Source: Sneathiella limimaris (lineage in GTDB: Bacteria; Pseudomonadota; Alphaproteobacteria; Sneathiellales; Sneathiellaceae). From it: a stretch of 64,000 nt of DNA. The notes under the pieces were generated by a model. The model searched no databases, had not been told where the DNA came from, and saw only the letters and a program-made list of their open reading frames with translations. Every line of letters begins with the position of its first letter. Position 1 is the first letter of the stretch. The stretch is from positions 2,480,001 to 2,544,000 of the forward strand of contig NZ_JABBYJ010000001.1 of the NCBI RefSeq assembly GCF_012932565.1, given 5' to 3'. Positions 1 to 64,000 of this stretch are shown here, one piece after another. A program made the position numbers and the translations under genes.

Positions 1-806
1 CAATTGATAAACTTCTCAAGATTATGGAAAAGCTTCGTGATCCCGATGGGGGGTGCCCCTGGGATCTTGAGCAAACCTACGAGACGATTGCTCCTCATAC
101 GATTGAAGAAGCCTATGAGGTTGCAGATGCGATCGCTGAAAAAGATATGGAGGAATTAAAGTCAGAACTTGGGGACTTAATGTTTCAAACTGTTTTCTAC
201 GCCCAGATGGCGAAAGAAGAAGGACATTTTGAATTCAAGGACGTGATTGAGGGGATCAATGAAAAAATGATCCGCCGTCACCCACATGTGTTCGGTGATA
301 AGTCTATTGAAACAGCAGAGGCTCAAACAATTGCTTGGGAAGAGACCAAAGCGATTGAGCGAGCCGAAAAATCCAAGGGAAAGCCTGTTCCGCAATCTGC
401 ACTTGACGGCATTGCTAAAACCCTCCCGTCCTTAACTCGAGCGTTAAAGCTTCAAAACCGGGCGGCACGTGTTGGGTTTGATTGGCCCGACATCTATCCG
501 GTTTTTGATAAAATTCAGGAGGAGCTTGGTGAGTTTCGGGAAGAGGTAGACCTTCAGTCATCCAAAGACCGGTTAGAGGATGAGTTTGGTGACATACTTT
601 TTGCTGTTGTTAACCTGGGACGCCATATGGGACTGGATCCAGAAACAGCATTGGCAAGGACGAACCGAAAGTTCACAACCCGGTTCATGCAGGTAGAGAA
701 AACACTTCAAGAGACTGGAAAATCAATTGAAAACAGTTCACTAGAAGAAATGGATGAGATCTGGACTCAAGTTAAAACTCAAGAAAAGAAGGCCATCAAC
801 GAATAG
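1..806 (+). CDS. mazG: Nucleoside triphosphate pyrophosphohydrolase MazG (5' end outside window)
   Basis: Hydrolyses non-canonical or stress-related NTPs to NMP and pyrophosphate; cytosolic. The reading frame is open to the left edge (codons in phase from base 3, reading IDKLLKI before the first ATG at 24), so the true start lies outside the window. The protein has the long, two-domain MazG layout. The N-terminal repeat carries GGCPWDLEQT followed by EEAYEV and an ELGDLMFQ helix; the C-terminal repeat carries EELGEFREE and DEFGDILFAVVNL, the EExxE/D metal-binding signatures of the all-alpha NTP pyrophosphatase fold. Its stop overlaps the end of convergent hflX by 11 bp, and no terminator is visible between them. 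Identity is firm; only the first few residues are missing. Confidence 0.95.
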   Translation, partial: IDKLLKIMEKLRDPDGGCPWDLEQTYETIAPHTIEEAYEVADAIAEKDMEELKSELGDLMFQTVFYAQMAKEEGHFEFKDVIEGINEKMIRRHPHVFGDKSIETAEAQTIAWEETKAIERAEKSKGKPVPQSALDGIAKTLPSLTRALKLQNRAARVGFDWPDIYPVFDKIQEELGEFREEVDLQSSKDRLEDEFGDILFAVVNLGRHMGLDPETALARTNRKFTTRFMQVEKTLQETGKSIENSSLEEMDEIWTQVKTQEKKAINE

Positions 807-2106
807 AGACAGGCATTTTTTCAAGGCGTCCCAAATTCTCAGGTGTGAATTTTACTTCTAGCAACACCTCGTCGTCATCCTCACTCCGTCCAACAACAGT
901 TCCGTGTCGATAGATCCAGCTTAGGCTGGCTCCGTCGTTATGAGGGACTGCGACTTTAAGGATCCTTTGGTTGTGCGTGATGAGCGCTTCAACCTTCTCA
1001 AGGAAGCTATCTACCCCCTCACCTGTAATTGCAGACATAGTCAGAACTTCGTCATGACGCTTGGCGTCGTTTTCGATTACCAGGCGATGCTCATCTTCCA
1101 ATAAGTCGACTTTATTGAGTATTTCAAGATAACGGGTTTTATCGTCGATATTGATGCCCAAATGCTCTAGCACCTGGAATACATCCTGTTTTTGGGCTTC
1201 TGTATCGGGATGAGTAATGTCCCGAACATGCACTACAAGGTCGGCTTCTAGAACTTCCTCTAATGTCGCTCTGAAGGCAGCCACAAGTTCGGTTGGCAGA
1301 TCAGAAATAAAGCCCACCGTGTCAGAAAGAATAACTGTTTGTCCGCCGGGAAGATCCAGTTTTCGCATGGTTGGATCCAAAGTGGCAAAGAGTAGGTCTT
1401 TGGCAAAAACGTCTGAACTGGTGAGCCGATTGAACAATGTTGATTTTCCGGCGTTCGTATATCCAACGAGGGCCACAATTGGATAAGGAACACGTTTGCG
1501 TTTAGAGCGATGCAGTTCGCGGGTGCGAACGACTGTTTCCAACTGGCGTTTCAGTTTTACAATCCGCTCATCAATCAGCCGGCGGTCAATCTCAAGCTGG
1601 GATTCACCAGGCCCACCAAGGAAGCCTGCACCACCCCTCTGACGTTCCAAATGGGTCCAGGATCTCACCAAACGGGTTCGCTGATAGGAGAGGTGCGCGA
1701 GTTCAACTTGAAGAACACCCTCCCTCGTCTGGGCACGATCACCAAAAATCTCAAGGATCAAACCTGTTCGGTCGATGACTTTGCATTTTATATGTCGTTC
1801 AATGTTCCGCTGCTGAACCGGCGTTAAAGCACCATCTACAACGACCACATCAATATGAGAGGCTTCAATGAAATCCCGGAGTTCGTCCAGCTTGCCAATT
1901 CCAAATAATGTTCCAGGTTTTGGAGCAGACAGCGAAACTGTTTCGCTGTGAATTACATCCAGCGAAATAGCTGCGGTCAAAGCAACGGCTTCTTCCAGAC
2001 AAGATTCTGGAAGACGTGCCTTGCCACCACCTTTTTTTAGATACGGATGAAGAACAAGCGCCCGGTCCCCAGATTGGGGAGCCTCAGGTCCATTTACAAT
2101 TTCCAT
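796..2106 (-). CDS. hflX: GTPase HflX, ribosome-splitting/rescue GTPase
   Basis: 436-residue TRAFAC-class GTPase that binds the large ribosomal subunit and splits stalled ribosomes. The N-terminal HflX domain ends with the glycine-rich GGPGESQLE linker (about 164-172), followed by a basic coiled helix. The G domain shows G1 GYTNAGKST (215-223), G3 DTVG (262-265), G4 NKVD (331-334) and G5 SAITGEG (358-364). It lies 36 bp downstream of hfq in the same direction, the conserved hfq-hflX pair, so co-transcription is likely. The ATG start at 2106 has no strong Shine-Dalgarno sequence. Confidence 0.97.
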   Translation of the reverse strand: MEIVNGPEAPQSGDRALVLHPYLKKGGGKARLPESCLEEAVALTAAISLDVIHSETVSLSAPKPGTLFGIGKLDELRDFIEASHIDVVVVDGALTPVQQRNIERHIKCKVIDRTGLILEIFGDRAQTREGVLQVELAHLSYQRTRLVRSWTHLERQRGGAGFLGGPGESQLEIDRRLIDERIVKLKRQLETVVRTRELHRSKRKRVPYPIVALVGYTNAGKSTLFNRLTSSDVFAKDLLFATLDPTMRKLDLPGGQTVILSDTVGFISDLPTELVAAFRATLEEVLEADLVVHVRDITHPDTEAQKQDVFQVLEHLGINIDDKTRYLEILNKVDLLEDEHRLVIENDAKRHDEVLTMSAITGEGVDSFLEKVEALITHNQRILKVAVPHNDGASLSWIYRHGTVVGRSEDDDEVLLEVKFTPENLGRLEKMPVSIR

Positions 2107-2142
2107 GAGTTATAAATTGACCTTCAATTCAGAAAATCAAGC

Positions 2143-2382
2143 TTATTGTGCACTTGGATCGTATAATTGAATCGGAGTTGCAGGCATTACGGTTGAGATC
2201 GCATGCTTATAGACTAACTGATCTTGCTTATCCCGACGCAAGGTTACACAGAAATTATCAAATGCACTGATTGAGCCTTGAAGTTTTACCCCATTCACCA
2301 GGAATATGGTCACGGGAACGTTATCTTTACGGACTTTGTTTAAAAAAACGTCCTGAACGTTTAGTGATTTCTCTGTGGCCAT
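2143..2382 (-). CDS. hfq: RNA chaperone Hfq
   Basis: 79-residue Sm-like protein that forms a hexameric ring and pairs small RNAs with mRNAs. The N-terminus contains the typical [12 protein letters not shown] stretch; Sm1 spans about residues 8-50 ([16 protein letters not shown]) and Sm2 contains YKHAIST. It has the short C-terminal tail typical of alphaproteobacterial Hfq. It is followed by hflX. A TATAAT element on the minus strand 27 nt before the ATG suggests its own promoter, although the gene also lies downstream of dat in the same direction. Confidence 0.98.
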
Positions 2383-2408
2383 CTACCAGTCTCTTTCTTG
2401 TATTTGAA

Positions 2409-2437
2409 ATTATACGTCCAACTTTTAAGCCATTTAA
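2409..2437 (-). promoter_or_regulatory. Possible hfq promoter
   Basis: On the minus strand a perfect -10 hexamer TATAAT (2414-2409) is preceded, after a 17-nt spacer, by a weak -35 (TTAAAT, 2437-2432). It would start transcription about 20 nt before hfq. The -10 is seen directly; promoter function is inference. The rest of the 2383-2596 interval is AT-rich, with no ORF and no clear terminator for the upstream gene dat. Confidence 0.35.
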
Positions 2438-2596
2438 AAAATCAAATATGGCCAATTTTTCCAAAAGGCAAAAAAGTTCCCCTCACTTAAAGTTCTCGCT
2501 TGAAAAATACAAGTGTTTTCAAACGAAAAAACAAAAATAACTCAAGTTTCCTTTAAGAGATACTAATAATTGACCATTTGGACGAATTTAATCCCA

Positions 2597-3448
2597 TCAA
2601 TTGTTCATAAAGTCTTTGAAAATGCCTCTCAAGTCGTTGGAGATACTGCCGGGATGGCCATTGCCGACTGGTTTTCCATCAACTTCAACGATGGGTAAAA
2701 CATAGGAAGAAGAGCTTGTAAGAAAGACTTCTCTCGCATTTTGAAGTTCTTCAACTGTAAAAGGCCGCAGTTCCACCTTGTAATTTTTCTGCTCAAGCAA
2801 CTTCAGTAGATCTGCACGAGTGATACCAGCAAGAATGTCATTACCTGTTGGACGGGTCACGAGCGTACCATCCTGGGTAATAATCCAGGCATTCGTGGAA
2901 CTTCCTTCCGTGATAAAACCCTCTTCATCCACCTGGAATGCTTCGTAAGCACCCTTCTCCACAGCTTCCTGTTTGGCCAGGACGTTTGGCAATAATGATA
3001 CGGATTTAATATCACGGCGCGCCCAGCGGATATCAGGGACAGTGATAATGGAAACCCCCTTTGCCGCTTTAGCCTCTGCTTTTTCAGGCGAAGTTTTCTT
3101 GGCCGTCATGACAAGTGAAGAAACCGCATCTCTGGGAAACGGATGATCGCGCGGTGCAACTCCACGTGTGACTTGAAGGTAGATAAGACCATTCTCAACC
3201 CCATTTTGGCGAAGAACCTCTCGCATCACCATTTCAAGGGGTTTGCGTTTCATCGGTTCAGCCATTTTTAGCTCTTCCATGCTCCGCCAAAGACGATCCA
3301 GGTGGCCCTCTTCCCCGATTAATTTATTGTTTACCACAGGAATGACTTCATACACCCCGTCCGCAAACTGATAGCCTCTATCTTCAATATGCACTGCTGC
3401 ATCCAGGTGAGGAACATATTGACCATTTACATATGCAATTCGAGACAT
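2597..3448 (-). CDS. dat: D-amino-acid aminotransferase (PLP fold-type IV)
   Basis: 283 residues, matching the usual length of D-amino-acid transaminases, which interconvert D-alanine/2-oxoglutarate and D-glutamate/pyruvate. It is a class IV aminotransferase: YVNGQYVP and DRGYQFADGVYEV at the N-terminus, the Schiff-base lysine in DIKSVSLLPN (about K148), E180 in the EGSSTNAW motif that contacts the PLP pyridine nitrogen, and the LAGITR phosphate-binding loop. Branched-chain aminotransferase (IlvE) and 4-amino-4-deoxychorismate lyase (PabC) share the fold; the length and the RGYQFADGVYEV pattern favour Dat. The gene sits 30 bp downstream of trkH. Confidence 0.85.
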   Translation of the reverse strand: MSRIAYVNGQYVPHLDAAVHIEDRGYQFADGVYEVIPVVNNKLIGEEGHLDRLWRSMEELKMAEPMKRKPLEMVMREVLRQNGVENGLIYLQVTRGVAPRDHPFPRDAVSSLVMTAKKTSPEKAEAKAAKGVSIITVPDIRWARRDIKSVSLLPNVLAKQEAVEKGAYEAFQVDEEGFITEGSSTNAWIITQDGTLVTRPTGNDILAGITRADLLKLLEQKNYKVELRPFTVEELQNAREVFLTSSSSYVLPIVEVDGKPVGNGHPGSISNDLRGIFKDFMNN

Positions 3449-3478
3449 TTTAAACCTGTAAATATCTAAGGAAAGAGA

Positions 3479-4966
3479 CTAGCGTTTCCATAACGCCGGG
3501 TTAAACAAGGCAAGAACGGCAAAAAACTCAAGCCGTCCCAAAATCATTGTTGCGCATAGTAATAATTTTGCCGCGTCCGGTAAACCACCATAACCATAAA
3601 TTCCGTGCGCAGGATCTGTTTGACCAACCAGTTCTGGACTGACAGCGGCGCCAGCTGTGGCAAGTGTTGCTGTTGCCATTGCCAAAGCAGATTCAACTTC
3701 AACATCTGCAAGGGACAGACACAAGGTCACAATCGTGATTGTAAAGGCATAAAAGGTAACCAATGCCCAGACAGATAGAATATTATCGTTGGTAATTTTA
3801 TCCTTGGAATAACGTAGCACGGATACCGCACTTGGATAGCTGAGGCTTCGGACTTCCTGAGTAAATAATTTGAACAGGATTGCTACCCGCATTAGTTTCA
3901 GTCCTCCTGCAGTGGAGCCTGTAGAGCCGCCAATCGTGATCGCAATCATCAAAAGTAATAACGCACCAATGGGCCAATAGATTTCACCCATACCGGCAAC
4001 GGGGTCCATTTGATACCCTGTCGTTGAGAGGAAGGATATCACATTGAATACCGCGTATCGGAGTGATTGGATAAAGGTAAAATCAGTCTCCAGATAGAGC
4101 ATGATCATCATGGTTACAAGAAGGATCAGGAATACATAGATGAAGTAACGATATTCAGGGTTATCGAAATATGCCCTGCGATTTCCATTAAAGAACGCCC
4201 AGTGCAGGGCAAAGTTGATTGATCCGATGAACATAAACACCATCAGCACCAGCTCGGTCATCCGGTTTTCGAATATTTCCGCACCGTGCGAGGAAACCGT
4301 AAATCCACCAGTCGAAATCGTTGAAAACGCATAGCAAAGGGCATTAAAGGCGGACAAGCCTGTAAACCATAAAAAGACAATGCAAAGCCCAGTCAATATT
4401 GCATAAACACTCAAAGTTGAGAGGATAGCATCCCTAACCCGGCGGGACATGCGACGTCTTGTGCTTCGGGCAAGTGCTTTACTGAGTGGACTGCTCCCCG
4501 GAATGCTGATTGCAGACACAAGAATAGACAGAAATATGATGAAAGCGAAACCGCCAAACCACTGCAGAAGAGCTCGCCAGAGGATAATAGATTTGGGAAG
4601 CTCTTCAATTAGAACAAAAACACTCGCACCATTCGTCGAAAAACCTGATAGCGCCTCAAAATAAGCATCTACTGGTGAGTTCAGTGTGCCGCTCAGGTAA
4701 AAGGGTAGAGCTGCAAACATCGGAATAACCACCCATACGAGAGTGGTTACCAGAAAGGTGTTTCGCCGATTAAGGACTGTTCTCTCCCCCCGGCTTGCGA
4801 AAATGAGAGCTCCACCGAAAAAGAGGGTGATTATCGCAGACACAAAAAAGGCTGTTGCGACACCAGTCGTGGATCGCTCTAAGGCAAATAGGCAGGGAAT
4901 TGCCATCAAGGCTGCCAGCAAAGAGAGTGACCAGCCGAGGATGGTCATGACCGGATTGATGACCAT
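3479..4966 (-). CDS. trkH: Trk-type potassium uptake protein TrkH
   Basis: 495-residue inner-membrane K+ transporter, the ion-conducting subunit of the Trk system. It is hydrophobic throughout, with the four membrane-pore-membrane repeats of the SKT superfamily; the selectivity-filter loops are visible as GFSTNGAS, STISTGGFTV, SFLSTTGYQMD and TATLATAGAAVS. The conserved GGSTGSTAGGLK segment precedes the last repeat. It starts 2 nt after the trkA stop, so the gating subunit and the channel are translated from one message, within the run ntrY-ntrX-trkA-trkH-dat. Confidence 0.96.
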   Translation of the reverse strand: MVINPVMTILGWSLSLLAALMAIPCLFALERSTTGVATAFFVSAIITLFFGGALIFASRGERTVLNRRNTFLVTTLVWVVIPMFAALPFYLSGTLNSPVDAYFEALSGFSTNGASVFVLIEELPKSIILWRALLQWFGGFAFIIFLSILVSAISIPGSSPLSKALARSTRRRMSRRVRDAILSTLSVYAILTGLCIVFLWFTGLSAFNALCYAFSTISTGGFTVSSHGAEIFENRMTELVLMVFMFIGSINFALHWAFFNGNRRAYFDNPEYRYFIYVFLILLVTMMIMLYLETDFTFIQSLRYAVFNVISFLSTTGYQMDPVAGMGEIYWPIGALLLLMIAITIGGSTGSTAGGLKLMRVAILFKLFTQEVRSLSYPSAVSVLRYSKDKITNDNILSVWALVTFYAFTITIVTLCLSLADVEVESALAMATATLATAGAAVSPELVGQTDPAHGIYGYGGLPDAAKLLLCATMILGRLEFFAVLALFNPALWKR

Positions 4967-4968
4967 TC

Positions 4969-6345
4969 TTAGAAGAACTCAAGGCTAACGGAGAACATTT
5001 CCTCAACCTTCCGAACAGCGTTATAAAGGGCAAAAATTACAACTCGATCGTTTGGTTTGATGACTGTACTGCCGCGGGGGATTATAACCTCCCCGTCCCT
5101 GAGGATCGCGCCGACAATTGTTCCCTTTGGAAGGCGAACATTTCTGAGTTCCTGTCCAACCAGCTTAGAGGTTTCAAGTGCTTCTCCTTCAACGACTTCA
5201 GCGGCACCATCCTGGAAGGAATGAAGACCACGAATTCGGCCGCGGCGAATATGGCGAAGAATTTCAGAAACTGTTGTTGCTCTTGGGTCTACAACAACGT
5301 CAATCCCATGATTAGTCATTAGTTGGGAAAAGACAGGGTTGTTGATCAAGGTGATAGCGCTTTCGCAGCCTTGGGATTTAGACAGCAATGATGAGAGGAT
5401 ATTAATCTCATCATCATTAGTGAGGGCAACTAAGGTTTCTGCCCTGTTCACTTTAGCCTCAGTCAGCAAGTCAGGATCAAGAGCATCACCCGCAAGTACA
5501 ATCGCCTTGTGCAAGTGTTCTTGAATATTTTCTGCCCGTTCTCTGTTCTGCTCAATCAGCTTCAGGGTGATATTGGGCATTTCCTCTTCGATAAGCTGCG
5601 CTAAGTGTAATCCGATATTGCCACCACCAACGATCACAACGCTTCTGGCTTCCTGCTCTTCATGACCAAACAGCGGCATGGCCCGGCTAACATGATCAAT
5701 GTCGGCGCTAAAATAGACTTCATCCCCCGGAAACATTTGATCATTACTGGTTGGAACAAGCATTTTCTCGTTCCTGTAAATTCCAACGACAACAATGTTC
5801 AGGTCTGGAAACAGTTCAGTGAGTTGGCGCAACGGCGTGTTTACGATTGGACAACTTTCGTCCAGTCGCACGCCAATAACTTGTACTTTACCGTCAGCAA
5901 ACGACACCATGTCAATGGCACCTGGTACTTTCAGACGACGGTTGATGGCATGGGCGACTTCGACTTCCGGTGATATCACCACGTCGATTGGCAGATGGTC
6001 TCTGGAATAAAGGTCAGACCACATTGGTAGGAGATATTCTTGAGAACGTATCCGAGCGACCTTCTTCGGTACGTCAAATAATGAATGTGCAACCTGACAA
6101 GCAATCATGTTGACTTCGTCGCTGTAGGTAACAGCAATGATCATGTCGGCTTCTCTGGCCCCTGCAGCCTCAAGCACATCCGGGTGCGAGGCATGTCCAA
6201 CCATTCCACGAACGTCAAGATCATCGCCGATTTTACGAACGAGTTCAGGGTCCTGGTCAATCAGGGTGATATCATTTCCCTCGCGGGAAAGCTGTCGGGC
6301 TATATTTGAGCCAACCTGCCCGGCACCGCAGACAATCACTTTCAT
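4969..6345 (-). CDS. trkA: Trk system potassium-uptake protein TrkA (NAD-binding regulator)
   Basis: 458-residue cytosolic protein that binds NAD(H)/ATP and gates TrkH. It has two tandem RCK modules, each a Rossmann RCK_N followed by an RCK_C: the first opens with CGAGQVGSNIA (6-16), the second with VIVGGGNIGLHLA in mid-protein; the RCK_C ligand domain at the end contains LPKGTIVGAILRDGEVIIPRGSTVI. It lies 38 bp after ntrX and 2 nt before trkH. The ntrYX-trkAH arrangement is common in alphaproteobacteria. Confidence 0.97.
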   Translation of the reverse strand: MKVIVCGAGQVGSNIARQLSREGNDITLIDQDPELVRKIGDDLDVRGMVGHASHPDVLEAAGAREADMIIAVTYSDEVNMIACQVAHSLFDVPKKVARIRSQEYLLPMWSDLYSRDHLPIDVVISPEVEVAHAINRRLKVPGAIDMVSFADGKVQVIGVRLDESCPIVNTPLRQLTELFPDLNIVVVGIYRNEKMLVPTSNDQMFPGDEVYFSADIDHVSRAMPLFGHEEQEARSVVIVGGGNIGLHLAQLIEEEMPNITLKLIEQNRERAENIQEHLHKAIVLAGDALDPDLLTEAKVNRAETLVALTNDDEINILSSLLSKSQGCESAITLINNPVFSQLMTNHGIDVVVDPRATTVSEILRHIRRGRIRGLHSFQDGAAEVVEGEALETSKLVGQELRNVRLPKGTIVGAILRDGEVIIPRGSTVIKPNDRVVIFALYNAVRKVEEMFSVSLEFF

Positions 6346-6383
6346 GTGTTACATTCCTTTGCAACTGTCAGTCTGGTTATACC

Positions 6384-7790
6384 TTACTCGGCTTCCTTGA
6401 CCTTGTCATTGTTATGAATGCCAAGGGATTTCAATTTCCGATGCAGTGCAGAACGCTCCATTCCTACAAATGTGGCTGTTCGGGAGATATTTCCGCCAAA
6501 CCGGTTCACTTGGGCTTCCAGATACTCTTTTTCAAATCTTTCGCGAGCTTCTCGAAGGGAGAGGGTCATAATCTCTGTGTTATCTGTGCTGCGGGACATG
6601 ACTGAACTTGTCGCACCGGCATCCGTCGGGATCATCTCAGATGTGATCGGGGCGGTTCTGTCCCCGGTCTCTAAGATCATGATCTGTTCAATCACATTCT
6701 TGAGCTGCCGAACATTTCCAGGCCAGTTTGAGGCTTGCAAGGTTGCAATGGCGTCTTCCCCAATTTTTCTCAACGGCATTCCAGCACTTTTTGAAAAGCG
6801 TTCAATAAAATGGCGGGCCAGTGGCGCTATATCTTCTGCCCTTTCCCTAAGTGGAGGAATGCTCAAGGGAACAACTGCAAGACGGTGATACAAATCCTCC
6901 CGAAACTTCCCTTGGCTCATGGCTTCAGTCAAGTTCTGGCTGGATGAAGAGACAACTCGTGCATCGATTTTGACTTTTTCGCTACCGCCAACACGTTGAA
7001 AGGACTGGTCAACTAAAACTCGCAGGATCTTTCCTTGTGTTTCAAGTGGCATGTCTGCAACTTCATCCAGGAAGATCGTTCCACCATGCGCTTGCTCCAA
7101 CAGGCCGCGGCGGGCACCTTTGGTGGAATTCAGATGTCCTTCCTCTACGCCAAAGAGCTGAATTTCTAATAACTCCGGGGCAAGGGTAGCTGCATTGAGG
7201 ACAACAAAGGGTCCGTTTGCCCTAAGTGAATTCGCGTGGATCATTCTTGCGACAACTTCTTTCCCGCATCCTGAAGGGCCTGTGATCATGACCCGGCTAT
7301 TGGTTGGCGCGACTCTTTTAATCGCTTGCGCCAAATTCATCATAACGTTTGAGCGACAGACAAGCTCTGGGGTGGCACCGTCCGTTTTCAGGCGAAGTTC
7401 AGCGATTTCTCTTTTGAGCCTGTCTGCTTCAAGGGCCCGTTCGACAACCTGAATGAGTCGATCGGCTTTGAACGGTTTTTCAATGAAATCATAAGCCCCA
7501 ACCTTGATTGCATTGACAGCTGTTTCAATGTTGCCATGGCCAGAAATCATAACGACTGGAAGATCAGCATGTTTCTTCTTAATCTCCTGAAGGATTTCAA
7601 TACCGTCAAGCTCACTTCCCCTCAGCCAAATATCCAAAATTACCAGGCTGGGGCGACGGTTACTGATTGCAGCGAAACATTCCGTGCTATTAGCCGCTTC
7701 CCGGGTTTCATACCCTTCGTCTTCCATGATACCGGAAATTAAATCGCGAATATCAGCTTCATCATCAACAATTAGGATGTCCGCAGACAT
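6384..7790 (-). CDS. ntrX: Nitrogen/redox response regulator NtrX
   Basis: 468 residues: a receiver domain (phospho-acceptor D53, K105 in the FIEKPF motif), a central AAA+ domain with Walker A GPSGCGKE (171-178) and Walker B FLDEVADM, and a C-terminal Fis-type helix-turn-helix (NISRTATFVGMERSALHRKLKSLGI). Partner of sensor NtrY, encoded 1 nt upstream. The sigma-54-contacting GAFTGA loop is absent: the corresponding stretch reads LFGVEEGHLNSTKGARRG, so classical sigma-54 activation is doubtful. This fits its family assignment as NtrX rather than a second NtrC. Confidence 0.94.
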   Translation of the reverse strand: MSADILIVDDEADIRDLISGIMEDEGYETREAANSTECFAAISNRRPSLVILDIWLRGSELDGIEILQEIKKKHADLPVVMISGHGNIETAVNAIKVGAYDFIEKPFKADRLIQVVERALEADRLKREIAELRLKTDGATPELVCRSNVMMNLAQAIKRVAPTNSRVMITGPSGCGKEVVARMIHANSLRANGPFVVLNAATLAPELLEIQLFGVEEGHLNSTKGARRGLLEQAHGGTIFLDEVADMPLETQGKILRVLVDQSFQRVGGSEKVKIDARVVSSSSQNLTEAMSQGKFREDLYHRLAVVPLSIPPLRERAEDIAPLARHFIERFSKSAGMPLRKIGEDAIATLQASNWPGNVRQLKNVIEQIMILETGDRTAPITSEMIPTDAGATSSVMSRSTDNTEIMTLSLREARERFEKEYLEAQVNRFGGNISRTATFVGMERSALHRKLKSLGIHNNDKVKEAE

Positions 7791-7791
7791 G

Positions 7792-10002
7792 TTACACGTT
7801 CCCTGCTGTTTCTTTTAATTCAATCTTATAAAACGCAACTTGTACTCTGGCTCCGGGGTTGTTTTCTCTGTCAAGCAGCGACAGAGAACCCCCATGTTCT
7901 TCCATGATCTTACTTACGATTGCAAGTCCCAATCCGGTTCCCTTTTCACGGTGCGTTACGTAGGGCTCTGTAAGTCTGTTTCGGTTCTCAACAGGTAACC
8001 CTTTTCCGTTATCCTTGATCTCAATAATAAGCTGAGATTCTGTCTCTTTAACATCGATTTCAATCTGTCCGGGATTGTTAAGCGCTTCGTCCTCATCTCT
8101 ACCGGCAATCGCGTCCGCTGCATTTTGCAGTAAATTCGTAAACACGCGTGTCACTTGCGGGACATCGACCTTACAGAGATCCTGTGGAAGGTCATTTGGG
8201 ATGACATAATTGATTTCTGGATGGGCAATTTTTTGAAGGAAAACGGCTTCTTCTAGAATTGAGCTCAAAACTTCTGGCTGGAAATCCGGGGCTGGCATTC
8301 GAGCAAAGGACGAAAACTCATCTACCATCTGCCCGATGTCACCCACATGCCGAATTATCGTATCTGTACACTTGTTAAACGTATCAATATCATCCGTTAT
8401 CTGTTTGGAATATTTGCGCTTTATACGTTCCGCTGCCAGCTGGATCGGGGTAAGTGGGTTTTTGATCTCATGCGCTATTCTACGCGCAATGTCACCCCAT
8501 GCCGCCATCCTTTGAGCCGCTACGAGTTCCGTAATTTCATCTAAAGTGACAACATATCCATCTATCCCGCTTTCAGAAATCTGAGCCGCTATTCGAACCA
8601 ATAAATGATGATGTCCAGCGGATGTTTGCAGATGAATTTGCGATTGTCCTATCCTAAAGGGGCGTTCTCTTACCTCTTCAAGTAAATCTTTAAACTGAGG
8701 TGCAACCTCAATAAGTTTTCGACCAATGATTTCGGTACTGTCCAAATTTAACAGCTTCAAGGCGGTTCTGTTCGGAAGTGTTACAATGCCTTTTGTATCC
8801 AGGCCAATCACACCAGCCGTCACACCTGACAAGACAGTTTCAGTAAATCTCCGTCTTTCATCCAATTCCTGATTGGTTTGCTCTAACTCTTGACGCTGAG
8901 ATGCCAATTCGCCTGTCATTCTATTAAAGGACCGGCTAAGGAGCGCCATCTCATCATAGGCCGTCTGTTCGTCAACCTTAGTATCAAGATCACCATCCCT
9001 AACCCGTTCGGCTGCATTGACCAAACCTTCAATCGGTTTGACAAGCCTCGATGAAATGGCGAGGGCAAACCAGACCGCAGCCAACACAACCAGCAACGAG
9101 ATAATAACAAAGATAACAGCAAACTGGACCTGGATGCCAAAACCCTCTTCTTTCAGCTCTTTATAATCCTGCGTTGCTTTTCGGGTCCGCTCCAGATGTT
9201 CCAAGACGCGAGGGTCAATGTACCGGCTGACAAAAAGGTAACCATCCAGCAAACGATCTAACCGAATGAGGGCCCTCACCCGGTCATCATTTTGATTGGC
9301 AACTACCACCACATCAGTCGCCGTCGCCCGATCAAAAAGATTGGTTGGAATTTGGTCAAACTCAACAGCAAAGCTTAGGTTGGATTGGGCTATGATTTCC
9401 CGATTACCATTGACGATAATCGCTTCACTGAGATTGCGCGAAGCAACCTGATCGGTCAAAAATTGGTTAAAAACCTCACGGTTTTGAAGCATCCTGGTTG
9501 GTATTCGGCTAATGTCAGCGGCCATTCCCAAAATATCAGCCCGAATATTTTGAATATGTTCTTTAATATACCGATCAGCAACAGCCATTGATTCGGAAAC
9601 AGCGACGTTCACTGGCTCCGAAAAATGCCGTTGAAAATAGATATTGAAGAAAAGTGCTGAAAAGATTGCGACCATCAGCGCAGGCGCGACGGCTATAAGC
9701 ATAAACAGCCTGACCACGCGGCGATGCATATTACTGCCTGCTTTGCCAATTTTCTGCCGCCGCCACATACGGGTTAGTCGCTGAGCAATAATTAGCGCCA
9801 TTATGCCAATGAGAATTAAGTCTGCGATCACCAAAAGTCTGGTTATGCGAATATCATCACCGGTCAAAGAGCCATATGTCGCAAGCCCAGCAGCGAATGA
9901 AAGCAGTGCAATTGCAAACGAGCTTTTGGGTCCCAAGCCAATTTTTCGGGCCCACCGCAAAATTGCCGTCGGAGATTTTTGGCTGTTTTGGTGCGTTTGC
10001 AT
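7792..10002 (-). CDS. ntrY: Nitrogen regulation sensor histidine kinase NtrY
   Basis: About 736 residues; membrane sensor of the NtrYX two-component system. Transmembrane segments lie at about 31-49, 57-76, 98-122 and 293-317; the last two bracket a roughly 170-residue periplasmic sensor region. HAMP follows (about 318-370), then PAS (about 390-490), the HisKA H-box IAHEIKNPLTP (H512) and the HATPase G boxes DNGKGLP and GTGLGLAIVSK. The frame also offers GTG at 10005, but ATG at 10002 has GGATAG 11 nt upstream and is preferred. The stop is 1 nt before ntrX. It is separated from ntrC by 108 bp with a strong hairpin. Confidence 0.95.
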   Translation of the reverse strand: MQTHQNSQKSPTAILRWARKIGLGPKSSFAIALLSFAAGLATYGSLTGDDIRITRLLVIADLILIGIMALIIAQRLTRMWRRQKIGKAGSNMHRRVVRLFMLIAVAPALMVAIFSALFFNIYFQRHFSEPVNVAVSESMAVADRYIKEHIQNIRADILGMAADISRIPTRMLQNREVFNQFLTDQVASRNLSEAIIVNGNREIIAQSNLSFAVEFDQIPTNLFDRATATDVVVVANQNDDRVRALIRLDRLLDGYLFVSRYIDPRVLEHLERTRKATQDYKELKEEGFGIQVQFAVIFVIISLLVVLAAVWFALAISSRLVKPIEGLVNAAERVRDGDLDTKVDEQTAYDEMALLSRSFNRMTGELASQRQELEQTNQELDERRRFTETVLSGVTAGVIGLDTKGIVTLPNRTALKLLNLDSTEIIGRKLIEVAPQFKDLLEEVRERPFRIGQSQIHLQTSAGHHHLLVRIAAQISESGIDGYVVTLDEITELVAAQRMAAWGDIARRIAHEIKNPLTPIQLAAERIKRKYSKQITDDIDTFNKCTDTIIRHVGDIGQMVDEFSSFARMPAPDFQPEVLSSILEEAVFLQKIAHPEINYVIPNDLPQDLCKVDVPQVTRVFTNLLQNAADAIAGRDEDEALNNPGQIEIDVKETESQLIIEIKDNGKGLPVENRNRLTEPYVTHREKGTGLGLAIVSKIMEEHGGSLSLLDRENNPGARVQVAFYKIELKETAGNV

Positions 10003-10080
10003 CACATATCTATCCGAGATATGCGATGGTGCAAACCTTTGAAATGTCTAATTTCTGCCCCTCATTCGCGGTGTGAATTT

Positions 10081-10108
10081 CTTAAACGCCACATTTGTGG
10101 CATTTAAG
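10081..10108 (-). terminator. Hairpin between ntrC and ntrY
   Basis: A 13-bp stem with one mismatch (10081-10093 against 10096-10108, core GCCACA/TGTGGC, outer CTTAAA/TTTAAG) begins 3 nt after the ntrC stop codon. The U-tract on the minus strand is poor, so it could be a weak terminator or an mRNA-processing/stability element separating the dusB-ntrBC and ntrYX units. Confidence 0.5.
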
Positions 10109-10110
10109 CA

Positions 10111-11559
10111 TCACTTTATGCCGCGAACAACCTGAATATCAAGTTCTCTGATTTTTTTTCGCAGGGTATTTCGATTGAGGCCCAACAAATCGGCAGTTCT
10201 TATCTGGTTGCCATTTGTCGCATCAAGGGAAAGCGTGATCAAAGGTCGCTCCATTTCCCGCAAAACCCGCTCATATAGACCTGGCGGCGGAAGCGAGCCT
10301 GGATGGGCTGCAAAGTATTTCGCAATATGGCGCTCAATCGCTTCACTTAAGCTTTCGTCGCTCGGAGCTGCCTCAATGGGTTGCGACGTTGAAGACGGCT
10401 GGAGTTCTGCTGCAACCATCTTGGCGTCGATCATTTCTTCTGAATAAAGGGCAACCAATCGCTGAACAAGGTTTTCAAGCTCACGGACATTACCTGGCCA
10501 CTTATGTTTTTTCAGAATCTCTAAAGCTTCATTGTCGATGCTTTTAATTGCATGTTGACTATCTTCCTGGGCAAGTGCGAGGAAGTGGCGAACAAGATCA
10601 GGAACGTCTTCTGTTCTCTCCCTCAAAGGAGGAAGACGGATAGGAACAACATTCAGTCGGTAAAAGAGATCTTCGCGAAACAGTCCCTGGCGCACAAACT
10701 GGCGTAAATCCCGGTTAGTCGCTGCAATGATACGAACATCAGTTTTCATTGGGGTGCGTCCCCCAACTGTTGTGTATTCACCTTGCTGTAAAACACGGAG
10801 AAGCCTTGTTTGGGCTTCTAATGGCATGTCACCAATTTCGTCAAGAAACAGTGTGCCCCCTTGTGCTTGCTCAAAGCGACCAACTGCGCGAGATTCTGCG
10901 CCTGTGAACGCACCTTTTTCGTGGCCAAACAATTCACTCTCAATGAGTTCTTTGGGGATAGCTGCCATGTTAACCGGCACGAATGGGCCATTTTTCCGTT
11001 TGCCATATTCATGGAGCGCGCGGGCAACCAATTCCTTACCAGTTCCGCTTTCACCAGTAATCATAACCGTCAGATCGGTACCCATCAGGCGGGCAAGAAC
11101 TCTATAGATCTCCTGCATAGCCGGAGAGCGACCAATCAGCGGGATCTTGGTCTCTTCGTCCTCTGCGTCATCCAAATCGTTAGAGCGAACTTTCTTTGGC
11201 TTGGAGAGGGCTCTTTCGACAACCTGGAGCATTTCTTTCAGATCAAAAGGCTTTGGAAGGTAATCGTAGGCGCCGCGCTCAGTCGCTTTAATAGCAGTCA
11301 AAAGCGTATTTTGAGCGCTCATAACAATAACAGGTAATTCTGGACGAACCTTTTTGAGCCTGGGAAGCATATCCAGGCCATTCTCATCTGGCATGACAAC
11401 ATCTGTCAGGACAAGATCCCCTGCCCCTTCCAAAACCCAGTTATAGAGGGTCGCGGCATTTCCAGTTGAGCGGACAGTATAATTGGCGCGACTAAGTGCC
11501 TGATCCAGAACTGTTCTGATGCCTTGATCGTCGTCTGCGACTAAGATGGTTCCAGCCAT
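10111..11559 (-). CDS. ntrC: Nitrogen regulatory response regulator NtrC (sigma-54 activator)
   Basis: 482 residues: receiver domain (phospho-acceptor D53 in [11 protein letters not shown]), AAA+ domain with Walker A GESGTGKE (169-176), an intact GAFTGA sigma-54 loop (216-221) and Walker B FLDEIGDM, and a C-terminal Fis-type HTH ([21 protein letters not shown]). Phosphorylated NtrC drives sigma-54 promoters of nitrogen assimilation genes. The start codon overlaps the ntrB stop by one base (TAATG), so the pair is translationally coupled. The intact GAFTGA contrasts with its neighbour NtrX. Confidence 0.97.
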
Positions 11560-12677
11560 TACGCTTCTTCTTTCGATTTTGGTACATTGTAAACAGGAAG
11601 GCGGATAAGAAAATGTCCACCCTCTGACGCTGTGTCATACTCAACGATGCCGCCATGGTCCCCGACAATTTTGGCAACTAAAGCCAAGCCAAGGCCGCTA
11701 CCCCCTTTCTTTGTTGTGACAAAGGGGTCGAAAATGTGCGGCAGAATTTCGTCTGAAATACCGGGGCCGTTGTCTTTAACTCCAACTTCTAAAGGCAATT
11801 GCACCCGATTTGAATTCCCTGGGACCGCAAGGCGAACACCTGGCCGATAAGCTGTCGTAAACGTAATCTCTCCCCCTTCTTCAGGGACAGACTCTGCAGC
11901 GTTCTTGACCAAGTTTAATAGAACCTGAACCAACTGATCCCGGTTTCCATAAACATATGGCAGAGATGGATCATATTCTTCTGAGAATTTTACCTTCTTC
12001 GCGAAACCGTTTTTGGCTAGAAGCCTTACATGCTCCAGTACTTCATGGATGTTCACAGCTTCCCGTTCAATGGGGCGGTCGTCTGAAAATGCTTCCATGC
12101 GATCAACGATGGCACAAATCCTATCTGTTTCATCACAGATGAGACGGGTTAAGGCGCGATCAGCATCAGATGCATTCATTTCCAATAATTGTGCAGATCC
12201 CCGAATACCTGAAAGAGGGTTTTTAACTTCATGCGCAAGCATGGCTGCCATTGCAGTAACCGAGCGGGCTGCGCCCCTGTGAGTTAATTGTCGATCCATT
12301 TTTGAGGCCATGGTCCGTTCCTCAATTTGGACGACGACCATATTTTTGTGAAACAAAGAAGAGACTTGGATATTTACATTCTTGACCCCGGTCTTTGGGG
12401 TTCCAAGGTCAACACCATATTCAGATACGCGATCGTTACTTTCCCTGACTTGCTCAATGAGCGAAAGAAGCGGACTGCCGAAAGGGACAAGCTGATCAAT
12501 TGTGGTTCGCCGGAGCATGTTAATGGAGGATGTGAAAAACTCCTCCCCCGCCGGATTTGCGTATGGGATATAGCCATTTGCATCCACAACGATAATGGGA
12601 TCCGGCAAAACCATTAGGACGCTGTAGGGGTTCACATCCTCTGACTTGTGTTTTTCGATAACCGCGTTTTTGACCAT
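11559..12677 (-). CDS. ntrB: Nitrogen regulation sensor histidine kinase NtrB (GlnL)
   Basis: 372-residue soluble histidine kinase/phosphatase that controls NtrC in response to PII and nitrogen status. An N-terminal PAS domain (about 18-120, [20 protein letters not shown]) is followed by the HisKA H-box [15 protein letters not shown] (H149) and the HATPase_c motifs [15 protein letters not shown] and [10 protein letters not shown]. No membrane segment is seen, as expected for NtrB. It starts 1 nt after the dusB stop and overlaps ntrC by one base: the conserved dusB-ntrB-ntrC operon. Confidence 0.97.
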
Positions 12678-12678
12678 G

Positions 12679-13671
12679 TCAGGCGACTTTCTGTTTTTCT
12701 GCCAAAGACGAATAGAAGGATCTGATTTCCTTTTCGACCTGCCGATGATCCTCCAAACGAATAATTCGATTTCGAAACTCTTTGCCCCCTTCCAGACGTT
12801 CCGAATACCAGGTCAAGTGTTTGCGGGCTACACGAGCTCCGACAACTTCTCCATAAAGTTTTATAAGTCCTTGATAATGTTCAAGAACAATTTGCATTTG
12901 TTCTGCTGCACCAGGGTCTGGCTTATGAGTACCTTCAAGCAGGAATGTCCCAACTTGTGAGACAAACCAAGGACGTCCATAGGCACCGCGGCCAATCATC
13001 ACGCCATCAGCTCCAGACATATTCAGCGCTGTTCTGGCGTCCTCTACAGTTTGAATATCGCCATTTGCAATGACCGGGATGGAGACGGCTTTTTTGACTT
13101 CGTTTATAAAAGACCAATCGGCCGATCCTTTAAAAAATTGGCATCGGGTGCGACCGTGTACGGTCAACATTTGAATTCCAAGATCTTCAGCGATCTTTGC
13201 GAGCTCTGGGGCGTTACGGCTGTCCTCATCCCATCCTGTTCTCATTTTGAGAGTTACAGGGATTTTGACCGCCTCGACTGTCGCTTTAATAATTTTTGCA
13301 GCGTGATCCAAATCCCGCATTAAGGAGGATCCAGCCATACCAGACGTCACTTTTTTGACCGGGCAGCCCATATTGATATCGATAATTTTGGCACCCATAT
13401 CCGCATTTAGCTTGGCAGCCTCAGCCATAATTTCCGGCTCACATCCAGCAAGCTGAACAGCAAGTACATTTTCGGCTTCTCTGTCAGTTTTGACGATACG
13501 TAATGATCTTTTTGTTTCATTGACCATTGACTTACTCGCCACCATTTCGGAAAACACAAGTCCAGCACCATAGCGGGATACAATCCGCCGAAAAGGCAAA
13601 TCTGTTATTCCAGCCATGGGAGCCAGTAATACTGGCATTTCAATGGATATGTCACCGATCGTAATGGTCAT
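12679..13671 (-). CDS. dusB: tRNA-dihydrouridine synthase DusB (NifR3 family)
   Basis: 330-residue FMN enzyme that reduces uridine to dihydrouridine in tRNA. TIM-barrel signatures in order: [15 protein letters not shown] at the N-terminus, the catalytic cysteine in [10 protein letters not shown], the KMRTGWD lysine, the TVHGRTR histidine, VIANGDI and the flavin-phosphate loop [13 protein letters not shown]. It is first gene of dusB-ntrB-ntrC and is divergent from ispDF across 128 bp. The ATG at 13671 follows an AT-rich leader without a clear Shine-Dalgarno sequence. Confidence 0.96.
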
Positions 13672-13799
13672 TTTTTGTGCAAATTATTTATTGCTTAAGA
13701 TTTGTGCATTTTAGGAGTTTTTTTGTTGCAACGCAACCTATTCCTATCGAGTTCTGCATTTTTATTGAACTCCCTATTTCCTGGGCTTAAGGTCACGCT

Positions 13800-14954
13800 A
13801 TGACTACCGCCGCCCTTATTGTCGCCGCTGGATCTGGCAGCCGAACCGGACTAGATTTTCCCAAACAATACTTGAAGTTGGGTGAGAAAACAGTTCTTAG
13901 AAAAACACTGGAACAGTTCCTGGACCATGCAAAGGTCGACAAGGTTCAGGTGGTCTATAATGCGGCTGATCAAGATCTATATGATGACGCCGTTAGTGGA
14001 CTTGAATTGTTACCACCAGTTGCGGGGGGAGTGACCCGCCAGGAAAGCGTTTTAAACGGGCTTTCAGCGTTAAACATGTCTTGCGAGAATTTGGAATATG
14101 TTCTTATTCATGACGCCGCAAGGCCATTCGTGTCAAAAGACCTGATCAATAGATGTGTTGAGGCACTGGAAAGTTGTGATGCCGTTTTGCCAGCTATCCC
14201 GGCAACCGATACGCTTAAAAGCATAAATGATGGCAGAGTGACTGGTACTCTCAACCGGGATGAAATCGTTGCAGCTCAAACCCCTCAATCCTTCAGCTTT
14301 CCAGTAATTTTAAAAGCACATGAAGACTTCAAGGATCAAAATGTAACGGACGATATTGCCCTTGCTGAATTAGCTGGGATAGACGTTGCATGGGTCATGG
14401 GGGATATACGAAATCAAAAAATTACCACAAAAGCAGATATTGATACTTTGATGAGCCAATCTTTGACAGATATTCGAACTGGACTTGGGTTTGATGTGCA
14501 TGCATTCGATAGCAACTCAAACCTATGGTTAGGAGGGGTTGAGATCCCCCATCATCAGGGGTTGAAGGGACATTCCGATGCAGATGTGGCGCTCCATGCC
14601 CTGACCGATGCAATACTGGGAGCGATTGGTGAAGGTGATATTGGAACCCATTTCCCCCCAAGCGAAGCGAAATGGAAAGGCGCACCTTCTTCGCTCTTTT
14701 TGGAACATGCCGCTTCATTGGTGGCGCAAAAAAGTGGAAAAATAGCGAACGTGGATTTGACCATTATTTGTGAGGCCCCCAAAATTTCACCTCACCGTGA
14801 CGCGATGCGGGCAAAAATTGCGGAGATACTTGGTATTGCCATCGACCGCGTTTCTGTAAAAGGAACAACGACTGAAAAGCTTGGCTTTACTGGACGCAGT
14901 GAAGGGATCGCAGCCCAGGCTGTTGCAACCATCAAACTCCCTGAGATTTTTTGA
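13800..14954 (+). CDS. ispDF: Bifunctional IspD/IspF (MEP pathway enzymes)
   Basis: 384-residue fusion of two MEP-pathway enzymes. Residues 1 to about 222 are IspD, which joins CTP to methylerythritol 4-phosphate (nucleotide loop LIVAAGSGSRTG, VLIHDAARPF). Residues from about 223 to the end are IspF, which makes the 2,4-cyclodiphosphate (DIRTGLGFDVHAF with metal ligands D232 and H234, third ligand H266 in DVALHALTD, and FTGRSEGIAAQA). The fusion is typical of alpha- and epsilonproteobacteria. AAGG lies about 9 nt before the ATG. The stop overlaps pgpA by one base. Later steps toward undecaprenyl lipids (dxr, uppS) appear further along the window. Confidence 0.98.
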   Translation: MTTAALIVAAGSGSRTGLDFPKQYLKLGEKTVLRKTLEQFLDHAKVDKVQVVYNAADQDLYDDAVSGLELLPPVAGGVTRQESVLNGLSALNMSCENLEYVLIHDAARPFVSKDLINRCVEALESCDAVLPAIPATDTLKSINDGRVTGTLNRDEIVAAQTPQSFSFPVILKAHEDFKDQNVTDDIALAELAGIDVAWVMGDIRNQKITTKADIDTLMSQSLTDIRTGLGFDVHAFDSNSNLWLGGVEIPHHQGLKGHSDADVALHALTDAILGAIGEGDIGTHFPPSEAKWKGAPSSLFLEHAASLVAQKSGKIANVDLTIICEAPKISPHRDAMRAKIAEILGIAIDRVSVKGTTTEKLGFTGRSEGIAAQAVATIKLPEIF

Positions 14955-15427
14955 TGAGCGGTTCTATTTCTAAGCTGCATCCCGCAACGATCTTATCCAC
15001 CTGGTTTTGGTCAGGCTTAAGCCCTAAGGCCCCAGGAACAGTGGGCTCACTGGCCGCGCTTCCATTTGGGTTTGTCATCTTAGTTTATGGTGGGCAGATC
15101 CATTTACTTTTGGCAACAGTAGTTGTTTTCCTACTGGGAACTTTCACCACTCATATCTATGTGACGCGTACGGGTAAATCAGATCCAAAAGAAGTGGTTA
15201 TTGATGAAGTTGCGGGGCAATGGCTCGCAATTTTAGTGGCAGGTACTTCTCCCCTCGCCTTATTGCTTGGATTTCTGTTCTTCAGATTGTTTGACATCTG
15301 GAAACCTTGGCCCATAAGTTGGATGGATAAAAATATAAAGGGAGCTATAGGTGTGATGCTAGACGATCTCGTTGCTGGCCTATTTGCCCTCGGCGCTGTA
15401 ATTATTGTTCTAAAGGTGATCGCTTGA
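14954..15427 (+). CDS. pgpA: Phosphatidylglycerophosphatase A
   Basis: 157-residue membrane phosphatase converting phosphatidylglycerophosphate to phosphatidylglycerol. Family motifs are GLSPKAPGTVGSLAALP near the N-terminus and DPKEVVIDEVAGQWLA, with hydrophobic segments between and after. An in-frame TTG lies at 14951, but the ATG at 14954 overlaps the ispDF stop as TGATG and is the natural start. Coupled on both sides, to ispDF and cinA. Confidence 0.93.
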   Translation: MSGSISKLHPATILSTWFWSGLSPKAPGTVGSLAALPFGFVILVYGGQIHLLLATVVVFLLGTFTTHIYVTRTGKSDPKEVVIDEVAGQWLAILVAGTSPLALLLGFLFFRLFDIWKPWPISWMDKNIKGAIGVMLDDLVAGLFALGAVIIVLKVIA

Positions 15428-15924
15428 GTATTTTGCCAGAAAAAATTTACGAACTTGCAGCGCAGGTTATTGAACAGGCGAAAGCCAAAGGCATTTCGAT
15501 TGCAACGGCTGAAAGCTGTACCGGTGGCTTGATCGGCGGTGCTCTTACAGATGTTTCTGGCTCTTCCGCAGTCGTGGACCGAGGATTTATCACCTATACC
15601 AACAAAGCGAAGATGCAAGTTCTTGGAGTGAGCGCTGAAACATTACGAGAAGTTGGTGCAGTCGCAGAAAAAACAGCCCGCGAAATGGCAATTGGGGCAA
15701 TTCGAAAATCAGCTTCAGAACTCAGTGTTGCCGTGACCGGGATCGCGGGGCCTGGTGGCAGTGATTATAAGCCTGGCGGCCGCGTTCATTTGGCAACAGC
15801 AAACTTAAATGGTGTGCTTGAACACCGCAAAATGGATTATGGGGACATTGGACGGGACAAGGTGCGCATTGCAACCATTATCACAGCATTAGAGATGCTA
15901 TTGAATGCGATAGACGGGGCCTAA
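15424..15924 (+). CDS. cinA: CinA C-terminal-type protein, probable nicotinamide-nucleotide amidohydrolase PncC
   Basis: 166-residue stand-alone CinA C-terminal domain; members deamidate NMN to nicotinate mononucleotide in NAD salvage. Signatures: TAESCTGGLIGGALTDVSGSS, GFITYTNKAK, and the catalytic-loop region AVTGIAGPGG. The only plausible start is TTG at 15424, overlapping the pgpA stop by 4 bp (TTGA) and preceded by AAAGGTGA about 4 nt away; the next in-frame ATG lies well inside the domain. It converges with ratA, overlapping by 4 bp at the stops. Confidence 0.93.
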   Translation: MSILPEKIYELAAQVIEQAKAKGISIATAESCTGGLIGGALTDVSGSSAVVDRGFITYTNKAKMQVLGVSAETLREVGAVAEKTAREMAIGAIRKSASELSVAVTGIAGPGGSDYKPGGRVHLATANLNGVLEHRKMDYGDIGRDKVRIATIITALEMLLNAIDGA

Positions 15925-16361
15925 TCAGGCTTGCCGTAAAGAACTTCTGCACGATGTTCAAAGGCCGCAATCATGCGCTGCACGGCTTCGTTGAACAGCA
16001 GTCCGATGGTTTTTTGCAGCAAGGCTGATTTAAACTCAAAATCCACATAGAAATCGATTTCACATCCATCTGGATGGGGCATGAAGATCCAGTGATTGTT
16101 GAGGTATTTAAACGGCCCATCCATATATTCCACATCAATCCGCGGGGTTTCAGGGTCCAAGGTTACTCGGGATGTGAAACGTTCACGAAACATCTTATAT
16201 CCAATTACCAGATCGGCCAGTATCAACCGATCTGTTTTTTCCTTGATCCGGGCGCCAACACACCAGGGAAGAAATTCAGGATAGGTTTCAACAGAAGCAA
16301 CCAAATCATAAAGCTGCTTCTGGCTAAAGGGTAAGACACGTTGTTCGGCATGTGTGGGCAT
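15921..16361 (-). CDS. SRPBCC/START-domain protein, RatA/Coq10 family
   Basis: 146 residues forming a single polyketide-cyclase/START fold related to yeast Coq10 (coenzyme Q chaperone) and E. coli RatA. It opens with the conserved family pattern LPFSQKQLYDLVASVETYPEFLPWC and later carries YMDGPFKYLNNHWIF and VDFEFKS, the strands around the lipid pocket. It lies 29 bp after lipA as the last gene of the pdh-lipA direction. A coenzyme Q-binding role is likely from the family; the toxin-like RatA activity cannot be judged here. Confidence 0.88.
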   Translation of the reverse strand: MPTHAEQRVLPFSQKQLYDLVASVETYPEFLPWCVGARIKEKTDRLILADLVIGYKMFRERFTSRVTLDPETPRIDVEYMDGPFKYLNNHWIFMPHPDGCEIDFYVDFEFKSALLQKTIGLLFNEAVQRMIAAFEHRAEVLYGKPD

Positions 16362-16390
16362 GTCGGAAGCTCGTTACTTAAACGCTGAAC

Positions 16391-17347
16391 TTAAGATTTC
16401 TGGGCCTGCTTTTTTTCCCGCGCCTCTTTCAAACGGGCGAAGTCTTCACCCGCATGATGGCTAGAGCGGGTCAGCGGTGATGAAGATACCATCAAGAAGC
16501 CCTTGTTATAGGCCTGACGCTCAAATGCATTAAACTCATCTGGGGTCACAAACCGATCAATCGCGTGATGCTTTACGGTTGGCTGCAGGTATTGCCCGAT
16601 GGTGAGAAAATCAATATCGGCAACCCGCATATCGTCCATGACCTGCGTCACTTCATCTTTAGTCTCACCCAAACCGACCATAATCCCAGACTTGGTGAAG
16701 ATGGTTGGATCCAGTTCTTTAACCCGCTGCAACAGCCGCAAAGAATGGAAATACCGGGCGCCGGGGCGCACTGTTGGGTAAAGCTTTGGAACTGTTTCAA
16801 GGTTATGGTTGAACACATCTGGCTTCGCCGCAACAACTACTTCCAAGGCCCCATCCTTCTTCAAAAAGTCGGGAGTCAGGATCTCAATAGTCGTGTTTGG
16901 AGCAGCTTCACGAATGGCTTGGATCACTTCCGCAAAATGTTGAGCGCCGCCATCGTCCAGATCGTCCCGGTCAACGGATGTAATCACAACGTGATTTAAG
17001 CCCATTGTGCTGACTGCCTTGGCAACATTGAAAGGCTCAAATGGATCAAGCGCATTTGGCTTACCTGTTGAGACATTACAAAACGCACAGGCACGGGTAC
17101 AGATTTCCCCCATGATCATCATGGTCGCATGTTTCTTGGACCAGCATTCCCCGATATTTGGGCAGGAAGCTTCCTCACACACAGTTGTAAGGTTGAGCCC
17201 TCGCATCAGTTCTCGTGTCTCGTTATATGTCTTAGAGACAGGTGCCTTGACCCTAATCCAGGAGGGTTTTCGCTGGATGGGGTTATCCGGACGATTACGT
17301 TTCTCCGGATGGCGGATACGAGGTGTGTTCTCAGCTGCTTCGGTCAT
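16391..17347 (-). CDS. lipA: Lipoyl synthase LipA
   Basis: 318-residue radical-SAM enzyme that inserts two sulfurs into protein-bound octanoyl groups. The auxiliary Fe-S cluster motif [12 protein letters not shown] (C57, C62, C68) and the radical-SAM CTRACAFC (C83, C87, C90) are both intact, and the conserved [10 protein letters not shown] tail is present. A TTG 18 nt further upstream (17365) is also in frame, but ATG at 17347 is preferred on codon usage; neither has a strong ribosome site. It follows lpd, so the lipoate needed by PdhB, PdhC and other dehydrogenases is made beside them. Confidence 0.97.
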
Positions 17348-17376
17348 GGGTAACAACTCTTGCAAAAAGGGGTGCC

Positions 17377-18777
17377 CTAGATATGGATAACCTTCCCATA
17401 CGCATCAAGGACGGATTCGTGCATCATCTCGGACAAAGTTGGATGTGGGAAGACAGTATGCATCAACTCCACCTCCGTTGTTTCAAGGGTTTTAGCAATG
17501 CCGTAGCCCTGAATCAACTCTGTAACTTCAGCCCCGATCATATGGGCGCCCAGAAGTTCACCGGTTTTTGCATCAAATATGGTCTTAATCAGACCTTCCG
17601 GCTCTCCGAGAGCGATCGCCTTCCCGTTGCCGATAAAGGGGAATTTCCCGACTTTGAGCTCTTTTCCGGTTTTCTTGGCTTCCTCTTCGGTTAGCCCAAC
17701 AGAAGCTACCTGAGGATGGCAATAAGTACAGCCGGGAATATTTTTTGGCTCCAACGGATGTACATCTTTTAAACCAGCTATTTTTTCAACGCAGATTACG
17801 CCCTCATGAGAGGCTTTGTGTGCAAGCCAGGGTGGACCCGTCAAATCACCGATTGCATATACACCCGGCTCACCTGTTCTTGAATATTCATCCACCTCGA
17901 TATGGGTTCGATCGACCTTAATCTTAGTGCCTTCAAGTCCGATATCTTCCACATTACCGACAATACCAACGGCCATAATCACTCGATCAAAGCTTGCGGT
18001 AGACGTTTTGTCTTTGGAATCCTTAAAAGTCGCAGTGACTTCGCTTGCCGACTTCTTAAGCTCGGTAACAGTCGTTCCTTTCAGGATCTTCATTCCCTGT
18101 TTCTTAAAGGATTTTTCTGCAAGGGCTGATATATCTGCATCTTCGACAGGAAGTACGCGCTCCATCACCTCAACAACGGTAACTTCGCTGCCAAGCGCAT
18201 TAAAGAAACTCGCAAACTCGATGCCGATAGCGCCTGATCCGACCACAAGTAAGCGCTTGGGTGTGGTATCTGGAACTAGGGCTTCCTTATATGACCAGAT
18301 GAACTTGCCGTCAGGTTCCATTCCGGGGAGCGTTCTTGCACGGGCTCCCGTCGCCAGAATAATATGATCTGCAGAATAGGCTGTCTTTTTGCCGTCCGCC
18401 TCGACTTCGACAGTTTTTGAACCAGCGAGCCTTCCTTTACCCATTAGGACCGTGACTTTATTTTTTTTCAACAGACCCGAGACACCGCCTGATAACTGGG
18501 CGGCGACCTGACGGGATCTCTTGACTGTCGCCTCAAGATCGACCGACGCCTGATCCACTTTAATCCCGTATCCAGCAGCATGTTGAATGTTGCGGTAAAT
18601 ATCTGCAGTGCGGAGCAAGGCTTTGGTCGGAATACAGCCCCAGTTCAGGCAAATCCCCCCCAAATGTTCTCTCTCTACAATGGCAGATTTAAGTCCTAAT
18701 TGAGCCGCACGAATAGCGGCAACATATCCACCTGGACCTGAACCAACGACAATTACATCAAATTTTGTATCAGCCAT
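17377..18777 (-). CDS. lpd: Dihydrolipoyl dehydrogenase (E3)
   Basis: 466-residue flavoprotein disulfide reductase that re-oxidises dihydrolipoyl groups of 2-oxoacid dehydrogenases. FAD loop [12 protein letters not shown] (11-22), redox-active disulfide [13 protein letters not shown] (C43, C48), NAD loop [15 protein letters not shown], second FAD motif VYAIGDL, and the C-terminal catalytic [12 protein letters not shown]. It lies 10 bp downstream of pdhC, making this the E3 dedicated to pyruvate dehydrogenase. Confidence 0.98.
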
Positions 18778-18787
18778 AATTTCCCCC

Positions 18788-20083
18788 TTACAGCATCATT
18801 GTCAGTGGCTCTTCGATATAGCCTTTGAAATATTTCAGGAGTTCGGCACCAAGCGCTCCGTCGATAACTCTGTGGTCGCAAGAAAGGGTGACTTTCATGG
18901 TTGTCGCAATGGCAACAGCGCCATCCTTGATGACGGGCTTCTGTTCCCCTGCCCCAACCGCAAGAATTGCAGATTGCGGCGGGTTGATCACAGCGGAAAA
19001 TTCCTGAATTCCAAACATCCCTAGATTGGAAATGGAGAAACAGCCTCCCTGATACTCCTCAGGCATAAGCTTTCCATCTTTAGCTTTACCCGCGAGTTCT
19101 TTCATTTCGTTTGAAATGCTGGCAAGCCCTTTTCCATCGGCGCCTTTGACAACCGGTGTTATCAATCCACCATCAACGGCAACAGCAACGGCAATATCAA
19201 TATTTTTATATTGCAGGATCTTATCACCGCCCCAGATTGCGTTAGCTGTCGGCAGTTTTTTCAGGGACAACGCGCTGGCCCGGATAATAAAATCATTCAC
19301 TGAAATTTTGTAGTCGTCCGAGCGGGAATTCAGCTCTTTACGCATTTCCAGCAGATTATCGAGCTCGCATTCAATAGTGAGATAGAAATGCGGAATTGTC
19401 TGCTTAGCCTCCGTTAGGCGGCGGGCAATGGTTTTCCGCATACCATTAAGCGGAATTTCCTCGTAGTCACCTGCTGGAGGCGGAGTAACTGGTTGTGGAG
19501 CGACGGCAGCCGTCGCGGCCGGTGCATCAGATGGTGCGCTTTGAGAGGCTTTTGCTTTTCCACCTGAAGCCAGGAACCCTTCGACATCGGCTTTTACAAT
19601 ACGGCCATGAGGTCCAGTTCCTGAAATATCGGTGAGGTTCAACCCTTCGTTGGCGGCAATGCGCCGCGCTAATGGGCTAGAGAAGATCCTACCCCCATCT
19701 CCCGATTTCGGCGCTGCAGGTGCAGGAGAAGCTGGCTTGCTGTTCTCCGCTTGAGTTGCTGGTGGATTGTCTGCTGATGGTGCTTTGCTTTCTGCAGGTT
19801 TTTCTGCAGGCGCTGCTCCTTCCAGAGCAGAGGCATCTTCGCCCTCTTCCAGCAATAAGGCTATGGGCGTATTCACCTCCACATTATCAGTTCCAGCCGC
19901 TACCAGAATTTTTCCAACAACGCCTTCATCGACGGCTTCCACCTCCATTGTAGCTTTATCTGTCTCAATTTCGGCCAGCACGTCACCAGAGGAGACGGTA
20001 TCCCCTTCTTTAACCTGCCATGTTGCTAGTTTTCCCTCTGTCATGGTTGGGGACAGAGCCGGCATCGTAATGGTAATTGGCAT
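18788..20083 (-). CDS. pdhC: Pyruvate dehydrogenase E2, dihydrolipoamide acetyltransferase
   Basis: 431 residues. An N-terminal lipoyl domain (about 1-78, lipoyl lysine K43 in [10 protein letters not shown]), an Ala/Pro-rich linker, the peripheral-subunit-binding domain (SSPLARRIAANEGLNLTDISG and GPHGRIVKADVE), a second linker, then the catalytic acetyltransferase core ending with the active-site SCDHRVIDGALGAELL. Transfers acetyl groups to CoA. A GGGAGGGG ribosome site precedes the ATG. Its lipoyl domain is nearly identical to the one at the front of PdhB. Confidence 0.98.
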   Translation of the reverse strand: MPITITMPALSPTMTEGKLATWQVKEGDTVSSGDVLAEIETDKATMEVEAVDEGVVGKILVAAGTDNVEVNTPIALLLEEGEDASALEGAAPAEKPAESKAPSADNPPATQAENSKPASPAPAAPKSGDGGRIFSSPLARRIAANEGLNLTDISGTGPHGRIVKADVEGFLASGGKAKASQSAPSDAPAATAAVAPQPVTPPPAGDYEEIPLNGMRKTIARRLTEAKQTIPHFYLTIECELDNLLEMRKELNSRSDDYKISVNDFIIRASALSLKKLPTANAIWGGDKILQYKNIDIAVAVAVDGGLITPVVKGADGKGLASISNEMKELAGKAKDGKLMPEEYQGGCFSISNLGMFGIQEFSAVINPPQSAILAVGAGEQKPVIKDGAVAIATTMKVTLSCDHRVIDGALGAELLKYFKGYIEEPLTMML

Positions 20084-20098
20084 CTTCTTTCCCCTCCC

Positions 20099-21499
20099 TT
20101 ACCGGTATGTCACAGCATTAACGGCGCTAATCACATCCTGAACACTTGGCAAGGCCAGTTTTTCAAGATTGGCCGCATATGGCATTGGCACGTCTTTGCC
20201 AGTTACTCTGAGGACCGGTGCATCTAAATAATCAAACGCTTTTTCCATGATTTGAGCACTCAATTCAGCGCCCACGCCATGTTGTGGCCACCCTTCCTCA
20301 ACCGTGACGCAGCGATTGGTTTTTTGCACAGATGCTATGATTGTATCCATATCAAGTGGACGGATTGTCCGAAGATCAATAACTTCCGCGTTTACGCCAT
20401 CTTCAGCCAGTTTTTCGGCAGCTTGCAGTGCGTAAGTCATACCCATTCCAAATGAAACAATAGTCACATCATCACCTGCCCTTGCGATTTTTGCCTTGCC
20501 AAGGGGGATCGTGAAATCGTCCAGAACAGGGACATCAAAGCTCTGCCCATAGAGGATTTCGTTTTCCAGGAAAATGACAGGGTTTGGATCGCGAATTGCT
20601 GACTTTAAAAGTCCCTTGGCGTCCGATGCAGTATGAGGGGCAACAACGATAAGCCCTGGAACATGGGCGTACCATGCTGCAAAACACTGAGAATGCTGGG
20701 CAGCAACACGAGAGGCTGCACCGTTTGGACCCCTGAACACGATCGGGCTTCCCATCTGTCCCCCGGACATATATCGGGTTTTAGCAGCGGAATTGACGAT
20801 TTGGTCGATTGCCTGCATGGCAAAGTTAAATGTCATGAACTCAACGATTGGTTTCAGTCCGTGAAAAGCGGCTCCAACACCAACGCCGGCAAAGCCATGT
20901 TCGGTAATTGGAGTGTCGATGACACGCCGGGCTCCAAACTCATCCAGTAAGCCCTGAGTAACCTTATACGCACCTTGGTATTCGGCAACTTCCTCACCCA
21001 TTATGAAGACTTTGTCGTCACCGCGCATTTCTTCTGCCATGGCGTCCCGAAGTGCTTCACGCACACTCATTTTCACCATTTCAGTGCCTGCCGGTATTTC
21101 TTCACTTGCATCATAGGCAGAAGCGGATTGAGGCTGAGGAGAAGCCGCACTTGTTGTCGCGTTTGAATCACTTGCCTCTGAGGCCTCAGGCGCAGCTTCG
21201 GCAGGCTGATTGTTGCCTGATGATGCTGAATAACTATCTAGAGCGCTGGCGTCTTCCCCTTCTTCTAAGAGAAGGGCAATTGGCGTGTTGACGGCAACAT
21301 TGTCTGTATCCCCAGCAATCAAGATTTTACCGATGGTGCCTTCATCAACGGCTTCTACTTCCATGGTAGCTTTATCGGTTTCGATTTCGGCCAATACGTC
21401 ACCAGAGGAAACTGTATCGCCTTCTTTTACAGTCCAACGCGCTAACTTCCCTTCGGTCATCGTCGGTGAAAGCGCTGGCATGAGAATTTCTGTAGGCAT
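20099..21499 (-). CDS. pdhB: Pyruvate dehydrogenase E1 beta subunit with N-terminal lipoyl domain
   Basis: 466 residues, about 130 longer than an ordinary E1 beta. Residues 1 to about 80 are a lipoyl domain (K43 in [10 protein letters not shown]), joined by a Ser/Ala/Glu-rich linker to a complete E1 beta transketolase-like domain starting at about 140 ([64 protein letters not shown]). This architecture is known from alphaproteobacterial PdhB. It lies between pdhA and pdhC. Confidence 0.97.
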
Positions 21500-21533
21500 T
21501 TATATCTTCCTTTATCCCTTGTCTTGCGCTTGA

Positions 21534-22532
21534 TTAGGCGAGAATATCTGTCATCAGTTCATCTGGATGTGGTTCCGGACTTTCCTGCGCAAATTCAACG
21601 GCTTCAGCCACGATGGATTTGACGTCCCGATCAATTTCTTTCAGTTCGTCCTCTGTGTAGATTTTTTCATTGAGGAGCTTTTCACGAACCCGTTCAATCG
21701 GATCACTTTCGGCCCGCTTTTTATTGACCTCTTCTTTAGATCGGTATTTCGCTGGATCAGACATGGAGTGTCCGCGATAGCGGTAGGTCTTCATTTCCAG
21801 GATGTAGGGACCCTTTCCGCTTTTGGCCCACTCAACAGCTTTTCGGCCCGCTTCTGCAACAGCAAGCACGTCCATGCCATCCACCTGTTCACCTGGCACA
21901 CCGAAACTTTCGCCTCGACGGAAAAGTTCTGTCTGGGCTGAGGCCCGTTTAACAGAGGTTCCCATGGCGTATTCGTTATTTTCAATCACGTACACAACAG
22001 GAAGTGACCATAACTCTGCCATGTTAAAGCTTTCATAGACTTGGCCCTGATTGACTGTACCATCGCCCATGTAACAGAGAGTTGCCTGACCATTGTCCTG
22101 ATATTTTTGGCTAAATGCGAGCCCGGTTCCAAGGGGTACACAGGCCCCGACGATACCATGCCCGCCATAGAAGTTCTTTTCTTTGGAGAACATATGCATG
22201 GAGCCACCCTTACCTTTGGAGTAGCCCCCTTCCCGGCCAGTCAATTCCGCCATAACACCTTTTGGGTCCATACCGCAGGCCAGCATATGACCATGATCGC
22301 GATAGGATGTGATCACTGCATCATCGTCTGTGATTGTCGATTGCATGCCAACGACAACAGCTTCTTGTCCAATGTAGAGATGACAAAAACCGCCAATGAG
22401 GCCCATGCCATAGATTTGACCGGCTTTTTCTTCAAAACGTCGGATCAATAACATGTCCCGGTAATATTTTTGGATTTGGTCCTTGTCGACCTTCGGCGAT
22501 TTTCGGCGAGTGGTAGAGGCTTTTCGTGCCAT
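21534..22532 (-). CDS. pdhA: Pyruvate dehydrogenase E1 alpha subunit
   Basis: 332 residues. Thiamine-diphosphate enzyme subunit that decarboxylates pyruvate with PdhB. The ThDP/Mg motif is GDGTVNQGQVYESFNMA to IENNEYAMGT; the phosphorylation-loop region YRYRGHSMSDPAKYRSKEE is also present. First gene of pdhA-pdhB-pdhC-lpd-lipA. AAGGGAG lies 5-6 nt before the ATG. The upstream 290-bp leader holds a small hairpin and no ORF. Confidence 0.98.
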   Translation of the reverse strand: MARKASTTRRKSPKVDKDQIQKYYRDMLLIRRFEEKAGQIYGMGLIGGFCHLYIGQEAVVVGMQSTITDDDAVITSYRDHGHMLACGMDPKGVMAELTGREGGYSKGKGGSMHMFSKEKNFYGGHGIVGACVPLGTGLAFSQKYQDNGQATLCYMGDGTVNQGQVYESFNMAELWSLPVVYVIENNEYAMGTSVKRASAQTELFRRGESFGVPGEQVDGMDVLAVAEAGRKAVEWAKSGKGPYILEMKTYRYRGHSMSDPAKYRSKEEVNKKRAESDPIERVREKLLNEKIYTEDELKEIDRDVKSIVAEAVEFAQESPEPHPDELMTDILA

Positions 22533-22822
22533 GATAACTCCCTTGTTGAAAAGTCTGCCGTCTCCCTGTGGCGGCAGAAATTTGTCGAAATTCTTATTCG
22601 AACTGTGGCTTCTAATTAGTTAAGAAACAAGGGAATCCAATAAATTAACTCAATTATAGTTATCTGGGTTAATTATGACGCATTGCAGCATCAAGCTAAA
22701 GAAAATGCAATTATCAACGATATAAGTAATTATATTTTTCTTAGATAATTGAAATTTGTAATTTTTGAAAATCAGATGGACAATCTGCAACATAAATTGT
22801 CGTTTGTTACAGTTGTAAGCAA
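22533..22822 (-). promoter_or_regulatory. pdh operon upstream region with leader hairpin
   Basis: AT-rich interval between ftsB and pdhA without a credible ORF on either strand. A 6-bp stem CTGCCG/CGGCAG (22555-22560 with 22572-22577) lies 22 nt before the pdhA start and is followed on the minus strand by a short T run. A TATAAT hexamer reads on the minus strand at 22658-22653 without a good -35. It must contain the pdh promoter; its exact position is not evident. Confidence 0.4.
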
Positions 22823-23134
22823 CTATTTAGTATAGATGATGATCTCATCAGGATGTGCAAGCCCTAAGACTTCCCGGGCCCGTTCCTCCAACATATCCAA
22901 GTCGAGATTCTCTGGATCTAACAGCTGAACCCTTTTTTCGAGACGATTTTTCTCAAGTTCAGTGAGTTGAAGCTGAGCTGTTTCCTGCCGAACCTGCTGT
23001 TGCAGTTTCAGATAAGCAAACAATCCCCTATCTCCTTCGATCAGGTGATAGCTGAAATAGCAAACCATCAGCAACCCAAGAATGGGTGCTGTACTCGCTT
23101 TAATGCGTTTGCGTATTTCGTAACTGAGATTCAT
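22823..23134 (-). CDS. ftsB: Septum formation initiator FtsB/DivIC family protein
   Basis: 103 residues from the ATG at 23134: a short cytosolic N-terminus (NLSYEIRKRIKA), one transmembrane helix (APILGLLMVCYFSYHLIEG), then a periplasmic coiled coil (LKLQQQVRQETAQLQLTEL onward) and the DMLEERAREVLGLAHPDEIIIY end conserved in FtsB/DivIC proteins. It bridges FtsQ/FtsL in the divisome. A TTG 36 nt upstream is in frame, but the family starts at MNLSYEIR-like sequence. It lies beyond the eno terminator, so it probably has its own promoter; the eno-ftsB-pdhA order is conserved in alphaproteobacteria. Confidence 0.88.
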   Translation of the reverse strand: MNLSYEIRKRIKASTAPILGLLMVCYFSYHLIEGDRGLFAYLKLQQQVRQETAQLQLTELEKNRLEKRVQLLDPENLDLDMLEERAREVLGLAHPDEIIIYTK

Positions 23135-23229
23135 AGCTAAGAGTGAATCAAATTCGACTGCCAGGGTCAATAAGTAAATCGCTTATATGGTTAATAATTT
23201 AGGGACTTAAACTTATTTGCATCGATCAT

Positions 23230-23260
23230 AAAAAAAGCGGACCTTTTTCAGAGGTCCGCT
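23230..23260 (-). terminator. Rho-independent terminator of eno
   Basis: Perfect 9-bp GC-rich stem AGCGGACCT/AGGTCCGCT (23236-23244 with 23252-23260), 7-nt loop, followed on the minus strand by a run of T. It begins 22 nt after the eno stop codon. Confidence 0.92.
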
Positions 23261-23282
23261 TCTAAAGACTTATTGAAAGTAC

Positions 23283-24557
<1,275 letters not shown>

Positions 24558-24595
24558 TTATAGGTTCCTGTATTTCTAAGTTTGTTTCAAATTTA

Positions 24596-25429
24596 TCAAA
24601 GGTTTTTGGCAAGCTTATCGAATCCCTGCAGTCTTTTTAGCAAGTCTTCCATTTGATCAACGGGCACCATATTTGGACCATCAGAAGGTGCATTATCTGG
24701 ATCTTCATGGGTCTCCATAAAGACCATGGCCACGCCCACAGCAACAGCCGCTCGCGCAAGAACGGGCACAAATTCCCGTTGCCCGCCAGAGGTTGCCCCC
24801 TGCCCACCAGGCTGTTGAACTGAATGAGTTGCATCAAAAACGATGGGAAGACCGGTTTGCTCGGCCATAATTGGAAGCCCCCGCATATCGGAGACAAGTG
24901 TGTTATATCCAAAACTAGTCCCGCGATCGGTCAAAAGGACTTGGCTAGTGCCACTTTCCTGCATTTTGATCGCAACATTTTTCATGTCCCAAGGGGCAAG
25001 AAACTGGCCTTTTTTAACATTCACGACTTTGCCAGTCTTGGCCGCGGCGACTAGAAGATCGGTCTGGCGACACAAAAATGCAGGGATTTGCAAGACATCG
25101 ACAACAGATCCAACTTCAGCGCATTGGCTGCTTTCGTGAACGTCGGTCAGAACAGGAACAGAAAATTCCTTCTGGATCTTTTCAAAAATCGGCAGGGCTT
25201 TTTCGATCCCTAATCCCCGTTGCGTATGAATAGAAGACCGATTTGCCTTATCAAAAGAAGATTTATAGACAAAATTCATTCCAAGACGCTGGGTTATCTC
25301 AACAAGACGCCCTGCCATCTCCATCGCATGGGTCTCGCTTTCCATCTGGCATGGACCTGCGATCAACGCGAGCGGAAGATCATTGCCAACTTGAAAATTG
25401 CCGATCGTGACTTTTGAATTTGCCGTCAT
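24596..25429 (-). CDS. kdsA: 3-deoxy-8-phosphooctulonate synthase (Kdo-8-P synthase)
   Basis: 277 residues. Condenses PEP with arabinose 5-phosphate for the lipopolysaccharide sugar Kdo. Motifs: [46 protein letters not shown] and [11 protein letters not shown]. The residue before the first helix is a cysteine (C27 in IAGPCQME), where the metal-independent E. coli enzyme has asparagine, so this is the metal-dependent class. The gene lies between pyrG and eno; pyrG supplies the CTP used to activate Kdo. Confidence 0.97.
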
Positions 25430-25457
25430 CTTGAAGTCCAGTCTCTATTCACAGCCA

Positions 25458-27098
<1,641 letters not shown>

Positions 27099-27127
27099 CT
27101 ATATTAAAACTAAACAGGTTCGTGAAG

Positions 27128-27155
27128 TAAAAGAGACGGTAAATTTACCGTCTCT
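27128..27155 (-). terminator. Terminator-like palindrome after secG
   Basis: Perfect palindrome with 12-nt arms (27132-27143 and 27144-27155; effective stem about 10 bp with a 4-nt loop), followed on the minus strand by TTT. It lies 10 nt after the secG stop and 42 nt before pyrG. Likely an intrinsic terminator or attenuator; symmetry also allows a protein-binding site. Confidence 0.7.
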
Positions 27156-27165
27156 CGAAAATTCT

Positions 27166-27492
27166 TTACTGGGTTGATAGAGGAGCCGCTGGTTCTGCGG
27201 GTTTGGCGGGTGCTTCCTCGGTCTGCGTCGCTCCCCCAGCCTCGTCCAATATGGATGTGGGACTGGTGTGAACACCACTCATGATCGCAAGTAAGATGCT
27301 TGTCGCAAAGAAAGCTGCTGCCAAAATCGCTGTTGTCCGCGTTAACAGATTAGCCGCACCACGGCCTGTCATAAGACCGCCGCCTGTTCCGCCGCCAATA
27401 CCAAGCGCACCACCTTCGGAACGCTGCAGCAAAACAACACCGATCAGGAAGACCGCAATCAATACATGTATGACCAAAAGGATAGTTTCCAT
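27166..27492 (-). CDS. secG: Preprotein translocase subunit SecG
   Basis: 108 residues. Auxiliary inner-membrane subunit of SecYEG. Two hydrophobic helices (ILLVIHVLIAVFLIGVVLL and TAILAAAFFATSILLAIMSG) flank the conserved QRSEGGALGIGGGTGGGLM loop; a Pro/Ala/Glu-rich tail follows, as is common in alphaproteobacteria. It lies 103 bp downstream of tpiA, the usual tpiA-secG pair; I see no tRNA in that gap. Confidence 0.95.
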   Translation of the reverse strand: METILLVIHVLIAVFLIGVVLLQRSEGGALGIGGGTGGGLMTGRGAANLLTRTTAILAAAFFATSILLAIMSGVHTSPTSILDEAGGATQTEEAPAKPAEPAAPLSTQ

Positions 27493-27595
27493 GATCCTCT
27501 AATTCCCGGGTGTTTGACGGCAATGCCGCCAGTAGTTCAAAGCAATTGCAACGGCTTCTACACCAAAGCCAAACGAATTACCAGACATATATCCT

Positions 27596-28348
27596 TTAAA
27601 TTCCGGTTTCAATGATTGGCCAGAAATCTTCTGCTGTTAGACTGGCCCCACCGACCAGACCACCGTCCACATTTTCGAGACCCATCAGCTCTGGCGCATT
27701 AGATCCTTTTACAGATCCACCATATAAAAGACGAACGCCATTAGCATCAGTCATCAGCGCAGATAACTCTGCCCTCATGTGCGCGTGAACCTCGGCAACA
27801 TCCTGAGGAGTTGGTGTTTTGCCGGTGCCAATTGCCCAAACAGGCTCATAAGCGATTACAGTGTTTTCCGCAGTAGCGCCTTCAGGTAGGCTGTTTTTAA
27901 CCTGCTCGGAAATCACATTGAGGGTTTTACCACCTTCGCGTTCCTCTAAAGTTTCACCAACGCATACAATGGCGATCAAGCCAGCGCGAATTGCGGCCTC
28001 TGCCTTGGCCTTGACTGTTTCATTGCTCTCACCGTGATCCGTGCGACGTTCGGAATGACCAACAATGCAGTATGATGCGCCAGCATCTTTCAGCATTTCT
28101 GCGCTGATATCGCCAGTGTGGGCACCAGAAACATTTGGATGACAATCTTGCCCTCCTATAGAAATCGAAGTTCCTTCGCATAAAGCAGCTAGCTCATTCA
28201 CTACAAGGGCTGGAGGGCAGATCAGAATATCACAGCCAGGATTGGCAACTGTGCTCACTTTAGCCAACAGCTCCCTGATCACTTCAGATGATTCCCCTTT
28301 TAGGCCATTCATCTTCCAGTTACCGGCAATTAATGGTCTGATCGACAT
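27596..28348 (-). CDS. tpiA: Triosephosphate isomerase
   Basis: 250-residue glycolytic TIM-barrel enzyme. Catalytic residues are visible: N10/K12 in AGNWKMNG, the histidine in CIVGHSERR, the glutamate in [16 protein letters not shown], and the phosphate loop [10 protein letters not shown]. Divergent from ppiD over 197 bp. AGGGGA precedes the ATG. Confidence 0.99.
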
Positions 28349-28545
28349 GCTCTTCCCCTCACTTCTTGGACTAGGACAGGTTCTTTACGAATATTTCCCG
28401 CTCATATGCCATTTTTTTTAGGAGAAAGATACCTCTTTGAGAATTTCCGTGTTGAGCGAGGAGGTCTTAGCTCATATCATGGCGCGCTCTAGCGGGGGTA
28501 AGTCCCTGATAACGGTTAAATAAAGACATTAAGTGTTGGGAAAAT

Positions 28546-30420
28546 ATGCTTCATTCCATGCGTAAAGGAGCCAGTGGGTGGCTCGCCAAAGGATTGCTAT
28601 TACTGTTGGTCGCAAGTTTCGGCCTTTGGGGTATTGGCGGTGACATGCTGGGAAGTTCTGTGGGCAGTGATGTTATCGAAGTTGGTGACCAGACCGTCTC
28701 CTTAGGTGAATTTCAAAGAGAATACCGGAACCGTCTAAATCAGGTCTCCGCTTATTTTGGACGTCAGATAACAACAGAAGAAGCGAAACAGTTCGGTGTT
28801 ACCCGAAGCACCATTGCAAGTATGAAAACGCGACTTCTGGAACAGGAACGTGTGCGGGAGCTCCATCTTGGTGTAACCGATGATCAGGTTGTCTCAGAAA
28901 TTCAAACAAATCCAAACTTCAAAAATGCAGCTGGAAATTTTGACCGTTTAAGATTTGAAACTTTGCTTCGCCAAAACGGATATTCAGAAGCTGAGTATGT
29001 AAATATCTTGAAAGATGAAATCCGTCGTCGGCAATTGATGCAAACAGTGTCCTTGTACAAAGATACAGCCCCAGCTTTCGCAGTCGATCAACTGTTCAAT
29101 CACTATCTTGAAAAAAGAGTGGCAACCTACGTGGAAGTTTCTGATAGTACCGCTGGTGACGCTCCTACCCCGACAACTGAGCAGCTACAGGCGTATATCG
29201 ACGAAAACAAAGATGCTTTTATGGCTCCAGAATACCGTAAAGCCGTTTTCCTCTATATTTCTCCTGAAGATTTTACGGATCAAGTCAATGTAACTGAAGA
29301 GCAGATCAAAGCGGAATATGAGGCTCGCTCTAGTGAGTTCATTTTGCCAGAAAAACGGGAAGTCTTCCAAATGATCTTCGATACTGAAGAACAGGCACAG
29401 GAAGCAACGGCCCGGCTGACAGGCGGCTCCGACTTCGCTGCAGTAGCAAGTGAAATGCTTCAGTTGACAGAAGCTGACATCAATCTTGGGAGTTTAACGA
29501 AAACAGAATTGCTTGATGAGTTGCAGGAACCTGTTTTTGCAACCCCCGCAGGCGGCTCAACGGCTCCTGTGAAAACCATCCTTGGCTGGCACATTCTGAA
29601 GGTCAATAAGGTTGAAGAAGGCCGGACCCGACCAATAAGTGAGGTCAAAGCAGAGCTTGAGAAAGACATTGCCCTGCGCGGGGCGGCAGACATTGTCTAT
29701 GATAAATCCATTGCTTTACAAGATGAGTTTGCAGGCGGCGCTTCAATTGAAGAAGCTGCCAACGCAATCGGGGTAAAAGCCAAGACAATTGACTGGACCG
29801 ATGCGAACGGATTGAACTTGCAGGGACAACCGTCAAACAATCTTCCAGCCCTAAATGAATTTACGGCCACCCTATTTTCCACAGAAACAGGAGTAGAGGC
29901 AGAGCTGAAAGAAGCCGGAACCGGTATTCATTATGCCTTGGAAGTAACTGATATTAAGGCTGCTGCAGTAAAAGATCTGGAGACCGTAAAAGATCAAGTT
30001 ACCGAAGCCTGGCAAGCAAATTGGCTGCATGAAGAAAACCAAAAGCAAGTCACAGCCTTACTTGAAAAAGTCAAAGGTGGAAGTTCACTTGAAAGCCTGG
30101 GTTATGCAGTTAAGACCACTGTTCCAGGCACACGAACTGGTAAGATTGCAGGTCTTGCACCTGCAGCAGTTGACAGTCTTTTCTCCCTTAAAGAGGGGGA
30201 ATTCGCTATGGGTGAGAATGATAGCAAAAATGGGTATGTCATCTTTACCGTTCGTGAAATCGTGCCTGCTGATAAAAGTAAGGACAAGGCTGTATACAGC
30301 CAGCTAACAACTGAGCTTACCGAAGGTATGAGCCGGGATCTAAACGAGCAGTATATGTCCTATCTGGAAAAGGAAATCGGTTTCTCCGTAAAAACCGGCC
30401 TGATTGAGGAATATTTCTAA
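28546..30420 (+). CDS. ppiD: Periplasmic folding chaperone/peptidyl-prolyl isomerase PpiD
   Basis: 624 residues: short cytosolic start, one membrane anchor (about 13-35, WLAKGLLLLLVASFGLWGIG), a SurA_N-like chaperone domain (SLGEFQREYRNRLNQ onward), a central parvulin PPIase domain (about 235-370, with QMIFDTEEQAQEATARL and LGWHILKVNKVEEG) and a C-terminal chaperone-like region. Assists folding of secreted proteins at the SecYEG exit. It ends 2 nt before trpE, so the first trp gene is probably co-transcribed with it. The 197-bp upstream gap contains the divergent tpiA and ppiD promoters, which I could not resolve. Confidence 0.93.
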   Translation: MLHSMRKGASGWLAKGLLLLLVASFGLWGIGGDMLGSSVGSDVIEVGDQTVSLGEFQREYRNRLNQVSAYFGRQITTEEAKQFGVTRSTIASMKTRLLEQERVRELHLGVTDDQVVSEIQTNPNFKNAAGNFDRLRFETLLRQNGYSEAEYVNILKDEIRRRQLMQTVSLYKDTAPAFAVDQLFNHYLEKRVATYVEVSDSTAGDAPTPTTEQLQAYIDENKDAFMAPEYRKAVFLYISPEDFTDQVNVTEEQIKAEYEARSSEFILPEKREVFQMIFDTEEQAQEATARLTGGSDFAAVASEMLQLTEADINLGSLTKTELLDELQEPVFATPAGGSTAPVKTILGWHILKVNKVEEGRTRPISEVKAELEKDIALRGAADIVYDKSIALQDEFAGGASIEEAANAIGVKAKTIDWTDANGLNLQGQPSNNLPALNEFTATLFSTETGVEAELKEAGTGIHYALEVTDIKAAAVKDLETVKDQVTEAWQANWLHEENQKQVTALLEKVKGGSSLESLGYAVKTTVPGTRTGKIAGLAPAAVDSLFSLKEGEFAMGENDSKNGYVIFTVREIVPADKSKDKAVYSQLTTELTEGMSRDLNEQYMSYLEKEIGFSVKTGLIEEYF

Positions 30421-30422
30421 TT

Positions 30423-31940
30423 ATGTCAATTCAGCCCGCCTTTTCAGATTTTAGTGAAGGCTTCGATCAAGGAAAATCCCAAGTCCTTTGGACAACCCTT
30501 GTTGCAGATCTGGAAACGCCAGTTTCCGCGATGATGAAGCTGGCAGAAGGAAAGGCAAATTCTTTTCTTCTTGAATCCGTGGAGGGCGGAGCTGTAAGGG
30601 GCCGCTATTCCATTATTGGTATGAAGCCGGATTTGATTTGGCGGTGTGACGGCAAACAGGCACGTATAAACCGAACGGCTCGATTTGACCCTGAAGCGTT
30701 TGTTGCGATCGAAGAGCCGGTCCTGGAAAGCCTGCAAAACCTTATCGACGAAAGTCACATAGATCTTCCTCCTCATCTGCCCCCAATGGCAGCTGGCCTG
30801 GTTGGTTATATGTCATATGATACGGTTCGATTGATGGAGAACATTCCAGATTCAAATCCCGATGATATGAACTTGCCAGACGGAATGTTCATCCGCCCAA
30901 CTGTGATGGCTATCTTTGATAGCATTTTGGATGTGGTGACCATCGTAACGCCTGTTTGGGTTGGAGATGGACGTTCCGCTCAGACTGCCTATAACCACGC
31001 GGCCGAGCGTCTTTCCGACGCCGTTAATGATTTTTCCAGAAGCCTGCCACATTCGGTATCTATGGATGTTCAGGAAATGGAGATGCCTGAGCCAAGTTCC
31101 AATACCACCCGGGAAGAATTTCACTCGATGGTAGAAAAGGCAAAGGACTACATCAGAGCCGGTGATATTTTCCAGGTTGTTCCAAGCCAGCGTTTTGAAC
31201 TTCCTTTTACCCTTCCATCGCTTTCTCTATATCGGGCGCTACGCCGGACCAACCCCTCCCCGTTTATGTTTTACTTGAACTTTGGGGACTTCTCAGTAGT
31301 GGGGTCCAGTCCCGAAATTCTGGTTCGATTGCGCGATGAGACGGTTACAATCCGACCACTTGCAGGCACCCGTCCTCGCGGCTCAACTGCGGCCGAAGAT
31401 AAAGCGTTGGCTGATGATCTGCTTAATGATCCAAAAGAGTTGGCCGAACATTTGATGTTGTTGGATTTGGGGCGAAATGATGTTGGTCGCGTAGCCCGTA
31501 TTGGCAGCATCAATGTGACAGAAAAATTCGTCATCGAAAACTATTCCCATGTGATGCATATCGTCTCCAACGTTGAAGGGAAGATCCAGGAAGGCTTGAC
31601 CGCGATTGATGCGCTAAAGGCTGGTTTTCCAGCAGGTACAGTCTCCGGTGCGCCAAAGGTGCGTGCTATGGAAATTATTGATGAACTGGAAAAGTCGCGC
31701 CGTAGTGTTTATGCCGGTGCCGTTGGATATTTCTCTGCAAACGGAACAATGGATACCTGTATTGCTCTTCGGACGGCTGTCGTTAAAGATAATAAAATCT
31801 ACATTCAGGCTGGTGCCGGCATCGTTGCAGATAGCGACCCTGAATCTGAGTACCAGGAAACTGTGAATAAAGCCAAAGCAATGGTTCGCGCGGCTCAAGA
31901 GGCTGTCCGTTTTGCAAGTGAAGGAAGCGGAAACCGCTAA
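30423..31940 (+). CDS. trpE: Anthranilate synthase component I
   Basis: 505 residues. Makes anthranilate from chorismate using ammonia from TrpG. The N-terminal regulatory domain carries FLLESVEGGAVRGRYSIIG, including the LLES feedback-binding element; the chorismate-binding domain carries AGDIFQVVPSQRF, PLAGTRPRG, LLDLGRNDVGRV and AGTVSGAPKVRAMEIIDELE. It lies 2 nt after ppiD. Unusually, the partner trpG does not follow directly: a gene on the other strand lies between them. Confidence 0.98.
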   Translation: MSIQPAFSDFSEGFDQGKSQVLWTTLVADLETPVSAMMKLAEGKANSFLLESVEGGAVRGRYSIIGMKPDLIWRCDGKQARINRTARFDPEAFVAIEEPVLESLQNLIDESHIDLPPHLPPMAAGLVGYMSYDTVRLMENIPDSNPDDMNLPDGMFIRPTVMAIFDSILDVVTIVTPVWVGDGRSAQTAYNHAAERLSDAVNDFSRSLPHSVSMDVQEMEMPEPSSNTTREEFHSMVEKAKDYIRAGDIFQVVPSQRFELPFTLPSLSLYRALRRTNPSPFMFYLNFGDFSVVGSSPEILVRLRDETVTIRPLAGTRPRGSTAAEDKALADDLLNDPKELAEHLMLLDLGRNDVGRVARIGSINVTEKFVIENYSHVMHIVSNVEGKIQEGLTAIDALKAGFPAGTVSGAPKVRAMEIIDELEKSRRSVYAGAVGYFSANGTMDTCIALRTAVVKDNKIYIQAGAGIVADSDPESEYQETVNKAKAMVRAAQEAVRFASEGSGNR

Positions 31941-31953
31941 TCTGATCAACCTT

Positions 31954-33135
31954 CTAGTTCAGTTTTAAAGCTGTTTGGTAGATAAGAGCTGTCGAAACAG
32001 GAACAAACTGGAACCCAGCCGCATTCACTTTGGGCATCCATTGGGAAAGGGCTGCTATCGTTTCCGGATAGGGATGTCCGATCGCGATAGCAATTCCATT
32101 TTTGGCCGCCAGTTTTTCTACTTTTGAAAGCTGATTTAGGATCTTCGCGACATTAATTTCATTATCAATAAAGACATCCCGATTTCCCGTTGGAAGCTGT
32201 CGGGACTTGGCAAAGGAATAACCGACGCTTTTGGCTGTCGTCCGGCTATCTAGAAATAGAAGCCCCCGCTTAGCAATCTCGTCCATGACAATAGTCATTC
32301 CAGGGGCATATGCTGTAAACTTGCTTCCCATGTGATTATTGACACCAACATAACCTGTAAAACTATCCAGGTTCTTCTGCGTCCGCCGCCGGATTTCTTC
32401 TTCAGAAAGCTCAGTTAGCAAGGCATCTGGCCCAGGGTCCACAGATGCACTCGATGGTTCCATCGGCAAGTGGAGCATAACTTCATGCCCTCTACTACGT
32501 GTCTTCTTTGTATTCTCGTCCAGTTGATGCGCATAAGGTAAATAAGACAGTGTAATCGGTGTCGGAAGGTCAATCAGTTTGTTGACCCGGTCCGTATTCA
32601 ATCCAACGTCATCAATCACAATAGCAATGAGGGGTTTGTTCGGCTCTAGCTGAACTGGAACTGCATAACGAACCCAAGCTTTCGAGGGGTCCGAAAGGCT
32701 TGGTGCTGAAATCTCGCCAGGGGAAAGTGCCGCTAAGTCCAGTTTATTGGAAGAAGGCGTTTGCGGATGCTGATCTAAAGGTTCCTCATACTGGGGAACT
32801 TTTTTGGGGTTGGAAGGGTCATAATTAAGGGCATCAATTGGTCGGCTTCCTGAATTATTTGGAGAATTCCGCTTTTCTACATCTCCAATTTCAGCCGTAC
32901 CTACCGGTTTTTCTTTCGTCCAACTTGGTTGAAATACCTCTGTTGGCTGATCGGACTCTGCAGTTATGTTTTCCTTATCATCCTTCAGTAAAGTTCCAAT
33001 CAGCATACCCGTGGTCAAGCTGAACATAAGAACGGCAACACAGAATATCAGCAAACGAACTGGTGAATTAAACAGCGTTTCAAAAACTGAGCTTTCAGCC
33101 TTCTCCTGTTTTTTCTTTTGATTTTTTCGCGACAT
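31954..33135 (-). CDS. Divergent polysaccharide deacetylase family protein
   Basis: 393 residues. A basic N-terminus and one membrane helix (about 28-50, LLIFCVAVLMFSLTTGMLIG) anchor a roughly 120-residue low-complexity linker and a C-terminal YibQ/DUF610-type domain: IAIVIDDVGLN, TLSYLPYA, EVMLHLPMEP, GVNNHMGSKFTA, LFLDSRTTAKS and IAIGHPYPETI. This divergent carbohydrate esterase 4-like fold keeps Asp/His metal ligands (DD of IDDVG; H in NNHMG; H in GHPYP). It probably acts on an envelope glycan; the substrate is unknown. It is inserted backwards between trpE and trpG, 13 bp from the trpE stop, with no terminator in the gap. Confidence 0.85.
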   Translation of the reverse strand: MSRKNQKKKQEKAESSVFETLFNSPVRLLIFCVAVLMFSLTTGMLIGTLLKDDKENITAESDQPTEVFQPSWTKEKPVGTAEIGDVEKRNSPNNSGSRPIDALNYDPSNPKKVPQYEEPLDQHPQTPSSNKLDLAALSPGEISAPSLSDPSKAWVRYAVPVQLEPNKPLIAIVIDDVGLNTDRVNKLIDLPTPITLSYLPYAHQLDENTKKTRSRGHEVMLHLPMEPSSASVDPGPDALLTELSEEEIRRRTQKNLDSFTGYVGVNNHMGSKFTAYAPGMTIVMDEIAKRGLLFLDSRTTAKSVGYSFAKSRQLPTGNRDVFIDNEINVAKILNQLSKVEKLAAKNGIAIAIGHPYPETIAALSQWMPKVNAAGFQFVPVSTALIYQTALKLN

Positions 33136-33428
33136 TCTTGAGTTATCCTGACCTCATCATTTGGCCCTGCAAAATCGGTTTTAGAAGATAGTCGAACGAA
33201 CTTCCATTCTTTTATTTAATTTCTAAAAATCCCCTATCTACCTCTCAGCCTATGGTAAAATTCTGACTGAACAATGGCGATAGATCGAAAACTCTTTAAA
33301 TCTCCAGAATATCCGCAAATGAAGCCTTGACGGGACAGAAAAACCATTGAAACTAATCGTTTAAATCATTAAGCCCTTATTTCAGGGAAATTAGGCTAGC
33401 CTCAAGTGCCAGAGGGCAGGAAACCGAA
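33136..33428. promoter_or_regulatory. Divergent promoter region for trpG and the deacetylase gene
   Basis: 293-bp AT-rich interval without an ORF. On the plus strand TTGACG (33327-33332) is followed after 19 nt by ACTAAT (33352-33357), a weak candidate for the trpG-trpD-trpC promoter. I see no leader peptide with tandem Trp codons and no terminator/antiterminator pair, so trp attenuation is not evident here. Small inverted repeats (CCCT/AGGG near 33374 and AGGCTAGCCT near 33393) are too short to call. Confidence 0.35.
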
Positions 33429-34022
33429 ATGATAATACTGATCGATAACTATGATAGTTTTACCTACAACCTCTACCATTTCTTGGGAGATTTGGGAGCT
33501 GATGTAAAAGTCTATCGCAATGACGTTGTTTCGGTTGATCAAATCTTGAATGAAAGTCCCACTGGGATTGTTCTTTCTCCTGGTCCCTGTACGCCTGATA
33601 AAGCTGGCATTTGTTTGAATATGGTAAAATCTGCAGCGGCAACAAAACTTCCCTTATTGGGAGTTTGCCTTGGGCACCAATCTTTGGGGCAGGCTCTAGG
33701 TGGAAGGGTCATTCGGGCAGGAGAATTAATGCATGGCAAGACATCTCCTATTCATCATACCGGTAAAGGTGTGTTTAAAGATCTTTCAAGTCCCCTCACC
33801 TGTACCCGTTATCATTCATTGATTGTTGAGCGTGAGACATTGCCAGACTGCTTTGAAGTGACCGCAGAAACGTCAGATGGAACGATCATGGGAATGCAGC
33901 ATAAAGAATTACCGCTCCACGGCGTTCAATTTCATCCAGAAAGCATTGCCTCCGAGCAAGGACATGCACTGTTACATAATTTCCTGAAAATGACAGGCGA
34001 AAATCTGAAAGCGGTTGCGTAA
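33429..34022 (+). CDS. trpG: Anthranilate synthase component II (glutamine amidotransferase)
   Basis: 197-residue class I glutamine amidotransferase that feeds ammonia to Trp[12 protein letters not shown] at the start, oxyanion [10 protein letters not shown], nucleophile C80 in [11 protein letters not shown], and His/Glu in [15 protein letters not shown]. PabA is similar, but linkage to trpD and trpC supports TrpG; in many bacteria one subunit serves both. It ends 1 nt before the preferred trpD start. Confidence 0.96.
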
Positions 34023-34023
34023 A

Positions 34024-35055
34024 ATGGATGCTATGACGAGTTTCAAATCCCTGATTGCCAAAATAGCGAGTGGGAAATCCCTTAGCCAACAAGAAGCCAA
34101 AGAAGCGTTCAACATAATCCTTTCTGGTGATGCAACCCCTTCACAAATGGGTGGTTTTTTGATGGGTTTGCACATACGCGGTGAGACAGCCGATGAAATG
34201 ATCGGGGGTGTTTCTGTTCTTCGGGAAAAAGCCAAGTATATTACAGCACCTGAGGGAGCGATTGATCTTGTTGGAACGGGTGGTGATGGCTTTGGAACTT
34301 TGAATATTTCGACGGCTGCCGCATTTGTCGTAGCCGGGGCTGGCGTGCCAGTTGCCAAGCATGGCAATAAAGCCGCTTCTTCCCGTTCAGGAACAGCAGA
34401 CGTGCAGGCAGAGCTTGGTATCAACACCGAATGTGACCTCTCTTTGACCGAAAAAGCAGTTCATGAGGCGGGGATCGGATTTATGGTCGCCTATCGTCAT
34501 CACGGTGCCATGCGTCATGTGGGACCTACCCGGACAGAACTTGGTATTCGGACAATTTTCAATCTGCTAGGCGTGATGTCAAATCCTGCTGCCGTCAAAA
34601 GGCAATTGACAGGCGTTTATGATCCCCGCTGGATGCTGCCGATGGCAGAGACATTGAAAGAACTGGGATCTGAACATGTGTGGATCATGCATGGCACAGA
34701 TGGTCTGGATGAGCTAACAACGACGGCCCCTTCCCTTGTGGCTGAGTTGAAAGACGGCAAGATCACTGAGTTTGAAATCAATCCAGAAGATGTTGGGCTC
34801 CCCAAGGCTAAAATGGAAGATCTCATCGGAGGCACACCTGAACAGAACGCGAAAGCTCTTATGGCCTTGTTACAGGGAGAGAAAGGTCCCTATCGCGACA
34901 TTACTTTATTGAACGCTGCGGCAGGCCTCATCGTGGGGGGTAAATGCACCGATCTGAAAGATGGTATTGAGCTGGCATCGGCTTCTATAGATAGCGGCAA
35001 AGCATTGAACGCCATGAATGAATTGAAACGTATCACAAACATGACTGTATCCTGA
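34024..35055 (+). CDS. trpD: Anthranilate phosphoribosyltransferase
   Basis: About 343 residues. Transfers phosphoribose from PRPP to anthranilate. The PRPP/anthranilate loop [35 protein letters not shown] and [16 protein letters not shown] are intact. Three in-frame starts are possible (TTG 34015, ATG 34024, ATG 34033); 34015 would overlap trpG, and homologues usually begin at a MTxFK-like sequence, so 34024 or 34033 is most likely. It ends 2 nt before trpC. Confidence 0.96.
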
Positions 35056-35057
35056 TT

Positions 35058-35849
35058 ATGAGTATTCTTGCAAAAATTTGTGCAGACAAAGAAGAGCACA
35101 TTGCCGCTTGTAAACAGCGGAAGTCTTATGCAGACCTTGAAGAAGCTGCCAAGCAGGCGTCTGCCCCTCGCGGGTTTCTAAATGCCCTTCGAAAAGCCAG
35201 GCAGGATGGTCGTTACGGGTTGATTGCGGAAGTCAAAAAAGCTTCCCCTTCAAAAGGCTTGATCCGCGCAGATTTCAATCCTCCAGCTCTAGCAAAAGCC
35301 TATGAAGAAGGCGGAGCAACCTGTATGTCTGTGCTCACTGACATTCCCTATTTCCAAGGTGCTGACGAATATTTAGTTGCGGCCAGAGAGGCTGTATCCC
35401 TACCTGCCCTTCGCAAGGACTTCATGCTGGATACTTATCAAGTGATGGAGGCTAGAGCTCTGGGAGCAGATTGTATTCTTCTGATTATGGCTGCATTGTC
35501 TGATGCGCAGGCGCAGGAGCTTGAAGCCGCGGCGTTTGAACTTGGTATGGATGTACTGATTGAGGTTCATGACGCAGAGGAATTGGATCGCACTGCTGTT
35601 TTGAAAAGCCCTCTCATCGGAATTAACAACCGAAATCTTAAAACGCTGGAAGTGGATATTGCTACGACAGAAAAGTTAGCAAGTGGACTGCCTCCAGAAT
35701 GTGTCGCCGTTAGTGAAAGCGGCCTTTATACACCAGCAGATCTTGCTCGAATGGAAAAAGCCGGTTGCGGATGCTTCCTCGTTGGAGAGAGTCTTATGCG
35801 ACAAGAAGATGTGGCAGCGGCAGTACGCAACCTTTTAACCAAGGAATAG
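35058..35849 (+). CDS. trpC: Indole-3-glycerol phosphate synthase
   Basis: 263-residue TIM-barrel enzyme of tryptophan synthesis. Signatures: [16 protein letters not shown] (catalytic lysines), [45 protein letters not shown] and [12 protein letters not shown]. Single function: no TrpF domain is fused. trpF, trpB and trpA are not in the window, consistent with the split trp organisation of alphaproteobacteria. moaC starts 4 nt downstream. Confidence 0.98.
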
Positions 35850-35853
35850 TCAT

Positions 35854-36330
35854 ATGTCTGGCCTCACTCACTTTGATGAAAACGGTGCTGCACATATGGT
35901 TGATGTTGGGGATAAAGACATCACAAAGCGCTCCGCGACAGCAACAGCCCGTGTTTTGATGAAGCCGGAAACCTTCGACTTGATTGTCGAGGGAAAGGCA
36001 GCAAAAGGAGATGTTCTAGGTGTCGCCAGATTGGCCGGGATTATGGCGGCAAAGAAGACATCTGATTTGATCCCTCTATGCCATCCATTAGCCCTCACAA
36101 AGGTCGCCGTAGAGTTTGAACTACACAAAGAAGAAGCCGCGGTAGATGTATTTGCGACCTGCGAGTTGAAAGGTAAGACAGGAGTAGAAATGGAGGCTTT
36201 GACCGCCGTGAGTGTAGCTTCTCTTACCATTTATGATATGTGCAAAGCTGTTGACAAAGGAATGGTGATTACGCAAACCCGCCTTTTGGAAAAAACAGGT
36301 GGAAAATCAGGAACCTATAAAGCGTTATGA
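35854..36330 (+). CDS. moaC: Cyclic pyranopterin monophosphate synthase MoaC
   Basis: 158 residues. Second step of molybdenum cofactor synthesis, converting the MoaA product to cPMP. The active-site loop [16 protein letters not shown] and the motif [21 protein letters not shown] are complete. It overlaps moeA by 4 bp (ATGA). Its position in the trpDC transcript is common in alphaproteobacteria. Confidence 0.98.
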
Positions 36331-37541
36331 TATCAGTAGATGAAGCTCGCTCGAATATCCTGAAGACTATAAAGCCGGTTGCGACGGAAACAGTTTCTAT
36401 TGCAGATGCTGTCGGACGGGTTCTTGCAGAACAAGTGAGAGCAAGACGAACGCAACCCCCTCAGGACTTATCTGCGATGGATGGCTATGCGGTTAAAGCA
36501 GAGGATGTTCAAGCTGTCCCTGTTGAGTTGACAGTTATTGGTGAAGCAGCGGCAGGTGGACATTATGCTGGTACTGTTTCAAAAGGTGAAGCCGTTCGCA
36601 TTTTTACCGGCGCACCGCTTCCTGCTGGTACAGATACAATTATTATCCAAGAGGATACAGAGCGAACTGAGAACAAAGTCTTGATAAAAGAGGCTGCACC
36701 TTATGGCTGTTATGTTCGTAAAGCAGGTATTGATTTCTCCGAAGGCCAGCTTGGCCCTATACCGGGTACAAAACTCTCCCCCAGAGACATCGGGCTTTTA
36801 GCTGCAATGAATATTCCTTGGGTCACAGTCCGGCGAAAACCAAGAATTGCCTTGCTATCGACCGGCGATGAACTCGTTCGCCCTGGGGAACCGATTGGCG
36901 CTAACCAAATTATTTCAACGAACAGTCTTGTTGTCGCTGCCATGGTCCGTCAGGCAGGCGGCGAGCCTATAGATCTTGGTATAGCAAAAGATAACGAAGA
37001 CTCGCTTCGCCAGATGGCAAGCGGGGCAAATTCAGCTGATATGTTGGTTACTTTAGGCGGTGCATCAGTAGGAGATCATGATCTAGTTCAAACAGTTCTT
37101 GGAAAAGAAGGCTTAAAAGTCGATTTTTGGCGAATTGCCATGCGGCCTGGTAAACCACTGATGTTTGGGGATTTGCAAGGAACACCTATGCTGGGAATGC
37201 CGGGAAATCCTGTTTCCAGCATGATCTGTAGCTATATATTCCTTTATCCTGCCCTTTATGCTTTGATGGGAATGAAACTTTCTAAACCTCCTGTTGTTCC
37301 CGCAATTCTGGCACATGATCTTAAAGAGAATGATCGCCGTGAAGATTACATGCGTGCTCGGATTGTAGGTGAGCAAGATGGCTTGCCAGTAGTTGAATTG
37401 TTTAATAATCAAGACAGTTCTCTTCTCTCGTCTTTATCAACAGCAAACTGCCTCATCAGAAGAGAGCCTTTTGCTGAACCTGCCGCGAAAGGGAGTGTTG
37501 TTGGCCTCATTCATCTTTCAAGAGAATATCCGGATTGCTAA
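36327..37541 (+). CDS. moeA: Molybdopterin molybdenumtransferase MoeA
   Basis: 404 residues. Inserts molybdate into adenylylated molybdopterin. Four-domain MoeA pattern: [17 protein letters not shown], the [10 protein letters not shown] entry to the MogA-like domain, [23 protein letters not shown] and GMPGNPVSS, then a C-terminal beta-barrel. Coupled to moaC by ATGA. The lexA promoter follows after about 30 bp. Confidence 0.97.
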
Positions 37542-37571
37542 AATCCTTTTTGGCGATTTTTCAATAAAATC

Positions 37572-37625
37572 TTGACCTCTTGATAGAACCTTTGTAGAAC
37601 ATTTATAAATGTTTTTGTTTTGTTC
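37572..37625 (+). promoter_or_regulatory. lexA promoter with LexA operator (SOS box)
   Basis: TTGACC (37572-37577), 17-nt spacer, TAGAAC (37595-37600). A perfect direct-repeat operator GAAC-N7-GAAC (37586-37600) covers the spacer end and the -10, the known alphaproteobacterial LexA box. A second, one-mismatch site in the opposite orientation, GTTT-N7-GTTC (37611-37625), lies just downstream, between the expected start point and the ribosome site. Predicts lexA autorepression. Confidence 0.85.
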
Positions 37626-37642
37626 TGAAGGGGCGAGGACAG

Positions 37643-38377
37643 ATGCTCACCAAAAAACAACATGAACTTCTCATGTATATTCACACTTATCTTGAAGATA
37701 GAGGTGTTTGCCCATCATTTGATGAAATGAAAGAAGCATTAGATCTGAAGTCCAAATCTGGCATTCATCGATTGATTACGGCCCTTACCGAACGCGGCTT
37801 TATTCGAAGACTTCCGCATAGAGCGCGAGCTTTGGAAGTGTTGAAACTTCCAGATGCAGTTCTCCCGGAAGGAATTGCAAAGCGGCACCATCGTTCTTTG
37901 CCCCCTAGCAGTGAAGGAACCGTTGTAAAAGGCGACTTTGGTGGCAAAAATCAAGTTCATGGACAAAGCCCGTCATCACCTGAGAGTGAGCATGCGAGTG
38001 TCAGTTTGCCATTGTTTGGTCGCATTGCGGCCGGCATGGGAATTGAGGCCCTCTCAGATCCAAACAGTTTTGTTGATATTCCGCCGGCTCTGTTGGGAAA
38101 TGGCGATCACTACTGTTTGGAAGTTGATGGCGACAGTATGATTGAGGCTGGTATTAATGATGGCGATACGGTTATCATTAATGAATGTAAAACAGCTGAA
38201 AATGGCGCAATAGTTGTTGCTCTCATCGACGATGAAGAAGTTACGCTAAAGCGTATACGGCGCAAAGGAAATACTGTAGCGCTGGAAGCTGCAAACCCTA
38301 AATATGAAACTCGGATTTTTGGGCCAGATAGGATCAAGGTTCAAGGAAAGTTGGTCGGTCTTTTTCGGAAATATTAA
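37643..38377 (+). CDS. lexA: SOS repressor LexA
   Basis: 244 residues. An N-terminal winged helix ([40 protein letters not shown]), a long linker (about 70-120) as in alphaproteobacterial LexA, then the self-cleaving S24 peptidase: scissile A130-G131 in [12 protein letters not shown], nucleophile S165 in DGDSMIEAG, and base K203 in EVTLKRI. RecA-stimulated autocleavage induces the SOS genes. It is autoregulated through the box at 37586. The last 4 bp overlap convergent comEC, and its terminator lies inside that gene. Confidence 0.98.
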
Positions 38378-40428
38378 TTTCCATTCCTGTCTGAAGATGT
38401 GCTCCCAACATGTCTGACCCAGGGCCGATCACCCCTACCCCCGTTTACAGTCTGTAGACGGGGTTTTTCTGTGTTTAAGTAAATCGCATGTGCTCCATTT
38501 CGCCAGAAATCAAAATAATCAATTATCAGCTCCGGTTTTTCGCAGCCTCTAAACACAGGTTTACTTGAAATTAGAATATTTGAAAAATTGCAGTCACTTC
38601 TATGAGAAGTCTTGTTTTCAGAATAGGTAACCCTGTAATCCTTTTGCTTCCAACTACAGCCCAATGGATCACAATTACCTTTTAGGTCATTGAACTTTTT
38701 GTCTTTCAAAAAAGCCGTTAGAGAAGCTGTTCCATAATAGGATTGCCAACGGTCCTGTTCAAATCTGTCATGACGCCGGGAATTTACCAAAGTCGCATTA
38801 TCAGTATGGATGAGAACTAGTTTTCCACTTTCAGAGACCAGTATATCCGGAAGTTTATTTTGTATCTGCAGGACGAAAGCGAATGACATTGGGAGAACCA
38901 TCAGATATTGAACCCTACTTTTCATGGCCAGGAACCCTAATCCAGACAGGGAAATAAGAACAACGATTTCAGTTGAAAAAGGGACAACTTTCAAACTTGC
39001 GTAAGGAAGAGAGGCCCCCCAGCTTGCCAACTCAACCACTTTCTCAACACCCATCGCAGAGAGGTTTAAAGCGATTGAGGAAAGATCAAATGGCATCAAC
39101 AGGAACCCGAGAATAGCCCAGGGCATGATCCAAAACCCCATTAGGGGTATTGCGATTAGGTTCGTCACAACACCTGCTACTGCTAACTGGCCGAAATGGT
39201 GAATTGAAAATGGTGCCGTTGCAGCAGAAGCCACCAAGGATGTAAAAGCGACACCCGATAGGTACAGAACCGGACGCAAAGCAAAGTGGCTCTTACCATG
39301 GAGGATGAATAGCTTTTCGCCCCATTTTTCATAGACCGCTATCAGGCAGAAAACCGCAGCGAATGACATTTGAAAACTCGGCCCTAACATACTTTCTGGC
39401 ATAATAAGAAGGATCAAGAGGGCTGCTATGGAGAGGTTTCGAAGGGAGATCGCACGTCTGTCCAAGCAAATCGCCAAGAAGACCAATGTAATCATCAAAT
39501 AAGCCCGTATGGCTGATATCGACAGGCCACTGATTGCCAGATACCCTGTGACAGCAGTTATAGCAATACAGGCAGATATTTTCTTTATTGGATAATTTAA
39601 GGCAATTGGGGGAATACAACTCAAAACTAGCCTTGTAAGGAAGAATATAAAACCACCCAACATCATCATGTGAAGCCCCGAGATGGCCAGCAAATGGGCA
39701 AGGCCAGAATTGCGCATGTCGTCTTTGAGCTTGTCTGTCAGTTTACTTTTTTCGCCCACCATGATGGCAAGAAGAAAACCCGTTTGTTCATCAGGGGTAT
39801 TATTCTCAATATGCCGGGCGATCTGATGACGGATGGTTTCGACATCAACCAAAGATCCTTGTTTTTTAAGAATGTCTGGTTTTGAGACAGCATATCCAAC
39901 GGCCCCTATTCCCTGGAAATACAGATCTCGCTGAAAGTCGTATGACCCGGGATAGACAGGTGCTGGGGGTGGCAACAATACTGCTTTTATCTCGATGATA
40001 TCGCCTGGAGCTAAATCATCCACTCCGGTGCGAACAGTTAGTCGTATTTTGACAAGAGTATCAATGGAAGCATCATTTGAACGCACATTTTGTAAAACCA
40101 CCCTTGGCGCTTTCTTGTCCAACTCCACATGGGCCACTGTTGCTGTCAGGGTGCCAAAGCTTCTTTTTTGAAGAACGGGTGAAGAAACAAGGGTCTCCCG
40201 TATTTTTGCACTGGAAAAACCGATGGATAGTGAGACTGAGATAACAAGTAATAACAGAAGGTAATAACTTGCCCGTAGCTTAAGAGCTATCACCACTAAG
40301 GGCAAAAAAAACACGGGTAATAAGGCCCATATAAAATCAGGCTCGTTTTTTAAGCGAGAAATAAATCCCGATCCCTGCCCCAACAAGAACAGGCAAAAAA
40401 TAAAAGAACTGTTCCCGCTCTTCCTCAA
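38374..40428 (-). CDS. comEC: ComEC/Rec2 family DNA-uptake channel protein (N-terminal frameshift likely)
   Basis: 684-codon ORF for a polytopic membrane protein. An N-terminal OB-like soluble region (about 85-190, with [17 protein letters not shown] and [19 protein letters not shown]) is followed by the Competence domain ([34 protein letters not shown]). No full metallo-beta-lactamase domain is present, only a short soluble C-terminus. The frame as read begins at TTG (40428). Frame +1 starts at ATG 40438 and encodes a family-like N-terminus ([20 protein letters not shown]) that stops just after an A6 run at 40351-40346; deleting one A joins it to [10 protein letters not shown] of the main frame. 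Either a real disruption, slippage or a sequencing error. Confidence 0.85.
38439..38468 (+). terminator. lexA terminator embedded in the comEC 3' end
   Basis: 11-bp stem with one G-U wobble (38439-38449 with 38453-38463, GC-rich base CCCCG/CGGGG), 3-nt loop, followed by TTTTT (38464-38468). It lies about 60 nt past the lexA stop, inside the antisense C-terminal codons of comEC. Confidence 0.85.
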
Positions 40429-40586
40429 GAGTGGCCATTAGTTGCCGTATGAATTCTCTGATAATGCCCCCCTTAATCGCAAGCCCGGACTTGCTCTTGT
40501 CTTAAACAACGAGTAAAAATGCCCGGGAATCAGAGTTTAGGTACTATTCTAAACCAGGAATTGAATTTTTAATAAAGTAATTTGCC

Positions 40587-41996
40587 ATGACTGTTGTGAC
40601 CCGCTTTGCTCCGTCTCCTACCGGTTTTCTCCATATTGGAGGAGCTCGTACTGCCTTGTTCAACTGGCTGTTTGCAAAACACCATCAGGGAAAGTTTCTG
40701 CTACGGATTGAAGACACTGATCGGGAACGCTCTACTGAAGAAGCAATTGACGCCATTTTGGCTGGCATGAAATGGCTAGGCTTGGATTGGGACGGGGAAC
40801 CAACTTATCAGTTCTCCAGAAAAGATAGACACATTGAAATCGCCAAACAGCTCATTGATGAGGGAAAAGCCTATTATTGCTATGCCTCCAAGGAAGAGTT
40901 GCAAGAGATGCGTGAAAAAGCGCGCGAAGAAGGCCGGGCACCGGGGTATGATGGCCGTTGGCGGGACAGAGATCCATCTGAAGCTCCTGAGGGTGTTGAT
41001 CCGGTTGTTCGCTTTAAATCACCAAATGAAGGCGAAACCGTTATTCGGGATCAGGTTCAAGGCGACGTTACAATTAAAAACAGTCAACTGGATGATCTGA
41101 TCCTCCTTCGGGCTGACGGCACGCCGACATATATGTTGTCAGTAATCGTTGATGATCACGATATGGGCGTAACACATATAATTCGAGGCGATGATCACCT
41201 GACAAATGCGGCTCGTCAGATACAGCTTTATAACGCGCTGGGATGGGAAGTGCCTGTCATGGCCCATATTCCCCTAATTCATGGCCCAGACGGTGCTAAG
41301 CTGTCTAAACGCCATGGCGCTCTTGGCGTTGAGGCTTATCAGGAAATGGGATACTTGCCAGAAGCCTTGCGCAATTATCTTCTGCGGCTGGGTTGGTCAC
41401 ATGGAGATGATGAAATTATCTCTACTGAACAGGCGATCGAATGGTTCAACCTGGAAGCGATTGGGAAATCTGCCGCGCGATTTGACTTTGCAAAACTGGA
41501 AAATCTGAATGGAACCTATATCCGAAATGCAGAAGATCGCTATTTGACAGAGCTGATTAAACCCCTTCTAGAAAAGAAATTTGATTGTAAAATCAACGAC
41601 CAACAGTTTACAGCCATCGAAAATGCGATGAACGGCTTGAAAGAGAGAGCAAAATCAGTAATATCCCTTGCAGATAGCGCAGCTTTCTTACTGGCCAAAC
41701 GGCCCCTGACAATGGATGAGAAGGCGTCTAAGCTATTAGATGACAATTCAATTCTGGTCCTGCAGAAACTAGCAGATCGACTGGAAGCTCTTGGTAATTG
41801 GGATAAAGATCACATCGAAGGGGTGGTGCGGGAGACTGCCGACTTGGAAGACCTGAAGCTGGGCAAAATTGCGCAACCCTTAAGGGCAGCTTTGACAGGA
41901 ACAACAGTATCTCCCGGTATCTTTGACGTATTGGAGGTTTTGGGCAAAGAAGAGTCCATAGGCCGGATCAGAGATACAAATAAAACAGAGAGTTAA
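40587..41996 (+). CDS. gltX: Glutamate--tRNA ligase
   Basis: 469-residue class I aminoacyl-tRNA synthetase. The HIGH-type motif HIGG (16-19, in [20 protein letters not shown]), [11 protein letters not shown], the tRNA/Glu pocket [15 protein letters not shown], and the KMSKS-type loop KLSKRHG are present; the C-terminal helical bundle is of normal length. Many alphaproteobacteria carry two GltX paralogues and misacylate tRNA-Gln; which one this is cannot be decided here. Divergent from comEC over about 150 bp; gltA follows. Confidence 0.97.
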
Positions 41997-42010
41997 GGCA
42001 AATTGCCAAT

Positions 42011-42056
42011 TTCGTAAGTATTTACGAAGCCTTTTAGCCCCCTATTCCTTGGGGGG
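42011..42056 (+). terminator. Paired small hairpins between gltX and gltA
   Basis: A 7-bp stem TTCGTAA/TTACGAA (42011-42017 with 42022-42028), followed by CTTTT, and directly after it CCCCC/GGGGG (42038-42042 with 42051-42055). The first is a weak candidate gltX terminator; the second lacks a U tract and may belong to the gltA leader. The 119-bp gap must also hold the gltA promoter, which I could not locate. Confidence 0.35.
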
Positions 42057-42115
42057 TGTCAATATAGTCGAGACCAGCACCTATCCGTTGGTTTCCAATA
42101 CAGAGGAATATTTTT

Positions 42116-43420
42116 ATGAGTGGCTCTAAAGAAAACGGTACAGTCCAACTCAATGAAGGCTCTTCCAATACGGATTTGCCTATGCTTGAAGGAACTGTAG
42201 GCCCGAAAGTAATCGATATCCGCAAGTTGTATGCGCAAACAGGTCACTTTACCTACGATCCTGGTTTTACCTCCACCGCTTCTTGTGACTCAGCAATTAC
42301 CTTTATTGACGGTGAAAAAGGTATCCTGATGCATCGGGGATACAAAATTGAAGAGCTAGCTTCTCAGAGCGATTTTACTGAGGTCTGCTACCTTCTGTTG
42401 AAAGGCGAGTTGCCAAACGCTGAGCAGAAAGCAAAATTCTCAAAAGACATCACCTATCACACCATGTTGCATGAGCAGCTGACACAATTCTTTAAAGGAT
42501 TCCGTCGGGATGCGCATCCAATGGCCATTATGGTTGGTGTTGTTGGTGCACTGTCAGCCTTCTATCACGATAGCACTGACATTAATGATCCACATCAGCG
42601 GATGATTGCAAGCTATCGCCTGATTGCGAAGATGCCAACGATTGCTGCAATGGCCTACAAATACTCTGTTGGTCAGCCATTTATCTATCCAAATAATGAA
42701 CTGTCATATGCAGAAAATTTCTTGCACATGACGTTTAGCGTTCCTGCAGAAAACTATAAACTTTCCCCAACTTTGGCGAAAGCAATGGACCGGATCTTCA
42801 TTCTGCATGCTGATCATGAACAGAACGCTTCAACATCTACAGTTCGTCTGGCAGGCTCTTCTGGCGCGAACCCATTTGCTTGTATTGCAGCTGGTATTGC
42901 TTGTCTCTGGGGTCCTGCTCATGGTGGCGCGAATGAGGCCGTTCTTGCCATGTTGGAAGAAATCGGCTCTGTCGATCGTGTTCCTGAATTTATTCAGAAA
43001 GCCAAAGACAAAAATGATCCATTCCGTCTCATGGGCTTTGGTCACCGGGTCTACAAAAACTACGATCCACGTGCGAAAGTTATGCAGCAGACTTGTTACG
43101 AGGTTCTTGACGAACTGGGTATCAAGGATGAGCCAATGCTTAAACTGGCAATGGAACTGGAGCGGATTGCTCTGGAAGATGAATATTTTGTAGAGAAGAA
43201 ACTGTTCCCGAATGTGGACTTCTACTCAGGTATCATTCTGAAAGCTATGGGCTTCCCAACAAGCATGTTCACAGTGCTATTCGCCCTTGCCCGGACAGTT
43301 GGCTGGGTTGCACAGTGGAACGAAATGATGGAAGATCCTGGACAGAAAATTGGTCGTCCGCGTCAGCTTTACACTGGCTATGCTGAACGTCCGTTCGTAC
43401 CATTGGTCAAACGGAAATAA
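42116..43420 (+). CDS. gltA: Citrate synthase (type II)
   Basis: 434 residues, the length of the hexameric, NADH-sensitive Gram-negative type. Condenses acetyl-CoA and oxaloacetate. Motifs: [53 protein letters not shown] with the catalytic His, [14 protein letters not shown] and [13 protein letters not shown] with the catalytic Asp nearby. AGAGGA precedes the ATG by about 9 nt. It uses the acetyl-CoA made by the Pdh complex encoded elsewhere in the window. Confidence 0.98.
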
Positions 43421-43463
43421 GACCCAAAATGCGCTCCAACTTTTCAGCTCAAGCAAAGCTGAA

Positions 43464-43485
43464 CCCTTCGGTACCCACCGAAGGG
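43464..43485 (+). terminator. Strong hairpin downstream of gltA
   Basis: Perfect 9-bp stem CCCTTCGGT/ACCGAAGGG with loop ACCC (43464-43472 with 43477-43485), about 44 nt after the gltA stop. No U run follows; instead AAGGAG and a small ORF do. It may be a 3'-end stabiliser, a weak terminator, or part of the leader of the small ORF. Confidence 0.5.
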
Positions 43486-43503
43486 AAGGAGCGTTCGCGT
43501 AAA

Positions 43504-43626
43504 ATGGTTCTGAAAGCGGTGAACGATAATCGGGCACCGCTTTCTTATTATCTCAAAAAATCTGTGATTTGGTTAGCCCCTGCAACAGGTTTGGCTATTT
43601 TTTTGGTTGCCTGGCTATCCAGCTAA
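43504..43626 (+). CDS. Small single-pass membrane protein (hypothetical)
   Basis: 40-codon ORF starting MVLKAVNDNRAPLSYY, a style common for short alphaproteobacterial membrane proteins, then basic residues and one hydrophobic helix (VIWLAPATGLAIFLVAWL). AAGGAG lies 12 nt upstream, slightly far. The same frame is open back to an ATG at 43429 (65 codons), but that extension would run through the 43464-43485 hairpin and looks less protein-like. It ends by overlapping convergent lpxB by 4 bp. Function unknown; being real is plausible, not proven. Confidence 0.45.
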   Translation: MVLKAVNDNRAPLSYYLKKSVIWLAPATGLAIFLVAWLSS

Positions 43627-44807
43627 ACTTCGATACTTGACACTTCAAGCACTGTTTTCGCTGCTTTATCGGCAGGTCTTATATTTTTCTCTTGCAGTAA
43701 TTGGACAGCTTCGTTGTACCCCTTTAACTGCTTTTGACGTGCACTTTTCTCTGACAATAAGGTTTCCAGTGCAGGAACCAAAAGCTCTGCCCGGCAATTG
43801 TCCAAAAGATATTCAGGAACGATTTCTGATTTCAACAGAATATTGACTAGGTTCACATAGTCTAGTTTTATCAAGCGCTTAGCTAAAAAAGCCGTTATCG
43901 GATGCATTCTATAAGCGATGACGCTTGGAAGCTTGGCGAGTGCCAATTCCAAACCAACAGTTCCTGAGGCTGCAAGTGCCACTTTAGCCGCAGCCATAGC
44001 ATCATATTTATCTTGCTCGTTATCAATTAGGGTAACTGGGACAGACCAATTTTCAACAGTTTCGCGAACAATTTCAGCACTCTTTCCAACAATCGGCATA
44101 ACGACTTTTAGATCTGAATGTTTGGTTGAAAGGTTCTGCACAACTAATTGAAATATCGGTAGATGTCGTGTTACTTCACTTCGACGACTGCCCGGCAGAA
44201 CCATGAGAATTGGATCTTCTTTTACGGCCGGAAATTTGGATCGAAATCTTAAATAGTCTCCGTTATCGGCGCCGCTATCTAAAATTGAGTGCCCTACAAA
44301 AGTAGAATCTAATCCCTCTTTTTCAAAATAAGGTGGCTCGAACGGCAACAGCGTCAAAAGATGATCATACAAAGCAGCTATCTTTTTAGCTCTTCCCGGC
44401 CGCCAAGCCCATACTGAGGGGGCTACGTAGTGAAGTTTTGGAAAATTAACGCCTTGTAATTTTGCGGCAACCCGAAAACTAAAATCCGGGGCATCTATAG
44501 AGATGAAAGCATCAGGGTTATGAGTTCTAGCTGCTTTTGCAGTTTGCCTGATCCGCCTGAGGAGATTTCCTAGATTAGGGATCACTTCGGCGACACCCAT
44601 AACGGTCAACTCCTCCATCGGAAACAAGCTTTTCAGGCCTTCCTGGAGCATCAAGGGACCGCCAACACCATAGAACCTCGCTTGAGCGGTATCGGGTAAT
44701 CTGGATTTGATGGCTGACATCAGGCGCGCGCCTAAGACGTCGCCGGATGGCTCCCCGGCGATCAGAAAAAAAGTAACCTGTTTTTGATCTGTCCCCCGGG
44801 CATCCAT
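43623..44807 (-). CDS. lpxB: Lipid-A-disaccharide synthase
   Basis: 394-residue GT-B glycosyltransferase joining UDP-2,3-diacylglucosamine to lipid X. Family motifs: FLIAGEPSGDVLGARL, VMGVAEVIPNLGNLLRR, SIDAPDFSFRVA, YVAPSVWAWRPGRAKK, LPGSRRSEVTRHLPIF and AASGTVGLELAL. The start overlaps the lpxI stop by one base (TAATG). Last gene of the lipid A cluster. Confidence 0.97.
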   Translation of the reverse strand: MDARGTDQKQVTFFLIAGEPSGDVLGARLMSAIKSRLPDTAQARFYGVGGPLMLQEGLKSLFPMEELTVMGVAEVIPNLGNLLRRIRQTAKAARTHNPDAFISIDAPDFSFRVAAKLQGVNFPKLHYVAPSVWAWRPGRAKKIAALYDHLLTLLPFEPPYFEKEGLDSTFVGHSILDSGADNGDYLRFRSKFPAVKEDPILMVLPGSRRSEVTRHLPIFQLVVQNLSTKHSDLKVVMPIVGKSAEIVRETVENWSVPVTLIDNEQDKYDAMAAAKVALAASGTVGLELALAKLPSVIAYRMHPITAFLAKRLIKLDYVNLVNILLKSEIVPEYLLDNCRAELLVPALETLLSEKSARQKQLKGYNEAVQLLQEKNIRPADKAAKTVLEVSSIEV

Positions 44808-45676
44808 TAATCTTGCTTTCGACTGAGAGCGAAGAGAAACAGGCCGGCATCATCCGCAGCTTTGATAATATTATCTTTATCTATAAGCAACGTATTCTCG
44901 GCTTCTATGGCAATACCTTTCAATCCTGCTTTTCTGGCTTGAGAAACAGTAGCAACCCCTATTGCCGGCATATCCGCCCTGAGTTCCTGTTCAGGTTTGG
45001 GTAATTTTACCAAAACGCCTGCTGGCTCTTCCCATTTTAAGGTTGAGCATCTTTCCAGCATGCTTTTAGTTCCTTCGGCAGCCTCCACGGCCAGGACATA
45101 ACCGTTTCGCACGACAACGGCCTGACCAATGTCTAATCTGCCGATTACCTCCAGAACTTCCCTGCCCTTCGCTATGTCGTCCAAATCCTGTTCAGTGGGA
45201 TTATAGGTTCCAAGGGTACCACTTGAGGTCAGGAATGAATTTTCCAGTTCGTGAGGGCCCACCACTTTAAAACCATTTTCTTCGATAAATTCGGTGATTG
45301 CTCTCAACAACCCATCATCACCCTTGCTTAAAGCCCCCCCAATTCGGGTTAACAGTTTCATGCCTTGGGCATCCGGCAAGATATTTTTAAAGTTTGGACG
45401 ATTGACGGGGCCACAGAGAGTAACTGTTCGACAGTTGTTCTGTTTTAGAAGTTTAAGAAACTTTCCAATTTTTGTTATGGCGACAGTTTCAGTTGAAAAC
45501 TCTTTATAATCAGAGGGGTCTGCCTCACCTTTCACCAATATTATGAAAAGTTCGCGTCCTTCTTGTTTCAGCTTTTTAGCCAACAGCAAGGGCAATTCCC
45601 CCTGCCCAGCTATTAAACCAATTGGACCGTCGTCTAAGCAGTTAGGGTTGGCAGAAACCACGTTTTGACTCCCCAT
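44807..45676 (-). CDS. lpxI: UDP-2,3-diacylglucosamine pyrophosphatase LpxI
   Basis: 289 residues. Cleaves UDP-2,3-diacylglucosamine to lipid X; LpxI replaces LpxH in alphaproteobacteria. Motifs: IGLIAGQGELPLLLAKKL, TLCGPVNRPNF, GDDGLLRAITEFIEENGFKVVGPHEL and RNGYVLAVEAAEGTKSML. The long ORF starts at ATG 45676, overlapping lpxA by 35 bp; an in-frame GTG at 45661 with GGGGAG 6-7 nt upstream is an equally good or better start. Flanking lpxA and lpxB confirm the role. Confidence 0.94.
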   Translation of the reverse strand: MGSQNVVSANPNCLDDGPIGLIAGQGELPLLLAKKLKQEGRELFIILVKGEADPSDYKEFSTETVAITKIGKFLKLLKQNNCRTVTLCGPVNRPNFKNILPDAQGMKLLTRIGGALSKGDDGLLRAITEFIEENGFKVVGPHELENSFLTSSGTLGTYNPTEQDLDDIAKGREVLEVIGRLDIGQAVVVRNGYVLAVEAAEGTKSMLERCSTLKWEEPAGVLVKLPKPEQELRADMPAIGVATVSQARKAGLKGIAIEAENTLLIDKDNIIKAADDAGLFLFALSRKQD

Positions 45677-46424
45677 TGATGAATTCGATCACCTGTTTAA
45701 CAACGGACGACTGGGGGTATTTCTGAGTTACAAGCTGGATACGATCCTGGAAAGTTCCATCTTCAGTAAATAGATCTTTATAGGCATTTCGCATGGCGTG
45801 AATTTCTTCCCGCGGAAAATTACGACGCTTCATACCCGTCAGATTAAGACCTGCAAGCACTGCCCGATTTCCTGTTGCAGAACCAAACGGAATGATGTCT
45901 GTCTCCACTCCTGATGCTCCGCCAATCATGGCATGAGCCCCGATGCGCACAAACTGATGGACAGCGGACAATCCACCAATAATGGCGAAATCTTCAATAA
46001 TAACATGCCCACCTAGCGTGGCATTATTCACAAGAATAACATGATCTCCGATCAAGCAATCATGAGCAACATGGGCTGCAACCATCAACAGACAATCATT
46101 GCCAACGCGTGTAATGGAGCCCCCACCTTCTGTTCCGGGATTAATAGTCACATGTTCTCGGATCGTACACCGATCCCCGATGATAACTTCACTATCTTCA
46201 CCATGAAACTTAAGATCCTGCGGGGCATGCCCGATCGATGAAAACGGATAGATTACACAGTTGTCACCTATTGTTGTGCGACCAGCAACAGACACATGGG
46301 ATTTTAACTCAGAACCAGCACCTATTTTAACGCCACTTTCTATAACGCAATAAGGGCCAATCTTCGCAGTTGGATCTATAACAGCACCATCTTCAATAAC
46401 GGCGCTTTGGTGAATGTGGGACAT
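45642..46424 (-). CDS. lpxA: UDP-N-acetylglucosamine acyltransferase LpxA
   Basis: 260-residue left-handed beta-helix acyltransferase, first step of lipid A synthesis. Hexapeptide repeats run through the first 190 residues; the catalytic histidine is H121 in MVAAHVAHDC, and GHAPQDLKFHGE and GLNLTGMKRRNFPREEI are family hallmarks. The C-terminal helical domain is complete. It lies 99 bp after fabZ and overlaps lpxI. Confidence 0.98.
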   Translation of the reverse strand: MSHIHQSAVIEDGAVIDPTAKIGPYCVIESGVKIGAGSELKSHVSVAGRTTIGDNCVIYPFSSIGHAPQDLKFHGEDSEVIIGDRCTIREHVTINPGTEGGGSITRVGNDCLLMVAAHVAHDCLIGDHVILVNNATLGGHVIIEDFAIIGGLSAVHQFVRIGAHAMIGGASGVETDIIPFGSATGNRAVLAGLNLTGMKRRNFPREEIHAMRNAYKDLFTEDGTFQDRIQLVTQKYPQSSVVKQVIEFINGESKRGFCQP

Positions 46425-46523
46425 AACAATGTGGCCTACTTAAAAGAAACTATGCCATAGCTAACAACTGATTGCCTTTTAGACAAATCACGTGTTGTTA
46501 CATCGCATTACGATTAGAATGTC

Positions 46524-46988
46524 TTAGTCAGTAATCATCGCCGCAAATTCGGCTTCGGCAACCTTAGAGCCTTCAACTTCAACTATGCCCGTAAACTTCC
46601 AAACTGGGCCCCGCTGTTGTTTTTTGGTGACTTTAATCTCGAGAGTATCACCTGGTGTTACTGGCCGCCTGAAACGAGCATTATCAATGGACATAAATAG
46701 CACGTGCTTATTCGCTCCCACTGCATCCAGTGTTTTAATGACTAGAACAGCAGCTGTCTGCGCCATGGCCTCGACAATCATTACACCCGGCATAATTGGT
46801 CTGCCGGGAAAATGGCCTTGGAATTGAGGCTCATTGACCGTCACATTTTTAATACCGGTAGCAGAAGTGTCTGGAACAAGATCCTTAACGCGATCGACCA
46901 AAAGCAAAGGATACCGATGAGGCAGCATATTTAGAATATCCACAATCTCGATTGTATCCACAGTGGTCTTCTCTGTAGCCTCAGTCAT
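46524..46988 (-). CDS. fabZ: 3-hydroxyacyl-ACP dehydratase FabZ
   Basis: 154-residue hot-dog-fold enzyme dehydrating 3-hydroxyacyl-ACP in fatty acid synthesis. The catalytic pair is H59 in QGHFPGRPIMPGV and E73 in VEAMAQ; MLPHRYPLLLVDRV opens the fold. It competes with LpxA/LpxD for hydroxyacyl-ACP, which explains its position between them. The start overlaps the lpxD stop by 4 bp. Confidence 0.98.
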   Translation of the reverse strand: MTEATEKTTVDTIEIVDILNMLPHRYPLLLVDRVKDLVPDTSATGIKNVTVNEPQFQGHFPGRPIMPGVMIVEAMAQTAAVLVIKTLDAVGANKHVLFMSIDNARFRRPVTPGDTLEIKVTKKQQRGPVWKFTGIVEVEGSKVAEAEFAAMITD

Positions 46989-48013
46989 TCCTTTTTTCCT
47001 TTAGGTTTAGAAAGTTTGCTTAACGTCGCAATTGATCTGAAAAATTCTTTTCGGGGTCGAGCTGGAAAGCCTGCATATACCTGCCCCGGTGGGATATCTG
47101 ATATCACACCAGATTTGGCAGTAACTTGAGTGCCCATCCCAATTTTGATGTGTCCTGCAAGTCCAACCTGCCCCCCAAGGACCACAAAATCCTCTAACAC
47201 GGAACTTCCAGAAACACCGGTTTGTGCGGCCAGGATACATCCTCGTCCCATCTGGACATTATGGCCAATCTGACAAAGATTGTCGATCCAGCACCCATCA
47301 CCAATTATTGTGTCGGGCCCGGCACCACGGTCTATGGCCGTGTTTGCTCCTATTTCAACATTGCTGCCGATAAGAACCCGACCTAATTGTGGGATCTTTA
47401 TGTGTCCTGATGGGTCTGGGGCAAACCCAAATCCGTCGCACCCAATTCGAACCCCAGAATGCAAAGTTACATTGTCACCAATATGACAAGCCTGCAGACT
47501 AACTTGAGAGGAAATTATACAATTCCGACCAAGTTTGACGCCCTCCTCGATTGACACTTGATTTTTGATGATAGTATCTCTGCCAATACGAACATTTTCC
47601 CCGATAATGGAGTACGCACCGATAGAAACATTTTCTCCTATCCGTGCAGTCGGCGCAATGACAGCCGTTGGGTGGATTTCACCAGTAGACTTTTCAGCTG
47701 GATAAAAATGCTGCGCGATTTTTGCATAAGACTTGTAAGGATCACCTGAAACCAGAACCGCAATGCCTTCAGGTGCGTGTTGAACCTGTTTTTCTGAAAT
47801 AATGCAGGCAGACGCTTTTGTGGTTTTAAAAACTTCCACATATTTTGGATTACTGAGAAAACTAATTTCACCTGGGCCGGCCTGATCCAGTGAACCAACG
47901 TCAATAATCATCAGTTCAGACAAATCACTATTCAGAAGTGTTGCTCCAGAAATATCCGCTAATTCCTGAAGACGAAAAGGCCCCTCTTTTTTGAAAAAGC
48001 TTGCATCCGCCAT
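46985..48013 (-). CDS. lpxD: UDP-3-O-acylglucosamine N-acyltransferase LpxD
   Basis: 342 residues. Adds the N-linked hydroxyacyl chain to UDP-3-O-acylglucosamine. An N-terminal uridine-binding domain (about 1-100, GEISFLSNPKYVEVFKTTKA) is followed by about ten hexapeptide turns; the catalytic histidine is in NLCQIGHNVQMG. The C-terminus has a short helix with PARPRKEFFRSIATL. Overlaps both neighbours (TGATG with skp, 4 bp with fabZ). Confidence 0.97.
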   Translation of the reverse strand: MADASFFKKEGPFRLQELADISGATLLNSDLSELMIIDVGSLDQAGPGEISFLSNPKYVEVFKTTKASACIISEKQVQHAPEGIAVLVSGDPYKSYAKIAQHFYPAEKSTGEIHPTAVIAPTARIGENVSIGAYSIIGENVRIGRDTIIKNQVSIEEGVKLGRNCIISSQVSLQACHIGDNVTLHSGVRIGCDGFGFAPDPSGHIKIPQLGRVLIGSNVEIGANTAIDRGAGPDTIIGDGCWIDNLCQIGHNVQMGRGCILAAQTGVSGSSVLEDFVVLGGQVGLAGHIKIGMGTQVTAKSGVISDIPPGQVYAGFPARPRKEFFRSIATLSKLSKPKGKKE

Positions 48014-48579
48014 CAGTTAGCCTGCGATAAAGGAACGATTTCCAGTTTCAATGACTTAAGCTGTGTATTTAAACGTTTAATAACCTCATCTGAGATATTC
48101 AGGCTTTTGACCCCAAAAATGATGTTACTTTTTTCCACTATCATGGTTGCGCCGACCGCGTTCGCAATGTCTGAAACAATGGGCTCCATTGTTTTTTCAA
48201 TCTTTCGGATGGCAACTGACCGACTTCGCGCTAGTTGTTGTACCTTTTTCTGGTAGTCATTGCGATAACTAGCCCCCTTCCGGTTCAGATCGTCGACCTT
48301 TTGCCGGAAAACTTCAGGCGCTAAAATTGCCCGTTGTTCGTTCAATTTCTGCTGTTCTTCCCTGAAAGTTTGTTCCTGAGCCTGAACGTCTGTCTTAAGT
48401 TTTTGATCCGCTGTTTTCAATTGCCGATCAATATCCTGCATTGCGAGGGAATTTATCAGGACCTTACCCAGGTCAAGAACTGCAATTCTTTGCCCTTCTT
48501 CTGCCGACAAATTTGCTGTCGTCAATACCAAAAGGACTGGCAGTAAAGCCATTATCTGTTTTATTCGATAAATCATCAT
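48013..48579 (-). CDS. skp: OmpH/Skp family periplasmic chaperone
   Basis: 188 residues with a Sec signal peptide (MALLPVLLVLTTANLSAEEG, cleavage about residues 24-27) followed by a beta-strand core and the long antiparallel coiled coil of Skp (KTADQKLKTDVQAQEQTFRE, AYRNDYQKKVQQLARSRS-like charged helices). Holds unfolded outer-membrane proteins for BamA, which is encoded 10 bp upstream. Two adjacent ATGs (48579, 48576) are possible starts. Confidence 0.92.
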   Translation of the reverse strand: MMIYRIKQIMALLPVLLVLTTANLSAEEGQRIAVLDLGKVLINSLAMQDIDRQLKTADQKLKTDVQAQEQTFREEQQKLNEQRAILAPEVFRQKVDDLNRKGASYRNDYQKKVQQLARSRSVAIRKIEKTMEPIVSDIANAVGATMIVEKSNIIFGVKSLNISDEVIKRLNTQLKSLKLEIVPLSQAN

Positions 48580-48589
48580 AACAGTCTAA

Positions 48590-50887
48590 TTAGAAGCGGG
48601 TTCCAAATTCAAGCTGGAACACTTCCTCTTTGTCGTAATCTTCTTTCAAGAACGGATATGAAAAATTCACCTGGAGAGGCCCAAAAGGTGAAGTCCAGTT
48701 CACGCCAAAGCCCGCGGAAGCACGAATTGAAGGATCATCCACAATATCTGGATCATTGTCATCAATGTCTGTCAATGTACCGACATTGACAAACGTTCGT
48801 CCTAACAGTCCAAATTCTTCTGGGAAACCCATAGGGAAGCGAAGTTCAGCAGATCCAACAATATATGTGTTGCCACCTAGCGCATCATCCGTATTAGTAT
48901 CTCTAGGTCCCAAACCAGCTTTTTCAAACCCTCTAAATGAGCGGCCGCCCAAATTAAACCGCTGGTTTACACCTACATCTTCACCTAAACCAAACACATA
49001 GCCTGTTTCTGCACCAACGCTAAAAACAACATCCCTCTCATAGACGGGGTAGAAGTAGACTATGTCGGCAATAGATGAAATTCCATAAACGTCACCGCCA
49101 AGACCATTAAAGGTCTGACCAAATGAATACCGATAACCTTCGGTCGGTAATAGGTTATCGTCTAGATAATTGACGGTAATCTTATAATTCACGCCAGATG
49201 TCAGCTCACGTCCTTCAGACCGCTGAATAACAGAAGAGGCATCACTATCGACATCACTGATTTCGAGATCCTCAATCGTATACCCGACAGAGGCAGAAAC
49301 CCGTTCAGTTATGGGAAAACCAGAACGAAGTCTAAGTCCGATTTTTCTGAGATCATAACCTGACTCATCCTGGCGATCATCAATGATGCTGTATATATCG
49401 AAACCACCACTCATATCCTTACCCAAGAAATAGGGTTCGGTAAATCCAAGATCAATCTGCTGTGTCTCTGTACCGAGTGAGATTTTGAACCTAAGGTCCT
49501 GCCCTTTACCCAACAGGTTTCTCTCTCGGATTTGTAAATCGCCTGAAACAGAGTTTTCAGTCGAGAAACCTGCGCCAATACTCAGCTCACCTGTTGATTT
49601 TTCCTGTACATCAACGTTGATAACCGTTTTGTCAGGTGCTGACCCTTCATCTTGGGTCACTTCTACTTTTTCAAAAAAGTTGAGTGAGCGGATGCGTGAT
49701 TGAGACCGGCGAAGAAGCGCTGTATTAAAGGCATCCCCTTCTACAAGCCGGAATTCACGTCGGATAACATGATCAAGTGTACGAACGTTACCAGTAATAT
49801 TGATCCGTTCAACATATACCCTAGAGCCTTTATTGATCTCATAGGTGACACCAATCGTTAAATCATCAGGGTTTCTGTCAATTCTCGGACGGACATTCAC
49901 GAAGGCATATCCAAGTTTGCCAAGCTCAAAGGTAATATTCTGGATGCTTTCTTCGATTTTATCAGCGTTGTATGTTTCGCCTTCAAAAGTCGTCAAGAGC
50001 GCCCTAACAGCTTCAGGCTGAAGATCCTTAATTTCACTTTTTACATCAATCTTGGCGAAGTTATATTGCTTCCCTTCATCCAAAGCGAAGGTGATAAAAA
50101 AGCCATCTCTATTTGGTGTAAGTTCAGCAACAGCGGATACAACCCTGAAATCGGCATAGCCTTTACTCAAATAATATTTTCTGAGCAATTCACGGTCATA
50201 TGTCAGTCTGTCAGGATCGTATGTGTCACTATCAGACAGGAAATTATACCAACGGGTTTCTGTCGTGGATATTTGGCTCAATAGTCGACTATCAGAGAAT
50301 TTCTTATTTCCGATGAAGCGAACCTTATTAATTCCAGTCTCTTCGCCTTCGTTAATCTCAAAGACTAGATCAACCCGGTTTTCTGGCAACTGAATGACTT
50401 TTGGCTCTACTACCGCTGCGAAACGACCACTTCGGCGATACACCGTAATAATTCGCTGAACATCGTTTTGAACCCTTGCACGTGTATACACAACGCGAGG
50501 TCGAAGTTGAACTTCTGCACTCAGCACTTCATCTTCAATTCTGAGGTTACCCTCAAATGCGAGACGATTGATGATGGGGTTTTCAACAACTGCAACAGTC
50601 ACTGAGCTTCCATTTCGACGGATCGTGACGTCAGCGAATAGCCCTGTGTTAAAAAGAGCTTTTAGAGATTTGTCAACGCGGCCACGATCATAGGGAGAAC
50701 CGACATCAAAAAGGAGATAAGATTTTACAGTTGCGGCTTCGATCCGCCGGTTACCTTCAACCCGAATTTCCGTGATACTGTTTGAGGTTTGCGCATGAGA
50801 GCTTCCGGGGTTTGCCACTACAGATCCAAGTGCTGCCATGGCCAGGAAGCAGACAATCAGTAAACTGCGCAATTTCAATCCCCCCAA
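48590..50887 (-). CDS. bamA: Outer membrane protein assembly factor BamA
   Basis: 765-residue core of the BAM complex. Signal peptide (LLIVCFLAMAALGSVVA, then SSHAQT), five POTRA repeats (ITEIRVEGNRRIEAATVKSYL onward) and a C-terminal 16-strand barrel ending in phenylalanine (LEFGTRF), with the VGVNQRFNLGGRSFRGF and SAGFGVNWTSPFGPLQ signatures. No ATG precedes the signal peptide: candidate starts are TTG at 50887, 50878 or 50872, the last having GGGGGG 7 nt upstream. It lies between rseP and skp. Confidence 0.97.
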   Translation of the reverse strand: MGGLKLRSLLIVCFLAMAALGSVVANPGSSHAQTSNSITEIRVEGNRRIEAATVKSYLLFDVGSPYDRGRVDKSLKALFNTGLFADVTIRRNGSSVTVAVVENPIINRLAFEGNLRIEDEVLSAEVQLRPRVVYTRARVQNDVQRIITVYRRSGRFAAVVEPKVIQLPENRVDLVFEINEGEETGINKVRFIGNKKFSDSRLLSQISTTETRWYNFLSDSDTYDPDRLTYDRELLRKYYLSKGYADFRVVSAVAELTPNRDGFFITFALDEGKQYNFAKIDVKSEIKDLQPEAVRALLTTFEGETYNADKIEESIQNITFELGKLGYAFVNVRPRIDRNPDDLTIGVTYEINKGSRVYVERINITGNVRTLDHVIRREFRLVEGDAFNTALLRRSQSRIRSLNFFEKVEVTQDEGSAPDKTVINVDVQEKSTGELSIGAGFSTENSVSGDLQIRERNLLGKGQDLRFKISLGTETQQIDLGFTEPYFLGKDMSGGFDIYSIIDDRQDESGYDLRKIGLRLRSGFPITERVSASVGYTIEDLEISDVDSDASSVIQRSEGRELTSGVNYKITVNYLDDNLLPTEGYRYSFGQTFNGLGGDVYGISSIADIVYFYPVYERDVVFSVGAETGYVFGLGEDVGVNQRFNLGGRSFRGFEKAGLGPRDTNTDDALGGNTYIVGSAELRFPMGFPEEFGLLGRTFVNVGTLTDIDDNDPDIVDDPSIRASAGFGVNWTSPFGPLQVNFSYPFLKEDYDKEEVFQLEFGTRF

Positions 50888-50934
50888 ATAGGAACTTTTC
50901 TCAATTCAATCAATATACTACCTGTAAAGGCAGT

Positions 50935-52092
50935 CTACGAGAATATACCTGTGAAAAAATCTTTTATCCATGGTTTATTCAGGTCATTCCACGTCGCAAA
51001 GACCATTAACATCAATACGAGTGTTAGTCCAATGCGGAAACCAAATTCCATGGTTTTTTCACCGAGAGGTTTGCCGCGGACAGCTTCGACACCATAAAAC
51101 AAGAGATGCCCACCATCCAGCATGGGAATTGGGAAAAGATTGATTAGCCCGAGACTGATAGAGACGAAAATCATAAAGTTGAAAAGCGAAAGAAGACTTC
51201 CACCAAGGTTTTCGCCCTGCTTCGCTGCGTCACCAGACATTTTAATAATGCCAAGGGGTCCGCTTAGTTCAGAACTGTCGCGCGTGCCAGTGATCATTTG
51301 CCAGGCACCCTTTAAAGTCGCCGTTGTAACAAACCAGGTCTGATCAACAGCTGCCCCGATGGCGCTTATAAGGCCGTGCTCACGAAACTCCCGCTGCGTT
51401 GAGCGAATTCCCAATTGCCCAATCTTTTGAACATTTCCGCTACCGTCTGTAAATTCAACGACCTTCGGAATGACAGTTAATGTCAGCTCAGCACCGTTTC
51501 GATCAATGGTCATATTTAGCGGCTCATCCAAACCGACCACAACCTGCTGGCGAAGCTCCTCAAAGCTGGATATGGGATCCCCGTTAATACTTAAGATACG
51601 ATCTCCCGGGAGTATACCTGCCTCTTCAGCAGCACTCTCAGGGATGACTTCATTGGCAACTGGAGGCGTATTCGCTTGCCCCAGTGTCATGAAAAGAATG
51701 CACAATGCAACAATCGCGAAAATGAAATTTGCAGCTGGACCCGCAAATACAACAGCCGCCCGCTGCCAGAGTTTCTTGTGATGGAAGGAAACAGCCTTAT
51801 CCTCTGGCGACATCTGATCTAACTCATTGTCACCTTGCGCATTGCTGGCAACCCCGGCATCTCCAAAGAATTTTACATAACCACCAAAGGGAATGGCACT
51901 AATCCGCCAACGACAACCATTTTTGTCATACCAGCCGAATAACTCTTTACCAAAACCGATAGAGAAAACATCAACCTTGACCCCACAAAGCCGCGCGATT
52001 TTGTAATGGCCATATTCATGGACAAAGACGAGGATGGTAATAACAGCCACAAAAGCGGGAAGATAAATCCAGTTCTCTATAAGCAATTCCAT
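50935..52092 (-). CDS. rseP: Site-2 zinc metalloprotease RseP
   Basis: 385-residue inner-membrane protease for regulated intramembrane proteolysis. Zinc motif HEYGH (H25, E26, H29) in the first helix, the GFGKELFGW and PFGGYVKFFGD strands, a PDZ domain (about 125-215, PESAAEEAGILPGDRILSINGDPI), and the third ligand region FPIPMLDGGHLLFY. One PDZ domain is evident. Position between dxr and bamA is conserved. Confidence 0.97.
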   Translation of the reverse strand: MELLIENWIYLPAFVAVITILVFVHEYGHYKIARLCGVKVDVFSIGFGKELFGWYDKNGCRWRISAIPFGGYVKFFGDAGVASNAQGDNELDQMSPEDKAVSFHHKKLWQRAAVVFAGPAANFIFAIVALCILFMTLGQANTPPVANEVIPESAAEEAGILPGDRILSINGDPISSFEELRQQVVVGLDEPLNMTIDRNGAELTLTVIPKVVEFTDGSGNVQKIGQLGIRSTQREFREHGLISAIGAAVDQTWFVTTATLKGAWQMITGTRDSSELSGPLGIIKMSGDAAKQGENLGGSLLSLFNFMIFVSISLGLINLFPIPMLDGGHLLFYGVEAVRGKPLGEKTMEFGFRIGLTLVLMLMVFATWNDLNKPWIKDFFTGIFS

Positions 52093-52130
52093 GTCGTTTT
52101 TCCTGTTACTCTAATCCGTAAAGCATCAAT

Positions 52131-53339
52131 CTAAAAAGATTTGATAACTTCTCTTGCCAGTTCCCGGCCTTTTGCGTCTTGGTAAAACACATCTTCCAAA
52201 GATCGCAGCTCGATAAATTCAGCTTTTTCCAAAACCTTGTCTACAACAGCTACAATATCTAGGAATCCTATCCGTTTACTTAAGAAGCCTTCAACAGCCA
52301 CTTCATTTGCTGCATTTAAGATCGCTGGAGCCGATTTTCCAGTTTTCAGTGCATTTTTGGCTAACCCAAGAGCGCGAAATCTTTCTAAATCAGGCGCCTC
52401 AAATGTAAACTGACCAAGTTCTGTAAAATCAAGCGTCTCTTGATCAAAACAATGACGCTCTGGCCAGCCAAGGGCATAGGATATCGGAATCCTCATATCC
52501 GGACTTCCCATTTGTGCCAAGATTGAACCATCCCTGTATTCCACCATACTATGAATAACTGACTGGGGATGAACCAGAATTTCAATCTGTTCCTGATCAA
52601 CTGGAAAAAGATGAAAAGCTTCAATGAATTCAAGCCCTTTATTCATCATTGTTGCACTATCAATTGAGATTTTGGCGCCCATATCCCAGTTGGGGTGCTT
52701 CAATGCCTGCTCCAGTGTTACCTCCTTCATCTGGTGTAACGGCGTACACCTGAAGGGTCCACCTGAAGCAGTTAGAATAATTCGTCGAATTGAACTGGAC
52801 TGTTTTTCATCCAAAACCTGAAAAATTGCATTATGCTCACTGTCTACCGGTAGCAAGACTGAGTGATGCGACCGAACTTCCTGCATCATCAGTGATCCAG
52901 CACAGACAAGGGCCTCTTTATTGGCGAGCGCTACTGTTGTCCCCTTTTTTATAGCCGCTAAAGTCGGGCGTAAACCTGCCGATCCCATAATGGCAGCCAT
53001 CATCCAATCCATAGGACGACCGGCGGCTTCGATCAAGGCACTCTCGCCTGCGGCAACTTCTATTCCAGTTCCTTTAAGGAGATCTTGTAGTTCTTGATAT
53101 TTACTTTCATCCGCTATGACAGCAAGGTTTGCTTTCAATTGGATTGCGTATTGCGCCAATTCACCAGCATTTGTGTTCGCAGTAAGGACATCAACATCGA
53201 ATTGGTTGGGCTGACGCTTGATCAAGTCTATGGTACTTGTGCCAACTGAACCTGTAGCCCCAAAAATACTGACCTTCTTGGGATGTGCAAATGTAACATT
53301 TTCTAGATCTGTCACAGGGGCAGATTGCAACATCATCAT
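52131..53339 (-). CDS. dxr: 1-deoxy-D-xylulose 5-phosphate reductoisomerase
   Basis: 402 residues. Second step of the MEP pathway. NADPH loop SIFGATGSVGTSTIDLI (GATGSVG 27-33), ALANKEALVCAG, VDSEHNAIFQ with metal-binding Asp/Glu, and SATMMNKGLEFIEA. Three ATGs in a row (53339, 53336, 53333) overlap the cdsA stop. Works with ispDF (13.8 kb) and supplies isoprenoid precursors for uppS two genes upstream. Confidence 0.97.
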   Translation of the reverse strand: MMMLQSAPVTDLENVTFAHPKKVSIFGATGSVGTSTIDLIKRQPNQFDVDVLTANTNAGELAQYAIQLKANLAVIADESKYQELQDLLKGTGIEVAAGESALIEAAGRPMDWMMAAIMGSAGLRPTLAAIKKGTTVALANKEALVCAGSLMMQEVRSHHSVLLPVDSEHNAIFQVLDEKQSSSIRRIILTASGGPFRCTPLHQMKEVTLEQALKHPNWDMGAKISIDSATMMNKGLEFIEAFHLFPVDQEQIEILVHPQSVIHSMVEYRDGSILAQMGSPDMRIPISYALGWPERHCFDQETLDFTELGQFTFEAPDLERFRALGLAKNALKTGKSAPAILNAANEVAVEGFLSKRIGFLDIVAVVDKVLEKAEFIELRSLEDVFYQDAKGRELAREVIKSF

Positions 53340-54157
53340 TTCCCTACCAGGTAAATCAAACCATATAGCGCAGGCGCTACAAAAAGAACACCATCAAGCC
53401 GATCTAGGACCCCTCCATGCCCCGGAATGAGATTACTGGCATCTTTGATGCCAAAATGTCGTTTCCATCCAGATTCAAAGAAGTCACCAACTTGCGCCAA
53501 TACTGCCAAACATGCTCCAGCCAAAGCGATCCAAATTTCAGAAATCTCAATATGAAGAAGGTAGGCGTTACATAAGGCAGCTGTTATCGCTGAACAAATC
53601 ATACCGCCAATAAGACCAGCCCAAGTTTTATTAGGGCTGATTGATGGAGCTATTTTCGGTCCGCCAATGGATCTTCCGAAGAAATAGGCTCCTATGTCGG
53701 TTGCCCATACAATGAGAAATAAAGTCAGTGTGTAGACTAGACCGAGCTCATATGCTTCCCTAATCTCCAGAAGCGAAAGAACTGGAATTCCAATGTAAAG
53801 GGGGCCTATGAAAGCTCCTTTCCATTCCCTCTCTTCTTTTCGAAGCCAGGTCAGAGCAATGAGTGCGACTGCGCAAATTATTACGCACCAGAAGGCGTAA
53901 AAAACATACTCTTCATAAGCGAGGAAAATTGAAAACAGGATCCAGGATATCACCAGGAAAATGTAGCTGTTCTTGTTATGAATGAAGGACGCTTTGCACC
54001 ATTCAAAGCACATAGCTGCTGCTGCAATAGCTAAAAAAAGCGCAAAGAATTCTGCTCCCAGGTAAACAGCTGCCACTGCAATTGGCGCAAGTACTGCAGC
54101 CGAGAGCACCCTGAGCTGAAGAGAGGATAAACCACGTTCAGACACTGATTGCCCCAT
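53336..54157 (-). CDS. cdsA: Phosphatidate cytidylyltransferase
   Basis: 273-residue polytopic membrane enzyme making CDP-diacylglycerol from CTP and phosphatidate. About seven hydrophobic segments; the ISPNKTWAGLIGG signature and the C-terminal LAQVGDFFESGWKRHFGIKD, SNLIPGHGGVLDRLDG pattern are complete. The start overlaps uppS by 20 bp; a GTG at 54145 is an alternative. CTP comes from PyrG. Confidence 0.96.
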   Translation of the reverse strand: MGQSVSERGLSSLQLRVLSAAVLAPIAVAAVYLGAEFFALFLAIAAAAMCFEWCKASFIHNKNSYIFLVISWILFSIFLAYEEYVFYAFWCVIICAVALIALTWLRKEEREWKGAFIGPLYIGIPVLSLLEIREAYELGLVYTLTLFLIVWATDIGAYFFGRSIGGPKIAPSISPNKTWAGLIGGMICSAITAALCNAYLLHIEISEIWIALAGACLAVLAQVGDFFESGWKRHFGIKDASNLIPGHGGVLDRLDGVLFVAPALYGLIYLVGK

Positions 54158-54872
54158 AGCGACGACACCTGGAATGAAACTCGTCTACTGCTTTTTCAAG
54201 CCAGCTTCTGTCAAAATCAGGCCAAAGTACTTCCTGAAATATCAATTCGGAATAAGCAGATTGCCAGAGAAGGAAATTGCTGATCCGTTGCTCACCACTT
54301 GTTCGTAAGATAATGTCAGGGTCTGGTAAACCATCAGTCTCTAAATGAGACGCGAAAAACGTTTCATCAATCTCATCAGGCGCAAGTTCTCCATCCAGGA
54401 TGAGTTTTGCAATCTTCCGAGCTGCAGACGTAATTTCTTCCTTACCGCCATAGCTCAGTGCGATGGTCAAGACAAGGTCAGTATTCCCTGCAGTTTTATC
54501 TTTGGCGATTTGAACTAAGTCCTGTACATCCTCAGGTAACTTTTTGATATTCCCTATAAAGTTCACTTTAACGCCGGCTTCTGATAAATCCTTCAATTCC
54601 TTGTTAAAGAAATATCGAAACAGGCCCATGAGATGATTAACTTCATCTTTAGGTCGCTTCCAATTTTCGGAAGAGAATGCAAACAGAGTCAGGAAGGGAA
54701 TACCAAGTTCACGGCAGCCTTTTATCGCTTCACGCACGGCGTTAGCGCCTTGCTCGTGACCTTTTAGTCGACTTAACGCACGTTTATTAGCCCATCTGCC
54801 ATTTCCATCCATAATAATGGCTATGTGCTTCAAGGAATTCGCAGTCAGATCGTTTTTCTCAACAATCCCCAT
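54138..54872 (-). CDS. uppS: Undecaprenyl diphosphate synthase (isoprenyl transferase)
   Basis: 244 residues. cis-Prenyltransferase making the C55 lipid carrier for peptidoglycan and O-antigen. HIAIIMDGNGRWANKR with catalytic Asp, GHEQGANAVREAIKGC, TLFAFSSENWKRP and the C-terminal DPDIILRTSGEQRISNFLLW, QSAYSELIFQEVLWPDF. An in-frame TTG lies at 54875, directly after the frr stop, but ATG 54872 is the natural start. Confidence 0.98.
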   Translation of the reverse strand: MGIVEKNDLTANSLKHIAIIMDGNGRWANKRALSRLKGHEQGANAVREAIKGCRELGIPFLTLFAFSSENWKRPKDEVNHLMGLFRYFFNKELKDLSEAGVKVNFIGNIKKLPEDVQDLVQIAKDKTAGNTDLVLTIALSYGGKEEITSAARKIAKLILDGELAPDEIDETFFASHLETDGLPDPDIILRTSGEQRISNFLLWQSAYSELIFQEVLWPDFDRSWLEKAVDEFHSRCRRYGAISV

Positions 54873-54875
54873 CAA

Positions 54876-55433
54876 TCAGACCTGCATAATTTCCTGTTGT
54901 TTTTCACCGAGAAGAACATCAACTTTTTTAACGTATGTATCTGTAAGCTTTTGGATTTCATCCTCAGCGTGTTTCACATCATCTTTTGAAAAGTCGCCCT
55001 CTTTTTCGGCTGCTTTAGCATCATCAATCCCATGGCGACGAACATTGCGGATCGCAATTTTCGCCTGTTCAGCGTAACCACTAGCAACTTTCGTCAAATC
55101 GATACGGCGCTCTTCTGTCAGTTCAGGGATCGGCACACGAACAGTCATTCCATCAACAACTGGGTTTAAGCCAAGGCCTGCATTCCGAATGCCTTTTTCG
55201 ACCGCTGAAACATTACTCTTATCCCAGACAGTCACTGACAGCATGCGAGGTTCTGGTGCACTCACCGTACCAACCTGTTGAATCGGCATAGAGGCTCCAT
55301 AAGATTCAACCATTACTGGATCAAGAAGACTGATATGTGCGCGCCCTGTGCGCAAGCCCGCAAATTCACCTTTAAGAGCCTCTAGAGCACCTCCCATGCG
55401 CTTTTCAAGGTCTTTCATATTGGGCACTGGCAT
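54876..55433 (-). CDS. frr: Ribosome recycling factor
   Basis: 185 residues from ATG 55433, exactly the usual RRF length; the ATG at 55439 is only 1 nt from AGGAGGT, whereas 55433 has ideal spacing. Domain I helices ([27 protein letters not shown], given here as the N-terminal stretch to residue 33) and domain II ([18 protein letters not shown]) are intact, with [12 protein letters not shown] following. Splits post-termination ribosomes with EF-G. Confidence 0.97.
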
Positions 55434-55499
55434 CCTCATTACCTCCTGAAGGATTAATCTTTTCGATTTTTAAAGTGTATCTCTATAGCAAGTTTCTGG

Positions 55500-56216
55500 T
55501 CAGATGACTTCCGTAAACTTGCCATTCTTACAAATTACATCTGCGATCGCGCCTTTTTCATGGATTGAAAAGACAAGAATTGGAATTCCGTTTTCACGCG
55601 CCAAAGAAATAGCTGCAGCATCCATGACTTTCAAGTCTTTGGAAATGACCTCCAAATGAGTCAGCGTTTCAAACCGCTCTGCATCATCAAATTTGGCAGG
55701 ATCTTTATCATAGACACCGTCTACATTTGTTCCTTTTAGCAGGGCATCACATTTCATTTCTGCCGCCCGCAAGGCTGCAGCTGTATCTGTTGTAAAAAAT
55801 GGATTTCCTGTACCAGCAGCAAAAATCACAATGCGGCCTTTTTCAAGATGGCGCTCTGCCCGCCGGCGAATATAGGGTTCGCAGACCGAAGCCATTGGAA
55901 TGGCGGAAAGAACCCGGCTGTCCATTCCTTCTTTTTCGATAGCGTGCTGCATTGCAAGTGCATTCATAACAGTCGCCATCATCCCCATGTAATCTGCGTT
56001 AGCCTGATCCATACCCTGGGCTGTACCAGAAACGCCTCTGAAAATGTTTCCACCGCCGACAACGATACAGATTTCAATACCCATATCATGTGCCTGACGG
56101 ATATCTTTAGCGATGCGTGTCGCTGTTTCAACATCAATACCGTATTGCTGATTACCCAACAGGGCTTCGCCGGAGCATTTAAGAAGCACCCGTTTGTATT
56201 TTGGCTCACTTGCCAT
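55500..56216 (-). CDS. pyrH: Uridylate kinase (UMP kinase)
   Basis: 238 residues from ATG 56216, which has GGTGA 5 nt upstream; a GTG at 56225 would put the start inside that ribosome site. Amino-acid-kinase fold: [60 protein letters not shown]. Phosphorylates UMP to UDP, upstream of PyrG. It lies beyond the tsf terminator, so it probably has its own promoter in 56217-56313. Confidence 0.97.
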
Positions 56217-56313
56217 TTTTGTCACCGATCAAAATTCAGAAATGTTGAAAATCAGATGGGAAGACAGCATACAGGAATGAATGAATTTGAAAAGCCATCG
56301 CTGCATCCCGCGC

Positions 56314-56346
56314 AAAAAGAAGGCGGCCCCAATTTGGGACCGCCTT
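56314..56346 (-). terminator. Rho-independent terminator of tsf
   Basis: Stem 56320-56330 with 56336-56346 (AAGGCGG/CCGCCTT plus CCC/GGG, one mismatch), loop of 5, followed on the minus strand by CTTTTT. It starts 21 nt after the tsf stop. The plus-strand side also has a T run, so it could work in both directions. Confidence 0.9.
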
Positions 56347-56367
56347 TTTCGTCTCTATCCGAACGGC

Positions 56368-57294
56368 TTAGTTGCCTACCGCAGCAGCAACTTCAGCAGC
56401 GAAATCAGATTCTTCTTTTTCGATACCTTCACCCACAGCAAAGCGAACCATCTGAGTCAGCTTAATTGGGCTTCCGATTTCTTTAGCGACAAGTTCAATG
56501 GCTTTTTCAACAGTGTTTTCACCGTCAACCACAAATGTCTGCTTCAGAAGAACAACTTCCTGATAGAATTTGTTGATACGACCCTGAACCATCTTTTCGA
56601 TGATTTCTTCTGGCTTACCAGATTCGCGAGCCTGCTCTGACAGAACAGCTTTTTCCCGCTCTACCAGTTCTGGGTCCAAGTCATCGACGCTAATGGACTC
56701 TGGGCTGGTAGCCGCAATATGCATCGCAAGCTGCTTACCAAGAACGTCAAGGCGGTCCTTATCCCCTTCGCTTTCAAGTGCAACCAGGATACCGATTTTA
56801 CCAAGACCATCAGTTACCGCGTTATGCAAGTATGAAGATACAACACCGTTAGAAACTTCGACAGAAGCTGCGCGGCGCAGGTTCATATTCTCACCAATTG
56901 TCGCGATCGCATTTGTCAGAGTTGCCTCTACAGTATCGCTACCACCTGGGAAAGAAGCAGCTTTAATCGCATCAAGATCACCACCAACTTCTGCGGCAAC
57001 TTCAGCAATACCAGAAACCAGTTTCTGGAAGTCTTCGTTCCGACCAACAAAGTCAGTCTCAGCATTGACTTCAACGATTGCGCCTTTTGTTCCGTTTGTA
57101 GAAACAGCAACCAGACCTTCAGCAGCAACACGACCAGATTTTTTGGAAGCAGTTGCAAGTCCTTTGGTCCGCAGCCAATCTACAGCGGCGTCCAGATCAC
57201 CATCAGTTTCTGTCAGGGCTTTTTTACAATCCATCATACCCGCACCAGATTTTTCGCGGAGTTCTTTAACCAATGAAGCTGTAATTGCAGGCAT
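56368..57294 (-). CDS. tsf: Elongation factor Ts
   Basis: 308 residues. Nucleotide exchange factor for EF-Tu. The N-terminal UBA-like module [20 protein letters not shown] and [19 protein letters not shown], the [11 protein letters not shown] core element, and both dimerisation subdomains are present. GAGGA lies 7 nt before the ATG. It is downstream of rpsB across a 73-bp gap with a strong hairpin, and ends at an intrinsic terminator. Confidence 0.98.
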
Positions 57295-57332
57295 AGCCTA
57301 TCCTCGTGTCATTTAAATTCGTGAAAATCAAA

Positions 57333-57361
57333 TGTCATATGTCCATGACGGACATATGACA
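57333..57361 (-). terminator. Intercistronic hairpin between rpsB and tsf
   Basis: Perfect 12-bp stem TGTCATATGTCC/GGACATATGACA (57333-57344 with 57350-57361), 5-nt loop, beginning 6 nt after the rpsB stop. The T run on the minus strand is interrupted (TTTGATTTTC), so partial termination or mRNA processing that sets the rpsB:tsf ratio is more likely than full termination. Confidence 0.6.
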
Positions 57362-57367
57362 GACTTG

Positions 57368-58171
57368 TTATTCAGTCGCAGCGACTTCTTCAGCTGGAGC
57401 TTCCTCAGCAACTTCTTCAGCAGCTGGCAGCTCTTCAGCCACAGGCTCAACAGCTTCACCGAGGTCAACGCCCTGTTCTGCCATTTCTACAGAAATACCA
57501 TCCAGAACAGCTTGTTTGAACAGATCACAGTAAAGGTTGATCGCGCGAAGTGCGTCATCGTTTCCTGGGATCGGGTAATCAATTCCATCAGGATCTGAGT
57601 TGCTGTCCAAGATAGCAACAACCGGAATACCGAGTTTGTTCGCTTCTTTAACGGCCAGATCTTCTTTGTTGGTGTCAATCACAACAATAATGTTTGGAAG
57701 ACCACCCATGTCTTTAATACCACCAAGGGCCAGCTCCAGCTTATCCCGTTCACGAGTAAGCTTTAGAACTTCTTTCTTGGTCAGACCAACTTCATCAGCA
57801 GACAGAGTTTCTTCTGCTTCCCGCAGACGCTTGATGGATTCAGAAACTGTTTTCCAGTTTGTCAGCATTCCGCCGAGCCAGCGATGGTTCACATAGAACT
57901 GCGCACATTGCTTAGCTGTGTCAGCAACAACATCAGAAGCCTGACGTTTCGTGCCAACGAACAGAACACGGCCACCACCTGAAACTGTGTCACGAACAGC
58001 TTTCAGAGCCTGGTGCAGCATTGGAACTGTCTGCTGCAGATCGATAATGTGGATGTTGTTTCTTTTTCCGAAGATGTATGGACCCATTTTTGGGTTCCAA
58101 CGGCGGGACTGATGTCCAAAATGTACACCAGCTTCCAGAAGCTGACGCATAGTAAAAGTTGGCAGTGTCAT
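57368..58171 (-). CDS. rpsB: 30S ribosomal protein S2
   Basis: 267 residues from ATG 58171, which has AAGGAG 10 nt upstream; the frame is open further upstream, but that sequence is not S2-like. [63 protein letters not shown] and [20 protein letters not shown] are all canonical. The last 30 or so residues are a Glu/Ala-rich acidic tail, as in other alphaproteobacterial S2 proteins. Operon with tsf. Confidence 0.98.
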
Positions 58172-58202
58172 TCTGCAATAACTCCTTTTCCGGTTAAACC
58201 TC

Positions 58203-58271
58203 CGTGGGTCGTGGTTTGGATCACCCAAACACCGGACGGGAAACATCAACACAATGAAACCCAAACCCACG
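58203..58271 (-). promoter_or_regulatory. Candidate structured leader of rpsB mRNA
   Basis: Complementary arms CGTGGG (58203-58208) and CCCACG (58266-58271), extended after a bulge by TTTGG/CCAAA (58215-58219 with 58261-58265), close a roughly 40-nt loop about 30-100 nt before the rpsB start. Autogenous control of rpsB by S2 through its leader is known in other bacteria; assigning this structure to that role is inference. The remaining dnaE-rpsB gap (to 58368) is AT-rich with no ORF and must hold the promoter. Confidence 0.35.
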
Positions 58272-58368
58272 TGTGAATTTACATCGCGGTACCTACTCTT
58301 CCTCCCCTTCAGATGCAAGGAAAAAGTTCACTTTTCTGAATTTAATTACTGTTTTTGAGAATTACTGG

Positions 58369-61300
58369 CTAAATATCGTGAACATCCAGGACACCAGAGA
58401 CATATTTCAGAGCTTGACGGATTTCAGGAGAAATTGTGTAGGTGGCCGACAGATCCACCTCTACTTCCCTATTTTCCTCCTCCAAATTAACGACAAAAGC
58501 AACCCGGCCCCGCCCTGGCCCACCTTTATCCAATATGCTGGCAATTTGGCTCAACTGTTCATCGTTATCCAGGAAGATCCGCACACCATCCCCTGTTTGA
58601 GCGGCAACGGTCTCCAGTCGTTGAACTGACTGTGCTGTAATCCGCGGTTGCTCATTCTCAACATCCATGTGTCCGGATACCCCAATCACTAGTGAGGTTC
58701 CAACTTCAAGGATCTCTCGACATTGCATTAGGGTTTCCTCAAACATGGTTACCTCAAAAGCACCTGAAGCATCAGACAATTGCACAAACGCCAAGGCTTT
58801 GCCTTTCTTTGTCTTGATCTGCCGCTTACCCATCACAGTACCTGCAAGTTTCGCGGCACTTTCAGAGGCGCTTAAGCCTGCCAGAAAGGCAGCACTGCTT
58901 CTTACACCTGCCTTATCGAGCGTTTTAGCGTATGCATCCAATGGATGGCCCGAGAGATAAAACCCGATCGCGTCAAACTCCTGCTTCAACTGCTCCATAG
59001 ATGTCCAGCGGGGAGCCGCTACCATTACCGGGGCTACACTGACAGAAGTATCTGCACCTCCAAAAAGATTGACTTGCCCAGAACCTCTCTCTTCCTCCAT
59101 TTGCTGCGCGTGGCGAAGGATATTTTCGAGCGATGCAAAAGTTTGAGCTCTATCATCATGCAGGCTATCAAACGCTCCTGCTCGGGTCAGATTTTCAGCT
59201 TGCCGTTTATTGAGGAATTTGGGATTTAGTCGAGAAGCAAAATCAAAGATGTCTTTAAAATCACCATTTTCATTTCGTTCTTTAACAATTCCAGCCATGG
59301 CTTCCCGGCCCACATTTTTAATCGCGGCAAGTGCATAGCGGACAGCTCCCTGTTCGCCCTCAAACTCAACATCAAACTCAACTTGTGATTTGTTGAGGCA
59401 TGGCGGATTAAGTGGAATTTTCATCCTTTCCAAATCTTGGCGGAAAATATTGAGCTTATCCGTGTTGTTGATATCCAAGCTCATAGAGGCGGCCATGAAC
59501 TCTACTGGGAAATTCGCTTTCAAATAAGCGGTATGATAGGAGACAAGTGCATAGGCTGCCGCATGGGACTTATTGAATCCATAGCTAGCAAACTTGGCAA
59601 CCAGATCAAAAATGTGGCTGGCATCTTTAGGATCCACACCTTCTTTTTCGGCACCTTCACAGAAGTAAGCCCGCTGCTTGTCCATTTCCTCTTTAATTTT
59701 CTTACCCATGGCACGGCGCAGCACGTCTGCTTGACCCAAGCTATATCCAGCCAGGATCTTGGCAATTTCCATCACCTGCTCCTGGTAAATAATAACCCCG
59801 TAGGTTTCCTCCAGAATATCGTGAAGCTTTGGATGTAGAAGGTTCGGTTCCTCTTCTCCATGCTTACAACGGATATAGGTGGGAATATTTTCCATGGGTC
59901 CCGGTCGGTAAAGGGCCACAATCGCAATGATATCTTCAAAGGCGTCTGGCCGCATTTTCCGGAGCATGTCCCTCATACCGGAACTCTCTAACTGGAAGAC
60001 ACCAACTGTATCGCCACGGGAAAGAAGCTCAAAGGTTTTCGGATCATCAAGAGGAACTGTTGGAAAGTTGATTTCAATACCCCGTTTGGCGATCAGGTCT
60101 TTGGCCCGATCAAGCACGGTAAGGGTTTTTAGACCCAAAAAGTCAAACTTAACAAGACCAGCAGTTTCCACATATTTCATGGAATATTGAGTGACCGGCA
60201 TGTCTGATTTAGGGTCTCGATAAAGAGGAACCAACTCATCAAGTTCCCTGTCCCCGATCACAACACCAGCCGCATGAGTAGAGGCGTGGCGGTACAAACC
60301 TTCAAGCTGCAACGCAATTTCGATAAGACGGGCAACTTCCGGATCATTTCGCTGCGCTTCCCGGAGAGGAACTTCACTATCCAGGGCTTCTTGCAAAGTC
60401 ATCGGATTTGCCGGATTGGACGGGATCAGTTTACTAATCCGGTCCACCTGCCCGTAAGGCATCTGCAATACGCGTCCGACATCCCGAATGGCAGCTTTGG
60501 CCTGCAACTTACCATAGGTAATAATTTGGGCGACCTGATCATGGCCGTATTTATCCTGAACATATCGGATGACCTGCTCTCGCTTATCCTGGCAGAAATC
60601 GATATCAAAGTCCGGCATACTGACCCGTTCCGGGTTCAAGAAACGTTCAAACAGCAAACCAAACCGCAGTGGATCCAGATCTGTAATTGTGAGTGCCCAG
60701 GCAACGACCGAACCCGCACCAGAACCACGACCTGGTCCCACTGGAATGTCATGCTCTTTCGACCATTGAATAAAATCCGAAACGATCAAAAAGTATCCAG
60801 GGAAACCCATCTGGTTAATAACACTGATTTCAAAATCCAGCCTCTCCCGATACTCAGAACCTTTGGCTTGACGTGTCTCTTCGTCCATATCATCTGTGAA
60901 AACTTCTTCAATCAGACGCTTTTCAAGACCTTCTTTCGCCATAAGCTCAAGCTGACCTGCCTCGTCCAGTGACGCGCCATCGCCGAATGCTGGCAAAATA
61001 GGATCGCGGGCTGGTGATGCAAAAGCACACCGTCTGGCAATCACCAAAGTATTGGATATCGCTTCTGGCAAGTCAGAGAATAATTCAGCCATTTCTTCAG
61101 CTGACTTGAAATAATGTTCCGGCGTTCGCCTTGGCCGATCCATATCCCCAACATATTTACCAGCCGCTATACACAGCAAAGCATCATGAGCTTCGTACAT
61201 TTCCCTGTTTGGGAAGAAACATTCATTGGTAGCGACCAGCGGAATATCAAGATCATATGCAAATTTGAGGAAATGAGGCTCACTAAGCTCTTCACTTTCC

Positions 61301-61878
61301 AAATTATGCCGCTGCAATTCGATATAAAGGCGATCCTGAAACACAAGCTTGAGACGTTTGATATATTCAAGCGCTTCATCCGCTTTATCGGAGAGGATAA
61401 GTTTACCGATTGGACCACCAGCACCGCCAGTCAGGCAAATTAGTCCACCAGCATATTTTTTGAGAATATCAAACGGAACCTGAGCAGTTTCACCAGCTTC
61501 TGTTTTCAAGAAAGCGTGGGACGTTAGTTTGAGGAGGTTGTAATACCCAGTTTCATTCTGCGCCAGAAGAACAATTGGATCTGGTTCTGGGCGACGACCA
61601 TTGCGTTCCCGCTCCCCTTCGTTTGAAACAGAAATCTGACAGCCAATAATTGGCTGAATACCGGCACCGGGAAGCGCCAGGGAAAATTCGAGGCTACCGA
61701 ACATATTATTGGTGTCGGTGATCGCAACTGCGGGCATCCGCCGATCTTTGCACAGGCCCACGAGTTTCTTGATCGGGATTGCCCCTTCCGACAAGGAATA
61801 GGCAGTGTGTACACGCAGGTGCACAAAGCTGGCATGAGACAAGATCGGCTCTCCGTATAAAGACTTCACCTGCCCCAT
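58369..61878 (-). CDS. dnaE: DNA polymerase III subunit alpha
   Basis: 1169-residue replicative polymerase. N-terminal PHP domain (about 15-290, HLRVHTAYSLSEGAIP, AITDTNNMFGSLEF), palm with GPGRGSGAGSVVAW and the catalytic MPDFDIDFCQDKR (acidic residues within 422-428), QLEGLYRHASTHAAGVVI, fingers (IPTYIRCKHGEEEP, IIYQEQVMEIAKILAGYS, FNKSHAAAYALVSYHTAYLK), HhH region (LNKRQAENLTRAGAFDSL) and a C-terminal OB fold (AGTVMGKRQIKTKKGKALAF). This is DnaE1, not the SOS mutasome DnaE2, because the PHP domain and length are of the replicative type. AAGGA precedes the ATG. A 35-codon SOS-type ORF and a DnaA box lie upstream. Confidence 0.98.
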   Translation of the reverse strand: MGQVKSLYGEPILSHASFVHLRVHTAYSLSEGAIPIKKLVGLCKDRRMPAVAITDTNNMFGSLEFSLALPGAGIQPIIGCQISVSNEGERERNGRRPEPDPIVLLAQNETGYYNLLKLTSHAFLKTEAGETAQVPFDILKKYAGGLICLTGGAGGPIGKLILSDKADEALEYIKRLKLVFQDRLYIELQRHNLESEELSEPHFLKFAYDLDIPLVATNECFFPNREMYEAHDALLCIAAGKYVGDMDRPRRTPEHYFKSAEEMAELFSDLPEAISNTLVIARRCAFASPARDPILPAFGDGASLDEAGQLELMAKEGLEKRLIEEVFTDDMDEETRQAKGSEYRERLDFEISVINQMGFPGYFLIVSDFIQWSKEHDIPVGPGRGSGAGSVVAWALTITDLDPLRFGLLFERFLNPERVSMPDFDIDFCQDKREQVIRYVQDKYGHDQVAQIITYGKLQAKAAIRDVGRVLQMPYGQVDRISKLIPSNPANPMTLQEALDSEVPLREAQRNDPEVARLIEIALQLEGLYRHASTHAAGVVIGDRELDELVPLYRDPKSDMPVTQYSMKYVETAGLVKFDFLGLKTLTVLDRAKDLIAKRGIEINFPTVPLDDPKTFELLSRGDTVGVFQLESSGMRDMLRKMRPDAFEDIIAIVALYRPGPMENIPTYIRCKHGEEEPNLLHPKLHDILEETYGVIIYQEQVMEIAKILAGYSLGQADVLRRAMGKKIKEEMDKQRAYFCEGAEKEGVDPKDASHIFDLVAKFASYGFNKSHAAAYALVSYHTAYLKANFPVEFMAASMSLDINNTDKLNIFRQDLERMKIPLNPPCLNKSQVEFDVEFEGEQGAVRYALAAIKNVGREAMAGIVKERNENGDFKDIFDFASRLNPKFLNKRQAENLTRAGAFDSLHDDRAQTFASLENILRHAQQMEEERGSGQVNLFGGADTSVSVAPVMVAAPRWTSMEQLKQEFDAIGFYLSGHPLDAYAKTLDKAGVRSSAAFLAGLSASESAAKLAGTVMGKRQIKTKKGKALAFVQLSDASGAFEVTMFEETLMQCREILEVGTSLVIGVSGHMDVENEQPRITAQSVQRLETVAAQTGDGVRIFLDNDEQLSQIASILDKGGPGRGRVAFVVNLEEENREVEVDLSATYTISPEIRQALKYVSGVLDVHDI

Positions 61879-61996
61879 TACAGCATATCCTTTTCTAAAG
61901 ATCAGGACTTGACATTCAACCTATGAAAATTTTCTGTGGATAAAATTAGAAAGTTGGGAATTTTACCTACCCTAGAACTTCCCAGGTCCATATCAG
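61879..61996 (-). promoter_or_regulatory. dnaE leader with consensus DnaA box
   Basis: 118-bp gap between the 35-codon ORF and dnaE. Bases 61935-61943 read TTATCCACA on the minus strand, the exact DnaA-box consensus, 57 nt before the dnaE ATG. A one-mismatch copy (TTGTCCACA, 62019-62011, same strand) lies inside the small ORF. An inverted repeat TGGGAA/TTCCCA (61955-61960 with 61979-61984, 18-nt loop) may be a weak terminator of the small ORF. A poor TTGAAT-N16-TAGAAA could serve dnaE, but it lies very close to the ribosome site. Confidence 0.45.
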
Positions 61997-62104
61997 TCAA
62001 CCAGTGAAGCTGTGGACAATCTCAGACCAGAATACAAGTGTAGCCAATACACTTGCGAAAACCACGAACTCAAAACCATTCTTCAAATAATTCCGTTTAG
62101 ACAT
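61997..62104 (-). CDS. 35-residue single-pass membrane protein under predicted SOS control
   Basis: Short ORF of 35 codons plus TGA. It begins MSKRNYLKNG and ends SEIVHSFTG; residues 11-30 form one hydrophobic helix (FEFVVFASVLATLVFWSEIV) preceded by K3, R4 and K8, which predicts N-in insertion in the inner membrane. The ribosome site is perfect, AAGGAGG (62116-62110), 5 nt before the ATG. The promoter carries an exact LexA box. It lies between lolD and dnaE, in the same direction. Known analogues are Caulobacter SidA, a 29-residue LexA-controlled membrane inhibitor of division acting on FtsW, and the E. coli toxin TisB; homology to either is untested. Coding is well supported by signals; function is inference. 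Confidence 0.75.
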   Translation of the reverse strand: MSKRNYLKNGFEFVVFASVLATLVFWSEIVHSFTG

Positions 62105-62133
62105 GTGATCCTCCTTAATCTGCTTGGAAGTTA

Positions 62134-62175
62134 GTTATGTTCCTATTTTGTTCTACAGTCAAACAAAAAGAGAAC
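62134..62175 (-). promoter_or_regulatory. Promoter with LexA operator for the 35-residue membrane protein
   Basis: On the minus strand: -35 TTGACT (62162-62157), 17-nt spacer, -10 CATAAC (62139-62134), expected start near 62127. An exact GAAC-N7-GAAC LexA box (62153-62139) fills the spacer up to the first base of the -10, ideal for repression. A second, one-mismatch site GTTC-N7-GTTT (62175-62161) in the opposite orientation overlaps the -35. Confidence 0.78.
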
Positions 62176-62236
62176 AAAAATATTATTAATAAATATTTCA
62201 ATGAGTTAGAAAGGAGGGTGGAATATCTATTGGAAG

Positions 62237-62263
62237 CTGATTCGATGAAAAAGAACGAATCAG
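62237..62263 (-). terminator. Hairpin downstream of lolD
   Basis: Perfect 8-bp stem CTGATTCG/CGAATCAG (62237-62244 with 62256-62263), 11-nt loop, 15 nt after the lolD stop. No U tract follows on the minus strand, so it is a weak terminator at best. Each arm contains a GANTC (CcrM) methylation site. Confidence 0.4.
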
Positions 62264-62277
62264 ATTAGTTATATGAA

Positions 62278-62967
62278 TCAACGAACAGGATCGGAAACTA
62301 ATTGGTGATCACGGATATGAACCACTCTATCCATTCGGCGTGCTAGGTCTATATTATGCGTCGCGACCAATGCAGCTACGTTATGTTGCTTCAGAAGCTT
62401 CATGAAATTTTTGAAAACCATATCAGCTGTTTGTTCATCCAGATTACCAGTAGGCTCATCAGCCAAAAGTAAAACTGGATCATTGGCAAGAGCGCGTGCG
62501 ATCGCGACCCGTTGCTGCTCACCACCTGAGAGTTTTGCCGGACGATGTTTTAGCCGATGTGATAAGCCCATCATTTCCAACAATTCAGTTGCTTTAGCTT
62601 TGGCTTTAGATTTTGCGACCCCAGATATAAGATTTGGCATCATTACATTTTCCAGTGCGGAAAACTCGGGCAGCAAATGATGAAACTGATAAACAAACCC
62701 TATATCTGTGCGTCTAGTTTCCGTTCTTTTCTTATCCCGGGCTCTAGCGCAATCAACGCCATTAATGATCACTTCACCCGAGGAAGGTGGCTCAAGCAAA
62801 CCTGCAATTTGCAACAGTGTTGATTTACCGGCTCCTGACTGACCGAGCAACGCGACGACTTCACCAGCTTTAATCTGAAGGTTCACATCTTTTAGAACTT
62901 CAAGCTTATCGCCGGCCTGCTCAAACACCCGTCCGACATGCTGCAGGTTGAGGACAACATCACTCAT
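62278..62967 (-). CDS. lolD: Lipoprotein-releasing ABC transporter ATP-binding protein LolD
   Basis: 229-residue ATPase powering release of outer-membrane lipoproteins from the inner membrane to LolA. Walker [10 protein letters not shown] (42-50), Q-loop [17 protein letters not shown] (family-typical), signature [15 protein letters not shown], Walker [13 protein letters not shown] and the switch histidine in ATHNIDLA. The start overlaps the lolC stop by 8 bp. Confidence 0.97.
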
Positions 62968-64000
62968 AGCGAAGTGCCTCCACCGGATCGAGACGAGCAG
63001 CTCTCCATGACGGATAGATAGTCGCAGCCAGTGAAATGATGACCGACATTAAAACAACAGCTGTTACTTCTGCAGGGTCAACCTTTGCTGGGAGGTGAGA
63101 GAGAAAGTAAATCTCAGCCGAAAATAGCTCTGCCCCTGTTAAGCCTTCAATGAAAGATTTTATCCGATCGATATTGGCACAGAAACCAATCCCCAAGAGA
63201 AATCCAAACAAGGTTCCAACAAGACCGATACTGGCACCCGCAATGAAAAATACTCGCATGATCATCCCGCGAGTTGCCCCCATAGTTCGGAGAATTGCAA
63301 CGTCTCGACCTTTATCTTTTACGAGCATAATCAGACTGGAAATAATGTTGAAAGCAGCAACCAGGATTATGAGTGTAAGGATCAGGAACATGACGTTCCG
63401 TTCAACCTCCAGGGCATTAAAGAAACTGGCTCTTGATTGTTGCCAATCATATATGAAGGCCCGAATAGGAACTGCATTAATTACTTCGCGCCTAATCTTT
63501 AAAGCTTTGTCAGGATCCGTCGCAAAAACCTCAAGAGAGGTAACCCCTTCTCCGAGTTTAAAATATTTTTGCGCAGCCCCAAGTGACATATAGACATAGC
63601 CACTGTCATATTCATACATGCCCGTATTAAACAGCCCCGCCACCTTGTAGGTCTTAATTCGAGGTAATGAACCAACAACTGTCGAAGTGGTCTTTGGGGA
63701 AATCAACTTGATAAGATCGCCAGCCCTGATGCCTAATGATTGAGCCAGACGAAACCCGACCAGGACCCCTCTTCCTTCTTCAAAGCTCTCTTTACTGCCG
63801 TCGACGATATTTGCAGAAAGAGCCACCAGTTTATCCAGCTCTTCTGATGTGATACCCCGAACAAGGGCGCCGCTTGCGCTGCCACCGGCCGTTGTCATGA
63901 CCTGTCCTTGGACTAGCGGGGAGACACGAACAACCCCATCAACACGCTCCAGGCTGTCGATAACAGGCTGGAAATCGACCAAAGGCTTGTTTTCAGGGGC
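62960..64000 (-). CDS. lolC: Lipoprotein-releasing ABC transporter permease LolC/LolE (5' end outside window)
   Basis: At least 346 codons, open to the right edge (the frame reads PENKPLVDFQ before the first in-frame TTG at 63982). LolC/LolE proteins are about 410 residues and begin with a cytosolic stretch and a first membrane helix, both missing, so about 70 residues lie beyond the window. Present: the large periplasmic domain, then three helices (NVMFLILTLIILVAAFNIIS, VFFIAGASIGLVGTLFGFLL, VTAVVLMSVIISLAATIYPS) and the FtsX-type end [14 protein letters not shown], with the coupling element KDKGRDVAILRTMGATRG. In most alphaproteobacteria a single LolF-like hybrid serves both roles, so the exact name is uncertain. 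Confidence 0.93.
   Translation of the reverse strand, partial: APENKPLVDFQPVIDSLERVDGVVRVSPLVQGQVMTTAGGSASGALVRGITSEELDKLVALSANIVDGSKESFEEGRGVLVGFRLAQSLGIRAGDLIKLISPKTTSTVVGSLPRIKTYKVAGLFNTGMYEYDSGYVYMSLGAAQKYFKLGEGVTSLEVFATDPDKALKIRREVINAVPIRAFIYDWQQSRASFFNALEVERNVMFLILTLIILVAAFNIISSLIMLVKDKGRDVAILRTMGATRGMIMRVFFIAGASIGLVGTLFGFLLGIGFCANIDRIKSFIEGLTGAELFSAEIYFLSHLPAKVDPAEVTAVVLMSVIISLAATIYPSWRAARLDPVEALRYE

Follow-up and report, generated by a model that had tools for sequence, protein, structure and literature searches.

The comEC gene of Sneathiella limimaris does not read as one continuous frame from start to end: the frame is broken at positions 40346 to 40351 of the window (the whole 64,000-nucleotide stretch analyzed here, part of a 3.66-Mb genome in three contigs). 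On the minus strand, an ATG at 40438 opens a frame with a ComEC-family N terminus, which meets a TGA at 40339 to 40337 right after a run of six A's at 40351 to 40346. The main frame of 684 codons, which contains no further stop and retains both Pfam domains, has its first start at a TTG at 40428; the ATG sits ten bases upstream of this TTG, in a different frame. The comparisons reported below make it somewhat probable that a recent private indel inactivated an ordinary chromosomal Sneathiella comEC, which encodes the DNA-uptake channel. The features concerned are the following.

38374 to 40428, minus strand: main frame of comEC, 684 amino acids from a TTG as first start, with DUF4131 at residues 30 to 183 and Competence at residues 223 to 502, family-like from NEPDFIW on (open reading frame list and Pfam).
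40337 to 40438, minus strand: comEC 5' fragment, a 33-amino-acid ATG-started open reading frame with a family-like first membrane segment (open reading frame list and genus N-terminal profile, E = 5.8e-11).
40346 to 40351, minus strand: A6 run (T6 on the plus strand) at the frame break, inside a 7-base stretch versus 6 bases in 20/20 readable relatives (sequence and junction comparison).
37643 to 38377, plus strand: conserved gene that we take to be lexA, downstream of comEC, convergent with it and overlapping it by 4 nucleotides (open reading frame; product matches DNA at 20/20 same-genus comEC loci, one partial).
40587 to 41996, plus strand: conserved gene, presumably gltX (glutamyl-tRNA synthetase), divergent and upstream of comEC (open reading frame; first 300 residues match DNA at 20/20 same-genus comEC loci, two partial).

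Family match and same-genus comparison

The 33-residue peptide of the upstream frame matched a profile built from the aligned N termini of 20 same-genus comEC loci with an E value of 5.8e-11. Among 11,720 peptides of at least 20 amino acids, translated in six frames from 400 kb of the same genome, the best E value besides that of the same open reading frame was 0.35, and the frame break is therefore counted as more than chance. A longer profile gave the upstream frame 37.4 bits up to the A6 run and the main frame 29.2 bits in all over residues 6 to 74, the latter alignment stretching weakly and ill-matched over the part before the run. The main frame exceeds the curated cut-offs for the Competence domain (PF03772, 215.1 bits versus 23) and for DUF4131 (PF13567, 59.0 bits versus 31.6), as well as that of the subfamily_domain model TIGR00360 (74.2 versus 36.5). 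It falls short of the NCBIfam equivalog TIGR00361 (121.2 versus 190.05 bits), a score obtained for the protein of the window gene alone. A DUF4131 plus Competence profile is among the types counted in the available part of PMC6299819. The closest known system is the ComEC/Rec2 of Alphaproteobacteria (DUF4131 and Competence, without Lactamase_B). The window gene has the domains, length, and neighborhood of its same-genus relatives, but a frame break interrupts its first ∼30 codons.

The ComEC protein was searched against 23 same-genus genomes, 20 of which have a readable gene start; the remaining three have the gene split over two contigs (G004), no match (G007), or a C-terminal fragment only (G009). 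All 20 readable genes run in a single frame through the break point and begin with a pattern of the ...RW-F-x-W-x-PV..G-x-GI-x-xYF type, which is least exact in L003 and L009. In the relatives, exactly two codons follow ...(Y/F)(F/Y)-x-L (two of them have V or C in place of the L), after which come E, Q, or H and then P (18/20; the exceptions are EL in L007 and ER in L009). Between CTT, where the family-like codons end ahead of the run, and GAG, where they resume after it, there are 7 bases in the window and 6 bases in each of the 20 relatives. In none of these relatives do the 60 bases at the junction contain a homopolymer at least six bases long. A conserved programmed frameshift was rejected because none of the 20 carries the run there. 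Judging from these alignments, the frame-break event is private to the source genome among the same-genus genomes compared. The split match in G019, a candidate for a second broken comEC in the genus, was rejected as an assembly gap of N's.

These results bear out a sequence-only reading of the window, which had proposed that the comEC N terminus is split at the A6 run: the two open reading frames, the profile E value, and the junction of 7 versus 6 bases all agree with it. Its coordinates for the T6 run and the ATG are exact, and so is its description of a poor TTG-started frame with an atypical N terminus, although the window carries no annotation and the frame that it called annotated is simply the longest open reading frame. 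Removal of one A, which it expected to give a continuous family-like protein, corresponds to the one-base excess over 20/20 relatives. Relatives starting in another way, or without the family-like start, would have spoken against the proposal, and all 20 have the family-type start in a single frame.

Sequence quality around comEC

Translated searches covered 400 kb around the window and 400 kb from each of three relatives (G008, G011, and G022). Candidate internal frameshifts numbered 5 in the source genome, 5 in G011, 4 in G022, and 72 in G008. With 72 sites in 400 kb, the G008 draft (L132 to L151) looks rich in indel errors, and its gene calls need care. Four of the five candidates in the source genome appear solely with proteins of this draft and were discounted on that origin alone; the fifth is a tRNA-Leu gene.

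Coding DNA covered by orthologues amounted to 288,623 of the 400,000 bases and contained 239 A/T runs that were at least six bases long (204 of six, 28 of seven, and 7 of eight bases), none of them at a convincing break. Aligned coding DNA of the same 400 kb also contains 38 G/C runs of at least six bases. The 239 runs lie in single-frame alignments and are intact by construction, so that the informative part is the split-alignment scan, which found no convincing frameshift elsewhere in the source genome. The end-of-gene scan, which is blind to unaligned ends under 12 residues, used 463 queries and yielded 96 unaligned ends, with a maximum score of 34 in the shuffled control. It recovered comEC with scores of 69 and 38. 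Three other groups of matches were rejected as terminal frameshifts: the tRNA-Leu gene at L124:15153-15236 (score 70), which is an RNA gene; the leader of a gene that we take to be rpsB from its product (scores 59 and 48), which is Rfam RF01815; and three weak matches (39, 38, and 35 versus the shuffled maximum of 34), which are low-similarity pieces of seemingly over-extended homologue starts. The leader RNA lies on the minus strand at 58178 to 58275 of the window (49.3 bits versus a cut-off of 40), and the conserved DNA there imitates a frameshift upstream of rpsB. Neither the split-alignment scan nor the end-of-gene scan thus detected another convincing protein-coding frameshift in the 400 kb sampled. 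Because the 239 A/T runs are without a convincing break, homopolymers are well called in this region, and this shifts weight to a real mutation without proving it.

Age of the frame break and competing explanations

In a tree of 19 loci (that of the window and 18 relatives), the terminal branch of comEC is 0.681 for the source genome, compared with 0.664, 0.656, and 0.725 for the three nearest lineages. The ratio of its ComEC mean distance to that of LexA plus GltX is 4.47, the second highest of 19 (range, 2.87 to 4.49), and the nearest lineages have ratios of 4.49, 4.25, and 4.35. By mean tree distance, the rate of ComEC evolution across the 19 same-genus loci is about three to four and a half times that of LexA plus GltX. 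The window ComEC departs from otherwise uniform alignment columns 7 times, relatives on the same branch 11 and 8 times, and the other seven rows 0 to 4 times. No second lesion was seen in comEC. Since the branch is not above those of its sisters and there is no second lesion, a pseudogene that is old on the scale of the lineage branch was rejected; the readings left are that the mutation is recent, that the base is an error, or that the gene still functions.

A recent null mutation is favored because the surrounding 400 kb is clean and comEC has a terminal branch of much the same length as those of its sisters. The 20/20 intact relatives, the retention of both Pfam domains, and an intact dprA in the same genome also count for it. 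Against it stand the distance ratio, second highest of 19, and the fact that a single error left in 400 kb would give the same picture. Such an error, with a chromosomal run one base shorter and comEC intact, has an appreciable though smaller probability: a single homopolymer indel in an otherwise undamaged gene without clear acceleration, private to one genome, is what it would leave. In addition, the available part of PMC3711429 (2013) expects singleton frameshifts in public genomes that are validated by BLASTp to be sequencing errors and not genuine indels, an expectation that applies to the comEC break as a BLASTp-validated singleton. The error reading is opposed by the lack of any other convincing break in 400 kb whose aligned coding DNA contains 239 A/T and 38 G/C runs at least six bases long, and by the shortness of the run. 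A longer T8 run in the same gene (40311 to 40304, minus strand), about 35 bases downstream of the break, is called in frame within the main frame.

It is unlikely that the A6 run provides reversible on/off control or that slippage there, during replication, transcription, or translation by the ribosome, rescues the gene. On/off slippage switches often sit near the start of a gene, and here the break falls exactly on a slippable run, close to the gene start. Such runs of six are, however, common (345 in 400 kb of the source genome, 171 A6 and 174 T6), and no run of this length or longer occurs at the junction in any of the relatives (0/20). Runs under nine may slip in some bacteria according to the available text of PMC1088944, which also finds avoidance of slippery A/T runs evident only at nine in many genomes. 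Slippage would further have to remove one base, and the part of PMC5574713 at hand describes deletions in homopolymer transcripts of E. coli as rare, insertions there as mostly of one base, and deletions in long runs of Buchnera as commoner. The homopolymer-based phase-variable and transcription-slippage genes treated in the available parts of PMC3711429 and PMC1088944 likewise have a frame break at a single-base run, but the run in the window is shorter than the lengths used in those studies (7 or more, and 9), is not conserved, and needs a one-base loss. Among the matches listed for comEC with “phase variation,” no switch at a comEC run was recognizable from titles and the beginnings of abstracts. 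Still more doubtful is the idea that the run recently became a contingency switch in one Sneathiella species, whose cells would alternate between five and six A's and in this way open and close the supply of the DNA-uptake channel.

It is equally unlikely that the gene is functional as it stands, with a start at TTG 40428 and a substitute first membrane segment from the other frame. This out-of-frame segment is still hydrophobic (best 19-residue mean of 1.38 versus 1.87 in the family frame), the weak long-profile alignment of the main frame runs through it, and the remainder of the gene is without clear decay. Opposed to this are the absence, by eye, of a visible ribosome-binding site at the TTG and the fact that the segment breaks a pattern kept by 20/20 relatives. 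Of the three causes offered by the sequence-only reading, a recent inactivating mutation thus fits best, a sequencing error retains some weight, and on/off control by slippage found no support.

Probable consequences for DNA uptake

The recent null mutation would have begun with the gain of one base in the A run, probably by replication slippage, which would have shifted the first ∼30 codons out of frame with the rest. We infer that the chromosome itself carries the extra base, that the gain is of recent date, and that little or no function is left in the product. Ribosomes starting at ATG 40438 would stop after 33 codons, a few codons past the run, and reaching the long frame from this ATG would take the loss of one base or the gain of two. 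Protein would be made only from the TTG start, which lacks a visible ribosome-binding site, or by reinitiation after the TGA, and would be without the first membrane segment of the family. ComEC serves the entry of DNA into the cytoplasm; most likely, the protein would be lost or strongly reduced, and DNA entry likewise.

Other genes of competence and transfer were sought in the same genome. Besides the intact dprA, a ComF-like gene was found below the cut-off, and no classical PilT passed (63.5 bits versus a cut-off of 319.1). The gene-transfer-agent marker PF13547 was found 0 times in the source genome and in 0/13 same-genus genomes searched. Across the same-genus genomes G001 to G013, PilT was above the cut-off in 1/13 (G004), and dprA had a match in 13/13 (partial in G009). 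Viral contigs searched with the ComEC alignment gave 103 stretches that fit a pattern, none of them a relative. The sole literature match for “Sneathiella” with “natural transformation” was a review on plastic waste.

Losses of single competence genes are documented for comEC in Piscirickettsia (PMC12955456, available part), and the accessible text of PMC1626085 describes frameshifted comB, comE, and comM in Pasteurellaceae. These are likewise lesions private to a lineage, in competence genes that are otherwise conserved. The Piscirickettsia comEC, as described in that part of PMC12955456, is interrupted by transposable elements and carries frameshifts, stops, and deletions as well, whereas the window has a candidate lesion of one homopolymer base. 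Losses of competence genes like the one proposed here are thus already on record. Should the base be genuine, this isolate has probably been left without the final step in DNA uptake, whereas its close relatives have the gene whole, and it would add another case of sporadic loss of competence. If the base is an error, annotation of the record would give comEC a false N terminus. Neither outcome alters the views of the field.
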